A stretch of DNA of 40,327 nucleotides from Williamsia sp. (GTDB taxonomy: Bacteria > Actinomycetota > Actinomycetes > Mycobacteriales > Mycobacteriaceae): assembly GCF_016462415.1 (NCBI RefSeq), contig NZ_JAEMTF010000035.1, positions 1 through 40,327 on the forward strand. Direction: 5' to 3'. The position numbers were made by a program, and so were the translations under genes. Positions 1 through 40,327 of the stretch are shown in pieces (the first letter of the stretch is position 1; every line of letters begins with the position of its first letter). Under the pieces are notes generated by a model that saw only the letters and a list, made by a program, of their open reading frames with translations, made no database searches and had not been told where the DNA came from.

Positions 1-266
1 GGTCCGGTCGCAAGCGATTCACCGAGGTCGGTCAACTTGTACACGGCCCCGTCGTCAACCTTCTCGAGGAGACCGAAGTCTCGAAGCCTCCGCAGCGACT
101 CGTGCAACGACTTGTCGCTGATACCGCCGATGGCCGACACGAGGGCGGCACGCCGAGACGGGCCGCTCCTCAGGACGGTCAGGACCACCGCGTCCCACTG
201 ATGCGCGATCAGCTCGACACCGAGTCGCACGAAGCAGTCGGCTGCGGCAGGCGACGGTTCGCGCAT
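1..266 (-). CDS. HxlR-family winged-helix regulator (partial, C-terminus off window)
   Basis: The visible N-terminal 88 residues begin MREPSPAAADCFVRLGVELI and continue as a winged helix with HQWDAVVLTVLRSGPSR, a recognition-helix region (ISDKSLHESLRRLRDFGLLEK) and a wing ending in YKLTDLGESL. This is the HxlR/MarR-like arrangement of small redox- or electrophile-sensing repressors. A Cys at residue 11 (ADCF) sits where several HxlR/QorR-type sensors carry their reactive thiol; sensing by it is inference. The ATG at 266 follows a good GGGAGAA ribosome site. The gene diverges from an NmrA-type oxidoreductase, with a perfect palindrome between them, so it probably represses that gene and itself. 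The C-terminal end lies beyond the left edge. Confidence 0.8.
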   Translation of the reverse strand, partial: MREPSPAAADCFVRLGVELIAHQWDAVVLTVLRSGPSRRAALVSAIGGISDKSLHESLRRLRDFGLLEKVDDGAVYKLTDLGESLATG

Positions 267-285
267 CGAATTCTCCCGGGTGCTC

Positions 286-313
286 GTGAGACCTACCGAT
301 TGGTAGGTCTCAC
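286..313. promoter_or_regulatory. Perfect 12-bp inverted repeat, probable HxlR operator
   Basis: Arms GTGAGACCTACC (286-297) and GGTAGGTCTCAC (302-313) are exact complements separated by GATT. The palindrome lies midway between the divergent HxlR and NmrA genes. A TANNNT-type -10 (TAGCGT, 319-324) for the NmrA gene starts six bases downstream, so a bound dimer would cover its -35 region. Confidence 0.75.
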
Positions 314-382
314 CACGTTAGCGTTTTCACCGGAGCAGCAACAGACGACGTTGGATCGCCGGAGACATCACCAGGAGACGCC

Positions 383-1330
383 ATGACCGACCATCACTCG
401 ACCCGATCGACACTCCCCGACGAGAACGTGATCGTCGTGCTCGGGGCGACGGGACAACAGGGCGGATCGGTCGCCTCAGCTCTACGAGACGCCGGGTGGA
501 GGGTTCGTGCTGTGGTGCGCGACCCATCGAGTGCGTCGGCCCGACAGCTCGCCGCCGCCGGGATCGAGACTGTCACCGGCGACCTCGCCGATCCGACATC
601 GCTGCGATCCGCGTTCGTCGGTGCGCACGGGGTGTTCAGTGTCCAACCCAGCTCGGGACAGGCCAACACCGAGATGACCGACGACGACGAGGTGGCCTGG
701 GGTATCTCGGTCGCCGACCTCGCCCGGGACGCCGGTGTCGAGCATTTCGTCTACAGCTCGGCGATCGCAGCGGGGTCGACGCCGACCGGAATCGGCCACT
801 TCGACAGCAAAAGTCGCGTCGAGGCACACATCCGGGGCCTCGACATCCCGAGCACGATCGTCCGGCCCGCCAGCTTCATGGAGATCCTGCTGCTCCCCGG
901 GATGGGACTGGCCGACGGGCAGTTCTCATTTCTCATGCGGAACGACCAAGCGGTGCAGGTCGTCGCGGTGCGCGACATCGGTCTCGTCGCAGCCGAGATC
1001 TTCGGCTCGCCTGCGTCTTTCGTCGGCCGCACCATAGATCTCGCCGGCGACTCGCTCACCGGCGATGAGCTGGCACATCACCTCGGCACCACATTGGGTC
1101 GCCCGATCTCCTACCACCGGATCCCTGACGACGTTCTGAGGGAGAACGATCTGTTGGGAAGACTGGCGGCCGCGGTGGACGACGGCAGGTTGGCCGGACG
1201 CGCCGACCTGCCGGCGCTTCACGAGACTTTCCCATTCCTGCTCCGCTTCGATGAATGGTTGGCCGGCCTCGACGCCGAGACCCTCACCGCAGCAACGCAA
1301 TCATCACCCGGTGGTATCGCGCTGCGCTGA
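383..1330 (+). CDS. NmrA-family NAD(P)-binding atypical SDR
   Basis: 315 residues. The N-terminus IVVLGATGQQGGSVASAL is the GxxGxxG dinucleotide-binding loop of NmrA/HSCARG-like proteins, followed by the basic strand VRAVVRDPSS that suggests NADP(H). VEHFVYSSA and the IVRPASFMEILL stretch are also typical. These proteins act as redox-sensing regulators or quinone/NADPH oxidoreductases in the cytosol, and the active Tyr-Lys pair of classical SDRs is not evident. The ATG follows AGGAG at 371-375. Its partner is the divergent HxlR regulator. The stop codon directly abuts the stop of the convergent hydrolase with no spacer. The exact substrate cannot be told from sequence. Confidence 0.88.
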   Translation: MTDHHSTRSTLPDENVIVVLGATGQQGGSVASALRDAGWRVRAVVRDPSSASARQLAAAGIETVTGDLADPTSLRSAFVGAHGVFSVQPSSGQANTEMTDDDEVAWGISVADLARDAGVEHFVYSSAIAAGSTPTGIGHFDSKSRVEAHIRGLDIPSTIVRPASFMEILLLPGMGLADGQFSFLMRNDQAVQVVAVRDIGLVAAEIFGSPASFVGRTIDLAGDSLTGDELAHHLGTTLGRPISYHRIPDDVLRENDLLGRLAAAVDDGRLAGRADLPALHETFPFLLRFDEWLAGLDAETLTAATQSSPGGIALR

Positions 1331-2062
1331 TCAGCTACCCACCCGCCCCCTCCGGCGACTCTGACGAAGCAGCGCCTCGACCTGTTCGACCACCAGGTCC
1401 GGTCGGGAGATGAACGGATGGTGCCCCGTGGGCAGCTCCACCGAGCGAGTTGCCCGTTGCGCGTGCGAACGCTGCAACGTCGGCGAGGTGCTCCGGTCGT
1501 CCGCGCAGACGATGTACGTGGAGTCGACTCCCTGCCATCCGGCGGCGGTGGTGGGTGTCGTGAACGCGCCGACCACCTGAGCGGTCACCCGGTCCCAGGC
1601 CTCGCGCTGGATGGTCTCGTCGGCATCGTGGAGGAAGCGGTCACCGAACGACGCTGCGTCGTAACCGGATACGCCGATCATGCCGTCGCCGGTGTCGGCG
1701 ACGGTGACCGGATCGACCTCGGTACTCATGATCGCGCCCTGGGACGCACACACGTCGGGCAGATACGACGACACATACAGCAGGTGGGCCACGGCAGGAT
1801 GCGAGCCCGCCTCGGCGATGACGGTGCCCCCGTATGAATGGCCGACGACGATCGCCGAATCGACGTCGTCGAGAACTCGGCGCAATGCGGCGGCGTCGGC
1901 GGCCAACCCTCCGCGCGCCTCCTCGGGTGTGGTCTCACCACAGGACGGCAGCGCCACCGACCGACTCTCGACACCGGCGCGCTCTCGCAAGAGGCTCGCG
2001 GTCGGCTCCCACCACCACTGTCCGTCGCGGACCAACGCACCGTGAACGAAGACGACCTGCAT
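1331..2062 (-). CDS. Alpha/beta-hydrolase (esterase-like)
   Basis: 243 residues from the chosen ATG at 2062 (MQVVFVHGALVRDG). An upstream in-frame start at 2113 would add 17 residues before the conserved first beta strand and is less likely. The oxyanion motif HGA at residues 7-9, the nucleophile elbow GHSYGG with Ser76, and a C-terminal TGHHPF histidine give a complete Ser-His-Asp type triad. It resembles the short hydrolases often annotated as EstC-like or salicylate-esterase-like. It is divergent from the TetR/OYE/SDR operon, and the TetR palindrome lies in their shared 114-bp spacer, so joint regulation is plausible. Substrate unknown. Confidence 0.85.
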   Translation of the reverse strand: MQVVFVHGALVRDGQWWWEPTASLLRERAGVESRSVALPSCGETTPEEARGGLAADAAALRRVLDDVDSAIVVGHSYGGTVIAEAGSHPAVAHLLYVSSYLPDVCASQGAIMSTEVDPVTVADTGDGMIGVSGYDAASFGDRFLHDADETIQREAWDRVTAQVVGAFTTPTTAAGWQGVDSTYIVCADDRSTSPTLQRSHAQRATRSVELPTGHHPFISRPDLVVEQVEALLRQSRRRGRVGS

Positions 2063-2129
2063 GGACCTCACGGTAGCGACGGAGACGACGTCGTCGGCCG
2101 CAGAGCGTGCCACCTACGCGCTCAGCGAA

Positions 2130-2146
2130 TTCAATCAATGATTGAA
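2130..2146. promoter_or_regulatory. Perfect palindrome, probable TetR operator
   Basis: TTCAATCA (2130-2137) and TGATTGAA (2139-2146) are perfect complements around a single A. The half-site TGATTGA recurs at 2151-2157, 12 bp downstream. The palindrome overlaps the proposed -35 hexamer of the TetR promoter, the expected layout for autorepression. It also sits in the spacer shared with the divergent hydrolase. Confidence 0.7.
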
Positions 2147-2170
2147 ACGCTGATTGACACGTGTTCTACT
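2142..2170 (+). promoter_or_regulatory. Proposed leaderless promoter of TetR/OYE/SDR operon
   Basis: A -35-like TTGAAA (2142-2147), a 17-bp spacer and a -10-like TCTACT (2165-2170) end six bases before the GTG at 2177. Transcription would start at or near that codon, which has no Shine-Dalgarno sequence. Inferred from spacing only. Confidence 0.45.
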
Positions 2171-2176
2171 GGTTCC

Positions 2177-2761
2177 GTGGAGCAAACCAAGGCCGACCCG
2201 CGAGCACGATTGCTGACCGCGGCCGAGTCGTTGTTACTCGAATCCGGATTCGACAGCGTGTCGATCCGGGCCGTGTGCGCGGCCGCCGAGATGAATCCGG
2301 CCGCGGTGCACTACCACTTCGGTTCCAAGGAACGGCTGATCGCAGCGTTGCTGGAGTCCCGCATCGGTCCCGCCTGGTTCGAGCCGGTCGCGCGTCTCCA
2401 CGCCGAATCCGTCGACGTCCGCGACATCGTCGACGCGGTGGTCGGACCTCTGGTGACCATGGCCGCCGACCCCACCGGGCGCCTCTACCTGCACCTGCTG
2501 GCGCGGCTGGTACTGGGCCGGTATGAGCTCGACTGGAGTGATCGGTGGTTCAGCCTCGATCCGTTCGTGGAGTTGCTGCAGCACAACGTCCCCGGGTTGT
2601 CGACGACCGCGGCGCGACAGCGATGGGCCATGAGCTTCGAGCTGATCCTGGGACAGTTCGGCGACCCGCTCGCCGGCGACCGGACGCTGTCACCGGTTCA
2701 GGTCGAGACACTGTGCCGCTTCGTCACCGCGGGACTCTCCGACGAGGTGGTCGAGGCATGA
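2177..2761 (+). CDS. TetR-family transcriptional regulator
   Basis: About 194 residues from the GTG at 2177. The helix-turn-helix reads ARLLTAAESLLLESGFDSVS, then IRAVCAAAEMNPAAVHYHFG and SKERLIAAL, the standard TetR recognition block with HYHFGSKE. An alternative ATG at 2138 lies inside the palindrome and upstream of the proposed transcription start, so I prefer the GTG with a leaderless message. The C-terminal half is a ligand/dimer domain with no recognisable specificity. The stop overlaps the start of the old yellow enzyme gene (ATGA), so the operon is TetR-OYE-SDR with presumed autoregulation. Confidence 0.88.
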   Translation: MEQTKADPRARLLTAAESLLLESGFDSVSIRAVCAAAEMNPAAVHYHFGSKERLIAALLESRIGPAWFEPVARLHAESVDVRDIVDAVVGPLVTMAADPTGRLYLHLLARLVLGRYELDWSDRWFSLDPFVELLQHNVPGLSTTAARQRWAMSFELILGQFGDPLAGDRTLSPVQVETLCRFVTAGLSDEVVEA

Positions 2762-3933
2762 GCAGCGTCTTCGAACCGACGACTCTCGGACCGGTCCGGT
2801 TGCGCAACAAGATCATCAAGGCCGCGACCTTCGAGGGGCGCACCCCCGATGCGCTCGTCACCGACGACCTCATCGCCTACCACCGCGCTCCGGCGGCGGG
2901 CGGGGTCGCGATGACCACCGTGGCGTACTGCGCCGTGACACCCGGCGGACGCACCGATCGCCACCAGATCTGGATGCGACCCGACGCGGTCCCGGGACTG
3001 CAACGCCTGACCGACGCCGTCCACGCCGAGGGTGCGGCGGTCAGCGCGCAGATCGGACACGCCGGGCCGGTCGCGAACGCTGCGTCGAACCGGGCGCCCG
3101 CACTGTCGCCGACCCGCCTGCTGAGTCCGCTCAGCATGCGGATGACCCACAGACCCGACGCAGGTGAGCTCCGGGACATCGTCCGCGCGCACGCCGACGC
3201 CGCCGGCTTCGCCGAGTCCGCCGGATTCGACGCGGTCGAGATCCACTGCGGGCACAACTACTTGGCGAGTTCCTTTCTCAGTCCACTGCTCAACCATCGT
3301 CGCGACGAGTACGGCGGATCGTTGATCAACCGGGCTCGTCTCGCGCGCGAGATCACCAGGGCTGTCCGAGACCGCGTCGGCGACCGCATGGCGGTCACCG
3401 TCAAACTCGGCATGGAGGACGGGGTCTCGTCCGGGCTGCAGCTCGACGAGAGCCTTCAGGTCGCACGGTGGATCCAGGACGACGGCGCCGCCGATGCCCT
3501 CGAGCTCACCGCGGGGAGTTCATTGCTCAACCCCATGTACCTCTTCCGCGGCGACGCGCCGAGGAAGTCGTTCGCGAAGGCCTTCCCGCCGCCGATGGGG
3601 TGGGCGATGCGGTTGGCCGGGCCGTTCCTGCGTGAATACCCCTATCGCGAAGCGTTTCTCCTCGACCTCGCCCGTCAGTTCCGACACGAGCTGACCATGC
3701 CACTGATCCTGCTCGGCGGGATCACGACGACGGACACAATGCAGCTCGCGATGGACGAGGGGTTCGAGTTCGTGGCCATGGCGCGAGCCCTGCTCCGGCA
3801 GCCCGATCTGATCAATCGCCTCCAGGCCGAGAGCACGACCCGCTCCCTGTGCACGCACTGCAACGAGTGCATGCCCACCATCTACTCGCGTACGCACTGC
3901 ATCCTCGCCGCGGACACCGCCGCCGCCCGATGA
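2758..3933 (+). CDS. Old yellow enzyme-like NADH:flavin oxidoreductase
   Basis: 391 residues forming an FMN-binding TIM barrel. It starts with FEPTTLGPVRLRNKIIKAA and carries QIGHAGP, EIHCGHNYLASSFLSP plus NHRRDEYGGS, and a phosphate-binding C-terminal region (LILLGGITT, FVAMARALLRQPDL). The tail holds four cysteines at about 365, 368, 371 and 381 (CTHCNEC, then C ten residues on), resembling the 4Fe-4S site of 2,4-dienoyl-CoA reductase/trimethylamine dehydrogenase relatives, but the following FAD/NAD domain is absent. The enzyme would reduce activated C=C bonds using an external electron source. ATGA overlaps at both ends couple it to the TetR and SDR genes. Substrate unknown. Confidence 0.88.
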   Translation: MSSVFEPTTLGPVRLRNKIIKAATFEGRTPDALVTDDLIAYHRAPAAGGVAMTTVAYCAVTPGGRTDRHQIWMRPDAVPGLQRLTDAVHAEGAAVSAQIGHAGPVANAASNRAPALSPTRLLSPLSMRMTHRPDAGELRDIVRAHADAAGFAESAGFDAVEIHCGHNYLASSFLSPLLNHRRDEYGGSLINRARLAREITRAVRDRVGDRMAVTVKLGMEDGVSSGLQLDESLQVARWIQDDGAADALELTAGSSLLNPMYLFRGDAPRKSFAKAFPPPMGWAMRLAGPFLREYPYREAFLLDLARQFRHELTMPLILLGGITTTDTMQLAMDEGFEFVAMARALLRQPDLINRLQAESTTRSLCTHCNECMPTIYSRTHCILAADTAAAR

Positions 3934-4736
3934 TCGGGACCGTTTTGATCACCGGGGCGGGCGGAGGACTCGGCGGCGCGACCGCCACCCTGTTCGCCGA
4001 GCGCGGCTGGACGGTGCTGGCAGCAGACCTCACGAAGCCGTCGGCCACACCCGGGGTCATCCCCCTCGAGATCGATGTCACCGACACGGAATCCGTCCGA
4101 GCCGCGGTGGCGGAGGCAGAGCACCACGCGCCGGGTGGACTCGATGCCGTCGTCACCTTCGCCGGCATCATGCGCGTGGGTTCCGTGGTCGAGATCGACG
4201 AAGAAGAACTCAGGCAGCTGATCGACGTCAACCTGCTCGGCACGTATCGGGTGGTGAAGGCCGCGTTCCCGCTCATCCAGCGGCGACGTGGACGCGTGAT
4301 CACCATCAGTTCCGAGACCGGTTGGCAGAAAGCACTCATGCTCAACGGGCCGTACGCGATCACCAAGCACGCAGTCGAGGCGTACTCGGACGCGCTCCGT
4401 CGGGAGTTGATGTTCCTCGACATCCCCGTCAGCACCATCCGACCCGGCCCCTTCCGGACCGACATGGTCAACGGGATCGACGCCGCGTTCGACCACGCCC
4501 GCAGCCACTCCACGCTGTTCCCCGACCTCATCGGACGAGTCGGCGCCCTCGCGGCCAAAGAACAGGCGCGGGCACACGATCCGGCGGTGCTCGCCGATGT
4601 CGTGTGGAAGGCAGCCACGACCGCGCGTCCGCGAGCGCACTACTCCGTGCGCGCGGACCTGCGACGGTCACTCCTGCACCACATCCCGAGCCCCGTTGTC
4701 GACCGCCTCCTGAAGGCGATGTTCACGACCCGGTGA
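3930..4736 (+). CDS. Short-chain dehydrogenase/reductase (classical SDR)
   Basis: 268 residues. The cofactor loop TGAGGGLG follows the first strand (VLITGAGGGLGGATA). The family motifs FAGI (in place of NNAG), ITISSETGW (catalytic Ser) and YAITKHAVEAYS (catalytic Tyr-xxx-Lys) are present, followed by IRPGPFRTDM. It is an NAD(P)-dependent alcohol/ketone oxidoreductase in the cytosol. The start overlaps the stop of the old yellow enzyme gene, so the two probably act on the same substrate, for example sequential C=C and carbonyl chemistry (inference). Its 3' end overlaps the convergent TetR gene by 14 bases. Confidence 0.9.
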   Translation: MIGTVLITGAGGGLGGATATLFAERGWTVLAADLTKPSATPGVIPLEIDVTDTESVRAAVAEAEHHAPGGLDAVVTFAGIMRVGSVVEIDEEELRQLIDVNLLGTYRVVKAAFPLIQRRRGRVITISSETGWQKALMLNGPYAITKHAVEAYSDALRRELMFLDIPVSTIRPGPFRTDMVNGIDAAFDHARSHSTLFPDLIGRVGALAAKEQARAHDPAVLADVVWKAATTARPRAHYSVRADLRRSLLHHIPSPVVDRLLKAMFTTR

Positions 4737-5394
4737 CCGACGTTCCGGTGCGCCGCCCCGTCATCGCCATGTGGGTCTGCTCCGAGCTCATGGCGTCGGC
4801 GGGCAGTCGGGTGAAGCCCGCACGGTCGACCTTGATGCCGTCGAGAAAGATGGTGAGGTGGCGTCGGTAAAGCTCCGGGGCGACGGCACGCGAGCTGTGC
4901 ATGATCGACGAAAGCGCCAGTTGGAGCACGATGATGTCGCTCTGATCGAAGTCCGGTCGCACAACGCCCTCCGCCACGGCTCTCTCGACCAGCTTCGTCA
5001 GGAGCGGGGCGATCTCATCGCGTGCGGCGTCGATGCGGTCGAGTCCCAACGCCGGGGCGTTCATCAACTCGTTGAGCCCCCGGTCGCCGAACTGTTTGTC
5101 GAGCGACTGCTCGATGAACCGGACCAACCCGACCCAGGCGTCGGGCTCCGCCAGCGCCTCCTCGGCCAGCGCCGCGATGTCGCGGAGCTGCTCCTCGAAA
5201 AGGGCGTCGATGACCGCCTCCTTGTTGGCGAACCGTCGGTAGGCGGTCCCGACACCGACACCCGCGCGGTGGGCGATGTCGTTCAGCGTGACCGTCAGGC
5301 CACGTTCGGCGAAGAGTTCACCCGCCGCGGCCAGCAGCCGATCACGGTTCTCCGCGGCATCTCGGCGCAGGGTGCCATCGCCTCGGGCGGTCAT
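4723..5394 (-). CDS. TetR-family regulator paired with cupin
   Basis: 223 residues from the ATG at 5394, which is preceded exactly six bases upstream by TACGAT (5401-5406 on the minus strand), a leaderless TANNNT promoter with no Shine-Dalgarno. A GTG at 5412 would add MAYDLL but lacks support. The TetR helix-turn-helix is ENRDRLLAAAGELFAERGL, then VTLNDIAHRAGVGVGTAYRR and FANKEAVIDAL. The C-terminal domain includes SSIMHSSRAVAPELYRRHL. Two GCGGATA-type inverted repeats lie between it and the divergent cupin gene, so it probably represses both. Confidence 0.87.
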   Translation of the reverse strand: MTARGDGTLRRDAAENRDRLLAAAGELFAERGLTVTLNDIAHRAGVGVGTAYRRFANKEAVIDALFEEQLRDIAALAEEALAEPDAWVGLVRFIEQSLDKQFGDRGLNELMNAPALGLDRIDAARDEIAPLLTKLVERAVAEGVVRPDFDQSDIIVLQLALSSIMHSSRAVAPELYRRHLTIFLDGIKVDRAGFTRLPADAMSSEQTHMAMTGRRTGTSVTGS

Positions 5395-5414
5395 GAGGAG
5401 ATCGTACGCCACAA

Positions 5415-5433
5415 GCGGATACTTGGGATCCGG
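5415..5433. promoter_or_regulatory. Imperfect GCGGATA-N5 inverted repeat (operator copy 1)
   Basis: GCGGATA (5415-5421), five bases, then GATCCGG (5427-5433). Five of seven arm positions are complementary. It has the same spacing as the perfect copy at 5456-5474 and covers the -35 area of the TetR promoter. Confidence 0.55.
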
Positions 5434-5455
5434 TTACGTGCTATCGTCGTCGTAA

Positions 5456-5474
5456 GCGGATATCACCTATCCGC
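5456..5474. promoter_or_regulatory. Perfect GCGGATA-N5-TATCCGC inverted repeat (operator copy 2)
   Basis: Arms 5456-5462 and 5468-5474 are perfect complements. The copy lies just downstream of a TANNNT element (TATCGT, 5442-5447) that could be the cupin -10, so binding would cover the transcription start. The shared AAGCGGATA word recurs at 5413-5421. Confidence 0.7.
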
Positions 5475-5503
5475 AACCGCGGGCGACACGAAGGAGAATC
5501 GGA

Positions 5504-5899
5504 ATGAAGTTCACTCAGAGCGGCGGACAGACCGGGGCCGGCCCCGAGGACTGGTTCACCGGCACCGTTCAGATCGACGGCATCCGCAACAACGACGAGC
5601 AATCGGCGGTGGCGTGCGCACACGTGCGTTTCGCACCCGGTGCACGCACCGCCTGGCATCATCACCCGAAGGGTCAGACCCTGTACGTCACCGACGGCAT
5701 CGGACTGGTCGCCACACGGGACGGTGTCCAGGAGATCCGGCCCGGTGACGTCGTCTACATCGAACCGGGCGAGATCCATTGGCACGGAGCGACGTCCGAG
5801 CGGTTCATGGCGCATGTCGCGATCCAGGAGGCCGACGAGCAGGGGGAGGTCGTCACCTGGCTGGAGCATGTCACCGACGATGAGTACCGCGCGCGCTGA
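5504..5899 (+). CDS. Small single-domain cupin protein
   Basis: 131 residues. Cupin motif 1 is visible as GARTAWHHHPKGQTLYVTDG and motif 2 as IRPGDVVYIEPGEIHWHG. The two adjacent histidines, the Gln in the first motif and the His in the second are plausible metal ligands. It resembles the short cupins related to carboxymuconolactone decarboxylase partners and hydroxynitrile-lyase-like cupins, whose reactions vary and cannot be assigned here. The start is secure: AAGGAGA sits eight bases upstream of the ATG. It is divergent from, and presumably controlled by, the neighbouring TetR. Confidence 0.88.
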   Translation: MKFTQSGGQTGAGPEDWFTGTVQIDGIRNNDEQSAVACAHVRFAPGARTAWHHHPKGQTLYVTDGIGLVATRDGVQEIRPGDVVYIEPGEIHWHGATSERFMAHVAIQEADEQGEVVTWLEHVTDDEYRAR

Positions 5900-6028
5900 A
5901 CGCGGGTGCCTCGTCGCCGTCATCGACGTGACCTCGCCGAAGGGTGCCCTGACAGGGGCTCCTTCCCGTCGGCCCGGCGCAATACCGTGAGCATCGAGAC
6001 CCGCTGCCGCCACTCGATGAGGACGACC

Positions 6029-6571
6029 ATGACGAGAAGACTTCTACGAACCCTCCTCCGACCCGGCACGGTCGCACTGTGCGTCGTCGCGCTGACCGCG
6101 TGTTCGCAGCGCGACGCCACGGGTGGTGAACCGACCGACACGTCCGCGCCACAGCGCTCGGCGAACCCCGCTGCCGCCGAGGTCGGCTCGGCCGCACGCG
6201 AGCGCGCGGACACACCGCAGATCATCATCGCGATCGGAGACCGGACGTTCTCCGGAACCCTCAACGACAGCACGGCGAGCCGTGAACTGCTCGCCCAACT
6301 CCCTATGGCGCTCGAACTCTCCGACCACGGGTCGGTCGAGAAGACCGGTGCTCTGCCGGCACGACTCTCCACCGCGGGCTCACCCGACGGTGCCGATCCC
6401 GACGTCGGCGACATCGGCTATTACGCACCGTCGAACGACTTCGTCCTCTACTACGGCGATCAGGGCTACTACCCGGGCATCGTGATCCTCGGTCGGATGG
6501 ACGCCTCCGGACCCGACGTGGTCGGCGGGATGGACGGCGACATCTCGGTGTCCGTGACCCGGGCCGGGTGA
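6029..6571 (+). CDS. Cyclophilin-like-fold lipoprotein
   Basis: 180 residues from the ATG at 6029, preceded by GAGG seven bases upstream; a longer reading from 6017 is possible. The N-terminus MTRRLLRTLLRPGTVALCVV leads into a lipobox LTAC with Cys25, so it is likely a membrane-anchored lipoprotein. After a polar linker, the domain IIIAIGDRTFSGTLNDSTAS, then DIGYYAPSNDFVLYYGD and a C-terminal IVILGRM region resemble the bacterial cyclophilin-like (Cyclophil_like) family of unknown function. A TACCGT element at 5983-5988 could be its -10. It converges on the sensor kinase gene eight bases away. Confidence 0.82.
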   Translation: MTRRLLRTLLRPGTVALCVVALTACSQRDATGGEPTDTSAPQRSANPAAAEVGSAARERADTPQIIIAIGDRTFSGTLNDSTASRELLAQLPMALELSDHGSVEKTGALPARLSTAGSPDGADPDVGDIGYYAPSNDFVLYYGDQGYYPGIVILGRMDASGPDVVGGMDGDISVSVTRAG

Positions 6572-6579
6572 CGCCTCCG

Positions 6580-7842
6580 TCAGGGATGTGACGTCGGATC
6601 GGTCACGGCCGGAAGCGGATTGACCGTCGGCGGCGTGGATTCGCGCTCGACACCGCCGGCCACGGCGCGATCGGGCAGCCAGATGACGAAGGTGCTCCCG
6701 ACGCCCAGTTCGCTGAACAGCGTCATGCGCCCCTCATGGCTCTCGACGATCTGCCGGGCGATGGTCAGACCCAGACCACTGCCGCGCCGCCGGGTCTCGG
6801 ACTGCTCACCGTTGCTCGCGCGGCGGAAGCGCTCGAACACCATCTGCTGCTCTGCCCCAGCGATCCCCGGTCCGGCGTCGCGGACCGCGGTCCACGACCA
6901 GCCGGCCTGACTCCCGACCGCGACGGTGATCGTCGATCCGCCGGGCGCCAACCGAATCGCGTTCGACATCAGGTTGCCGATGGCCCGCCCCAGGGATTCC
7001 GGCTCGGCATAGACGACCGGTCCGGTCGGGGCGCGTACCACCAGATCCAGGGAGCGTTCCTCCGCAGGAAACCGGTACTCCTCGGCGGTGTCGGCGACGA
7101 GGCCCGCCAGATCGAGCTCGTGATCGGTGAATGCTCCCGACCGGCGTCGCGCCGTGGCCAGGAGATCCTCGAGCAGTCTCGTCATCCGCGCGGTGGCGCG
7201 GGTGATGATCGCCATCGCATCGGCGCGCTCGGCGGCGCTCGACTGTTCGTCGGCCAACACCGCCTCCACGTTCGCCTGGATGACGGCGACGGGGTTGCGC
7301 AACTCGTGACTCACGTCCTCGACGAGGTTTCGCTCGGTACGAAAGGCCGTCTCCAACCGGTTCAGCATGTGGTCGATGGTGTCGGCGAGGGTCGTGAGCT
7401 CGTCGGACGGTCCGGACGCACCGATGCGGCGAGACAGATCGGTCGCGGTGATCTCGCGGGCGGTGTCGGTGATCCGCCCGATCGGCCGCAAGAGACGACC
7501 GGCGACGAACCAACCGATCAACAGACTGAGCAGGAAGATCACCACCAACGCCACGGCGGATGCGTTGCGCAACGTGTCGAGGGTGTTCTGGTTGACCGCT
7601 TTCTGGACGCTCTCGAGATCGGCAGCCCTGAACTGTTCCCCGGACTTGTATTGGATTGTCCCACCGGCAGTCTTGGTGAACTTCTTGACCGTGACCTCGT
7701 CGAGTGGGCCGGCCTCGATGGTGTGCGACAACGTCAGGTACACGGCCGCGAGGATCGCGGCGGTCACGATGAACAGCAGCGCCGAGGTGAACAACGCGAG
7801 TCGTACCCGGATGGTTCGCACCCACCCGGGGCGGGCGGTCAC
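6580..7842 (-). CDS. Sensor histidine kinase
   Basis: 420 residues. There is a membrane segment at about 16-36, a short extracytoplasmic loop of about 55 residues, a second membrane segment at about 96-114, and HAMP at about 115-165. The phosphoacceptor His179 lies in EDVSHELRNP, and the ATPase motifs are N290/N294 (GNLMSNAI), DAGPG (322-326) and GSGLGL (354-359). The dimerisation motif has N instead of the usual T after LR. The kinase start overlaps the response regulator stop by four bases, so the two are co-translated. The small sensor loop gives no ligand clue. The adjacent MoxR operon and the phased repeats between the two units make that operon the likely target. Confidence 0.93.
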   Translation of the reverse strand: MTARPGWVRTIRVRLALFTSALLFIVTAAILAAVYLTLSHTIEAGPLDEVTVKKFTKTAGGTIQYKSGEQFRAADLESVQKAVNQNTLDTLRNASAVALVVIFLLSLLIGWFVAGRLLRPIGRITDTAREITATDLSRRIGASGPSDELTTLADTIDHMLNRLETAFRTERNLVEDVSHELRNPVAVIQANVEAVLADEQSSAAERADAMAIITRATARMTRLLEDLLATARRRSGAFTDHELDLAGLVADTAEEYRFPAEERSLDLVVRAPTGPVVYAEPESLGRAIGNLMSNAIRLAPGGSTITVAVGSQAGWSWTAVRDAGPGIAGAEQQMVFERFRRASNGEQSETRRRGSGLGLTIARQIVESHEGRMTLFSELGVGSTFVIWLPDRAVAGGVERESTPPTVNPLPAVTDPTSHP

Positions 7843-8531
7843 GCGGTCTTCCGCAACCGGTAACCGCGCCCGATCATGGTCTCGATCGCCGGCGTCTCGG
7901 AACCGACGCTGAGCTTGCGCCGCAGCGTCCCCACCGTGACCCGGACGGTCTGTGTGAACGGGTCGGCGTTCTCGTCCCAGACGTGGCGGAGCAACTCCTC
8001 GGCGGAGATCAGGTGGTCGGGCTTGCTCATCAGGTACCGCAGCACCGCGAACTCCTTGAGCGTCAGACCCACCTCCCGACCACCCCGGTGCACGAGCTGC
8101 CGGGCGGGGTCGAGGGTGATGTCGCCGACCGTGGACACCGTCGAGGGGCGCACCACCTCGCGACGCAGGAGCGCGCGGATCCTGGCTGAGAGTTCCGCCA
8201 GCGCAAAGGGTTTGACGACGTAGTCATCGGCGCCCACGTCGAGCCCGCGCACGCGGTCCGGTAGTCCACCGCGGGCGGTGAGCATGAGCACGCGCACGTC
8301 AGGCCCGGACTCGCTGGGCACCAGGCCTTCTCGGACGCGCTGGGCGAGCGTGAAACCGTCACCGTCGGGCAGGTTCACGTCGAGCAGGACGAGATCGTAG
8401 GCGTGCACGGCGAGCTTGGCGTACGCGTCGGCACACGTCAGCGAGACGTCGACGGCGTACCCCTCACGCCGCAGACCGATGCTCAGCGCGCTGACCAACC
8501 CCTCCTCGTCCTCCACGATCAACAACCTCAT
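7839..8531 (-). CDS. OmpR/PhoB-family response regulator
   Basis: 230 residues. The receiver domain begins MRLLIVEDEE, with phospho-acceptor Asp51 (LVLLDVNLPDGDG), a Thr-Ala switch (LMLTARG) and Lys in DDYVVKPFAL. The C-terminal winged helix has LTLKEFAVLRYLM and VRVTVGTLRRKL, ending IETMIGRGYRLRK. It is the partner of the overlapping histidine kinase gene. OmpR-type regulators bind tandem direct repeats about 11 bp apart, and such an array lies at 8571-8614. A TATCGT element lies nine bases before the ATG, so the message may be almost leaderless. Confidence 0.94.
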   Translation of the reverse strand: MRLLIVEDEEGLVSALSIGLRREGYAVDVSLTCADAYAKLAVHAYDLVLLDVNLPDGDGFTLAQRVREGLVPSESGPDVRVLMLTARGGLPDRVRGLDVGADDYVVKPFALAELSARIRALLRREVVRPSTVSTVGDITLDPARQLVHRGGREVGLTLKEFAVLRYLMSKPDHLISAEELLRHVWDENADPFTQTVRVTVGTLRRKLSVGSETPAIETMIGRGYRLRKTA

Positions 8532-8570
8532 GACACCCCACGATAGCGGGGCTCACCAGCCTCGACGACT

Positions 8571-8614
8571 GCCCTTTCGGTCGCCTTTCGGTGGCTTTTC
8601 CACTGGTTTTCGCA
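8571..8614. repeat. Four tandem 11-bp units with phased TTTC, probable response-regulator site
   Basis: TTTC occurs at 8575, 8586, 8597 and 8608, exactly 11 bp apart. The first two units share CCTTTCGGT. The array lies between the response regulator gene and the MoxR operon. Direct repeats on one helix face with an 11-bp step are the usual binding mode of OmpR/PhoB-family dimers. Confidence 0.65.
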
Positions 8615-8679
8615 TGTCGCGGGTCCACTGGGGATCACAGCGTCAGCCGCCCGCCCGGCAATCCTCGAGGAGCCCGAAG

Positions 8680-9723
8680 ATGAACGACCACCTGACCAGC
8701 ACGTCCATAGCGACCGCGGTCGATCCGCCGGTGGCCGCGGGAGCCCGGGTCGAGCGCGCGCTGTTCGAGGTCAAGCGCGTCGTGGTCGGCCAGGACGCGA
8801 TGGTCGAACGGATGCTCGTGGGCCTGCTGGCCCGCGGCCATGTGCTCCTCGAAGGTGTTCCCGGAGTGGCCAAGACGCTGGCTGTCCGCACCCTTGCCGA
8901 GGTCGTCGGTGGAGAGTTCCGCCGGCTGCAGTTCACCCCCGACCTGATGCCCGGCGACATTGTCGGCACCCGGGTGTGGCGGCCGTCGACGGAGAGTTTC
9001 GACATCGAGCTCGGTCCCGTCTTCGGCAACCTTGTCCTCGCCGACGAGATCAACCGGGCGCCGGCCAAGGTGCAGTCGGCACTGCTGGAGGCGATGGCCG
9101 AGAAGCAGGTCAGCATCGGCGGGAGAACCTTCGCCCTCCCCGACCCGTTCCTCGTCCTCGCCACGCAGAACCCCATCGAGACCGACGGCGTGTACCGACT
9201 GCCCGAAGCGCAGCGCGACCGTTTCCTGCTCAAGGTCGACGTCGGCCACCCCAGCGAACTGGAGGAGATGGCGATCATCTCGCGGATGGGCATCGCGGCG
9301 CCGCGGGCGTCGACGATCCTGGCGCTCGACGACGTCATCGAGCTGCAGGCGGCGGCCGCGTCGGTGTTCGTGCACCACGCGATCGAGAACTACATCGTCC
9401 GGCTGGTGATGGCCACCCGCACGCCCGCCGAGTACGGACTCCCCGGCCTGGTCGGCGCCCTGGAGTACGGCGTCAGCCCCCGAGGATCGCTGGGGTTGCT
9501 GGCCGCGTCGCGCGCGCTGGCGCTGATCCGCGGGCGTGACTACGTTCTGCCGGGCGATGTGGCCGACCTCGCGGGCGACGTCCTGGCGCACCGGTTGGTG
9601 CTGACATTCGACGCCTCGGCCGACGACATCGACGCCCGGGACCTGATCGACCTGGTGGTGCGCGCTGTTCCCGCGCCGCGGATCGCGCCGCACGAGGACG
9701 ACGCCGAAGAGCGTCTGGCGTGA
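8680..9723 (+). CDS. MoxR-family AAA+ ATPase
   Basis: 347 residues from the ATG at 8680, preceded by GAGGAG. Walker A is GVPGVAKT (about 59-66), Walker B lies in LVLADEINRAPAKVQSALLE, and sensor-1 in LATQNPIE followed by TDGVYRLPEAQRDRFLLK. This is the MoxR/RavA-like chaperone ATPase that works with DUF58 and VWA-domain partners, generally to mature or insert metal-binding or envelope proteins. It is the first gene of a four-gene operon (MoxR, DUF58, VWA, trypsin-like protease). The next gene starts within its stop codon (GTGA). Regulation by the divergent two-component system is inferred from the repeat array. Confidence 0.95.
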   Translation: MNDHLTSTSIATAVDPPVAAGARVERALFEVKRVVVGQDAMVERMLVGLLARGHVLLEGVPGVAKTLAVRTLAEVVGGEFRRLQFTPDLMPGDIVGTRVWRPSTESFDIELGPVFGNLVLADEINRAPAKVQSALLEAMAEKQVSIGGRTFALPDPFLVLATQNPIETDGVYRLPEAQRDRFLLKVDVGHPSELEEMAIISRMGIAAPRASTILALDDVIELQAAAASVFVHHAIENYIVRLVMATRTPAEYGLPGLVGALEYGVSPRGSLGLLAASRALALIRGRDYVLPGDVADLAGDVLAHRLVLTFDASADDIDARDLIDLVVRAVPAPRIAPHEDDAEERLA

Positions 9724-10607
9724 GTCTCGCCGCCTTCCACAGTCTCGAACTGCAGGTCCGGCGCCGGGTCTCCGGGCTGATGTACGGCGACAACGAGGGC
9801 ATCCGGCTGGGTCCGGGCAGCGTCGCCGAAGAAGTCGTCCGGTACCAGCCCGGCGACGACGTCCGCCGGATCGACTGGAACGTGACCGCCCGGTCGATGG
9901 ACTCGTACGTCTGGCGACCGCGCGCGGACCACGAACTCGAGACCTGGGTGCTCCTCGACGAGACGCCGAGCATGGCGTTCGGCACCGATGTCACCGAGAA
10001 GGGGGATCTCGCCGCCCAGGTCGCCGGCGCGATCGGACTCCTCACCGACGGACCCGGAAACCGCATGGGGATCGCACGCCTGACCGTCGACGGCATGGCC
10101 TATTCCCGCCCGCTGGCGTCACGGAAGGCCGCACGACGCGCCGTCGTGACACCCGACCGGCCGGCACGGGACGGGGTCGCCGAGGTGGACCTGACCACCG
10201 GGCTCGACGAACTGTCCCGTCGCGCACGACGTCCCGGGTTGCGCATCGTCGTCTCCGACCTACTCGGTGCCGATGGCACGATCGAGCGGCCCTTCGCGTG
10301 GGAACGGGCGCTGCGGCGTATGGCCGTGCGCAATCAGGTGGTCGTCGTCGAGATCATCGACCCCCGCGACCTGTCACTCCCCGACGTCGGTCACCTCGTG
10401 CTCGTCGACCCAGAGTCCGGTCGTCAACGGGAGATCTCGACCTCGGATCGACGGACACGAGCCGCCTTCGACTCTGCCGCACAGCAATTCCGAATCGACA
10501 CCACCGACGCCGTGCGCGCGGCGGGGTGCCAACACGTCGTACTGCGAACCGACCAGGACTGGCTGCTCGGACTCGCCCGATTCGTCCAGAGGTGGAACCG
10601 CTCATGA
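9720..10607 (+). CDS. DUF58 protein of the MoxR operon
   Basis: 295 residues from a GTG that overlaps the MoxR stop. It carries the DUF58 hallmark YQPGDDVRRIDWNVTARSMD followed by a vWA-like fold (ETWVLLDETPSMAFG, LRIVVSDLLG). The DETPS sequence stands where a MIDAS DxSxS would be, so metal binding is degenerate. There is no signal peptide or membrane segment. DUF58 proteins are regular partners of MoxR ATPases. The 3' end overlaps the VWA gene start by four bases (ATGA), which implies co-translation. Confidence 0.92.
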   Translation: MSLAAFHSLELQVRRRVSGLMYGDNEGIRLGPGSVAEEVVRYQPGDDVRRIDWNVTARSMDSYVWRPRADHELETWVLLDETPSMAFGTDVTEKGDLAAQVAGAIGLLTDGPGNRMGIARLTVDGMAYSRPLASRKAARRAVVTPDRPARDGVAEVDLTTGLDELSRRARRPGLRIVVSDLLGADGTIERPFAWERALRRMAVRNQVVVVEIIDPRDLSLPDVGHLVLVDPESGRQREISTSDRRTRAAFDSAAQQFRIDTTDAVRAAGCQHVVLRTDQDWLLGLARFVQRWNRS

Positions 10608-11572
10608 CCTTCATCAGCCCGCTGGGTCTTCTTCTCCTCGTACCGGTGGCCGCCATCGCTGTCGCCTACGTGGTGTTGCTGCGGCGGCGACGCCGATACG
10701 CGGTGCGTTTCGCCGCGTTGCCGATGCTCGAGAAGGTGGTCCCCCGGCGACCCGCATGGCGTCGCCATCTGCCCACCGCCGCCATTGTTCTCGCGTTCGC
10801 CGCGTTGTCGATGGCGATCGCGCGACCCGAGATCGCGTTCCAGATCCCCCGCGAACGCGCCACCGTGATGGTGGCCATCGACACGTCGGCCTCCATGCAG
10901 GCCACCGATGTCTCACCGTCGCGGATGGCCGCGGCGATCGATGCCGCATCAGACTTCATCGACGACCTGCCCACCACCTTCAACGTGGGCGTCGTGGCCT
11001 TCGCCGGTACCGCCGATCTCGTCTCGCCGCCGAGCACCGACCGCGCGGCCGCCACGGCGAGTCTTCGCTCCCTGGGAGTGTCGAGCGCCACGGCGGTCGG
11101 CGAAGCGGTCTTCTCCTCCCTCGATGCGATCGCGTCCATCGACCAGCGCCTCGACACCGACGACGAATCGACACCCGACGAGGTGGTACCGGGACGGATC
11201 GTCCTGCTCTCCGACGGGTCGAACACGGTGGGCCGCAGTCCCGCCGAGGCCGCTCTGGCGAGTGTGGCCGCCGAGGTGGAGGTGTCGACGATCGCCTACG
11301 GCACACCCGACGGGGTCCTCGGCACCGGCGGGTTCGACGTGCCGGTTCCGGTCGACACCACGACGCTCGAACGACTGGCCGACGACACCGGCGGTCAGGC
11401 GTACACGGCGCAGAGCAGCGGGGAGCTCGAGGACGTCTACCGCGACATCGGATCGTCGATCGGCTATCGCACGGAGATCCGGGAGGTCACGACGTGGTTC
11501 GCGGTTTCCGGACTCCTCCTCGGTCTCGCCGCGGCGGCGATGTCGCTGCGCTGGTTCTCCCGGTTGATCTGA
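10604..11572 (+). CDS. Membrane-anchored von Willebrand factor A (VWA) protein
   Basis: 322 residues from the ATG at 10604 (MTFISPLGLLLLVPVAAIAV). Two N-terminal membrane segments (about 5-25 and 56-74) precede the vWA domain. The MIDAS DxSxS is intact at Asp93, Ser95 and Ser97 (VAIDTSASM), with later VLLSDGSNT. A C-terminal membrane segment sits at about 298-315 (WFAVSGLLLGLAAAAM). It belongs to the BatA/BatB-like family found downstream of MoxR and DUF58. The domain probably binds a metal-coordinated partner that the ATPase acts upon. The next gene follows after 34 bases. Confidence 0.93.
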   Translation: MTFISPLGLLLLVPVAAIAVAYVVLLRRRRRYAVRFAALPMLEKVVPRRPAWRRHLPTAAIVLAFAALSMAIARPEIAFQIPRERATVMVAIDTSASMQATDVSPSRMAAAIDAASDFIDDLPTTFNVGVVAFAGTADLVSPPSTDRAAATASLRSLGVSSATAVGEAVFSSLDAIASIDQRLDTDDESTPDEVVPGRIVLLSDGSNTVGRSPAEAALASVAAEVEVSTIAYGTPDGVLGTGGFDVPVPVDTTTLERLADDTGGQAYTAQSSGELEDVYRDIGSSIGYRTEIREVTTWFAVSGLLLGLAAAAMSLRWFSRLI

Positions 11573-11606
11573 CCGTTCACCTCCCACCCACAGACCGAGG
11601 ACTGCA

Positions 11607-12512
11607 GTGATCCACACACGACCCCCCGGGTACCGACCCGACTTCCTTCCACCCGATCCCACGTCACCGACACCGGTGCCCACAGGTCACCGTCCCACAC
11701 CGCCCGCGACGGGGTTCCGACCACCATCCCCGCTGTCACCTCCACCGGTCGCGGTGCCCATCGAGGACGCGAAACCGCCCCGGGGCCGCCGCCGAGGCAC
11801 CGCCCTGGTCGCGACATGCGTTGTGCTCAGCGTGCTCGCCGGGACCGGTACGGCGTACGTCCTCGAGCAGACGGGTATCGGACCCACCGGCGATTCGACG
11901 CAGGTCGCCGACACCGGCACGGGGCCGGCCGCAACCGAGCTCGCCGCCGGCCGGATCGTGCCGAGTGTGGTGCAGGTGACCGCGGGCCGTTCGGCCGGAT
12001 CGGGGTTCGCGATCGACTCCATGGGCCACGTGATCACCAATCATCACGTGATCGAGGGGCAGGACTCGGTCACGCTGCGGTTGTCGACGGGGCGACAGGT
12101 CCCGGCGCGAGTGATCGGAAGCGACCCCGCCGCCGACATCGCCGTTCTCGAGATCCGCGGTTCGGCACCCGCTGCAGCACGGCTCGGCACCGGGGTACCG
12201 CTGCGGACCGGCGAATCGGTGTTGGCCGTCGGATCCCCCCTGGGTCTGAGCGGAACCGTCACGGCAGGCATCGTGAGCGCGGTCGACCGCCGACAGACGA
12301 CGGTCGGGGCCGGCGGGATGATCCAGACCGACGCCTCGATCAACCCCGGCAACTCCGGTGGGCCACTGGTCAATCTCGACGGCGAGGTCGTCGGCGTCAA
12401 CACCGCCATCGCCACCTACGGCGGACAACGATCCGGCAACATCGGGATCGGCTTCTCCGTACCCATCGATCGCGCCATGCAGGTGGCCAACCGAATCATC
12501 GCCGAGAACTGA
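11607..12512 (+). CDS. HtrA-like (S1C) trypsin-fold protease without PDZ domain
   Basis: 301 residues from a GTG with GAGGA six bases upstream. The first 60 residues are proline-rich and cytoplasmic, then a single membrane segment at about 65-85 anchors an extracytoplasmic protease. The catalytic triad is His147 (TNHHVI), Asp177 (PAADIAVLE) and Ser250 (NPGNSGGPL). The sequence ends right after the protease fold (IGFSVPIDRAMQV), so the PDZ domains of classical HtrA/DegP are missing. It is the last gene of the MoxR operon, which suggests a link between the VWA/MoxR machine and envelope proteolysis (inference). Confidence 0.93.
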   Translation: MIHTRPPGYRPDFLPPDPTSPTPVPTGHRPTPPATGFRPPSPLSPPPVAVPIEDAKPPRGRRRGTALVATCVVLSVLAGTGTAYVLEQTGIGPTGDSTQVADTGTGPAATELAAGRIVPSVVQVTAGRSAGSGFAIDSMGHVITNHHVIEGQDSVTLRLSTGRQVPARVIGSDPAADIAVLEIRGSAPAAARLGTGVPLRTGESVLAVGSPLGLSGTVTAGIVSAVDRRQTTVGAGGMIQTDASINPGNSGGPLVNLDGEVVGVNTAIATYGGQRSGNIGIGFSVPIDRAMQVANRIIAEN

Positions 12513-12516
12513 CGAG

Positions 12517-13584
12517 TCACCCGTCCAGATCGAACCTCTCGCGCTCGCGACGACCATGGGTGAGACGGCGTAGATCGGTCTCCGAGTCGAAGCTGGAACC
12601 GACACCGCCGGCGACCACGCCCATGGTCGAGCTGAGCCACGCCAGGTTGACGTAGTCCGAGACACCGACCGGCCGGCCGAGTATCAGCGCCATGAACTGT
12701 GGATCGATCAACGCCGCCCCGCCGAGGAGGATGGCCACGAACAGGGTCGCGTACAACGTGAGCACGCAGACGAACAGGGTCGCCAGGGTCGACATGTTGT
12801 AGAGGAAAGTGACCTGGGCGTAACGGGTTTGGGCGGTCCGATCCCAGAGGCCGTTGCTCAACACCAACCACCCCATCAAGATGATGATGGCCAGGAACGT
12901 GAACAGCAGCAACCGCCACGAGGGCAGGTACGACGCCATCTGCCAGATGGAGTTGTAGAAGATGCCGAACGCTCCCGCGGCGGCCGCCGCGGCCAGCGCA
13001 CTCGACAACCGGGGCACCGTCCGTAACGGCTCGTTGGTCGAGATCATGCCCAGAACGGTTCGCAGCCAGGAGAACACCGTCAGCGCATACAGCTGAGACG
13101 GCCCCGATTCCGGGATCTTCCACCGGCTCCCGCGGAACGGGATCCGCCTGCGTTCAGGTGTCGCGGGATCGCAGAGCATGCGAGCGGACTGGTTCAGCGC
13201 GATACGCAGCCGCCGTTTGGTCGCCCACGCACCCAGCGTCGGGCTAGAGATCACGGCGAGCCGCGCATCGACGAACACCTCGGAGATCAACGGTTGTCTC
13301 GGTGTGTAGCGCGGGATCTCGGTGACCACGACGATCGCGTGCGGGTCGGGACCCGGCGCTGCGGTCCGAGCCCGCACGTAGTCGATCGTGTCGTCGGGAC
13401 GAAGACGAACCAGGTGCACGCTCTGGATCACCGACACCGGCCGACCCAACAGCTCGGCCAGTTCCGGCTCCAGCGTCGGCACGACGGCGGCGACCCGGCG
13501 GGACACGATCCCGGGGTCGCTGACGATCAACACCGTCACCGGGGCATGGTCGACCGAGTCGGTCGAATCGATCAGTGCTGCCAT
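12517..13584 (-). CDS. Uncharacterised multi-pass membrane protein
   Basis: 355 residues from the ATG at 13584 (MAALIDSTDS); a GGAG lies 11 bases upstream and an earlier start at 13656 adds unconserved-looking sequence. I do not recognise the family. Residues 15-135 form a soluble alternating strand/helix domain (VTVLIVSDPGIVSRR, HAIVVVTEIPR, ARLAVISSPTLG). A linker and four or five membrane segments follow (about 195-215, 223-245, 258-292, 309-330), then a charged tail (HGRRERERFDLDG). It converges on the MoxR operon with a four-base gap and lies downstream of the SDR gene on the same strand after 68 bases. Function unknown. Confidence 0.75.
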   Translation of the reverse strand: MAALIDSTDSVDHAPVTVLIVSDPGIVSRRVAAVVPTLEPELAELLGRPVSVIQSVHLVRLRPDDTIDYVRARTAAPGPDPHAIVVVTEIPRYTPRQPLISEVFVDARLAVISSPTLGAWATKRRLRIALNQSARMLCDPATPERRRIPFRGSRWKIPESGPSQLYALTVFSWLRTVLGMISTNEPLRTVPRLSSALAAAAAAGAFGIFYNSIWQMASYLPSWRLLLFTFLAIIILMGWLVLSNGLWDRTAQTRYAQVTFLYNMSTLATLFVCVLTLYATLFVAILLGGAALIDPQFMALILGRPVGVSDYVNLAWLSSTMGVVAGGVGSSFDSETDLRRLTHGRRERERFDLDG

Positions 13585-13652
13585 CGGCGATGAATCTCCG
13601 TGTCGTGGTGGTCGGCCCTCAGGGACGAAACATAGCCGACACGACGCCCGCG

Positions 13653-14597
13653 TCACCCCCGAGGGAAAGTCACCCGCGTCAACTCCTCCGACGTCCGCCA
13701 GATGCGCTCGGCCTGATCTGCACCGGTCAGGCGTGCGTACATCTTCTGTTGACCGGGCCGGCCACCCAGATGGCCGAGCCCGCCGGGGCCGTAGAACGCG
13801 CCACTCTCGGCATCAGGCGCCGTCGCGGCGAACAGCGCGGGCAGTGCCGCGGAGTCGACGGTGCCGACGAGGATTCCGCGCGCCGAGAGCAGACGGATCA
13901 CCCTGCGGCCCATGGTGTCGCGGTCACGGTCGAGCTCGGGACGCGCGGCCAGCAGGTTGGTGGGTGCGACCCCAGGGTGCGACAGGTAGCTGGTCAGGCC
14001 CCAGCCGCCGGCTCTGCTGCGGCGATCGAGCTCGACCCCGAACAGTCCCATCGCGATCTTCGACTGGCTGTAGGCGCGCATCCCGTCGTACGAGCGTTCC
14101 CAGTTCAGGTCGTCGTCGTTGATCGCCCCACTGTTGGCCGCGACGCTGATCTGCGAGACGACCCGCGCGCGTCCGGCGCGCAGGAGCGGAAGCAGGTGTG
14201 CCACCAGGGCGAAATGCCCCAGGTGGTTGGTGCCGAACTGGAGCTCGAACCCGTCGGAGGTGACCTGACGGTCGGGCGGGGTCATCACACCGGCGTTGTT
14301 GATCAGGATGTCGATGGCCCTGCCTTCGTCGGCGAGGGTCGCACCCAGCGCGGCGACCGAGCTCAGCGACGACAGGTCGAGGAAGCGCAGGGAGACACGG
14401 GCCTCGGGGACCGCCTCGCCGATCGCGGCGAGCGCTGCGTCGCCCTTCGTCTGGTTGCGCACGGGCACGATGACCTCGGCGCCCGCCGCGGCCAGTCGGG
14501 TCGCGAGTACCAGTCCGATCCCGTCGCTCGCGCCGGTGACGACTGCACGTTGTCCGGACAGGTCGGGGACATCGATGTCGATCTGCTTGCGGGCCAT
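13653..14597 (-). CDS. SDR family oxidoreductase (retinol-dehydrogenase-like)
   Basis: 314 residues from the ATG at 14597, with AGGAG eight bases upstream. The N-terminus [20 protein letters not shown] leads into TGASDGIG, then [12 protein letters not shown], the ILINNAGVM motif, and [12 protein letters not shown] with the catalytic Tyr and Lys. The YxxxK-following region [14 protein letters not shown] matches the actinobacterial retinol/WW-type SDRs. A cytosolic NADP(H)-dependent reductase is likely. It is divergent from an XRE regulator with a C-terminal ligand domain, a pairing common in actinobacteria and probably a regulator-target couple. Confidence 0.9.
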
Positions 14598-14693
14598 GTT
14601 CCACTCCTGGAGTTCGTCGGGTGTCGTCCACAGTGACCCGTCCACACGGCGATAGGCAGGGCCTGACGATCCACTGTTGTCGGAGGCGAGGCA

Positions 14694-14709
14694 GCGGCGC
14701 GGACGCCGC
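14694..14709. promoter_or_regulatory. GC-rich inverted repeat in SDR/XRE spacer
   Basis: GCGGCG (14694-14699) and CGCCGC (14704-14709) flank CGGA in the 188-bp divergent spacer. It may be an operator for the XRE regulator, but six GC-only arm positions are weak evidence in DNA of this composition. The rest of the spacer shows a possible -10 (TAGGAAT, near 14754) for the XRE gene. Confidence 0.3.
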
Positions 14710-14785
14710 CTGAGGGGGATCGACAGGCCATGGCTCGGGCGGAGGGTGAACGGTAGGAATACACATGACACTCGAGGAGGCACCG

Positions 14786-15655
14786 ATGACGATCGACCGA
14801 GATGGGCTCGCCGAGTTCCTCCGGCTCCGCCGCGAAGCCCTGCAACCCGAGGACGTGGGCATCCCACGCGGGCAACGCCGCCGGACGAGTGGACTACGCC
14901 GCGAGGAGGTCGCCGCGTTGTGTCACATGTCGACCGACTACTACTCCCGGCTCGAGCGGACGCGCGGCCCGCATCCGTCCACGCAGATGATCGCCTCGAT
15001 TGCACAGGGGCTGCACCTGTCTCGCGTGGAGCGCGATCACCTGTTCCGTCTGGCCGGACACCAGCCACCGACGCAGGGAACAGTCGGCGACCACGTCAAC
15101 CCCGGGCTCATGCGCATCCTCGACCGTCTGCAGGACACGCCAGCCGAGATAGTCACCGAGCTGGGCGAGACCCTGCGGCAGACGGATCTCGGTGTGGCGC
15201 TCGTCGGCGACCTCACGCGGTACAGCGGCAACGCCCGCAGCATCGGCTACCGATGGTTCACCGACCCCGACAGCCGCTCCATCTACCACCCCGACGATCA
15301 CGCGTTCCTCACCCGGATGTGGGTGTCCGGCCTGCGCGAGATGGTGACACTGCGCGGGGCGGGTTCACGCGCAGCCCACCTCGCCGAGCTGCTGCTCGAC
15401 GAGAGCGACGAGTTCCGTCGGACGTGGAACACCCATGAGGTGGGCGTCCGCCCCACCGAGACGAAACGGTTCGTACACCCGGAACTCGGCACGCTGGAGC
15501 TCACCTGTCAGACCCTGCTCGACCCGGCCCAGTCGCACCACCTGCTGGTGTACACGGCCACCCCCGGCACCGAGTCCCACGAGAAATTGCAGCTGCTCTC
15601 GGTCATCGGGTCGCAGACGATGCGCGTCTCGCCGACTCCGACGGACGGTCCATAG
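14786..15655 (+). CDS. XRE-type regulator with MmyB-like ligand-binding domain
   Basis: 289 residues. The ATG at 14786 is preceded five bases away by GAGGAGG, so it is preferred over the ATG at 14765. The N-terminal helix-turn-helix ([20 protein letters not shown], then [20 protein letters not shown]) is followed from about residue 95 by the MmyB-like ligand domain, with [15 protein letters not shown] and [20 protein letters not shown]. Such proteins bind an unknown, probably lipidic, ligand and control an adjacent SDR gene. Here that SDR is divergent at 13653-14597. Confidence 0.92.
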
Positions 15656-15748
15656 ACGACGAGACCAATCGCTCACCACCGCCGCGCCGCAAACAGGGCA
15701 GACTCGGATGGTCGGGCCGACACGGCACGATCGAACGCGAGGAGTTCC

Positions 15749-16783
15749 ATGAAGGTGTTGGTCACCGGTGCATCCGGATACGTCGGCGGTCGTCTGGTCC
15801 CGCGTCTGCTCGCCGACGGGCACGACATCCGCGTCACCACGAGCAGTCCCGATTCCACCATCACCGCGTGGTGGGCCGAGAAGGTCGATTCGGTGACGAT
15901 GGACGTTCTCGACTCCGATCAGGTCGTGGCGGCCACCGAGGGCATCGAGGCCGTGTTCTACCTGATCCACGGCATGGGCGACGGCGACGACTTCGCCGAG
16001 ACCGACCGTGAGGCCGCGACCAACATGACCGCGGCGATCGACCAACACGGCATTCCCAAGGTCGTCTACCTGACCGGCATCGTTCCCGATGTCGAGTCCG
16101 ACGACCTCTCCGAACACATCTCGTCGCGCCTGGAGGTCGAGAACATCCTCGAAGGGTCGTCGGCGACAGCCGTCGCACTCCGCGCCGCGATCATCCTCGG
16201 CAGCGGGTCGACGTCGTTCGAACTCATCCGCCAGGTCAGTGAACGCCTACCCGTCCAGACCGTGCCCAGCTGGATGGACTCACAGGTCCAGCCCATCGCC
16301 GTCACCGACGTGCTGGACGCGCTGGCCGGCGCCCTCGACCCGGACGTCCCCGGTGGGCACTACGACATCGGTGGAGCCGAGACGATGGCGTACTCCGTCC
16401 TCCTCGACACGTACACCACGATCGCCGGACTCACCCGTCCGCAGGTGAGCGTTCCGTTGCTGCCCACGACACTCGTCGGCGAGATGGTCGCCGCTCTGAC
16501 CGACGTCCCGTCGTCGACGGTCACCGCGCTCGTCGAGAGCCTGCACCACGACATGGTCTGTCACGACACGACTTTCCTGGGCACACTCCTGCCGGCCGGA
16601 TACAGCCTGACAACGACCGAGGATGCGATCACCCGCGCCCTGGCCGATCCTGCAGCCGACCCCGCCCACGCGGACCCGATCGGCCCCATGCCGCACGACC
16701 CCGACTGGGCCGGCGGCGGCAGCCACACCCCCATCCGCTCGAAGATCTCGGCGGTCATCGACAAGCTGACCCCCGGCAGCTGA
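15749..16783 (+). CDS. Atypical SDR, YbjT-like NAD(P)H-binding protein
   Basis: 344 residues, start supported by GAGGAG. The dinucleotide loop is VLVTGASGYVGGRLV. The segment VFYLIHGMGDGDDFAETDRE resembles the actinobacterial NAD(P)-binding family that includes YbjT-like and complex-I-associated atypical SDRs. The classical Tyr-xxx-Lys is not visible, so the protein may be a sensor, assembly factor or unusual reductase. The 3' third (SVPLLPTTLVGEMVAALTDV) fits the conserved tail of this family. It follows the XRE gene by 93 bases on the same strand, but its own strong ribosome site suggests independent expression. Confidence 0.85.
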   Translation: MKVLVTGASGYVGGRLVPRLLADGHDIRVTTSSPDSTITAWWAEKVDSVTMDVLDSDQVVAATEGIEAVFYLIHGMGDGDDFAETDREAATNMTAAIDQHGIPKVVYLTGIVPDVESDDLSEHISSRLEVENILEGSSATAVALRAAIILGSGSTSFELIRQVSERLPVQTVPSWMDSQVQPIAVTDVLDALAGALDPDVPGGHYDIGGAETMAYSVLLDTYTTIAGLTRPQVSVPLLPTTLVGEMVAALTDVPSSTVTALVESLHHDMVCHDTTFLGTLLPAGYSLTTTEDAITRALADPAADPAHADPIGPMPHDPDWAGGGSHTPIRSKISAVIDKLTPGS

Positions 16784-16796
16784 CGCCCGCGTCCCA

Positions 16797-16825
16797 AAAC
16801 GGGGTGTTCCTGGCGCGAAACGGGG
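16797..16825. repeat. Direct repeat AAACGGGG, 21 bp apart
   Basis: AAACGGGG occurs at 16797-16804 and 16818-16825 in the spacer before the chloroperoxidase-like gene, an offset of two helical turns. It may be a regulator site. The remainder of this 170-bp spacer shows nothing else clear. Confidence 0.3.
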
Positions 16826-16953
16826 GGCGCGGACTCGGCGAACCCTGCGAGCCTTCTCCTACGAGAGTCGACATGTCCGTCGAGCTCGAATCTGCATCCA
16901 CCCGGTCGCGCCCCCACAGGGGCTTCGCGAACCCGAGACCCAGGAGGCCTCCC

Positions 16954-17778
16954 ATGCCCAGTGTCGTCACGAACGACGGAGTCGAGATCTTCTACAAGGA
17001 CTGGGGCACAGGGCAACCCGTCGTCTTCAGCCACGGATGGCCGCTGTCTTCGGACGACTGGGACGGGCAGATGATGTTCTTCCTCGACAAGGGGTACCGG
17101 GTGGTGGCCCACGACCGACGCGGTCACGGACGGTCCGAGCAGGTCGACTCCGGACACGACATGGACCATTACGCCGATGATCTCGCCGCCGTCGTCAACC
17201 ATCTCGACCTGACCGATGCGATCCACGTCGGACACTCCACCGGCGGAGGCGAAGTCGTCCACTACCTCGCACGTCACGGCATGGACCGCGCCGCCAAGGC
17301 CGTCCTGATCAGTTCGGTGCCGCCGATCATGGTCACGACCGAGTCCAATCCCGGTGGCCTGCCCAAAGAGGTCTTCGACGACATCCAGGTCCAGGTCGCG
17401 ACCCGTCGCGCCGACTTCTTCCGCACCTTCGCCGAGGGACCGTTCTACGGCTACAACCGCCCGGGCGCGACCCCGTCGGAGGGCGTCATCGCCAACTGGT
17501 GGCGTCAGGGCATGGTCGGCGGAGCCAAGGCGCACTACGACGGCGTGGTCGCGTTCTCGCAGACCGACTTCAGCGACGACCTCGCCGGAATCACCATCCC
17601 CACACTGGTCATGCACGGAGACGACGATCAGGTGGTGCCGTACGAGAACGCCGGCGTGCGGTCGGCCGAACTCCTGCCGAACTCGACGCTGAAGATCTAC
17701 CCCGGCTTCCCACACGGGATGCCGACCACCGAGGCCGAGACGATCAACAACGACCTGCTGGAGTTCTTCCGGTCCTAG
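16954..17778 (+). CDS. Non-haem chloroperoxidase/arylesterase-type alpha/beta hydrolase
   Basis: 274 residues from the ATG at 16954, with CAGGAGG upstream. It has the closely conserved layout of cofactor-free haloperoxidases: FSHGWPLSSDDWDGQM, VAHDRRGHGRSEQ, the nucleophile Ser95 in GHSTGGGEV, Asp in MHGDDDQVVPY (223-225), and His254 in GFPHGMP. Members show esterase and perhydrolase activity in vitro, with natural substrates often unknown. The protein lacks a signal peptide and is cytosolic. The downstream AraC gene begins 61 bases later. Confidence 0.93.
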   Translation: MPSVVTNDGVEIFYKDWGTGQPVVFSHGWPLSSDDWDGQMMFFLDKGYRVVAHDRRGHGRSEQVDSGHDMDHYADDLAAVVNHLDLTDAIHVGHSTGGGEVVHYLARHGMDRAAKAVLISSVPPIMVTTESNPGGLPKEVFDDIQVQVATRRADFFRTFAEGPFYGYNRPGATPSEGVIANWWRQGMVGGAKAHYDGVVAFSQTDFSDDLAGITIPTLVMHGDDDQVVPYENAGVRSAELLPNSTLKIYPGFPHGMPTTEAETINNDLLEFFRS

Positions 17779-17838
17779 TCGTCACCGGCGCGACCCGAGA
17801 TGCTTGACGCGGTGGAGAACCGGGGCGACTGTGAACCC

Positions 17839-18774
17839 ATGACGTCGCTCACCGCGTTCTCCACCGCCGACCTCCCGGTCGGTGATCGCGTGGCGGAGTG
17901 GGAGCGGCACAACGCGGCACAGTTGATCGGCCTGCGGTGCACCACTCTCGACGGCTCGCGGCTCGACGCCAGCGAGATCACCCGCACGCTGTCGTCGGTC
18001 CAGCTGGGTCGCGTGGAGGGGTCGGCACACGTCGTCGAGCGGACCTCGACGTCGGTGTCGGCGAATCCGACGGACGCCGTCGTCATCTACTTCGCGCTCG
18101 CGGGCAGCGGCTTCTTCCACCACACCGGCGGCGCGTTCCTGGTCGATCCCGGGCACCTGGTCATCTGCGACGCCGACAAACCCTTCATGCGTGGCTTCTC
18201 GGGTGGGTTGACCGAGCTGGTCGTGAAGATCCCCCGCACGGTCGCCCGCGATCTCATCGGACGCGATGTCGTCGGCGGACCCACGGTCCTCGAGTTCGGG
18301 ACCGGGTCGTCGGCAGATCTGCGCGCGGCGGCGTTGGCCCGAGCGGTCACGCGCTCGCTGGACCACGGCGTGGACGACGACGCGACCCCGGAGTCCGAGG
18401 TCCTCGATCTGATCCGGTCGGTGCTCGACACCAACCGTCGCGCCGACACCGCCGTGTGGGCCGAGGTGGAGGTCGTCGTGGCCCGGTCCGCACACGACCC
18501 GCTGCTCTCCGCATCCGACATCGCCGCGGCCGTGGGCGTCAGCACCCGCCAGGTGTCGAGGTTGTTCGCCGCGCACGACACGTCGGTCTCGGCGTACGTC
18601 CTACAACGCCGACTCGACCGGGCGCACCGTCTGCTGTCGCAGGTCACGGGCCGACGCCCGACGATCGGCGAGGTCGCGGCCGACTGTGGGTTCTCATCGC
18701 CGGCGTATTTCTCCCGGACGTTCCGCGCTGCCTTCGGGGTGACACCGACCGGGGTCCGCAACGCCGCCGGGTGA
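17839..18774 (+). CDS. AraC-family activator of the hydroxyquinol operon
   Basis: 311 residues from the ATG at 17839 (MTSLTAFSTADLPVGDRVAE). No Shine-Dalgarno is evident; an upstream ATG at 17800 would add 13 residues. The N-terminal part is a cupin-like AraC ligand domain (VERTSTSVSANPTDAVVIYF, then FFHHTGGAFLVDPGHLVICD). The C-terminal AraC double helix-turn-helix carries LLSASDIAAAVGVSTRQVSR and GEVAADCGFSSPAYFSRTFR with the closing FGVTP. It precedes the aromatic hydroxylase operon in the same direction, so it is the likely activator responding to the aromatic substrate. Confidence 0.9.
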   Translation: MTSLTAFSTADLPVGDRVAEWERHNAAQLIGLRCTTLDGSRLDASEITRTLSSVQLGRVEGSAHVVERTSTSVSANPTDAVVIYFALAGSGFFHHTGGAFLVDPGHLVICDADKPFMRGFSGGLTELVVKIPRTVARDLIGRDVVGGPTVLEFGTGSSADLRAAALARAVTRSLDHGVDDDATPESEVLDLIRSVLDTNRRADTAVWAEVEVVVARSAHDPLLSASDIAAAVGVSTRQVSRLFAAHDTSVSAYVLQRRLDRAHRLLSQVTGRRPTIGEVAADCGFSSPAYFSRTFRAAFGVTPTGVRNAAG

Positions 18775-18857
18775 CCGCTCCGGCCATCTCACTTGTCGTT
18801 TTCGGCCAGTTCCTGATCCGATTCCGCCTGCGCCGTGAGAGCCCGGAAACGGTGCGC

Positions 18858-18870
18858 TGTGACGTGTGAC
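18858..18870. promoter_or_regulatory. TGTGAC direct repeat upstream of hydroxylase
   Basis: TGTGAC at 18858-18863 and again at 18865-18870, 7 bp apart, lies about 56 bases before the hydroxylase start in the 151-bp spacer after the AraC gene. It is a candidate activator or promoter-proximal element. Nothing else clear is seen in this spacer. Confidence 0.3.
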
Positions 18871-18925
18871 ACTGCCGATGACGATCCGACGCAACGGTGC
18901 GCGGATCCTCCTCGAGAGGCACACC

Positions 18926-20731
18926 ATGGTTGCGTTCGACGACGGAATGGCCGACACCGCCCTACCCGGCGATCATCAGATCGACACCGACGTGGTGATC
19001 GTGGGATCCGGGCCGGCCGGGGCGTCCGCCGCGTTGTTCCTGTCGACGCTGGGTGTCGCGAACGTCATGCTCACCAAGTATCGATGGACGGCGAACACTC
19101 CCCGCGCGCACATCACCAACCAGCGGACCATGGAGATCTTTCGCGACGTCGGTGTCGAGGACCAGGTGCTGGCCGAGGCGACACCGCACGAACTGATGGG
19201 CGACACCGTGTTCTGCACGTCGATCACCGGCGAGGAACTCGGGCGTGTGCTCACCTGGGGAACCCACCCGGCGCGGCACGGTGACTACGTGCTCGCGTCG
19301 CCGTCACTGAACTGCGACATCCCGCAGACCTACCTCGAACCGATTCTCGTGAAGAACGCGACGATGCGCGGTACGCAGACACGGTTCTCCACCGAATACC
19401 TCTCGCACACCCAGGACGACGCCGGCGTCACCGTCCGCGTGCTCGACCGGTTCAGCGGCATCGAGTCGACGATCCGCGCGAAGTACCTGATCGGTGCCGA
19501 CGGTGCGCGGTCGCGTGTCGCCGACGACATCGATCTGCCGATGGAGGGACGCATGGACATCGCCGGGTCGATGAACATCACGTTCACCGCCGACATGGCC
19601 GCGTTCGTCGGACACCGTCCCTCGGTTCTGTACTGGGTGATCCAGCCCGGGTCGAACGTCGGCGGCATCGGCGCAGGTCTCGTCCGCATGGTGCGGCCGT
19701 GGAACGAGTGGCTGATCGTGTGGGGTTACGACATCGCCGGCGAGCCGCCGTCGGTCGACGAGGCCGAGGCGATCCGCATCGTGCGCAACCTCGTCGGCGA
19801 TCCGAACCTCGAGGTGCAGATCACCGGTACCTCGTTGTGGGGCAACAACGAGCAGTACGCGACGCGCCTGCAGTCCGGTCGTGTCTTCTGCGTCGGCGAC
19901 GCCGTCCACCGACATCCACCGAGCAACGGGTTGGGGTCGAACACCTCCATCCAGGACTCCTACAACCTGGCGTGGAAGATCGCCGCGGTCCTGCGCGGCC
20001 ACGCCGGCGCGGCGCTACTGGAGACCTACACCGCCGAACGCGCCCCGGTCGCCGAACAGATCGTGAAGCGGGCCAACAAGTCCGGTCGCGAATTCGTCCA
20101 ACTCTTCGACGCGCTCGGGGTCACCGGCGCGACCACCGAGGCGGAGATGATCGAGCAGATGGCCGAACGCAAGGCGAACACCCCCGGGGGAGCACGCAAA
20201 CGCGCCGCGATCGCGGCGGCGATGGACATCAAGAACTACGAGTTCAACGCCCACGGTGTGGAACTCGGACAGTTCTACGTCTCCGACGCCGTCGTCTCCG
20301 ACGGTCCGGCGGCAGCGCCGCTGCGTGACGCCGAGCTGTACTACCAGGCGTCCACCGTCCCCGGCTCACGCCTGCCACATGTCTGGGTCGGTGACACCAC
20401 CCACCGATACTCCACCCACGATCTCGCACCGACCACCCGGTTCACTCTGTTCACCGGCATCGCGGGTGACCAGTGGGTCGCGGCGGCCGAGTCGGTGTCG
20501 GAGCAGCTCGGGGTGAGCGTGACCACCGTCGTCATCGGACCCGGGCGCGAGATCACCGACCTCTACTTCGACTGGGCTGCTGTCCGCGAGGTCGACGAGT
20601 CCGGTGCCATCCTGGTGCGCCCGGACAAGCACATCGCCTGGCGAGCAATGGTCCTCCCCTCGGAGCCGGAGGCCGCGCTGCGGCAGGCGATGACCGCCGT
20701 GCTGTGTCTGCCGGTGTCGGTGACCGCGTGA
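18926..20731 (+). CDS. FAD-dependent phenol/resorcinol-type hydroxylase (TfdB/PheA family)
   Basis: 601 residues from the ATG at 18926, with GAGAGG upstream; earlier in-frame starts at 18866 and 18878 lack support. The FAD-binding motif is VVIVGSGPAGASAALFLS, the DG motif is YLIGADGARSRVAD, and the second FAD motif is FCVGDAVHRHPPSNGLGSNT followed by the NLAWK helix. A C-terminal thioredoxin-like domain typical of phenol hydroxylase covers about 440-601. The enzyme would hydroxylate a phenolic ring using NAD(P)H and O2. With maleylacetate reductase and hydroxyquinol dioxygenase downstream, resorcinol or a substituted phenol converted to hydroxyquinol is the natural assumption. The stop overlaps the next start (GTGA). 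Confidence 0.92.
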   Translation: MVAFDDGMADTALPGDHQIDTDVVIVGSGPAGASAALFLSTLGVANVMLTKYRWTANTPRAHITNQRTMEIFRDVGVEDQVLAEATPHELMGDTVFCTSITGEELGRVLTWGTHPARHGDYVLASPSLNCDIPQTYLEPILVKNATMRGTQTRFSTEYLSHTQDDAGVTVRVLDRFSGIESTIRAKYLIGADGARSRVADDIDLPMEGRMDIAGSMNITFTADMAAFVGHRPSVLYWVIQPGSNVGGIGAGLVRMVRPWNEWLIVWGYDIAGEPPSVDEAEAIRIVRNLVGDPNLEVQITGTSLWGNNEQYATRLQSGRVFCVGDAVHRHPPSNGLGSNTSIQDSYNLAWKIAAVLRGHAGAALLETYTAERAPVAEQIVKRANKSGREFVQLFDALGVTGATTEAEMIEQMAERKANTPGGARKRAAIAAAMDIKNYEFNAHGVELGQFYVSDAVVSDGPAAAPLRDAELYYQASTVPGSRLPHVWVGDTTHRYSTHDLAPTTRFTLFTGIAGDQWVAAAESVSEQLGVSVTTVVIGPGREITDLYFDWAAVREVDESGAILVRPDKHIAWRAMVLPSEPEAALRQAMTAVLCLPVSVTA

Positions 20732-21795
20732 ACTTCACCCACGACACCCCTGCCCAGCGGGTGCTGTTCGGCCACGGCCGCGCCGGTGCGCACCTCGCCG
20801 ACGAGGTCACCCGGCTGGGAGCGACGCGGGTCATGGTGATCGCGACCCATCCCCATCCGGAGGTCACCGGCACGATCCCGGTGGCACTGCACCACAGTGA
20901 CGTCGCCCCGCACGTACCCGTCGATGTCGCCGAGCGTGCGCGCACGGTCGCACGCGACAACGACATCGACCTCCTCGTCTGTATCGGCGGCGGCTCGACG
21001 ACCGGTCTCGCCAAGGCGGTTGCGCTGACGAGCGGTCTCCCGATCGTCGCGGTCCCCACGACCTATGCGGGATCGGAGGCCACCGATGTCTGGGGACTCA
21101 CCGAGTCCGGACGCAAGACCACCGGCGTCGACCGACGCGTGCTGCCGACGAGCATCGTCTACGACTCCGCGCTGACCATCGGCTTGCCGGTCCAGCTCAG
21201 CGTCGCATCCGGTCTGAACGCGCTCGCGCACTGCGTGGACTCGATGTGGGGCCCGCGCGCCGACCCGATCAACGCGTCGACGGCCGCCGCCGGGATCCGG
21301 GCGCTGAGCGCCGGGTTGCCCGCTGTCGTCGTCGATGCCGCCGACCGGGCGGGTCGAGATGAGATGCTGCTCGGCGCCTACCTGTCTGCCGCCGCCTTCG
21401 CCTCCGCGGGTTCAGGTCTGCACCACAAGATCTGCCATGTGCTCGGCGGTGCCTACGACCTCCCGCACGCGCAGACCCACGCGGTGATCCTGCCGCACGT
21501 ACTCGCGTTCAACGCGCCGGCCGCGCCCGACGCGGCACGGATGATCGCCACCGCGTTGGGAAGTGAGTCCGCTGACGACGGTCTGGCGCGACTGCGAGAG
21601 CGCGTCGATGCCCCGACGGCATTGCTGCCATACGGTTTCGAGCTGTCGATGGTCCCCGACGCTGTCGAACGGATCCTGCCTGTGGTTCCCGAATCCAACC
21701 CACGTCCGGTCACCGAGTCCGACCTGACGACCATCCTGACCGCCGCCTGCACCGGCGACGCACCGATCGCACACCCCGTGGAGGGCCGCAGATGA
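20728..21795 (+). CDS. Maleylacetate reductase
   Basis: 355 residues from a GTG overlapping the hydroxylase stop. It belongs to the iron-containing-alcohol-dehydrogenase fold: [16 protein letters not shown]-like N-terminus, [18 protein letters not shown] (dinucleotide binding), [20 protein letters not shown], and the histidine-rich [20 protein letters not shown]. This is the maleylacetate reductase subfamily, which reduces maleylacetate to 3-oxoadipate with NAD(P)H in the cytosol. It operates directly after ring cleavage by the dioxygenase encoded next, whose start overlaps its stop (ATGA). Confidence 0.93.
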
Positions 21796-22691
21796 CACCC
21801 GAGAACGCACCGACCGTGTCGCCGACACAGCTGGCCCGTGAGGACGAGCTCGTCGATCGGGTGGTGGCCTCGTTCGACACCGCCGACGACCCGCGACTCC
21901 GAGATGTGTTGCAGTCGCTCACCCGGCACCTACACGCCTTCATCCGCGACGTCCGGCTCACCGAGGACGAGTGGAACACGGGCATCGAATTCCTCACCGC
22001 CACCGGACACATCACCGACGACCGACGTCAGGAGTTCATCCTGCTGTCGGATGTGCTCGGGGCGTCCATGCAGACGGTGACGGTGAACAACGAGGCCCGC
22101 GGCGAGGCCACCGAGGCGACGGTGTTCGGGCCGTTCTTCGTCGAGGACTCCCCCGAGGTCCCCATCGGCGGAGACATCGCCGGCGGCGCGAGCGGTCAGC
22201 CCTGCTGGGTCGAGGGCACGGTGCGCTCCGCGGACGGCGAACCGCTCGCGGGCGCCCGACTCGAGGTGTGGGAAGCCGACGACAACGGTCTGTACGACGT
22301 CCAGTACGAGGAGGAGCGGACCAGCGCCCGCGCCCACCTGTTCAGCGACGACGACGGTCGGTATGCGTTCTGGGCACTCACCCCCACGCCCTATCCCATC
22401 CCGCACGACGGCCCCGTGGGGTCGCTGCTCGCGGCGGTGGGCCGCTCCCCCATGCGGGCATCGCATCTGCATTTCATGGTGACCGCGCCCGGCATGCGTC
22501 GTCTCGTCACGCACATCTTCGTGCGAGGAGACGAGCTCCTCGACTCCGATTCGGTGTTCGGCGTGAAGGATTCACTCGTCATGGATTTCGTCGAACAGCC
22601 GACCGAGACCCCGACGCCCGACGGTCGTGACCTCAACGGATCGACGTGGGCACGTGTCGGGTTCGACATCGTTCTCGCGCACGCGGACTGA
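21792..22691 (+). CDS. Hydroxyquinol 1,2-dioxygenase (intradiol)
   Basis: 299 residues. The N-terminal dimerisation helices ([20 protein letters not shown]) and the conserved [16 protein letters not shown] precede a beta-sandwich. The non-haem Fe(III) ligands are all present: Tyr168 (NGLYDVQY), Tyr201 (PTPYPIP), His225 and His227 (ASHLHF). The overall sequence matches the hydroxyquinol branch rather than catechol dioxygenases, as the neighbouring maleylacetate reductase also indicates. It cleaves hydroxyquinol to maleylacetate. It is the last gene of the operon and converges on the MarR gene. Confidence 0.93.
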
Positions 22692-22719
22692 CGCACGCAT
22701 GATCCGACGCCGTCAGCCG
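22684..22719. terminator. Possible bidirectional terminator hairpin
   Basis: CGG-A-CTGACG (22684-22693) can pair with CGTCAGCCG (22711-22719), with one bulged A and a 17-base loop, exactly between the convergent ends of the dioxygenase and MarR genes. There is no U-tract, so this is tentative. Confidence 0.3.
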
Positions 22720-23171
22720 TCGTCGCCCACGTCGCGCAACGACTGCACCATGCTCCGCAGAGTGGTGAACGCCTGCGACCGTTCGTCCTGACTCAGACCG
22801 GCCAACATCCGCACCTCGACAGAACGCACTGCCGCGGTCGCCTTGTCGAGACTTCGCCTGCCGAGGGGCGTCAACGCGGTCGGGAGGACCTTGCCGACGG
22901 GGGCCTGCGTCGGTCGGGTCACGTACCCGTCGCGTTCCAGCGCCTGCACCAACACGTTCATCGACTGGCGGGTGACGAACGCGCCACGCGCGAGCTCGGA
23001 GTTGGACAGCCCCGGACGCTGGGCGAGCAACTCGAGACATGAGTACTGCGTCACGGTCATCCCGAGCGGACGCAGTACCGACTCCATGGCCCCGCGCAGG
23101 GCGCTCGACGCCTCCTTGAGCAGGTAACCCACCGACGTCTCGAGATCGACGCCATCGCCGTCTTGACTCAT
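22713..23171 (-). CDS. MarR-family regulator
   Basis: 152 residues. The winged helix is TVTQYSCLELLAQRPGLSNS, then ELARGAFVTRQSMNVLVQAL and the wing VTRPTQAPVGKVLPTALTPL. The single Cys (YSCLELL) in the helix preceding recognition could be an oxidant sensor (inference). The ATG at 23171 has no Shine-Dalgarno; CAGAAT lies six bases upstream on the minus strand, consistent with a leaderless start. The first of two identical-core palindromes covers this start. It is divergent from the glyoxalase-like gene, its likely target. Confidence 0.9.
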   Translation of the reverse strand: MSQDGDGVDLETSVGYLLKEASSALRGAMESVLRPLGMTVTQYSCLELLAQRPGLSNSELARGAFVTRQSMNVLVQALERDGYVTRPTQAPVGKVLPTALTPLGRRSLDKATAAVRSVEVRMLAGLSQDERSQAFTTLRSMVQSLRDVGDDG

Positions 23172-23187
23172 GTCAGTATTCTGACAT
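23170..23187. promoter_or_regulatory. MarR operator copy 1 (ATGTCAG-N4-CTGACAT)
   Basis: Seven-base perfect arms at 23170-23176 and 23181-23187 around TATT. The site covers the MarR start codon and its proposed -10, so binding would shut off the regulator's own transcription. Confidence 0.7.
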
Positions 23188-23196
23188 ACGTTGTGC

Positions 23197-23214
23197 GTGT
23201 CAGGTTACTGACAC
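23197..23214. promoter_or_regulatory. MarR operator copy 2 (GTGTCAG-N4-CTGACAC)
   Basis: Seven-base perfect arms at 23197-23203 and 23208-23214 around GTTA. It shares the TGTCAG-N4-CTGACA core with copy 1, whose centre is 27 bp away, and lies 20 bases before the glyoxalase-like gene. Confidence 0.7.
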
Positions 23215-23233
23215 ACAACCAGAGGAGCACACC

Positions 23234-23602
23234 ATGCCGGTCACCGGTCCCGACTTCATCTCTCTGCAGGCACGCGATCTCGACGCTTCGCAGGCGTTTT
23301 ACGAGAACTATCTCGGACTGATCCGCTCGCAGGCAGGTCCGCCCCACGCCGTGGTCTTCGAGACCACACCCATCGCTTTCGCTCTACGCGAGATCGTCCC
23401 CGGCACCGACCTCGATGCCGTCGCGCAACCGGGGATCGGCGCGGCCATCTGGCTGCACGCCACCGATGTCCAGGCCATTCACGACGCCCTGGTCGCCGAC
23501 GGTCACCGGATCGTGTCGGACCCGATCGACGGGCCGTTCGGCCGCACGTTCACCTTCGCGGACCCCGACGGATACCAGGTCACCCTCCACGATCGCGCGT
23601 GA
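23234..23602 (+). CDS. VOC-family (glyoxalase/bleomycin-resistance-like) protein
   Basis: 122 residues, with GAGGAG before the ATG. It shows the paired beta-alpha-beta-beta-beta modules of the vicinal-oxygen-chelate fold: FISLQARDLDASQAFYENYL near the start and the closing TFTFADPDGYQVTLHD. The metal-ligand positions are not fully conserved, so it may be a binding/resistance protein rather than an enzyme. Expression is probably controlled by the divergent MarR through the twin operators upstream. Confidence 0.9.
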   Translation: MPVTGPDFISLQARDLDASQAFYENYLGLIRSQAGPPHAVVFETTPIAFALREIVPGTDLDAVAQPGIGAAIWLHATDVQAIHDALVADGHRIVSDPIDGPFGRTFTFADPDGYQVTLHDRA

Positions 23603-23610
23603 TCCGACGG

Positions 23611-23778
23611 TCAGGCCTCGGCGTCGTCCGACGTCGATCCCTCGTCGTCGTCCGACGAACCACGACGGCGGGTCGCGGGCACGTCGTCGCCGTCAGCGAC
23701 CCCCTCGGTGTCGGGGTCGTGACCGGTCGAGGGGGCGAACACCCGGTGTGGTGAATTGTCGTCGTCGTCATGAGCCAT
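23611..23778 (-). CDS. Small acidic hypothetical protein
   Basis: 55 residues from the ATG at 23778 (MAHDDDDNSPHRVF). It is rich in Asp, Glu, Arg and Ser (DDVPATRRRGSSDDDEGSTS) and looks disordered. There is no recognisable domain, and only a weak GGAA before the start. It converges on the glyoxalase-like gene eight bases away and diverges from the DUF6328 gene. Coding status is uncertain. The 184-bp spacer upstream of it contains the DUF6328 promoter region and nothing else I recognise. Confidence 0.4.
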   Translation of the reverse strand: MAHDDDDNSPHRVFAPSTGHDPDTEGVADGDDVPATRRRGSSDDDEGSTSDDAEA

Positions 23779-23909
23779 CGTTCCAGCAGACCCCAAACCG
23801 TGCGTCGGCACAAGGCGGTCCATTCAGATCAGCAGCGCGGGGATCAGCGCGCCGGTGGTCGATCGGAGCGGGAACCGTTGGAAACCGGCGGCTTTCACCG
23901 ATCCCGGGG

Positions 23910-23917
23910 TATACGGT
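23910..23917 (+). promoter_or_regulatory. Possible -10 element for DUF6328 operon
   Basis: TATACGGT (23910-23917) contains overlapping TATACG and TANNNT (TACGGT) elements about 46 bases before the DUF6328 start. No convincing -35 is visible. Confidence 0.35.
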
Positions 23918-23962
23918 GTGCGATGTGCACGAACACTTCTCGCGTACGCCGGTTGAGCACAG

Positions 23963-24493
23963 ATGACCGCTGACGACGATGACTGGAATCGGGCCGCCCG
24001 CGGCGAGACCCCGACCGAGCGGCTCGACCGCAACTGGTCGAGCCTGCTGCAGGAGCTCCGGGTCGTGCAGACCGGTCTGCAACTGCTCACCGGATTTCTG
24101 CTGACGCTGCCGTTCCAGACACGCTTCGCCACACTCGACACCGCCCAGACGGCCATCTACCTGGTGACCCTCGGATGTTCCGCCATCGCGACCATCGTCA
24201 TCGTCGCCCCGGTCGCCATCCACCGCTTCCTGTTCCGACAGCACGCCATGGCCGAGTCGGTACGGTTCGCGACGCGGCTCGCGATCACCGGATTCCTGCT
24301 GCTGGGTGTCGCGATCACCGGTGTCGTGACGCTGATCTTCTCCGTGGTCCTCGATACCGTCTCCGGCGTCGTGGCCGGAGCGTGTTGCGCTCTCGCCGCG
24401 GTGATCCTGTGGCTCGTGCTGCCCGCACGCATCCGCAGCCGGCTACCGGAACCCGAACCCGTGCCGCCGACGACGACGCCGACGCCGACGTGA
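23963..24493 (+). CDS. DUF6328-family membrane protein
   Basis: 176 residues. The N-terminal signature LDRNWSSLLQELRVVQTGLQ followed by LLTGFLLTLPFQTRF matches the actinobacterial DUF6328 family. Four membrane segments are apparent (about 45-62, 68-90, 108-128, 133-153), ending in a proline/threonine-rich tail (VPPTTTPTPT). Function unknown. The ribosome site is weak. The next small gene begins ten bases after the stop, so the pair is likely co-transcribed. Confidence 0.87.
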   Translation: MTADDDDWNRAARGETPTERLDRNWSSLLQELRVVQTGLQLLTGFLLTLPFQTRFATLDTAQTAIYLVTLGCSAIATIVIVAPVAIHRFLFRQHAMAESVRFATRLAITGFLLLGVAITGVVTLIFSVVLDTVSGVVAGACCALAAVILWLVLPARIRSRLPEPEPVPPTTTPTPT

Positions 24494-24503
24494 GGAGGTG
24501 ACC

Positions 24504-24728
24504 ATGGCGTCCATGGACATCGACGCGCTCGCCCACCGGATCGCCCGGGTCGCCATACGACACCCCAATCGGGCGCAGTTGGCCTTCGACGCCGACGGCC
24601 AACTCGTGGACTGGCAGAGCCTGGACGACGACTCGTGGAACAACGCGTCGACCGTCGACGAGCGCGTCTTCGTCGTCGCGGGCGGCGCCACCGCGTCGGA
24701 CGTGCGGGAGACCATTCGAGACCGGTGA
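24504..24728 (+). CDS. Small hypothetical protein downstream of DUF6328
   Basis: 74 residues from the ATG at 24504, which has an excellent GAGGAGG five bases upstream; a GTG at 24498 falls within that site. The sequence starts MASMDIDALAHRIARVAIRH and has a predicted helix then mixed strand content (RAQLAFDADGQLVDWQSLDD, VFVVAGGATASDVRETI). No family is recognised. It is probably translated with the DUF6328 protein. Confidence 0.65.
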   Translation: MASMDIDALAHRIARVAIRHPNRAQLAFDADGQLVDWQSLDDDSWNNASTVDERVFVVAGGATASDVRETIRDR

Positions 24729-24732
24729 GAAG

Positions 24733-25566
24733 TCAGTCGACGGCAGACAGCCGCCTCCGGTCGGCACCCAGAGTCTGCGTGGCCACGGTGACGAAATCAC
24801 GGACGCGGCGTTCCCGACGGCCTCGGACGACAGCGATGCAGGTGTCGACCGGGGCCAGGTCCGTCACCACCAGGTGCACGAGATCAGGACGGGAGTACGA
24901 CGTGGCGACGCTCGCGGGCACGAGCGCGATGCCGTGTCCTGCGGCGATCAGTTCGAACTTCTCCTCCACCGACGACGTCCGCCGCGAGTGCGCATCGAGA
25001 ATCGACTCCCCGTCGAGATCGGCCATCGTGATCCGGCGGCGTCGAGCCAGCGGATGCGTGGCGGGAACACAGGCCACCTTCTCCTCGCTCCCGACCGGCA
25101 CCACCCTCAGCGCGTCGTCGTCGAACGGTTGTCGGAGATAGGCGACGTCGACCCTGCCGTCACGGAGGGGCGCCGCCTTCTCCCACCACTTGACCGGGAC
25201 CAGGCCGACCTCGACGTCGGGGTACATCGCAGAGAACGCCCGAACCGCCTCGCCCACATGCAGTCCGGGCGCGAAGCCGACCACGAGACGCTCCACCCCG
25301 CGGTCGGACTCCAACACCCGTCGTACGGCGTTGTCGACGGTCGCGAACACCCCGCGCGCGTCGTCGAGCAGTTGTTCGCCGGCCGGCGTCAGTTCGACAC
25401 TGCGCGTCGTCCGGATCAGCAGGGTGACACCCAGCTCTTTCTCCAGGGCACGCACCTGTCGGCTCAGCACCGGCTGCGCGATGTAGAGCGCCTCGGCGGC
25501 CCGGCCGAAGTGACCGTGTTCGGCCACCGCGACGAAGTACCTCAGCTTGCGCAGGTCCAGATCCAT
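24733..25566 (-). CDS. LysR-family transcriptional regulator
   Basis: 277 residues. The N-terminal winged helix is LRKLRYFVAVAEHGHFGRAA, then EALYIAQPVLSRQVRALEKE and TTRSVELTPAG. An effector domain with two Rossmann-like halves follows (LVVGFAPGLHVGEAVRAFSA, HGIALVPASVA). It is slightly short for the family (usually 290-310). TACCCT (25573-25578, minus strand) ends six bases before the ATG, giving a leaderless promoter, and the LysR box overlies it. The divergent NmrA-type gene is the probable target. Confidence 0.93.
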   Translation of the reverse strand: MDLDLRKLRYFVAVAEHGHFGRAAEALYIAQPVLSRQVRALEKELGVTLLIRTTRSVELTPAGEQLLDDARGVFATVDNAVRRVLESDRGVERLVVGFAPGLHVGEAVRAFSAMYPDVEVGLVPVKWWEKAAPLRDGRVDVAYLRQPFDDDALRVVPVGSEEKVACVPATHPLARRRRITMADLDGESILDAHSRRTSSVEEKFELIAAGHGIALVPASVATSYSRPDLVHLVVTDLAPVDTCIAVVRGRRERRVRDFVTVATQTLGADRRRLSAVD

Positions 25567-25579
25567 ACCCCGAGGGTAT
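25565..25579. promoter_or_regulatory. LysR-type T-N11-A box over the LysR promoter
   Basis: ATACCC (25565-25570), CGA, GGGTAT (25574-25579): a perfect 15-bp dyad whose T25566 and A25578 give the classical T-N11-A pattern. It covers both the -10 and the start codon of the LysR gene, a direct autorepression geometry. Confidence 0.7.
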
Positions 25580-25598
25580 CAATGTGCGGGGGAAGGTA

Positions 25599-25628
25599 TT
25601 GGACCGTTCGACCGAATCCGCACAGGCT
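25599..25628 (+). promoter_or_regulatory. Proposed leaderless promoter of NmrA-type gene
   Basis: TTGGAC (25599-25604), an 18-bp spacer and CAGGCT (25623-25628) end six bases before the ATG at 25635. There is no Shine-Dalgarno. Moderate match to consensus. Confidence 0.4.
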
Positions 25629-25634
25629 GAACAC

Positions 25635-26528
25635 ATGATCGTGATCACGACGCCCACAGGCGACATCGGCAGCCAGGTACTCGACTCACTTCTGCGGACC
25701 GCCCCGACCCACGGCGAGGAGATCCGCGTCATCGTGCGGGATGCGTCGCGGCTGCCGGACGGGGTGCGCGACCGGGTCGAGGTCGTCACCGGGTCACACG
25801 GGGATGCCGACGTCGTCGCCCGGGCCTTCGCCGGTGCGGACGCGGTGTTCTGGGTCGTCCCGCCGGACCCGATGACGTCGAGCCTGACCGCCGCGTTCGC
25901 CGACTTCACCCGCCCGGCGGCGCGAGCATTCGCCGAACACGGTGTCGGTCACGTCGTCGGGGTCTCGGCGCTCGGCCGGGGCACACCGGTGGCCGCCCGG
26001 GCCGGGTTGGTCACAGCATCCCTGGCGATGGACGACGTCATCGGCGACACCGGCGTCGCCTACCGTGCGCTGGCCAACCCGTCGTTCATGGACAACGTTC
26101 TGCGACAGGTCGCTTCGATCCGCGACGGCCTCTTCACCGACACCGTCGCACCTGATCGTGGCGCACCCGCCGCCGCGACCCGCGACATCGCCGCGGTCGC
26201 CACCCGCCTGCTGCTCGACCGTTCCTGGACCGGGGCCGACGCCGTGCCCGTGCTGGGCCCGGAGAACATCTCGGCGAACGACATGGCGCACATCATGTCC
26301 GAGGTACTGGGCAGACCGGTCCGCTACGAACGCCGATCGCACGAGGACCTGCGGACCCAGATGACGGGCCACGGCCTGGGTAACGCCTTCGTCGACGGCA
26401 TGGTCGACATGATGCGCGCCAAGGACGACGGTCTCGACGACGGCGTCACCCGTACCGCGGAGACGTCCACGCCGACCACGTTCCGGCAATGGTGCACCGA
26501 TGTCCTGCTCCCGGCGGTCGGCGCCTGA
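25635..26528 (+). CDS. NmrA-family NAD(P)H-binding oxidoreductase
   Basis: 297 residues from the ATG at 25635. It starts MIVITTPTGDIGSQVLDSLL, where the glycine loop is TPTGDIG, with VIVRDASRLP as the likely NADP-binding second strand, then AVFWVVPPDP and YRALANPSFMDNVLRQ. This is the AzoB/QOR2-like NmrA type, similar in plan to the protein encoded at 383-1330 but not closely related by eye. The partner LysR gene is divergent. An upstream start at 25584 would run through the LysR promoter region and is rejected. Substrate unknown, possibly quinones. Confidence 0.88.
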   Translation: MIVITTPTGDIGSQVLDSLLRTAPTHGEEIRVIVRDASRLPDGVRDRVEVVTGSHGDADVVARAFAGADAVFWVVPPDPMTSSLTAAFADFTRPAARAFAEHGVGHVVGVSALGRGTPVAARAGLVTASLAMDDVIGDTGVAYRALANPSFMDNVLRQVASIRDGLFTDTVAPDRGAPAAATRDIAAVATRLLLDRSWTGADAVPVLGPENISANDMAHIMSEVLGRPVRYERRSHEDLRTQMTGHGLGNAFVDGMVDMMRAKDDGLDDGVTRTAETSTPTTFRQWCTDVLLPAVGA

Positions 26529-26549
26529 ACGGAGTGCCGTGACCGCCGT

Positions 26550-27293
26550 CTACGGGTGGAGAGAGATCTGCGCCGACTCGCTCTCACCGCCGGGCCCCTC
26601 GGCGTTCCACCACGTGACCGCGTCGTGGCCCGACTTCTCGGCGCGCGAACGTTCATCACCCATTCCCACGAAGTGGTTGACCGCCATCGGCGCCAGCACC
26701 TGACCGACCGGGTTCTCGAAACGGGCGAAATGCCCGGCCATCTCGAGCGTGACGAATCCGTGCACCGCACTCCACAATTCGGCGGCGACCTGATGCCCGT
26801 CGGTGATCGCGATGCGCCCGGACTCGACGAGCCGCTCGCAGGCGTCGGCGAAGACGGCGTACGACTCGAGGAACTGTTGGGCAGGACCCCCGTCGGGCGC
26901 CTCGGCAACATACCGGTAGGTCCCGCGTGTCGAGAGGCCGAACATCATGTCGTAGAGGTGCGCATTGTCCTGCGCCACTCGACGACACGACAGGGCGATC
27001 GCGAACAGCTGGGCGCCCGGGTCGGGCCCGGATGCGGCCGCCTTCTCGAACGCGGTTCGCAGGGTGCGGTAACCGCGGCCGACCACGACCTGGAGCAGCT
27101 CACGGACGCCGCCGAAGTGGTGGTAGACGGCGATGGTCGAGACGCCGGCCTCCTCGGCGATCCGGCGAACCTTGATCTCCGAGGGCCCGACGTCGGCCAA
27201 CAGAGCGATCGTGACGCTCACCAACCGGTCCCGGACCGGCTCGAGCTGCGTCTCCACGTCGGTGTCGTCGTGCCGCTCTGCCATGGATTTCAT
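26550..27293 (-). CDS. TetR-family regulator of the DHA2 exporter
   Basis: 247 residues from the ATG at 27293 (MKSMAERHDD); the ATG at 27284 is an alternative and neither has a good ribosome site. The helix-turn-helix is VSVTIALLADVGPSEIKVRR, then IAEEAGVSTIAVYHHFGGVR. The C-terminal domain (LYDMMFGLSTRGTYRYVAEA, then WSAVHGFVTLEMAGHF) has the WHG motif of one TetR subgroup. It is divergent from an EmrB/QacA-type exporter, a classical repressor-pump pairing. Confidence 0.9.
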   Translation of the reverse strand: MKSMAERHDDTDVETQLEPVRDRLVSVTIALLADVGPSEIKVRRIAEEAGVSTIAVYHHFGGVRELLQVVVGRGYRTLRTAFEKAAASGPDPGAQLFAIALSCRRVAQDNAHLYDMMFGLSTRGTYRYVAEAPDGGPAQQFLESYAVFADACERLVESGRIAITDGHQVAAELWSAVHGFVTLEMAGHFARFENPVGQVLAPMAVNHFVGMGDERSRAEKSGHDAVTWWNAEGPGGESESAQISLHP

Positions 27294-27358
27294 GGTCTCA
27301 CGACGGCGCTTCGACACCCGATCACCCACCAGGTGCCCTCGGCTGATCTTGTGAGACC
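27294..27358. promoter_or_regulatory. Paired GTGAGACC half-sites in TetR/MFS spacer
   Basis: GGTCTCAC (27294-27301) directly abuts the TetR start, and its complement GTGAGACC (27351-27358) overlaps the exporter -35, 49 bases apart. The wide gap is unusual for a TetR operator, so this is tentative. Confidence 0.35.
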
Positions 27359-27378
27359 CGTTGGCACCATGGTAGAAC
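27349..27378 (+). promoter_or_regulatory. Proposed leaderless promoter of DHA2 exporter
   Basis: TTGTGA (27349-27354), an 18-bp spacer and TAGAAC (27373-27378) end six bases before the ATG at 27385. There is no Shine-Dalgarno. Confidence 0.5.
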
Positions 27379-27384
27379 TTCGTT

Positions 27385-28992
27385 ATGTCGAGTCTGGGAT
27401 GGTCATCGAGACGCGGGACGAACAAGGTCGCCGTGCTCGCGTCGCTGTGCGCGGCGGTGTTCGTCGTCAACATCTCGACCACCATCGTCAACATCGCGCT
27501 GCCATCGCTGGTGACCGAGCTCGGCGCCTCCACCCGCGACCTGTTGTGGATCGTGGATGCGTTCAACCTGGCGTTCGCCGCACTGGTACTCGCCGCCGGA
27601 TCATTGAGCGACCGGTTCGGTCGACGCCGGTTCCTGCTGTTGGGGCTGGCGGTGTCGCTGATCGCCTCGGTGGCCGGTGCGTGGAGCCCGAACCCCGATG
27701 TGCTCATCGCGTGGCGGGCACTGGCCGGGGTCGCAGCGGCGGTGGTCTACCCGGTGACGCTGTCCATCCTGACCAACGTCTTCACCGAACGGTCCGAGCG
27801 CGTCAAGGCCATCGGGATCTGGGGTGCTGCAACGGGGATCTCGGTCGCCGTCGGCCCGGTTGTCGGCGGTGCACTGCTCGAATCCTTCTGGTGGGGATCG
27901 ATTCTGCTGTTCGTCGGCGCCGCCGCGTTGATGACGGTGATCGTGGCCTTCAGGTTCATCCCCGATTCGCGAGATCCCTCGACCCCACCGTTGGACCTCG
28001 TGGGGCTGGGACTGTCGACACTTGCCCTGGGAGTGTTGGTCTACACCATCATCGAGGCGCCTGATCGTGGATGGGCATCGGCAGCCACCGTCGTCGGGTT
28101 CGCATCGGCAGCAGTACTTCTCGCTCTGTTCGTGGCGCAGGAGATCCGCGCCACTCATCCGATGCTCGACGTGCGACTGTTCGCCAACCTGCGTTTCACG
28201 GCCGCCAGCGGCGCAGTGACCGCGGCCTTCTTCGCCCTGTTCGGGTTCATCTTCCTCGTCACCCAGTACTTCCAGTCCGTCCGCGACTACGGCGCTCTCG
28301 AGACGGGCATCCGGATGCTGCCGGTGGCGGGCTCGATCGCGGTCGCGTCGTTGCTCGGGCCGCGCCTCGCCGTACGCGTCGGATCGAAGCTGATCGTGGC
28401 GGCGGGACTCGTGTCGTTGAGCGTGGCGTTCGGCTGGGCCGCGACGGTGGGTTCGGACACCAGCTACCTCGTCATCGCCGGGCAGATGATCTTCCTCGGC
28501 GCCGGCATCGGACTGACCAGCGCACCCGCCACCGAGGCCATCATGGGCGTCGTCCCGCCCGACAAGGCCGGGATGGGATCGGCCGTCAACGACGCGACAC
28601 GGGAACTCGGCGGCACGCTCGGCGTCGCGGTCATCGGATCGGTGGCGTTGTCGGTCTACCGCGATCACCTCGACACCACAGCGGGTCTGCCCGACCGCCT
28701 TCTCGACCCCGCTCGCGACTCCGTCGGAGCCGCACTCGAGGCATCCCGGATCGCCGCGACCCAGTTCGGCGAGGCCGGCGCCCGGGCGGGTGCCCAGCTC
28801 TCCGACATCGCCAGGTCCGGCTTCGTCGACGGCTTCGCCACCGGATGCGTCGTGGCGGGTGCGGTCACCGCGGTCGCGGCGGTACTGACCCTGATCTACC
28901 TCCCGGCGCACCCGGGAACGGACTCGGAGAAACCCGACAGCACCGCAGACGTCACGACAGACCCGATAGGTACCGCAACGTACGACTCGTGA
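27385..28992 (+). CDS. DHA2-family MFS drug exporter (14 membrane segments)
   Basis: 535 residues. It starts MSSLGWSSRRGTNKVAVLAS and carries the DHA2 hallmark motif C-like and A motifs: VNISTTIVNIALPSLVTELG with the SLSDRFGRRRFLLLG loop, and WGAATGISVAVGPVVGGALL. The hydrophobic pattern fits 14 segments, with a large loop near the C-terminus (HLDTTAGLPDRLLDPARDSV). It probably exports a hydrophobic toxic compound with proton antiport from the inner membrane. Regulation by the divergent TetR is likely. The polar tail (PGTDSEKPDSTADVTTDPIG) is typical of these actinobacterial members. Confidence 0.95.
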   Translation: MSSLGWSSRRGTNKVAVLASLCAAVFVVNISTTIVNIALPSLVTELGASTRDLLWIVDAFNLAFAALVLAAGSLSDRFGRRRFLLLGLAVSLIASVAGAWSPNPDVLIAWRALAGVAAAVVYPVTLSILTNVFTERSERVKAIGIWGAATGISVAVGPVVGGALLESFWWGSILLFVGAAALMTVIVAFRFIPDSRDPSTPPLDLVGLGLSTLALGVLVYTIIEAPDRGWASAATVVGFASAAVLLALFVAQEIRATHPMLDVRLFANLRFTAASGAVTAAFFALFGFIFLVTQYFQSVRDYGALETGIRMLPVAGSIAVASLLGPRLAVRVGSKLIVAAGLVSLSVAFGWAATVGSDTSYLVIAGQMIFLGAGIGLTSAPATEAIMGVVPPDKAGMGSAVNDATRELGGTLGVAVIGSVALSVYRDHLDTTAGLPDRLLDPARDSVGAALEASRIAATQFGEAGARAGAQLSDIARSGFVDGFATGCVVAGAVTAVAAVLTLIYLPAHPGTDSEKPDSTADVTTDPIGTATYDS

Positions 28993-29097
28993 CCCCGCCA
29001 CGAGGCCGGACACGTTTCCCTGGCGCACATCCCACAAAGCGACGGAGCAGCAGGATGAGCCCGGTTCGCCTGTAAAGTCGCTTCTCGTCCGATAGGC

Positions 29098-29147
29098 GCC
29101 GGGCCATCCCATGGTCCCCGGCAGTCGGCGTTCTCACGACCACGCCG
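29098..29147 (+). ncRNA. Structured 5' leader of the permease mRNA, possible riboswitch or RNA thermostat
   Basis: Two hairpins. The first pairs GCCGGG-CCAT (29098-29107) with ATGG-TC-CCCGGC (29111-29122): ten pairs, a two-base bulge and a CCC triloop. The second pairs CGGCGT (29126-29131) with ACGCCG (29142-29147) and ends one base before the GAGG core of the ribosome site, so it could control access. I cannot match it by eye to a known family. Confidence 0.4.
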
Positions 29148-29156
29148 GAGGCCCGA

Positions 29157-30587
29157 GTGCAGACCACACCGTTGCTCACGGGGCAGCGCCCCGGCGACAT
29201 CCGACGACTCGTCCGACCGGTGAATCTCGTCGCCGCGGCAAGCGTTGTGGTGTCGCTCGTCGTCGGGCTGAGGGTGGAGCCGTCCACCCTGTGGGGTTTC
29301 CTCCCGATCGCCCTCTACGGAATCCTCGCCGCCCTCGGCATGCGGATCCTGGTGGCGACGTCGGTGTCGGTCCTCTCGGCCGCGCTGCTCCTGCTCCCCG
29401 GACCGCAGACGGTGATCGAGATGGCGCGGGAATCCGCGGTCGACCAGGTGACGATCATCGGTGTGGTGATCCTGCTGGGCGGTGGTCTCGCCGAGATCCT
29501 GCGCGCGAGTGGGGCCGCGACCAGGATCGTCTCGGCCGCCATCCGCGTGGTCGGTACCTCGAACACCACGTCGGTCGCCGCGGGCATCATGCTGACGTGT
29601 CTGCTGCTCGTCGCCGCGCTGGGGACACTGGCCGGTGCCCTCGCGGTCGCGGTGCCGGTGTTGCTGCCGGTGGCGGCACGTGCCGGTCTCACGAGGTCGG
29701 CCACCGCGTCGGCCATCTTCATCGGCGGCTGCGCCGGATTCGCGATCGCGCCGTTCGCCGGCGGGAACATCGCGACCATGCAGGCGGCGGACACCGGGTA
29801 CCTCGGGTACCTGCTCCACGGTGGCGGCCCCCTGGCCGTGCTGTCGATCGTGGTCGGGATGCTCGTCGTCCCGTGGATGCAGAGGCGCACCGCAGGCGGC
29901 GACGACCACTACTCGCCCGACGAGCTGGGGGCGATCGAGACCGACTCCCCCGCCGTCGACGACCGTCGAGCCGGCCGCGCCGCGGTGGCCTTCACCGTGA
30001 CGCTGCTGGCCGTCCTCGTCGTCGCGACCATCACCACCGCGGGCATCGCGCTGCCACTGATCGCCCTCCCGCTGCTCGCCATCGTCACCGCTGCGGGCGC
30101 GGGCATGTCACCGAAGGCGTTCGCCGTCAGCGCGTATCGAGGTGTGGCGAAGCTGGCGTGGCTGTTCGTGCTGTTCTATCTGCTGGCCCTGCTGTTCAAC
30201 GCCATCGCCCGGTTGAACCCGTTCACCGTCGTCCTCGGGTCGTACGGCACCGAGATCAAGGGTCTGACGCCGTTCCTGTTCGCCATGACCGTCGCCCTCA
30301 TCGGCTGGGTCGGCGTGCCGGGCGCGTCGGCGGCGCAGGTGGTGCTGCTGGACAAGATCTTCGGCGAGCTCGCATCCATCGCCGGGATCGGCGCGGGTGT
30401 CTGGGTGGTGGTGCTGCTGTTCGCGTCCAAGGCCGACACCTACGGTCCGTTGCCGAACGTGAACATGCTGGGCGTGATGGGGTTGTGCCGCTCGGCGAAT
30501 GTCCGCAACATCCTGATCACCGGGTGGTGCGTGCTGCTGCCCGCGGTCGCGATGTACACGCTGTTCATCTACCTCGGGACCCGGTGA
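29157..30587 (+). CDS. Ion-transporter/NhaC-like permease (IT superfamily)
   Basis: 476 residues from a GTG preceded by GGAGG. About 11-12 membrane segments are predicted. The stretch GGLAEILRASGAATRIVSAA, then TLAGALAVAVPVLLPVAARA and the later IAPFAGGNIATM resembles permeases of the NhaC/GntP/CitMHS-like ion transporter superfamily, which move organic anions or Na+/H+. The second half repeats the topology (WLFVLFYLLALLFNAIARLN, GVPGASAAQVVLLDKIFGEL). Substrate cannot be assigned. Expression may be governed by the structured leader. Confidence 0.75.
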   Translation: MQTTPLLTGQRPGDIRRLVRPVNLVAAASVVVSLVVGLRVEPSTLWGFLPIALYGILAALGMRILVATSVSVLSAALLLLPGPQTVIEMARESAVDQVTIIGVVILLGGGLAEILRASGAATRIVSAAIRVVGTSNTTSVAAGIMLTCLLLVAALGTLAGALAVAVPVLLPVAARAGLTRSATASAIFIGGCAGFAIAPFAGGNIATMQAADTGYLGYLLHGGGPLAVLSIVVGMLVVPWMQRRTAGGDDHYSPDELGAIETDSPAVDDRRAGRAAVAFTVTLLAVLVVATITTAGIALPLIALPLLAIVTAAGAGMSPKAFAVSAYRGVAKLAWLFVLFYLLALLFNAIARLNPFTVVLGSYGTEIKGLTPFLFAMTVALIGWVGVPGASAAQVVLLDKIFGELASIAGIGAGVWVVVLLFASKADTYGPLPNVNMLGVMGLCRSANVRNILITGWCVLLPAVAMYTLFIYLGTR

Positions 30588-30677
30588 GACCGCTCCGAAT
30601 CGGCCATTCTCCGTAAGTTCACCGCCAACTGTGGGCGCTCGTCCGACTTCGATCCGTCGCGACGGTCGTCGGCTCGC

Positions 30678-30683
30678 TACGGT
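30678..30683 (+). promoter_or_regulatory. TANNNT -10 element for leaderless DinB gene
   Basis: TACGGT ends six bases before the ATG at 30690, with no Shine-Dalgarno. The rest of the 102-bp spacer after the permease shows nothing I recognise. Confidence 0.45.
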
Positions 30684-30689
30684 CACGTC

Positions 30690-31232
30690 ATGCCGATCGA
30701 ACCGGAGACCAAGAGCTGGACCTGGGTACTGGAGAAGCCCTGCGATGCATGCGGGTTGGATGCCTCGCAGGTCGACTTCCGCGACATCCCCGATCTGATC
30801 GTCGACAACGCAGCTCAGTGGGCCTCGACACTCGACCTCGGCGATCCGCGCCTGCGTCCGGACGATTCGACCTGGTCGCCATTGGAGTACGCCGCCCATG
30901 TGCGCGACGTCTTCCGCCGGTTCGCCTCGCGCATCGATCTGATGGTGACCGAGGACGACCCGGTGTTCGAGAACTGGGATCAGGACGCGACCGCGGTCAT
31001 CGACCGTTACAACGACCAGGATCCGGCGACCGTGCTGCGCGAGATGCGCTCGGACGGAGAGGTACTGGCCGACATCTTCCGGTCGGTGCCCGACGAGGCG
31101 CTGGGCCGGTCCGGGCGGCGAAGCGATGGAAGCGTTTTCACCATCGAGACGCTCGGGCAGTACTTCATCCACGATCCGGTGCACCACCTGTTCGACGTGA
31201 CCGGTCAACGTTTCGCGGCGCACCTGCCATGA
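30690..31232 (+). CDS. DinB-superfamily protein
   Basis: 180 residues, helical bundle. The putative metal-binding histidines lie in SPLEYAAHVRDVFRRFASRI and the C-terminal FIHDPVHHLFDVTG. This is the DinB_2/maleylpyruvate-isomerase-like fold, which in actinobacteria often binds mycothiol or is of unknown function. The start appears leaderless (TACGGT -10). The following large membrane-protein gene begins seven bases after the stop, so the two are likely co-transcribed. Confidence 0.88.
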   Translation: MPIEPETKSWTWVLEKPCDACGLDASQVDFRDIPDLIVDNAAQWASTLDLGDPRLRPDDSTWSPLEYAAHVRDVFRRFASRIDLMVTEDDPVFENWDQDATAVIDRYNDQDPATVLREMRSDGEVLADIFRSVPDEALGRSGRRSDGSVFTIETLGQYFIHDPVHHLFDVTGQRFAAHLP

Positions 31233-31239
31233 TGACCGC

Positions 31240-32832
31240 ATGCCCGACTGGTCGTACACACCCCTGGAGCCGATCGCGTCGGCTGTCCTGGGAAAGAGGC
31301 GGACACATCGACTCGCGCTCGGCTTCCTCGCCGCGCTGGTGAGGTCGGGCGGGCGACACTGGATCCCAGTCGTCTTCGATCATCCCCGCGTGCCCGACAG
31401 TGTCCGGTACCGTCTCGGCGCACAGGTTCCGGTGTCCGCGGCACGAGACGCCATCACGGTCCTCCCGGTCCAGGGCGCGACGGTGGTCCAGATCCACGGC
31501 GTGACGCTCTCCGATGTGCCCGAGGTGCGCAAGGCCGCGGCCGACCGTCGATGCCGCGTTGTCGCGGTCTGCGACTCACCGGAAACCGTTTCTGCTGTAT
31601 CACCTTTCGTCGACACCGCACGGGTGGGTGCCGATCCTGCGGAGGTCGTCGTGGATCGTCCCGATGTGCGATCGACGGCCGAGGAGCTGTCTGATCCGCG
31701 ACGAGTCGTTCTGACGACGACAGGACTGCTGACCAGGTCGGGACCCGGTTACTTCAACCGGGTCCTCGAGGCCCGGGACGCAGGGCCGGCCGTCGATGAC
31801 GAGATCGACGGGGCACGCACGGATCCGAGCGCCGCCGAACGGCCGAAACCGTTACGCGTGACCGCCTGGCCGGCGTGGGTGTGGGCGATGATCGTCGGCG
31901 TCGGGCTCATCGTCGCCGGGATCGGGGCCGCGGTGATCACACTGGGGCCGGTGCTCCTCGACTACGACAAGGACTATCTGGGACTGACCATCTCGGATCT
32001 CAACCGTGTGGACACCCATCTCGTCGGTTTCCTCCAACACGATCGCATCACGATGGCCGGCAACATGATCGGCCTGGGGACCCTGTACTGCGGGCTCGCA
32101 TGGGGCGGGATCCGACGTGGCCACCGATGGGCACGCAACGCGCTGTTGCTGTCGGGACTCATCGCCTTCGGGACGTGGCTGTACTTCCTCGGGACCGGAT
32201 TCGTGGAACCGCTGCACACGACCGTGGTCGTGGTCTTGTTCCCCCTCCTGGTGATCGCTGTCGTGCGCGCACCCACCCTGGACATCCGCACACGCGTCGC
32301 CGACGGTCCCGAGCGCGAACGGGCGGCCGCGATGTGGGCGCAACTGATGATGATCGGCGTCGGTGGCGGACTGGCCGTGGCCGGTCTCGTCATCTCGACG
32401 GTGGGTCTCACCGCGGTCTTCGTCCCCACCGATCTCGGCTACCTCGGAACGGACGCCGATACGCTTCGGGGCGCCGACCAGCACCTCCTGCCGTTCATCG
32501 CGCACGACCGCGCCGGATTCGGCGGAGCCCTCGTCGGCTCGGGCCTGGCGGTTCTCCTCATCTCCCTGTGGGGGTGGCGACGAGGTGAGAGGTGGGTGTG
32601 GTGGTCCCTGCTGATCGGCTGTGTGTCGGGCACGGTTCCGGCGCTGGCCGTACACCTGGACATCGGCTACACCACCGTGAGCCATCTCCTGCCGCTCTAC
32701 GTGTTGATGCTCGTGGTCACCATCGCGCTGACGATCTCACGACCGTTCCTGACCGCGCGGTCGCCGGATCAGCTCACGACATCCTTGCGGCCGAACCACC
32801 ACCACGCGAAGCCGAACAACACCGACGAGTAG
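31240..32832 (+). CDS. Large membrane protein with degenerate DHODH-like N-terminus and duplicated C-terminal module
   Basis: 530 residues. Residues 1-205 are soluble. The start (MPDWSYTPLEPIASAVLGKR, then RTHRLALGFLAALV) resembles the N-terminal helix of class-2 dihydroorotate dehydrogenases, and VVQIHGVTL resembles an early barrel strand, but the FMN and orotate residues are missing. From about 210, two copies of a four-segment membrane unit follow: SDLNRVDTHLVGFLQHDR with IRRGHRWARNALLLSG, and DADTLRGADQHLLPFIAHDR with WRRGERWVWWSLLIG. Function unknown. The final 64 bases overlap the convergent ABC permease gene. No ribosome site is seen, so coupling to the DinB gene is likely. Confidence 0.8.
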   Translation: MPDWSYTPLEPIASAVLGKRRTHRLALGFLAALVRSGGRHWIPVVFDHPRVPDSVRYRLGAQVPVSAARDAITVLPVQGATVVQIHGVTLSDVPEVRKAAADRRCRVVAVCDSPETVSAVSPFVDTARVGADPAEVVVDRPDVRSTAEELSDPRRVVLTTTGLLTRSGPGYFNRVLEARDAGPAVDDEIDGARTDPSAAERPKPLRVTAWPAWVWAMIVGVGLIVAGIGAAVITLGPVLLDYDKDYLGLTISDLNRVDTHLVGFLQHDRITMAGNMIGLGTLYCGLAWGGIRRGHRWARNALLLSGLIAFGTWLYFLGTGFVEPLHTTVVVVLFPLLVIAVVRAPTLDIRTRVADGPERERAAAMWAQLMMIGVGGGLAVAGLVISTVGLTAVFVPTDLGYLGTDADTLRGADQHLLPFIAHDRAGFGGALVGSGLAVLLISLWGWRRGERWVWWSLLIGCVSGTVPALAVHLDIGYTTVSHLLPLYVLMLVVTIALTISRPFLTARSPDQLTTSLRPNHHHAKPNNTDE

Positions 32833-33722
32833 ATCAGCGAGATACCGGCGCCGCGTGCCATGTCCTCCCAGATCACGTTCGGCCCCAACGCATCCAGCCA
32901 CGCGAACTGGTAGTGCGTCGGAAGGAACTGCCGGTACGGGTCGAGCGCGGAGATCGCGTCGAGGATGTTCGACAGGATGACGAGCATCGTCGCCCCGCCG
33001 ACCGCGCCGAGCGGGGCGTCGGTGACCACGCTCAGCAGGAACGCGAACCCGGCGATCACCAACGACTGGATCAACGTGTACCCGACGACGATCGCCAGGC
33101 GCTGCAGCGTCTCCCCGTTGGTGAACTCGCCACCCAGCGGTGACTGCGCCGGCCCCCACCCGAAGAACAGGCCACCCACCACATAGGCCCAGATCGGTAG
33201 CAGGATCAGCGCGATAGCACTCGACGCCAGCCCGATGAACAGCTTCTGCCGCAACAGATGCGACCGTCGAACCGGGATCACCAGCAGGTAGCGCAACGAC
33301 GCCCAGCCCGCATCGCTCGCCACGGTGTCGCCGCAGAACAACGCGATGAGAACGGTCAGCAGGAACGATCCGGCCGCGAACTCGGTGAACAGCGCGAAGT
33401 TCGCACCGCCCGCGGTCGCCAGACCGTACAGAGCCGAGTTCTGTCGACCGCCGCCATCCGAACCCGCTGTCGACGGATCGTCCGAGCTCAACGAGAACGC
33501 GATCGCGATGATGGGCGGCAGCACCAGCAGGAGCAATGCCGCGACCTGGGTACGGCGGCGCCGCAGCTGCCGCACCGCCTCCACGCGCAGGCTCAGGGTG
33601 CGTCCGGGCCGGAAGGTCGACGGCTGGACCGGTCCGATGCCGTCGAGCCGGTCGTGCACGCCCTTGCGCGTTGCGGCCGCACGGCCACCGGAGTCGACAC
33701 CGTCACCGATGTTCTGGGTCAT
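32769..33722 (-). CDS. ABC-2-type permease partner of the hydrolase-ABC fusion
   Basis: 317 residues. A soluble N-terminus (about 1-57) leads into six predicted membrane segments starting at VAALLLLVLPPIIAIAFSL and ending ISLIYSSVLFGFAWWWFG. The arrangement LRYLLVIPVRRSHLLRQKLF after the second segment is the typical ABC-2 coupling-helix region, the docking surface for the ATPase. The start overlaps the stop of the fusion gene (ATGA), so the two are made together. It supplies the membrane pore of an exporter or remodelling complex. The C-terminal 64 bases overlap the convergent membrane-protein gene. Confidence 0.9.
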   Translation of the reverse strand: MTQNIGDGVDSGGRAAATRKGVHDRLDGIGPVQPSTFRPGRTLSLRVEAVRQLRRRRTQVAALLLLVLPPIIAIAFSLSSDDPSTAGSDGGGRQNSALYGLATAGGANFALFTEFAAGSFLLTVLIALFCGDTVASDAGWASLRYLLVIPVRRSHLLRQKLFIGLASSAIALILLPIWAYVVGGLFFGWGPAQSPLGGEFTNGETLQRLAIVVGYTLIQSLVIAGFAFLLSVVTDAPLGAVGGATMLVILSNILDAISALDPYRQFLPTHYQFAWLDALGPNVIWEDMARGAGISLIYSSVLFGFAWWWFGRKDVVS

Positions 33723-36379
33723 CGGGACTCATCTCCGATCAGGTCGAGGAACGCCTCTTCGAGATGCCGCCGCGATTCGACGACCTCGGCGTGCACACCG
33801 GCGGCCTCGAGCACCCGCGCTGCGGCGTCGACATCGTCGACGGCCAGCGTCGATGTCGCCGCTCCGGCGAGTTCGTCCACCGAACCGGCCGTGATCAACC
33901 GGCCCTTGTGCATCACGACGACGTGGCTGCACGTCTGCTCCACCTCCGACAGCAGGTGGCTGGAGACGACGACGGTGCGGCCGGTGGCCGCGTACCGCCG
34001 CATCACCTCCCGCATCTCGGCGATCTGTGGCGGGTCGAGACCGTTGGTGGGTTCGTCGAGGATGAGCAACTCCGGCAGCCCGAGCATCGCCTGGGCGATC
34101 GCCAGGCGCTGCCGCATGCCCTGGCTGTACTTGCGGACCTTGCGATCCACCGACGCCCCGAGACCGGCGATCTCCAGTGCGGTCTCGAAGTCGGCTTCGG
34201 CGGCGGGTCGGCCGGTGGCCGCCCAGTAGAGGTCGAGGTTCTGGCGACCGGACAGGTGCGGCAGCAGTCCCGGCCCCTCGATGAACGCACCGACGCGGGC
34301 CAGCACCGACGAGCCGGCGCGCACCTCTTCCCCGAACAACCGGATGTGCCCGGACGTCGGCGAGATGAGGCCGACCATCATCCGCAGCACGGTGGTCTTG
34401 CCTGCGCCGTTGGGACCCAACAGGCCGACGACCTGGCCGGCCTCGACGCGGAACGACACGTCGTCGACCGCGCGATACGAGTCGCCGTACTCCTTGCTCA
34501 GCGACTCGACCACGATCGGAGAGACTCCCTCGCCCACCGTCGCCGCATCGGCCGGAGCCCGGCGGCGCCAGGTCGCGACGCTGATGCCGGCGATCAACAC
34601 CAGCAGCGTGATGACGCCTGCGACGGGCCAGCCCCACGGGAACGGCGTCGACTCGGCCCGCCCGGTCAGGGTGGTCAATGTCAGCGTCGGCGACTCCAGC
34701 GCCACCGAATACGTCCGCGCGTCGACCGGGAGTCGGTAGCCCAGGTCGGTCGTCGAGACGGCAACCGCCAGTCGGTGTCCGGACGCCACCGAACGGACGA
34801 CGGTGGGCAGTGCGACGGTCACCGACGTGGGCTGCCCGGGCGTGAGGCCGGTCAGCCGGACCGGGGTCACCAGGCCCGAGGGTTGGGTCCGCGTTCCGTC
34901 CGGTGCGACGTCGACCAGGGACACGAACACCGTTGCGTCCGTCGTGGTTCGCGGCGTGATCCGCAGGCGGACCGACGAGGAACCGCCGACCAGGGTGTCG
35001 GTGTCGAGTGGACTCGACACGAAGCCCGCGACCTGACCCGAGATCGCCGACAGTGCACCGGCCCCGGTTGCCGCGGCGGCCGCGCTCAGCAGACCGCCGA
35101 TGCCGGGAACGGCGGTGATGGCCGCCGGGGTGCCGCCGGCCGGAGCGTTGACGGTCTGTTCCGGGCCCTGCAGCGAGACGTCGCGCGGGCGCTGCGCATC
35201 GGCCAGGGACGGCGCCGTCAACTGGCGCGCCGACGAACGGCCGGTATCGGTCGACAGCGCCCCGTCGGCGACGTCGGCAGCGAAACCGGAGTCGGGAGTC
35301 GCTTTGTCCTGCAACACCGTCGCGAACCACGATTCGACAGACGGGGTGATGTTGCCACCCGGTTGATCGTGTCCACCGGTGCGCCACTGCATCCGGACCG
35401 GGGTGCCGGCCGCACGGATGCCGGCGGCGTTGCGGACTGCCTGATCGATCGGGAACAGCGAGTCCTGTTGTCCCTGGATGAGCAGGGTCGGGGCGGTGAT
35501 GCGACCGAGGATCGACGACGGGCTCGACGCGCGCATCAACTCCTGCAGGTTCGCGTTGGGTGCGCCGGCAGCCGCGGATGCCTGGTATGCGGCGCAGACA
35601 TCGGGCGCGAACGTGCCGCACCCGTCCGACGTCGCCATTCGCGCGGCCTGCGAGAACAGTTGGCCCGCCCACTGCGACTTGAACACGCCGGCGGAGCCCG
35701 GAGCCTCGGCACCGACGGGGAACAGTGCCTGCGACAAGTTGTTCCAGGTGATGTCGGCGGCCACGGCGTCGACCCGGCGGTCGTACCCGGCGGCCAGCAG
35801 CGCCAGCGCGCCGCCGTAGGACGAGCCCGCGACACCGACTCGCGGATCGCCGGGACCGTCGCGCTCGACCTGGGGCATCGTGGCCAGCAGATCGATGATG
35901 CGGCGGGCGTCGGCGACTTCGTAGTCGGGGTTGTCGAGGTGGATGAGCCCACCGGACGCACCGAATCCCCGCGCCGAGTAGGTGACCACGACATATCCGC
36001 GGCCCGCGAGCGTCCGTGCCTGCGCGGCCAGGTCGGCCTTCGACCCACCGAATCCGTGTGCGAGCACGACCGCCGGTGCGGGTTGGCTGCGCGGCAGGAA
36101 CACCGACGCGTCGAGACCGACCGGCTGCCCCGCCTCCGGTACGCCCGCGACCGTCATCGAACGCTCGGAGACGGTGTTGTCGTCACCGCCGGTGGTGGCG
36201 ACCACGGCGATGATCGCGGCCAGCGTGACGACGACGACCGCGGCGACGATCACCCAGAACCGTCGACCACCGCGTGGTCTGAGACTGATGCCGATGTCGA
36301 TCTCCCTCGCAGCGCCGCGCGACCCGGACGGATCGACTCCCTCGATCATGCCTGCAATCGGGTCGGGACCGGTCGACAC
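33719..36379 (-). CDS. S15/CocE-type serine hydrolase fused to ABC-transporter ATPase
   Basis: 886 residues from a GTG (alternative ATG at 36349). Order: cytoplasmic N-terminus, membrane segment at about 41-62, alpha/beta hydrolase at about 75-375, jelly-roll-like domain at about 445-560, second membrane segment at about 582-604, ABC ATPase at about 622-886. The hydrolase triad is Ser187 (GSSYGG), Asp306 (GQQDSLFP) and His337 (GGHDQPGG). Cys254 and Cys262 could form a disulfide. The ATPase has Walker A GPNGAGKT (655-662), the variant signature YSQGM (751-755), Walker B LLILDEPTNGLD and H-loop His808. The two segments place the hydrolase outside and the ATPase inside. It overlaps the permease gene, and a lipoprotein gene precedes it by 30 bases. 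Substrate unknown. Confidence 0.92.
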   Translation of the reverse strand: MSTGPDPIAGMIEGVDPSGSRGAAREIDIGISLRPRGGRRFWVIVAAVVVVTLAAIIAVVATTGGDDNTVSERSMTVAGVPEAGQPVGLDASVFLPRSQPAPAVVLAHGFGGSKADLAAQARTLAGRGYVVVTYSARGFGASGGLIHLDNPDYEVADARRIIDLLATMPQVERDGPGDPRVGVAGSSYGGALALLAAGYDRRVDAVAADITWNNLSQALFPVGAEAPGSAGVFKSQWAGQLFSQAARMATSDGCGTFAPDVCAAYQASAAAGAPNANLQELMRASSPSSILGRITAPTLLIQGQQDSLFPIDQAVRNAAGIRAAGTPVRMQWRTGGHDQPGGNITPSVESWFATVLQDKATPDSGFAADVADGALSTDTGRSSARQLTAPSLADAQRPRDVSLQGPEQTVNAPAGGTPAAITAVPGIGGLLSAAAAATGAGALSAISGQVAGFVSSPLDTDTLVGGSSSVRLRITPRTTTDATVFVSLVDVAPDGTRTQPSGLVTPVRLTGLTPGQPTSVTVALPTVVRSVASGHRLAVAVSTTDLGYRLPVDARTYSVALESPTLTLTTLTGRAESTPFPWGWPVAGVITLLVLIAGISVATWRRRAPADAATVGEGVSPIVVESLSKEYGDSYRAVDDVSFRVEAGQVVGLLGPNGAGKTTVLRMMVGLISPTSGHIRLFGEEVRAGSSVLARVGAFIEGPGLLPHLSGRQNLDLYWAATGRPAAEADFETALEIAGLGASVDRKVRKYSQGMRQRLAIAQAMLGLPELLILDEPTNGLDPPQIAEMREVMRRYAATGRTVVVSSHLLSEVEQTCSHVVVMHKGRLITAGSVDELAGAATSTLAVDDVDAAARVLEAAGVHAEVVESRRHLEEAFLDLIGDESR

Positions 36380-36409
36380 CGCAGGCGGCGGCTGTTCACG
36401 GCGCGCAGA

Positions 36410-37357
36410 TCACCGTCGACAGGTGTCGTACTCCGACCGCATCTGCTTCTGGACCGCGAGCGCCGCATCGGTGAAGTACTTCTGTGGATCCTGCTCGCCC
36501 GCCGACTCGGGATAGCCACATCCGCCGACCGTCACCGATCCCGAATCCCGCCTGTCCGTCCCCACGGCATCGGCCTGCGAGGTCCAGTTCAGATACAGAG
36601 GCCGGTCGGGTCCGGCGCCGAGGTCGTCGACGATCGATCTGAGGGTCGTCAGCGCATCGGACTCGGACGCGTCGACACCCACCGACAGTCGCGACACGTG
36701 TCCGTCCCGGATGGCCACGGCGAAGGCTCGCGCCGGCAACCGGTCGACACGGGAGGCCATGGTGCGGAAATCGTCGACCGACAGCGGCGTGGTGACATCC
36801 CAGCTGCGCTGATCCGGTGAGTCGACGGGGTAGGCCTCGATTCCCGCGGGCACCCCACCGATCGCCTCGATCGCCGTGGCCACGGCGCTTTGCGAGTCCG
36901 TTGCCTCCCTGATGTCGACGCGCGGCCCACCGGGAGCCTGGAAGACGGCCACCGATCGGGCGTCGACGCCCTTCTCCATTGCCCTGCCGATCGCGACGTC
37001 GCGCGCGGTCGGACCCGGCTGCATCTTCCCGGTGGAGCGGAGCTGGACCCGAGGCCCGAGCGAGACCGTGATGTCCACGTGGTAGCGGTCGAAGTCATCG
37101 CCCATGGTGTCGTCCATCTCGCGGACCAGGTCCACGACCTGCGCGTCGGTGGCGTCGGGCATCGACACGTCCACCGTGACCGCAGACCCACGGCTACCAC
37201 CGTGCTCGTACGAGGTCGAGGCCTCCGCGACACCCGGCACGTGACGCAACCTCGACTCCAGTGCGTCGGCTTCGACACCGCGATCCGGTGCGGAATCACA
37301 CCCGGCGAGCACGACCACCGCGATCACCGTCGACAGAAGGACGAACAGCGCTCTCAC
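36410..37357 (-). CDS. Lipoprotein upstream of the hydrolase-ABC fusion
   Basis: 315 residues from the GTG at 37357. The signal sequence (RALFVLLSTVIAVVVLAGC) ends in a lipobox with Cys20, so it is anchored outside the cytoplasmic membrane. Two or three similar alpha/beta segments follow (LESRLRHVPGVAEASTSYEH, ITVSLGPRVQLRSTGK; later IRDGHVSRLSVGVDASESDA), with no family recognised. Longer in-frame starts run through basic, low-quality sequence and are rejected. TACGCT (37364-37369, minus strand) ends six bases before the GTG, a leaderless promoter. It is the first gene of the lipoprotein-fusion-permease operon. Confidence 0.82.
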   Translation of the reverse strand: MRALFVLLSTVIAVVVLAGCDSAPDRGVEADALESRLRHVPGVAEASTSYEHGGSRGSAVTVDVSMPDATDAQVVDLVREMDDTMGDDFDRYHVDITVSLGPRVQLRSTGKMQPGPTARDVAIGRAMEKGVDARSVAVFQAPGGPRVDIREATDSQSAVATAIEAIGGVPAGIEAYPVDSPDQRSWDVTTPLSVDDFRTMASRVDRLPARAFAVAIRDGHVSRLSVGVDASESDALTTLRSIVDDLGAGPDRPLYLNWTSQADAVGTDRRDSGSVTVGGCGYPESAGEQDPQKYFTDAALAVQKQMRSEYDTCRR

Positions 37358-37363
37358 GGGCCG

Positions 37364-37369
37364 AGCGTA
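37364..37369 (-). promoter_or_regulatory. TANNNT -10 of the lipoprotein/hydrolase-ABC/permease operon
   Basis: On the minus strand TACGCT is followed by six bases and the GTG at 37357; no Shine-Dalgarno is present. Proposed leaderless promoter. Confidence 0.5.
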
Positions 37370-37397
37370 GCGGGATCGGCGCGGGACGGCGTCGGAC

Positions 37398-38246
37398 TCA
37401 GACGCTCCGGGCCCGATCGAGGATCGCCTCCGCCGCCGCATCGGCGGCCTGGGTGGGAATCCAGTGGTTGACGCCCTCGAGCACCACGAGTTCGTACGGT
37501 GCGCGGACCAGGTCCGCACATCCCTCCACCCCGGCGCGATCGATGAACGTGTCGCCGTCACTCCAGACCATCGTCGTCGGCACCGTGACGCGCCGGCCGA
37601 ACCGTGTGCGGTCGGTGAAGGGCAGGGCCCGGTACCAGTTGAGGCCTCCGGTCAGGGCGCCGTAGTCGACGATCTCGGTACGGAATCGCTGCACGTCCGA
37701 TGCCGTCATCCCGGCTGCGCGCAGCGAGCGGTCCATTCGGCCACCGGGCCGCGCGGCCGAGGCCTCCGGCACCCACGGCGTCTGGAAGAAGACCATGTAC
37801 CAGGATTTGAGCCCCTGACGTGTTCGAGTCGCGGCGCGGATGAAGGCGGTCGGATGGGGCACCGACAGGGCAGTCAGCGTCTTCACCATGTCCGGCCGGT
37901 CCGCGGCGAGCGACCATGCGATGTTCGCTCCCCAGTCGTGACCGACGACGTGGGCTCGACCGCCCGCAACCGTGATCAGCTCCACGATGTCGTCGACCAA
38001 CTCGCCCGAGGTGTAGTCGCGACGTCGGGGCGGCCGCGCACCGGGTGAGTAACCTCGCTGGTCCGGCGCCAGGGTCCGGAAGCCATGTGCGTGCAACAGC
38101 GGCGCGACCGCGTCCCAACACGTCGCGCGTTCGGGGAAGCCGTGCAGCAGGACCACGACCTCGCCGTCGAGCGGACCGGCGTCGAGGACGTCGAACTCGT
38201 ATCCGTTGCGGGTGAAGGACTCGATGCGATGTGTCGGAGCGCTCAC
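37398..38246 (-). CDS. Epoxide-hydrolase-like alpha/beta hydrolase
   Basis: 282 residues from a GTG overlapping the stop of the upstream dehydrogenase gene. The oxyanion motif is HGFPERATCW, the nucleophile is Asp104 in GHDWGANIAW (Asp rather than Ser, as in epoxide hydrolases and dehalogenases), and the C-terminal His is in VNHWIP. The cap region WYMVFFQTPWVPEA fits epoxide hydrolases. A GAGG seven bases upstream supports the start. It acts in the cytosol, probably on the product or precursor of the dehydrogenase. Confidence 0.92.
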   Translation of the reverse strand: MSAPTHRIESFTRNGYEFDVLDAGPLDGEVVVLLHGFPERATCWDAVAPLLHAHGFRTLAPDQRGYSPGARPPRRRDYTSGELVDDIVELITVAGGRAHVVGHDWGANIAWSLAADRPDMVKTLTALSVPHPTAFIRAATRTRQGLKSWYMVFFQTPWVPEASAARPGGRMDRSLRAAGMTASDVQRFRTEIVDYGALTGGLNWYRALPFTDRTRFGRRVTVPTTMVWSDGDTFIDRAGVEGCADLVRAPYELVVLEGVNHWIPTQAADAAAEAILDRARSV

Positions 38247-39397
38247 AGGACGGCCTCACTGGTGGGATCGATCAGGACCTTGGCGTGTTTCTCGGCGCCC
38301 GCGAGGACGTCGAACGCCGCGGGGACGCCGTCGAGTCCGACGGTTCCGGTGTGCAGCGGCGATGCGTCCACCTTGCCGTCGGCCAACAGGTGCAGGGTGT
38401 CGTGGAACTCGATCGGCGTGTAGCCGAACACGAACCGCAGGTCGATCTCCTTGCCGATGGCCATCGCCGGGCGGATCTGATCGCTGCCCATGCATACCCC
38501 CACCACGACGACACGCGACGCGATCGGCGCCGCACTGATCACGCCGTCGATCATTCCCGGCACCCCGACGCACTCGAAGATGACCGGCCGCTTCGGGTCT
38601 GCCGCACCCAGCTTGTCGACCGCCCGGTACAGGTGCGCCCACCCGGGGATCCTGCGCAGCTTCTCCATCGATCCCACACCGAGTTCGTAGAGCGTCGGCA
38701 GTTCGGTGATCATGCCCTTGGTCACCGCGGCCGCATACGGCGAGTCCACCGCGGGATCGACGACGACGTCGGCACCGCATCGCGTCGCGAGCTCCCGTCG
38801 CCCGGCGGAGAAGTCGCTGGCGACAATGGTGTTCACGCCTTTCGCCTTCAGCAGACAGATGACGGCCAGACCGACAGGGCCGCAGCCGACGACGACGGCC
38901 ACGTCCTTCTTCGAGATCTCGCTGCGGCGGACCGCGTGCAGCGCGACGGTCATCGGTTCGGTCAGCGCGGCGATGTCCGGCGACAACCCGTTCGGCACCG
39001 CGAAGCTCATCGACGCCTCGGCCACCGTGCGCTCGGCGTAGCCACCGGGCGCCAACGGCGACAACCCCGTCATGTGCACGGCGCCCGCGGTGCGCAACAG
39101 CGGGAAGGACACGACCAGATCACCGGCGGCGAAACGCTTTCCGACACCCTTACCCGTCTCGAGCACCTCGCCGCAGAACTCGTGCCCGAAGACGACGGAG
39201 GTGTCGTGACGCATGAAGTCGGTGTACCCGCCCTCGCGCATGACGTCCTCGAGCTCGTCGGAATGGTCCTTGGCGTGCAGATCGGATCCGCAGATCCCGC
39301 AGCGCGTGACCGACAGCAACAACTGCCCTGCCTCGGGTCGCGGGTCGGGGATCTCCGACACCGTCAACGTCCCGCGCAAGCTACTGACCGCTCTCAT
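38243..39397 (-). CDS. Zinc-dependent medium-chain alcohol dehydrogenase
   Basis: 384 residues from the ATG at 39397, with GAGGAGG six bases upstream. Catalytic zinc ligands are Cys36 (CGICGSDLH) and His72/Glu73 (GHEFCGEV). The cofactor loop is VVVGCGPVGLAVICLL, followed by an acidic residue (ASDFSAGRR) that suggests NAD. The four structural-zinc cysteines near residues 95-115 of many relatives are absent, and an extra segment (GMITELPTLYELGVGSMEKL) interrupts the Rossmann half. The neighbouring epoxide-hydrolase-like gene overlaps it. The divergent GntR gene is the likely regulator. Confidence 0.92.
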   Translation of the reverse strand: MRAVSSLRGTLTVSEIPDPRPEAGQLLLSVTRCGICGSDLHAKDHSDELEDVMREGGYTDFMRHDTSVVFGHEFCGEVLETGKGVGKRFAAGDLVVSFPLLRTAGAVHMTGLSPLAPGGYAERTVAEASMSFAVPNGLSPDIAALTEPMTVALHAVRRSEISKKDVAVVVGCGPVGLAVICLLKAKGVNTIVASDFSAGRRELATRCGADVVVDPAVDSPYAAAVTKGMITELPTLYELGVGSMEKLRRIPGWAHLYRAVDKLGAADPKRPVIFECVGVPGMIDGVISAAPIASRVVVVGVCMGSDQIRPAMAIGKEIDLRFVFGYTPIEFHDTLHLLADGKVDASPLHTGTVGLDGVPAAFDVLAGAEKHAKVLIDPTSEAVL

Positions 39398-39430
39398 CGA
39401 CCGCCTCCTCGACACCGGCCCCGGTTGGCC

Positions 39431-39448
39431 CGCATCGGTAATCATGCG
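39431..39448. promoter_or_regulatory. Weak CGCAT-N8-ATGCG inverted repeat in ADH/GntR spacer
   Basis: CGCAT (39431-39435) and ATGCG (39444-39448) flank eight bases in the 87-bp divergent spacer. Only five-base arms, so a tentative operator. A TAAACT element for the GntR gene starts at 39472. Confidence 0.25.
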
Positions 39449-39471
39449 CCCCACCGCCCGACGTCCCCAAC

Positions 39472-39477
39472 TAAACT
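39472..39477 (+). promoter_or_regulatory. TANNNT -10 of leaderless GntR gene
   Basis: TAAACT ends seven bases before the GTG at 39485. No recognisable -35. Confidence 0.45.
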
Positions 39478-39484
39478 GCGGGAC

Positions 39485-40108
39485 GTGGATCAACACACCA
39501 TCGGCGAGGACGAATCCCCGGGCGACGTCATCGCACGGGTGGTCCGTGACGACATCTTGGCCGGTCGGCTGGCGGCGGGCGAACGGCTGGTCGAAGAGGC
39601 CATCGCCAAGCAGTTCGGCGTGTCCCGTGTGCCGGTGCGCGAGGCTCTGGGCCAGCTCGAGGGCGAAGGTTTCGTCACCATCGTGCGATATCGCGGGGCG
39701 ACGGTGTCGACGACGCTGCGCAAGGACAACCGCGAACTACTCGAGGTGCGGCGGGGACTCGAGGTCCTGGCCGCCCAACTCGCCGCACAGAACCGCGGTG
39801 GCGCGGCCGCGGCCGAGCTGGCCGAGGTCGCGCAGTCGACCTCTGGTCCCGCCGATGGTCGCGCGATCGGACGTTCCTTCCATGACCTGGTCGCCGTCGC
39901 CTCCGGCAACGACCAGCTCCGCGAGCTCCTCACGACGGTGGGCCGCCGAGTCGCGTGGGGTCTCGGCGACGATCCGACCGCATCGCAGCAGGACCACGCG
40001 GTGCTGGCGGCAGCGATCCTGCGCGGTGCCACCGTGCAGGCGGGATTCCTGATGGATGAGCACCTCCGCCGCGATGAACACGGTGAAGACGCGCGTAAGG
40101 AACCGTAG
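39485..40108 (+). CDS. GntR-family regulator (FadR/FCD subfamily)
   Basis: 207 residues from the GTG at 39485. The winged helix (IARVVRDDILAGRLAAGERL, then VEEAIAKQFGVSRVPVREAL and GQLEGEGFVTIV) is the canonical GntR block with SRVPVREAL. An all-helical FCD domain follows (LLEVRRGLEVLAAQLAAQNR, FHDLVAVASGNDQLRELL), ending QDHAVLAAAILRGATVQAGF. FCD members bind small organic acids. It is divergent from the dehydrogenase/hydrolase operon. The 173-bp region downstream carries GTATAC palindromes that resemble FadR-type sites. Confidence 0.9.
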   Translation: MDQHTIGEDESPGDVIARVVRDDILAGRLAAGERLVEEAIAKQFGVSRVPVREALGQLEGEGFVTIVRYRGATVSTTLRKDNRELLEVRRGLEVLAAQLAAQNRGGAAAAELAEVAQSTSGPADGRAIGRSFHDLVAVASGNDQLRELLTTVGRRVAWGLGDDPTASQQDHAVLAAAILRGATVQAGFLMDEHLRRDEHGEDARKEP

Positions 40109-40110
40109 TT

Positions 40111-40120
40111 TCGTATACGA
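40111..40120. promoter_or_regulatory. TCGTATACGA palindrome (GntR-like site 1)
   Basis: Perfect ten-base palindrome with a GTATAC core, three bases after the GntR stop codon. The core matches the GT-N-AC pattern of many GntR operators. Confidence 0.4.
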
Positions 40121-40139
40121 CTTGAGCGATATATCCCGT

Positions 40140-40158
40140 CGTTAACGCAACTGTTGCG
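40140..40158. promoter_or_regulatory. Nested dyads CGTTAACG and CGCAAC-T-GTTGCG
   Basis: CGTTAACG (40140-40147) and the inverted repeat CGCAAC (40146-40151), T, GTTGCG (40153-40158) overlap upstream of the right-edge gene. Either could be an operator. Confidence 0.35.
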
Positions 40159-40175
40159 CTCAGTAACGCGGTTGA

Positions 40176-40194
40176 TACACTGTTTGTATACAAA
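40176..40194. promoter_or_regulatory. Promoter with overlapping TTTGTATACAAA palindrome (GntR-like site 2)
   Basis: A TACACT -10-like element (40176-40181) is followed by the perfect palindrome TTTGTATACAAA (40183-40194), placed where transcription of the right-edge gene would start. Its GTATAC core repeats that of site 1, about 73 bp away centre to centre. Confidence 0.5.
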
Positions 40195-40281
40195 TTACTC
40201 AGTCGCCCAGCACCTCCCGACTGGCGATCCACCGGTTGACATCCGATCTCCCGGTGCCACCTCGTCATCCGGAGAACTGCC

Positions 40282-40327
40282 ATGGCCATCAGCGCCCCGC
40301 TCACCCAACCCACCACCCGCATACCTC
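40282..40327 (+). CDS. Truncated gene at right edge, product not identifiable
   Basis: An ATG at 40282 preceded by GGAGA seven bases upstream opens a frame reading MAISAPLTQPTTRIP before the window ends. Only 15 residues are visible, too few for assignment. It is preceded by the palindrome-rich regulatory region, so it is probably a regulated gene, perhaps controlled by the adjacent GntR protein. Confidence 0.55.
   Translation, partial: MAISAPLTQPTTRIP

Follow-up and report, generated by a model that had tools for sequence, protein, structure and literature searches.

Closest described systems

ABC complexes that serve hydrolases are a recent theme. YbbAP-TesA of E. coli, described in 2025, combines a type VII ABC complex with an esterase in the periplasm; the ATP-driven membrane complex is proposed to hand hydrophobic molecules to this extracytoplasmic serine esterase, TesA, a separate enzyme of the GDSL type (PMC12646458). 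A Myxococcus protein (TC 3.A.1.145.1) fuses an ABC-2 permease to an M1 peptidase (PMC3924187). FtsEX and MacB, both of type VII, are described as passing movement across the membrane. Type V transporters such as NosDFY and the ABCG proteins lack a hydrolase; NosDFY works with NosD. Hydrolases of the CocE/NonD and PaL type are free enzymes.

The locus analysed here lies in a window of 40,327 nt (the whole stretch of DNA examined; Williamsia sp., contig NZ_JAEMTF010000035.1). It encodes a hydrolase and an ABC motor that are covalently joined and belong to families other than those of YbbAP-TesA: the enzyme is an alpha/beta-hydrolase that shares its chain with the ATPase, alongside a permease of the ABC-2/type V kind. 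As in the Myxococcus fusion (PMC3924187), an ABC-2 exporter part is joined to a hydrolytic enzyme, but there the permease rather than the ATPase carries the enzyme, which is a metallopeptidase. Type V transporters share the permease fold (NosY, ABCG2), and NosF is among the nearer ATPases. The free hydrolases share the catalytic fold, the triad and the jelly-roll (Peptidase_S15 plus PepX_C), to which the fusion adds two membrane helices and an ATPase. The earlier note knew of no described function for such a protein, and the literature searched likewise gave no description of this hydrolase-ATPase fusion. Our tentative reading, at a probability of about 0.4, is an ABC transporter of type V that carries a lipid or acylated substrate to the membrane's outer face and cleaves it there. 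With both parts in one chain, it can be tested directly if an outer enzyme is supplied or driven by an ABC motor, and the fusion could reveal an unassigned lipid or envelope task.

Architecture and predicted topology

Table 1. Features of the locus, by position in the 40,327-nt window.
Feature	Position	Strand	Details
Putative lipoprotein gene	36410..37357	-	315 aa; adjacent, outside the conserved system
Fusion gene	33719..36379	-	886 aa; TM1, S15/CocE-type hydrolase, PepX_C jelly-roll, TM2, ABC ATPase
TM1, first membrane helix	36188..36265	-	residues 39-64; RPRGGRR in the N-terminus ahead; AlphaFold2 model and sequence
Alpha/beta-hydrolase, Peptidase_S15 (predicted extracytoplasmic)	35300..36169	-	about residues 71-360
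Triad codons	35819-35821; 35462-35464; 35369-35371	-	Ser187; Asp306; His337
Jelly-roll domain, PepX_C	34652..35284	-	about residues 366-576
TM2, second membrane helix	34565..34633	-	residues 583-605; cytoplasmic end WRRR; AlphaFold2 model and sequence
ABC ATPase	33722..34516	-	residues 622-886
ATPase motifs			Walker A 655-663; signature 751-755; Walker B 771-776; H-switch His808
ATGA overlap, four bases	33719..33722	-	permease ATG / fusion TGA
ABC-2 (type V) permease gene	32769..33722	-	317 aa; nearly constant fusion partner

The fusion reading frame opens with GTG and is free of internal stops. Three Pfam families score above cut-off on its product: Peptidase_S15 (residues 88-330), PepX_C (447-555) and ABC_tran (639-779). 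An AlphaFold2 model (pLDDT 85, pTM 0.65; 52 of the 73 alignment rows used) places the hydrolase and jelly-roll between the two helices of Table 1, and a single helix links this part to the ATPase. Pfam and model agree with the earlier note's description of one chain holding membrane segments, hydrolase, jelly-roll and ABC ATPase. The triad residues follow the order usual for alpha/beta-hydrolases.

Several features support the prediction, already made from the two segments, that the hydrolase lies outside and the ATPase inside. Among 128 distinct fusions, the first segment is hydrophobic in 118 and the second in 127, and the expected charge bias is seen in 124 and 110, respectively. A Cys254/Cys262 pair is present in 73/73 aligned rows, and stand-alone relatives of the hydrolase bear cell-wall-binding repeats.

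The permease and the two-gene system

The permease matches ABC2_membrane_2 (37.5 bits against a Pfam cut-off of 27.2), and Pfam places no type VII (FtsX/MacB) family on it. It adjoins the fusion in all 32 loci from the window's own genome and its relatives, and is found on the same strand at the same locus in 125 of 128 distinct fusions. The four-base overlap reported earlier is seen as ATGA, and 99 of the 125 fusion-permease pairs have an in-frame permease start at the same overlap. One locus (L087) has an intact fusion with no permease nearby.

The permease model, built from 44 of 73 alignment rows, has NosY as its nearest fold (Z 17.2, 3.4 Å over 233 residues), followed by ABCG exporters with Z up to 16.6 (ABCG2). 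A NosD-type family was absent from the five window neighbours scanned (genes at 36410, 37398, 31240, 38246 and 29157). The NosY match and the single helix between hydrolase and ATPase, together with the descriptions of FtsEX and MacB, could suggest mechanotransmission without transport, with ATPase and permease switching or positioning the hydrolase in an FtsEX-like manner and TM2 carrying the movement. However, FtsEX and MacB are type VII systems, whereas this permease fits type V folds, which include the true exporters of the ABCG group. In addition, no large extracytoplasmic domain is seen in the model's list of helices. This alternative is rather unlikely.

The lipoprotein gene next to the fusion begins with GTG at 37357, and its product has a visible lipobox (LAGC) and no family assignment in Pfam or NCBIfam. 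A relative occurs in only one of seven congeners, there on a different contig, and none was found at the 31 other fusion loci or at 80 further loci (the best 80 of 570 matches). On these results the lipoprotein was rejected as a third subunit, and the proposed three-gene system is not supported: because the preceding gene is not part of the conserved unit, fusion and permease form a two-gene system.

Relatives of the two enzymes

The fold nearest to the hydrolase is that of the lipase PaL (Z 33.9, 2.8 Å over 449 residues), with cocaine esterase (CocE) second at a Z of about 28. PaL also ranks first in Foldseek, where PepX comes 16th-17th, and in sequence searches with the hydrolase. Pfam places no GDSL family on the fusion. 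These neighbours agree better with a lipase or esterase role than with the peptidase activity implied by the S15 name.

An exporter whose peptide cargo is trimmed outside by a built-in X-Pro-type peptidase would account for the Pfam names Peptidase_S15 and PepX_C, for the peptide-protection and peptide-export models among the NCBIfam ATPase matches (all below cut-off) and for the third place of the peptide exporter PmtCD in the permease fold list. Against it stand the lipase and esterase folds, which are closer than PepX, and the absence of PepX_N from the 19 Pfam families matched at E up to 0.1; moreover, among genes of at least 90 aa near the fusion, none stood out as a conserved gene for a small peptide. 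We consider such a peptide exporter improbable.

The ATPase gives no clear hint of a substrate. ABCA lipid transporters head its profile list, ahead of single-domain chains such as 1vpl and NosF, but each does so through two matched stretches; since their rank rests on these paired stretches, they were set aside as support. In NCBIfam, lantibiotic-protection and DrrA models lead, all below cut-off. Of the PADLOC models for anti-phage defence proteins, mad3, mad8, AriA and HEC-01A match ATPase residues 631-826 only and leave the permease unmatched. The closest ATPase relative in the same genome (C126, 44%) is paired with another ABC-2-like permease near thiG and offers no substrate clue.

Conservation, distribution and neighbourhood

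The identical domain order in a single frame occurs in 32 of 61 genomes (the window's own and 60 relatives). The fusion is also present in named species, at best-segment identities of 38-93% among the matches listed, and at least 128 distinct fusions were collected from the phylum. Its range takes in many actinobacteria, Streptomyces and small-genome lineages among them, and it is not a local oddity. An assembly or frameshift artefact was rejected, as independent genomes share the same single frame. The earlier note had allowed that homologues might show two genes; instead the fusion recurs, and at 25 stand-alone hydrolase loci, several of them on short contigs, no split version was found in which hydrolase, ATPase and permease each have a gene of their own side by side. 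Two further loci, L238 and L239, resemble fusions whose frames are broken.

The catalytic residues of both enzymes appear intact in the alignments, as the earlier note had judged from one copy. Loss of the triad across homologues is not seen: Asp and His are invariant in 129/129 aligned fusion rows and Ser is present in 128, the remaining row being gapped. Lys661, Gly754, Asp775, Glu776 and His808 are kept in 32/32 fusions. In an alignment of 73 rows, from which eight of the 80 loci (the best 80 of 570 matches) had been dropped as contig-cut or lacking the ATPase, the triad and Lys661, Gly754, Asp775 and Glu776 are invariant, and Thr662, Tyr751 and His808 are each different or unread in a single row.

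In a tree from which three short sequences (L198, L238, L239) were omitted, the fusions separate from 24 stand-alone hydrolases with a support of 0.999. The fusion's permease type was found at none of 25 stand-alone hydrolase loci (L070-L072, L188-L206, L214, L236, L237), several of them on short contigs. Among these, a separate, divergent ATPase gene is present at L190, and other ABC genes lie at a greater distance at L188 and L199. The fusion might be only a tether that anchors the hydrolase at the membrane and leaves it independent of the pump, as the occurrence of stand-alone relatives without this permease and of one fusion-clade member without the ATPase (L134) could indicate. Yet a single separate clade holds fusion and permease together, and anchoring alone leaves the intact ATPase motifs unexplained, which makes a mere tether very improbable.

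Distribution is patchy within the family, with fusions in 7 of 29 other genomes of Mycobacteriaceae. This pattern would suit a detoxification pump, by which toxic hydrophobic compounds or antibiotics would be exported and then hydrolysed outside. The same holds for the below-cut-off matches of the ATPase to drrA and lantibiotic-protection models, for structural matches that include ABCG2 and a mycobacterial efflux pump, and for a TetR-family neighbour cluster at 6 of 115 loci. On the other hand, both genes are retained at five loci from small genomes (1.3-1.9 Mb), and just one plasmid record among 72,556 carries the fusion (E 1e-90). Detoxification is unlikely.

The neighbourhood was rejected as a guide to the substrate: only the permease recurs beyond 20 of 115 loci. 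These counts are lower bounds from a crude gene caller (genes of at least 90 aa, 9 of 124 sources left out), which grouped even the permease in just 79/115 loci. Pfam identified the representatives of ten neighbour clusters as TerC, a universal stress protein, UvrB, a PLP enzyme, an S9 peptidase, a glyoxalase-like protein, TetR, an aldehyde dehydrogenase, EamA and an AAA ATPase.

Proposed function

In the transport-and-cleavage reading given at the outset, two fusion chains and two permeases would most likely form one complex, whose ATPase subunit would carry, by way of its two membrane helices, a serine hydrolase of the lipase/cocaine-esterase type at the outer face. Movement of the substrate, out of or across the membrane, would be powered by ATP binding and hydrolysis; a hydrophobic or acyl-bearing compound is envisaged, be it a lipid, a lysolipid, a glycolipid or an acylated small molecule. 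The attached hydrolase would then cut an ester bond, rather than a peptide bond, as the substrate emerges. Counted in favour of this reading were the YbbAP-TesA precedent, the PaL and CocE folds, the conserved triad together with Lys661 and Glu776, the NosY and ABCG folds of the permease and its constancy, the separate clade and retention in small genomes; weighed against it were the lack of a clear ATPase hint, the patchy distribution, L087, L134 and the lack of a recurring neighbour.

A bolder version is doubtful: the fusion may represent a separate class of ABC machine with a single origin in Actinomycetota, in which movement would pass from the ATPase through the covalent helix to the extracytoplasmic lipase, so that extraction and ester cleavage make up one ATP-coupled cycle. 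Within this version, retention even in some small-genome lineages would point to an as yet unassigned envelope-lipid task.

Current annotation hides the fusion behind generic names; the plasmid copy is annotated only as 'alpha/beta fold hydrolase' beside 'ABC transporter permease'.

Architecture of the locus

The fusion gene joins an S15/CocE-type hydrolase, a jelly-roll domain and an ABC ATPase in a single polypeptide, and four bases are common to its TGA and the ATG of the permease gene. Pfam and the sequence itself confirm the earlier note's account of the fusion domains, the ABC-2 permease, the four-base overlap and the lipoprotein-like gene.

Features of the locus in the window
Feature	Position	Strand	Remarks
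Fusion gene	33719-36379	minus	886 codons, stop-free
Peptidase_S15	fusion residues 88-330		Pfam, above cut-off
PepX_C	fusion residues 447-555		Pfam, above cut-off
ABC_tran	fusion residues 639-779		Pfam, above cut-off
Permease gene, ABC2_membrane_2	32769-33722		next after fusion gene; Pfam
Lipoprotein-like gene	36410-37357		upstream of fusion; no known family

The 3′ end of the permease gene shares 64 bases (32769-32832) with that of a convergent plus-strand open reading frame (31240-32832). The lipoprotein gene is itself closely preceded, on its own strand, by another alpha/beta-hydrolase gene (Abhydrolase_1, 37398-38246).

Conservation and composition of the system

In a set of 61 genomes (the own genome and 60 relatives), matching loci were fetched and checked, the weaker matches in part only. 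The full fusion is confirmed in 32, at one locus per genome: 8/8 of the genus, 7/29 other family members and 17/24 members of the order, with a patchy distribution within the family. Hydrolase, jelly-roll and ATPase share one frame in all 32 loci, which bears out the single-gene fusion, and a permease gene adjoins each. Ser187, Asp306 and His337 of the hydrolase and Lys661, Glu776 and His808 of the ATPase are identical throughout these 32 fusions.

The best 80 of 570 relatives from a contig search, all Actinomycetota going by their titles, are led by Williamsia maris (93%) and include Nocardioides, Streptomyces, Rhodococcus, Geodermatophilus, Lentzea, Actinoplanes, Candidatus Nanopelagicales MAGs and others. 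One record titled Bifidobacterium breve MAG (locus L103) carries fusion and permease and is possibly mislabelled. Among these 80 loci the fusion is uncut by a contig end in 72; with the window added, the triad, Cys254, Cys262, Lys661 and Glu776 are kept in 73/73 fusions.

A permease is detected in 73 of the best 80 loci. Five of the seven loci where none is detected sit at contig ends (L075, L095, L096, L097 and L132); the remaining two are genuine exceptions. In L087, from Microlunatus parietis, the fusion is intact (5893-8508) and the fetched flanks hold no permease of the fusion-partner family. In L134 (Geodermatophilaceae MAG, 151-2202), the protein stops right after the second membrane segment, and neither ATPase nor permease is found on the 4-kb contig. 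By our reading of its sequence, the gene beside L134 resembles a polysaccharide chain-length/tyrosine kinase protein.

No match to the lipoprotein, previously counted as a third component, turns up in the other 31 loci with a confirmed fusion from the 61-genome set (E limit 1e-2) or in the best 80 of 570 named-relative loci (E limit 1e-3). Of 31 whole genomes searched, those with a match are the own genome, a single congener out of seven (39%; the fusion there lies on a different contig) and, with a weak match, one more genome. The system is therefore one of two genes, not three.

Distribution and origin

Profile matches to the hydrolase/jelly-roll, which count stand-alone hydrolases too, occur in 31/296 phylum genomes (E limit 1e-60) and 124/394 class genomes (E limit 1e-90). 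Class-level matches of at least 396 bits comprise 104 genomes (a hand count including the own genome and some contig-cut sequences), and most of those scoring under 381 bits are about 600 residues long, with a few fusion pieces among them. Domain content at both levels was checked in fetched loci only: seven from elsewhere in the phylum, outside the class (L207-L213), and, from the class, three (L215-L217) and thirteen (L223-L235) are all fused and all have the permease. The genomes behind L223-L227 measure 1.3-1.9 Mb and belong to a single family (f106).

In one FastTree run, on the trimmed alignment of 157 hydrolase-plus-jelly-roll sequences, 129 of them fusions, 24 stand-alone proteins cluster together (support 0.999) to the exclusion of every fusion. 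The four ATPase-less entries on the fusion side are three contig-cut sequences and L134. This tree is compatible with one joining event followed by rare loss.

Topology and fold

A simple hydropathy script, rather than a trained predictor, finds a hydrophobic segment ahead of the hydrolase in 118 of 128 distinct fusions and another between jelly-roll and ATPase in 127, with the expected charge bias (N-in 124/128, C-in 110/128). The structure model has helices at residues 39-64 and 583-605, and the Cys254/Cys262 pair would fit an extracytoplasmic disulphide. CW_binding_2 repeats, a feature of surface proteins, are borne by two ATPase-less S15/PepX_C hydrolase relatives (L198, 5137-10218; L200, 6412-9270).

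The closest solved structure to the hydrolase part is that of PaL, which its deposition describes as a lipase (8yzo; Z 33.9, 2.8 Å, 449 residues), followed by cocaine esterase (Z about 28); X-Pro peptidases appear at Foldseek ranks 16-17. PaL is, to judge from the title, probably the Pseudomonas alcaligenes lipase, an enzyme reported to hydrolyse menthyl propionate (PMC9902596). NosY and ABCG2 are nearest to the permease, and PmtCD is close in the Foldseek list. The top of the ATPase profile list is taken by ABCA lipid transporters, though each chain is matched in two stretches; among single-domain chains Thermotoga TM0544 (1vpl) and NosF come first, so the ATPase alone is no pointer to lipids.

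Proposed mechanism

Tentatively, with a probability of roughly 0.4, fusion and permease work together as a pump-and-cleave complex that acts outward on a hydrophobic substrate, probably one with an ester bond. The fusion, its conservation, the permease pairing and the predicted topology are the established steps. The two proteins would form a complex, ATPase and pump activity would be coupled to the hydrolase, and the putative substrate would be moved outward and then cleaved. A precedent is YbbAP-TesA, for which the ABC part is suggested by its authors to draw hydrophobic molecules out of the membrane and hand them to the esterase (PMC12646458). The likeness is one of working, not of identity, because the parts belong to different families.

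A literature search, excluding bioRxiv preprints and most subscription papers, found no paper on the fusion described here. The component families are already known, and one database copy of the system carries generic names only.
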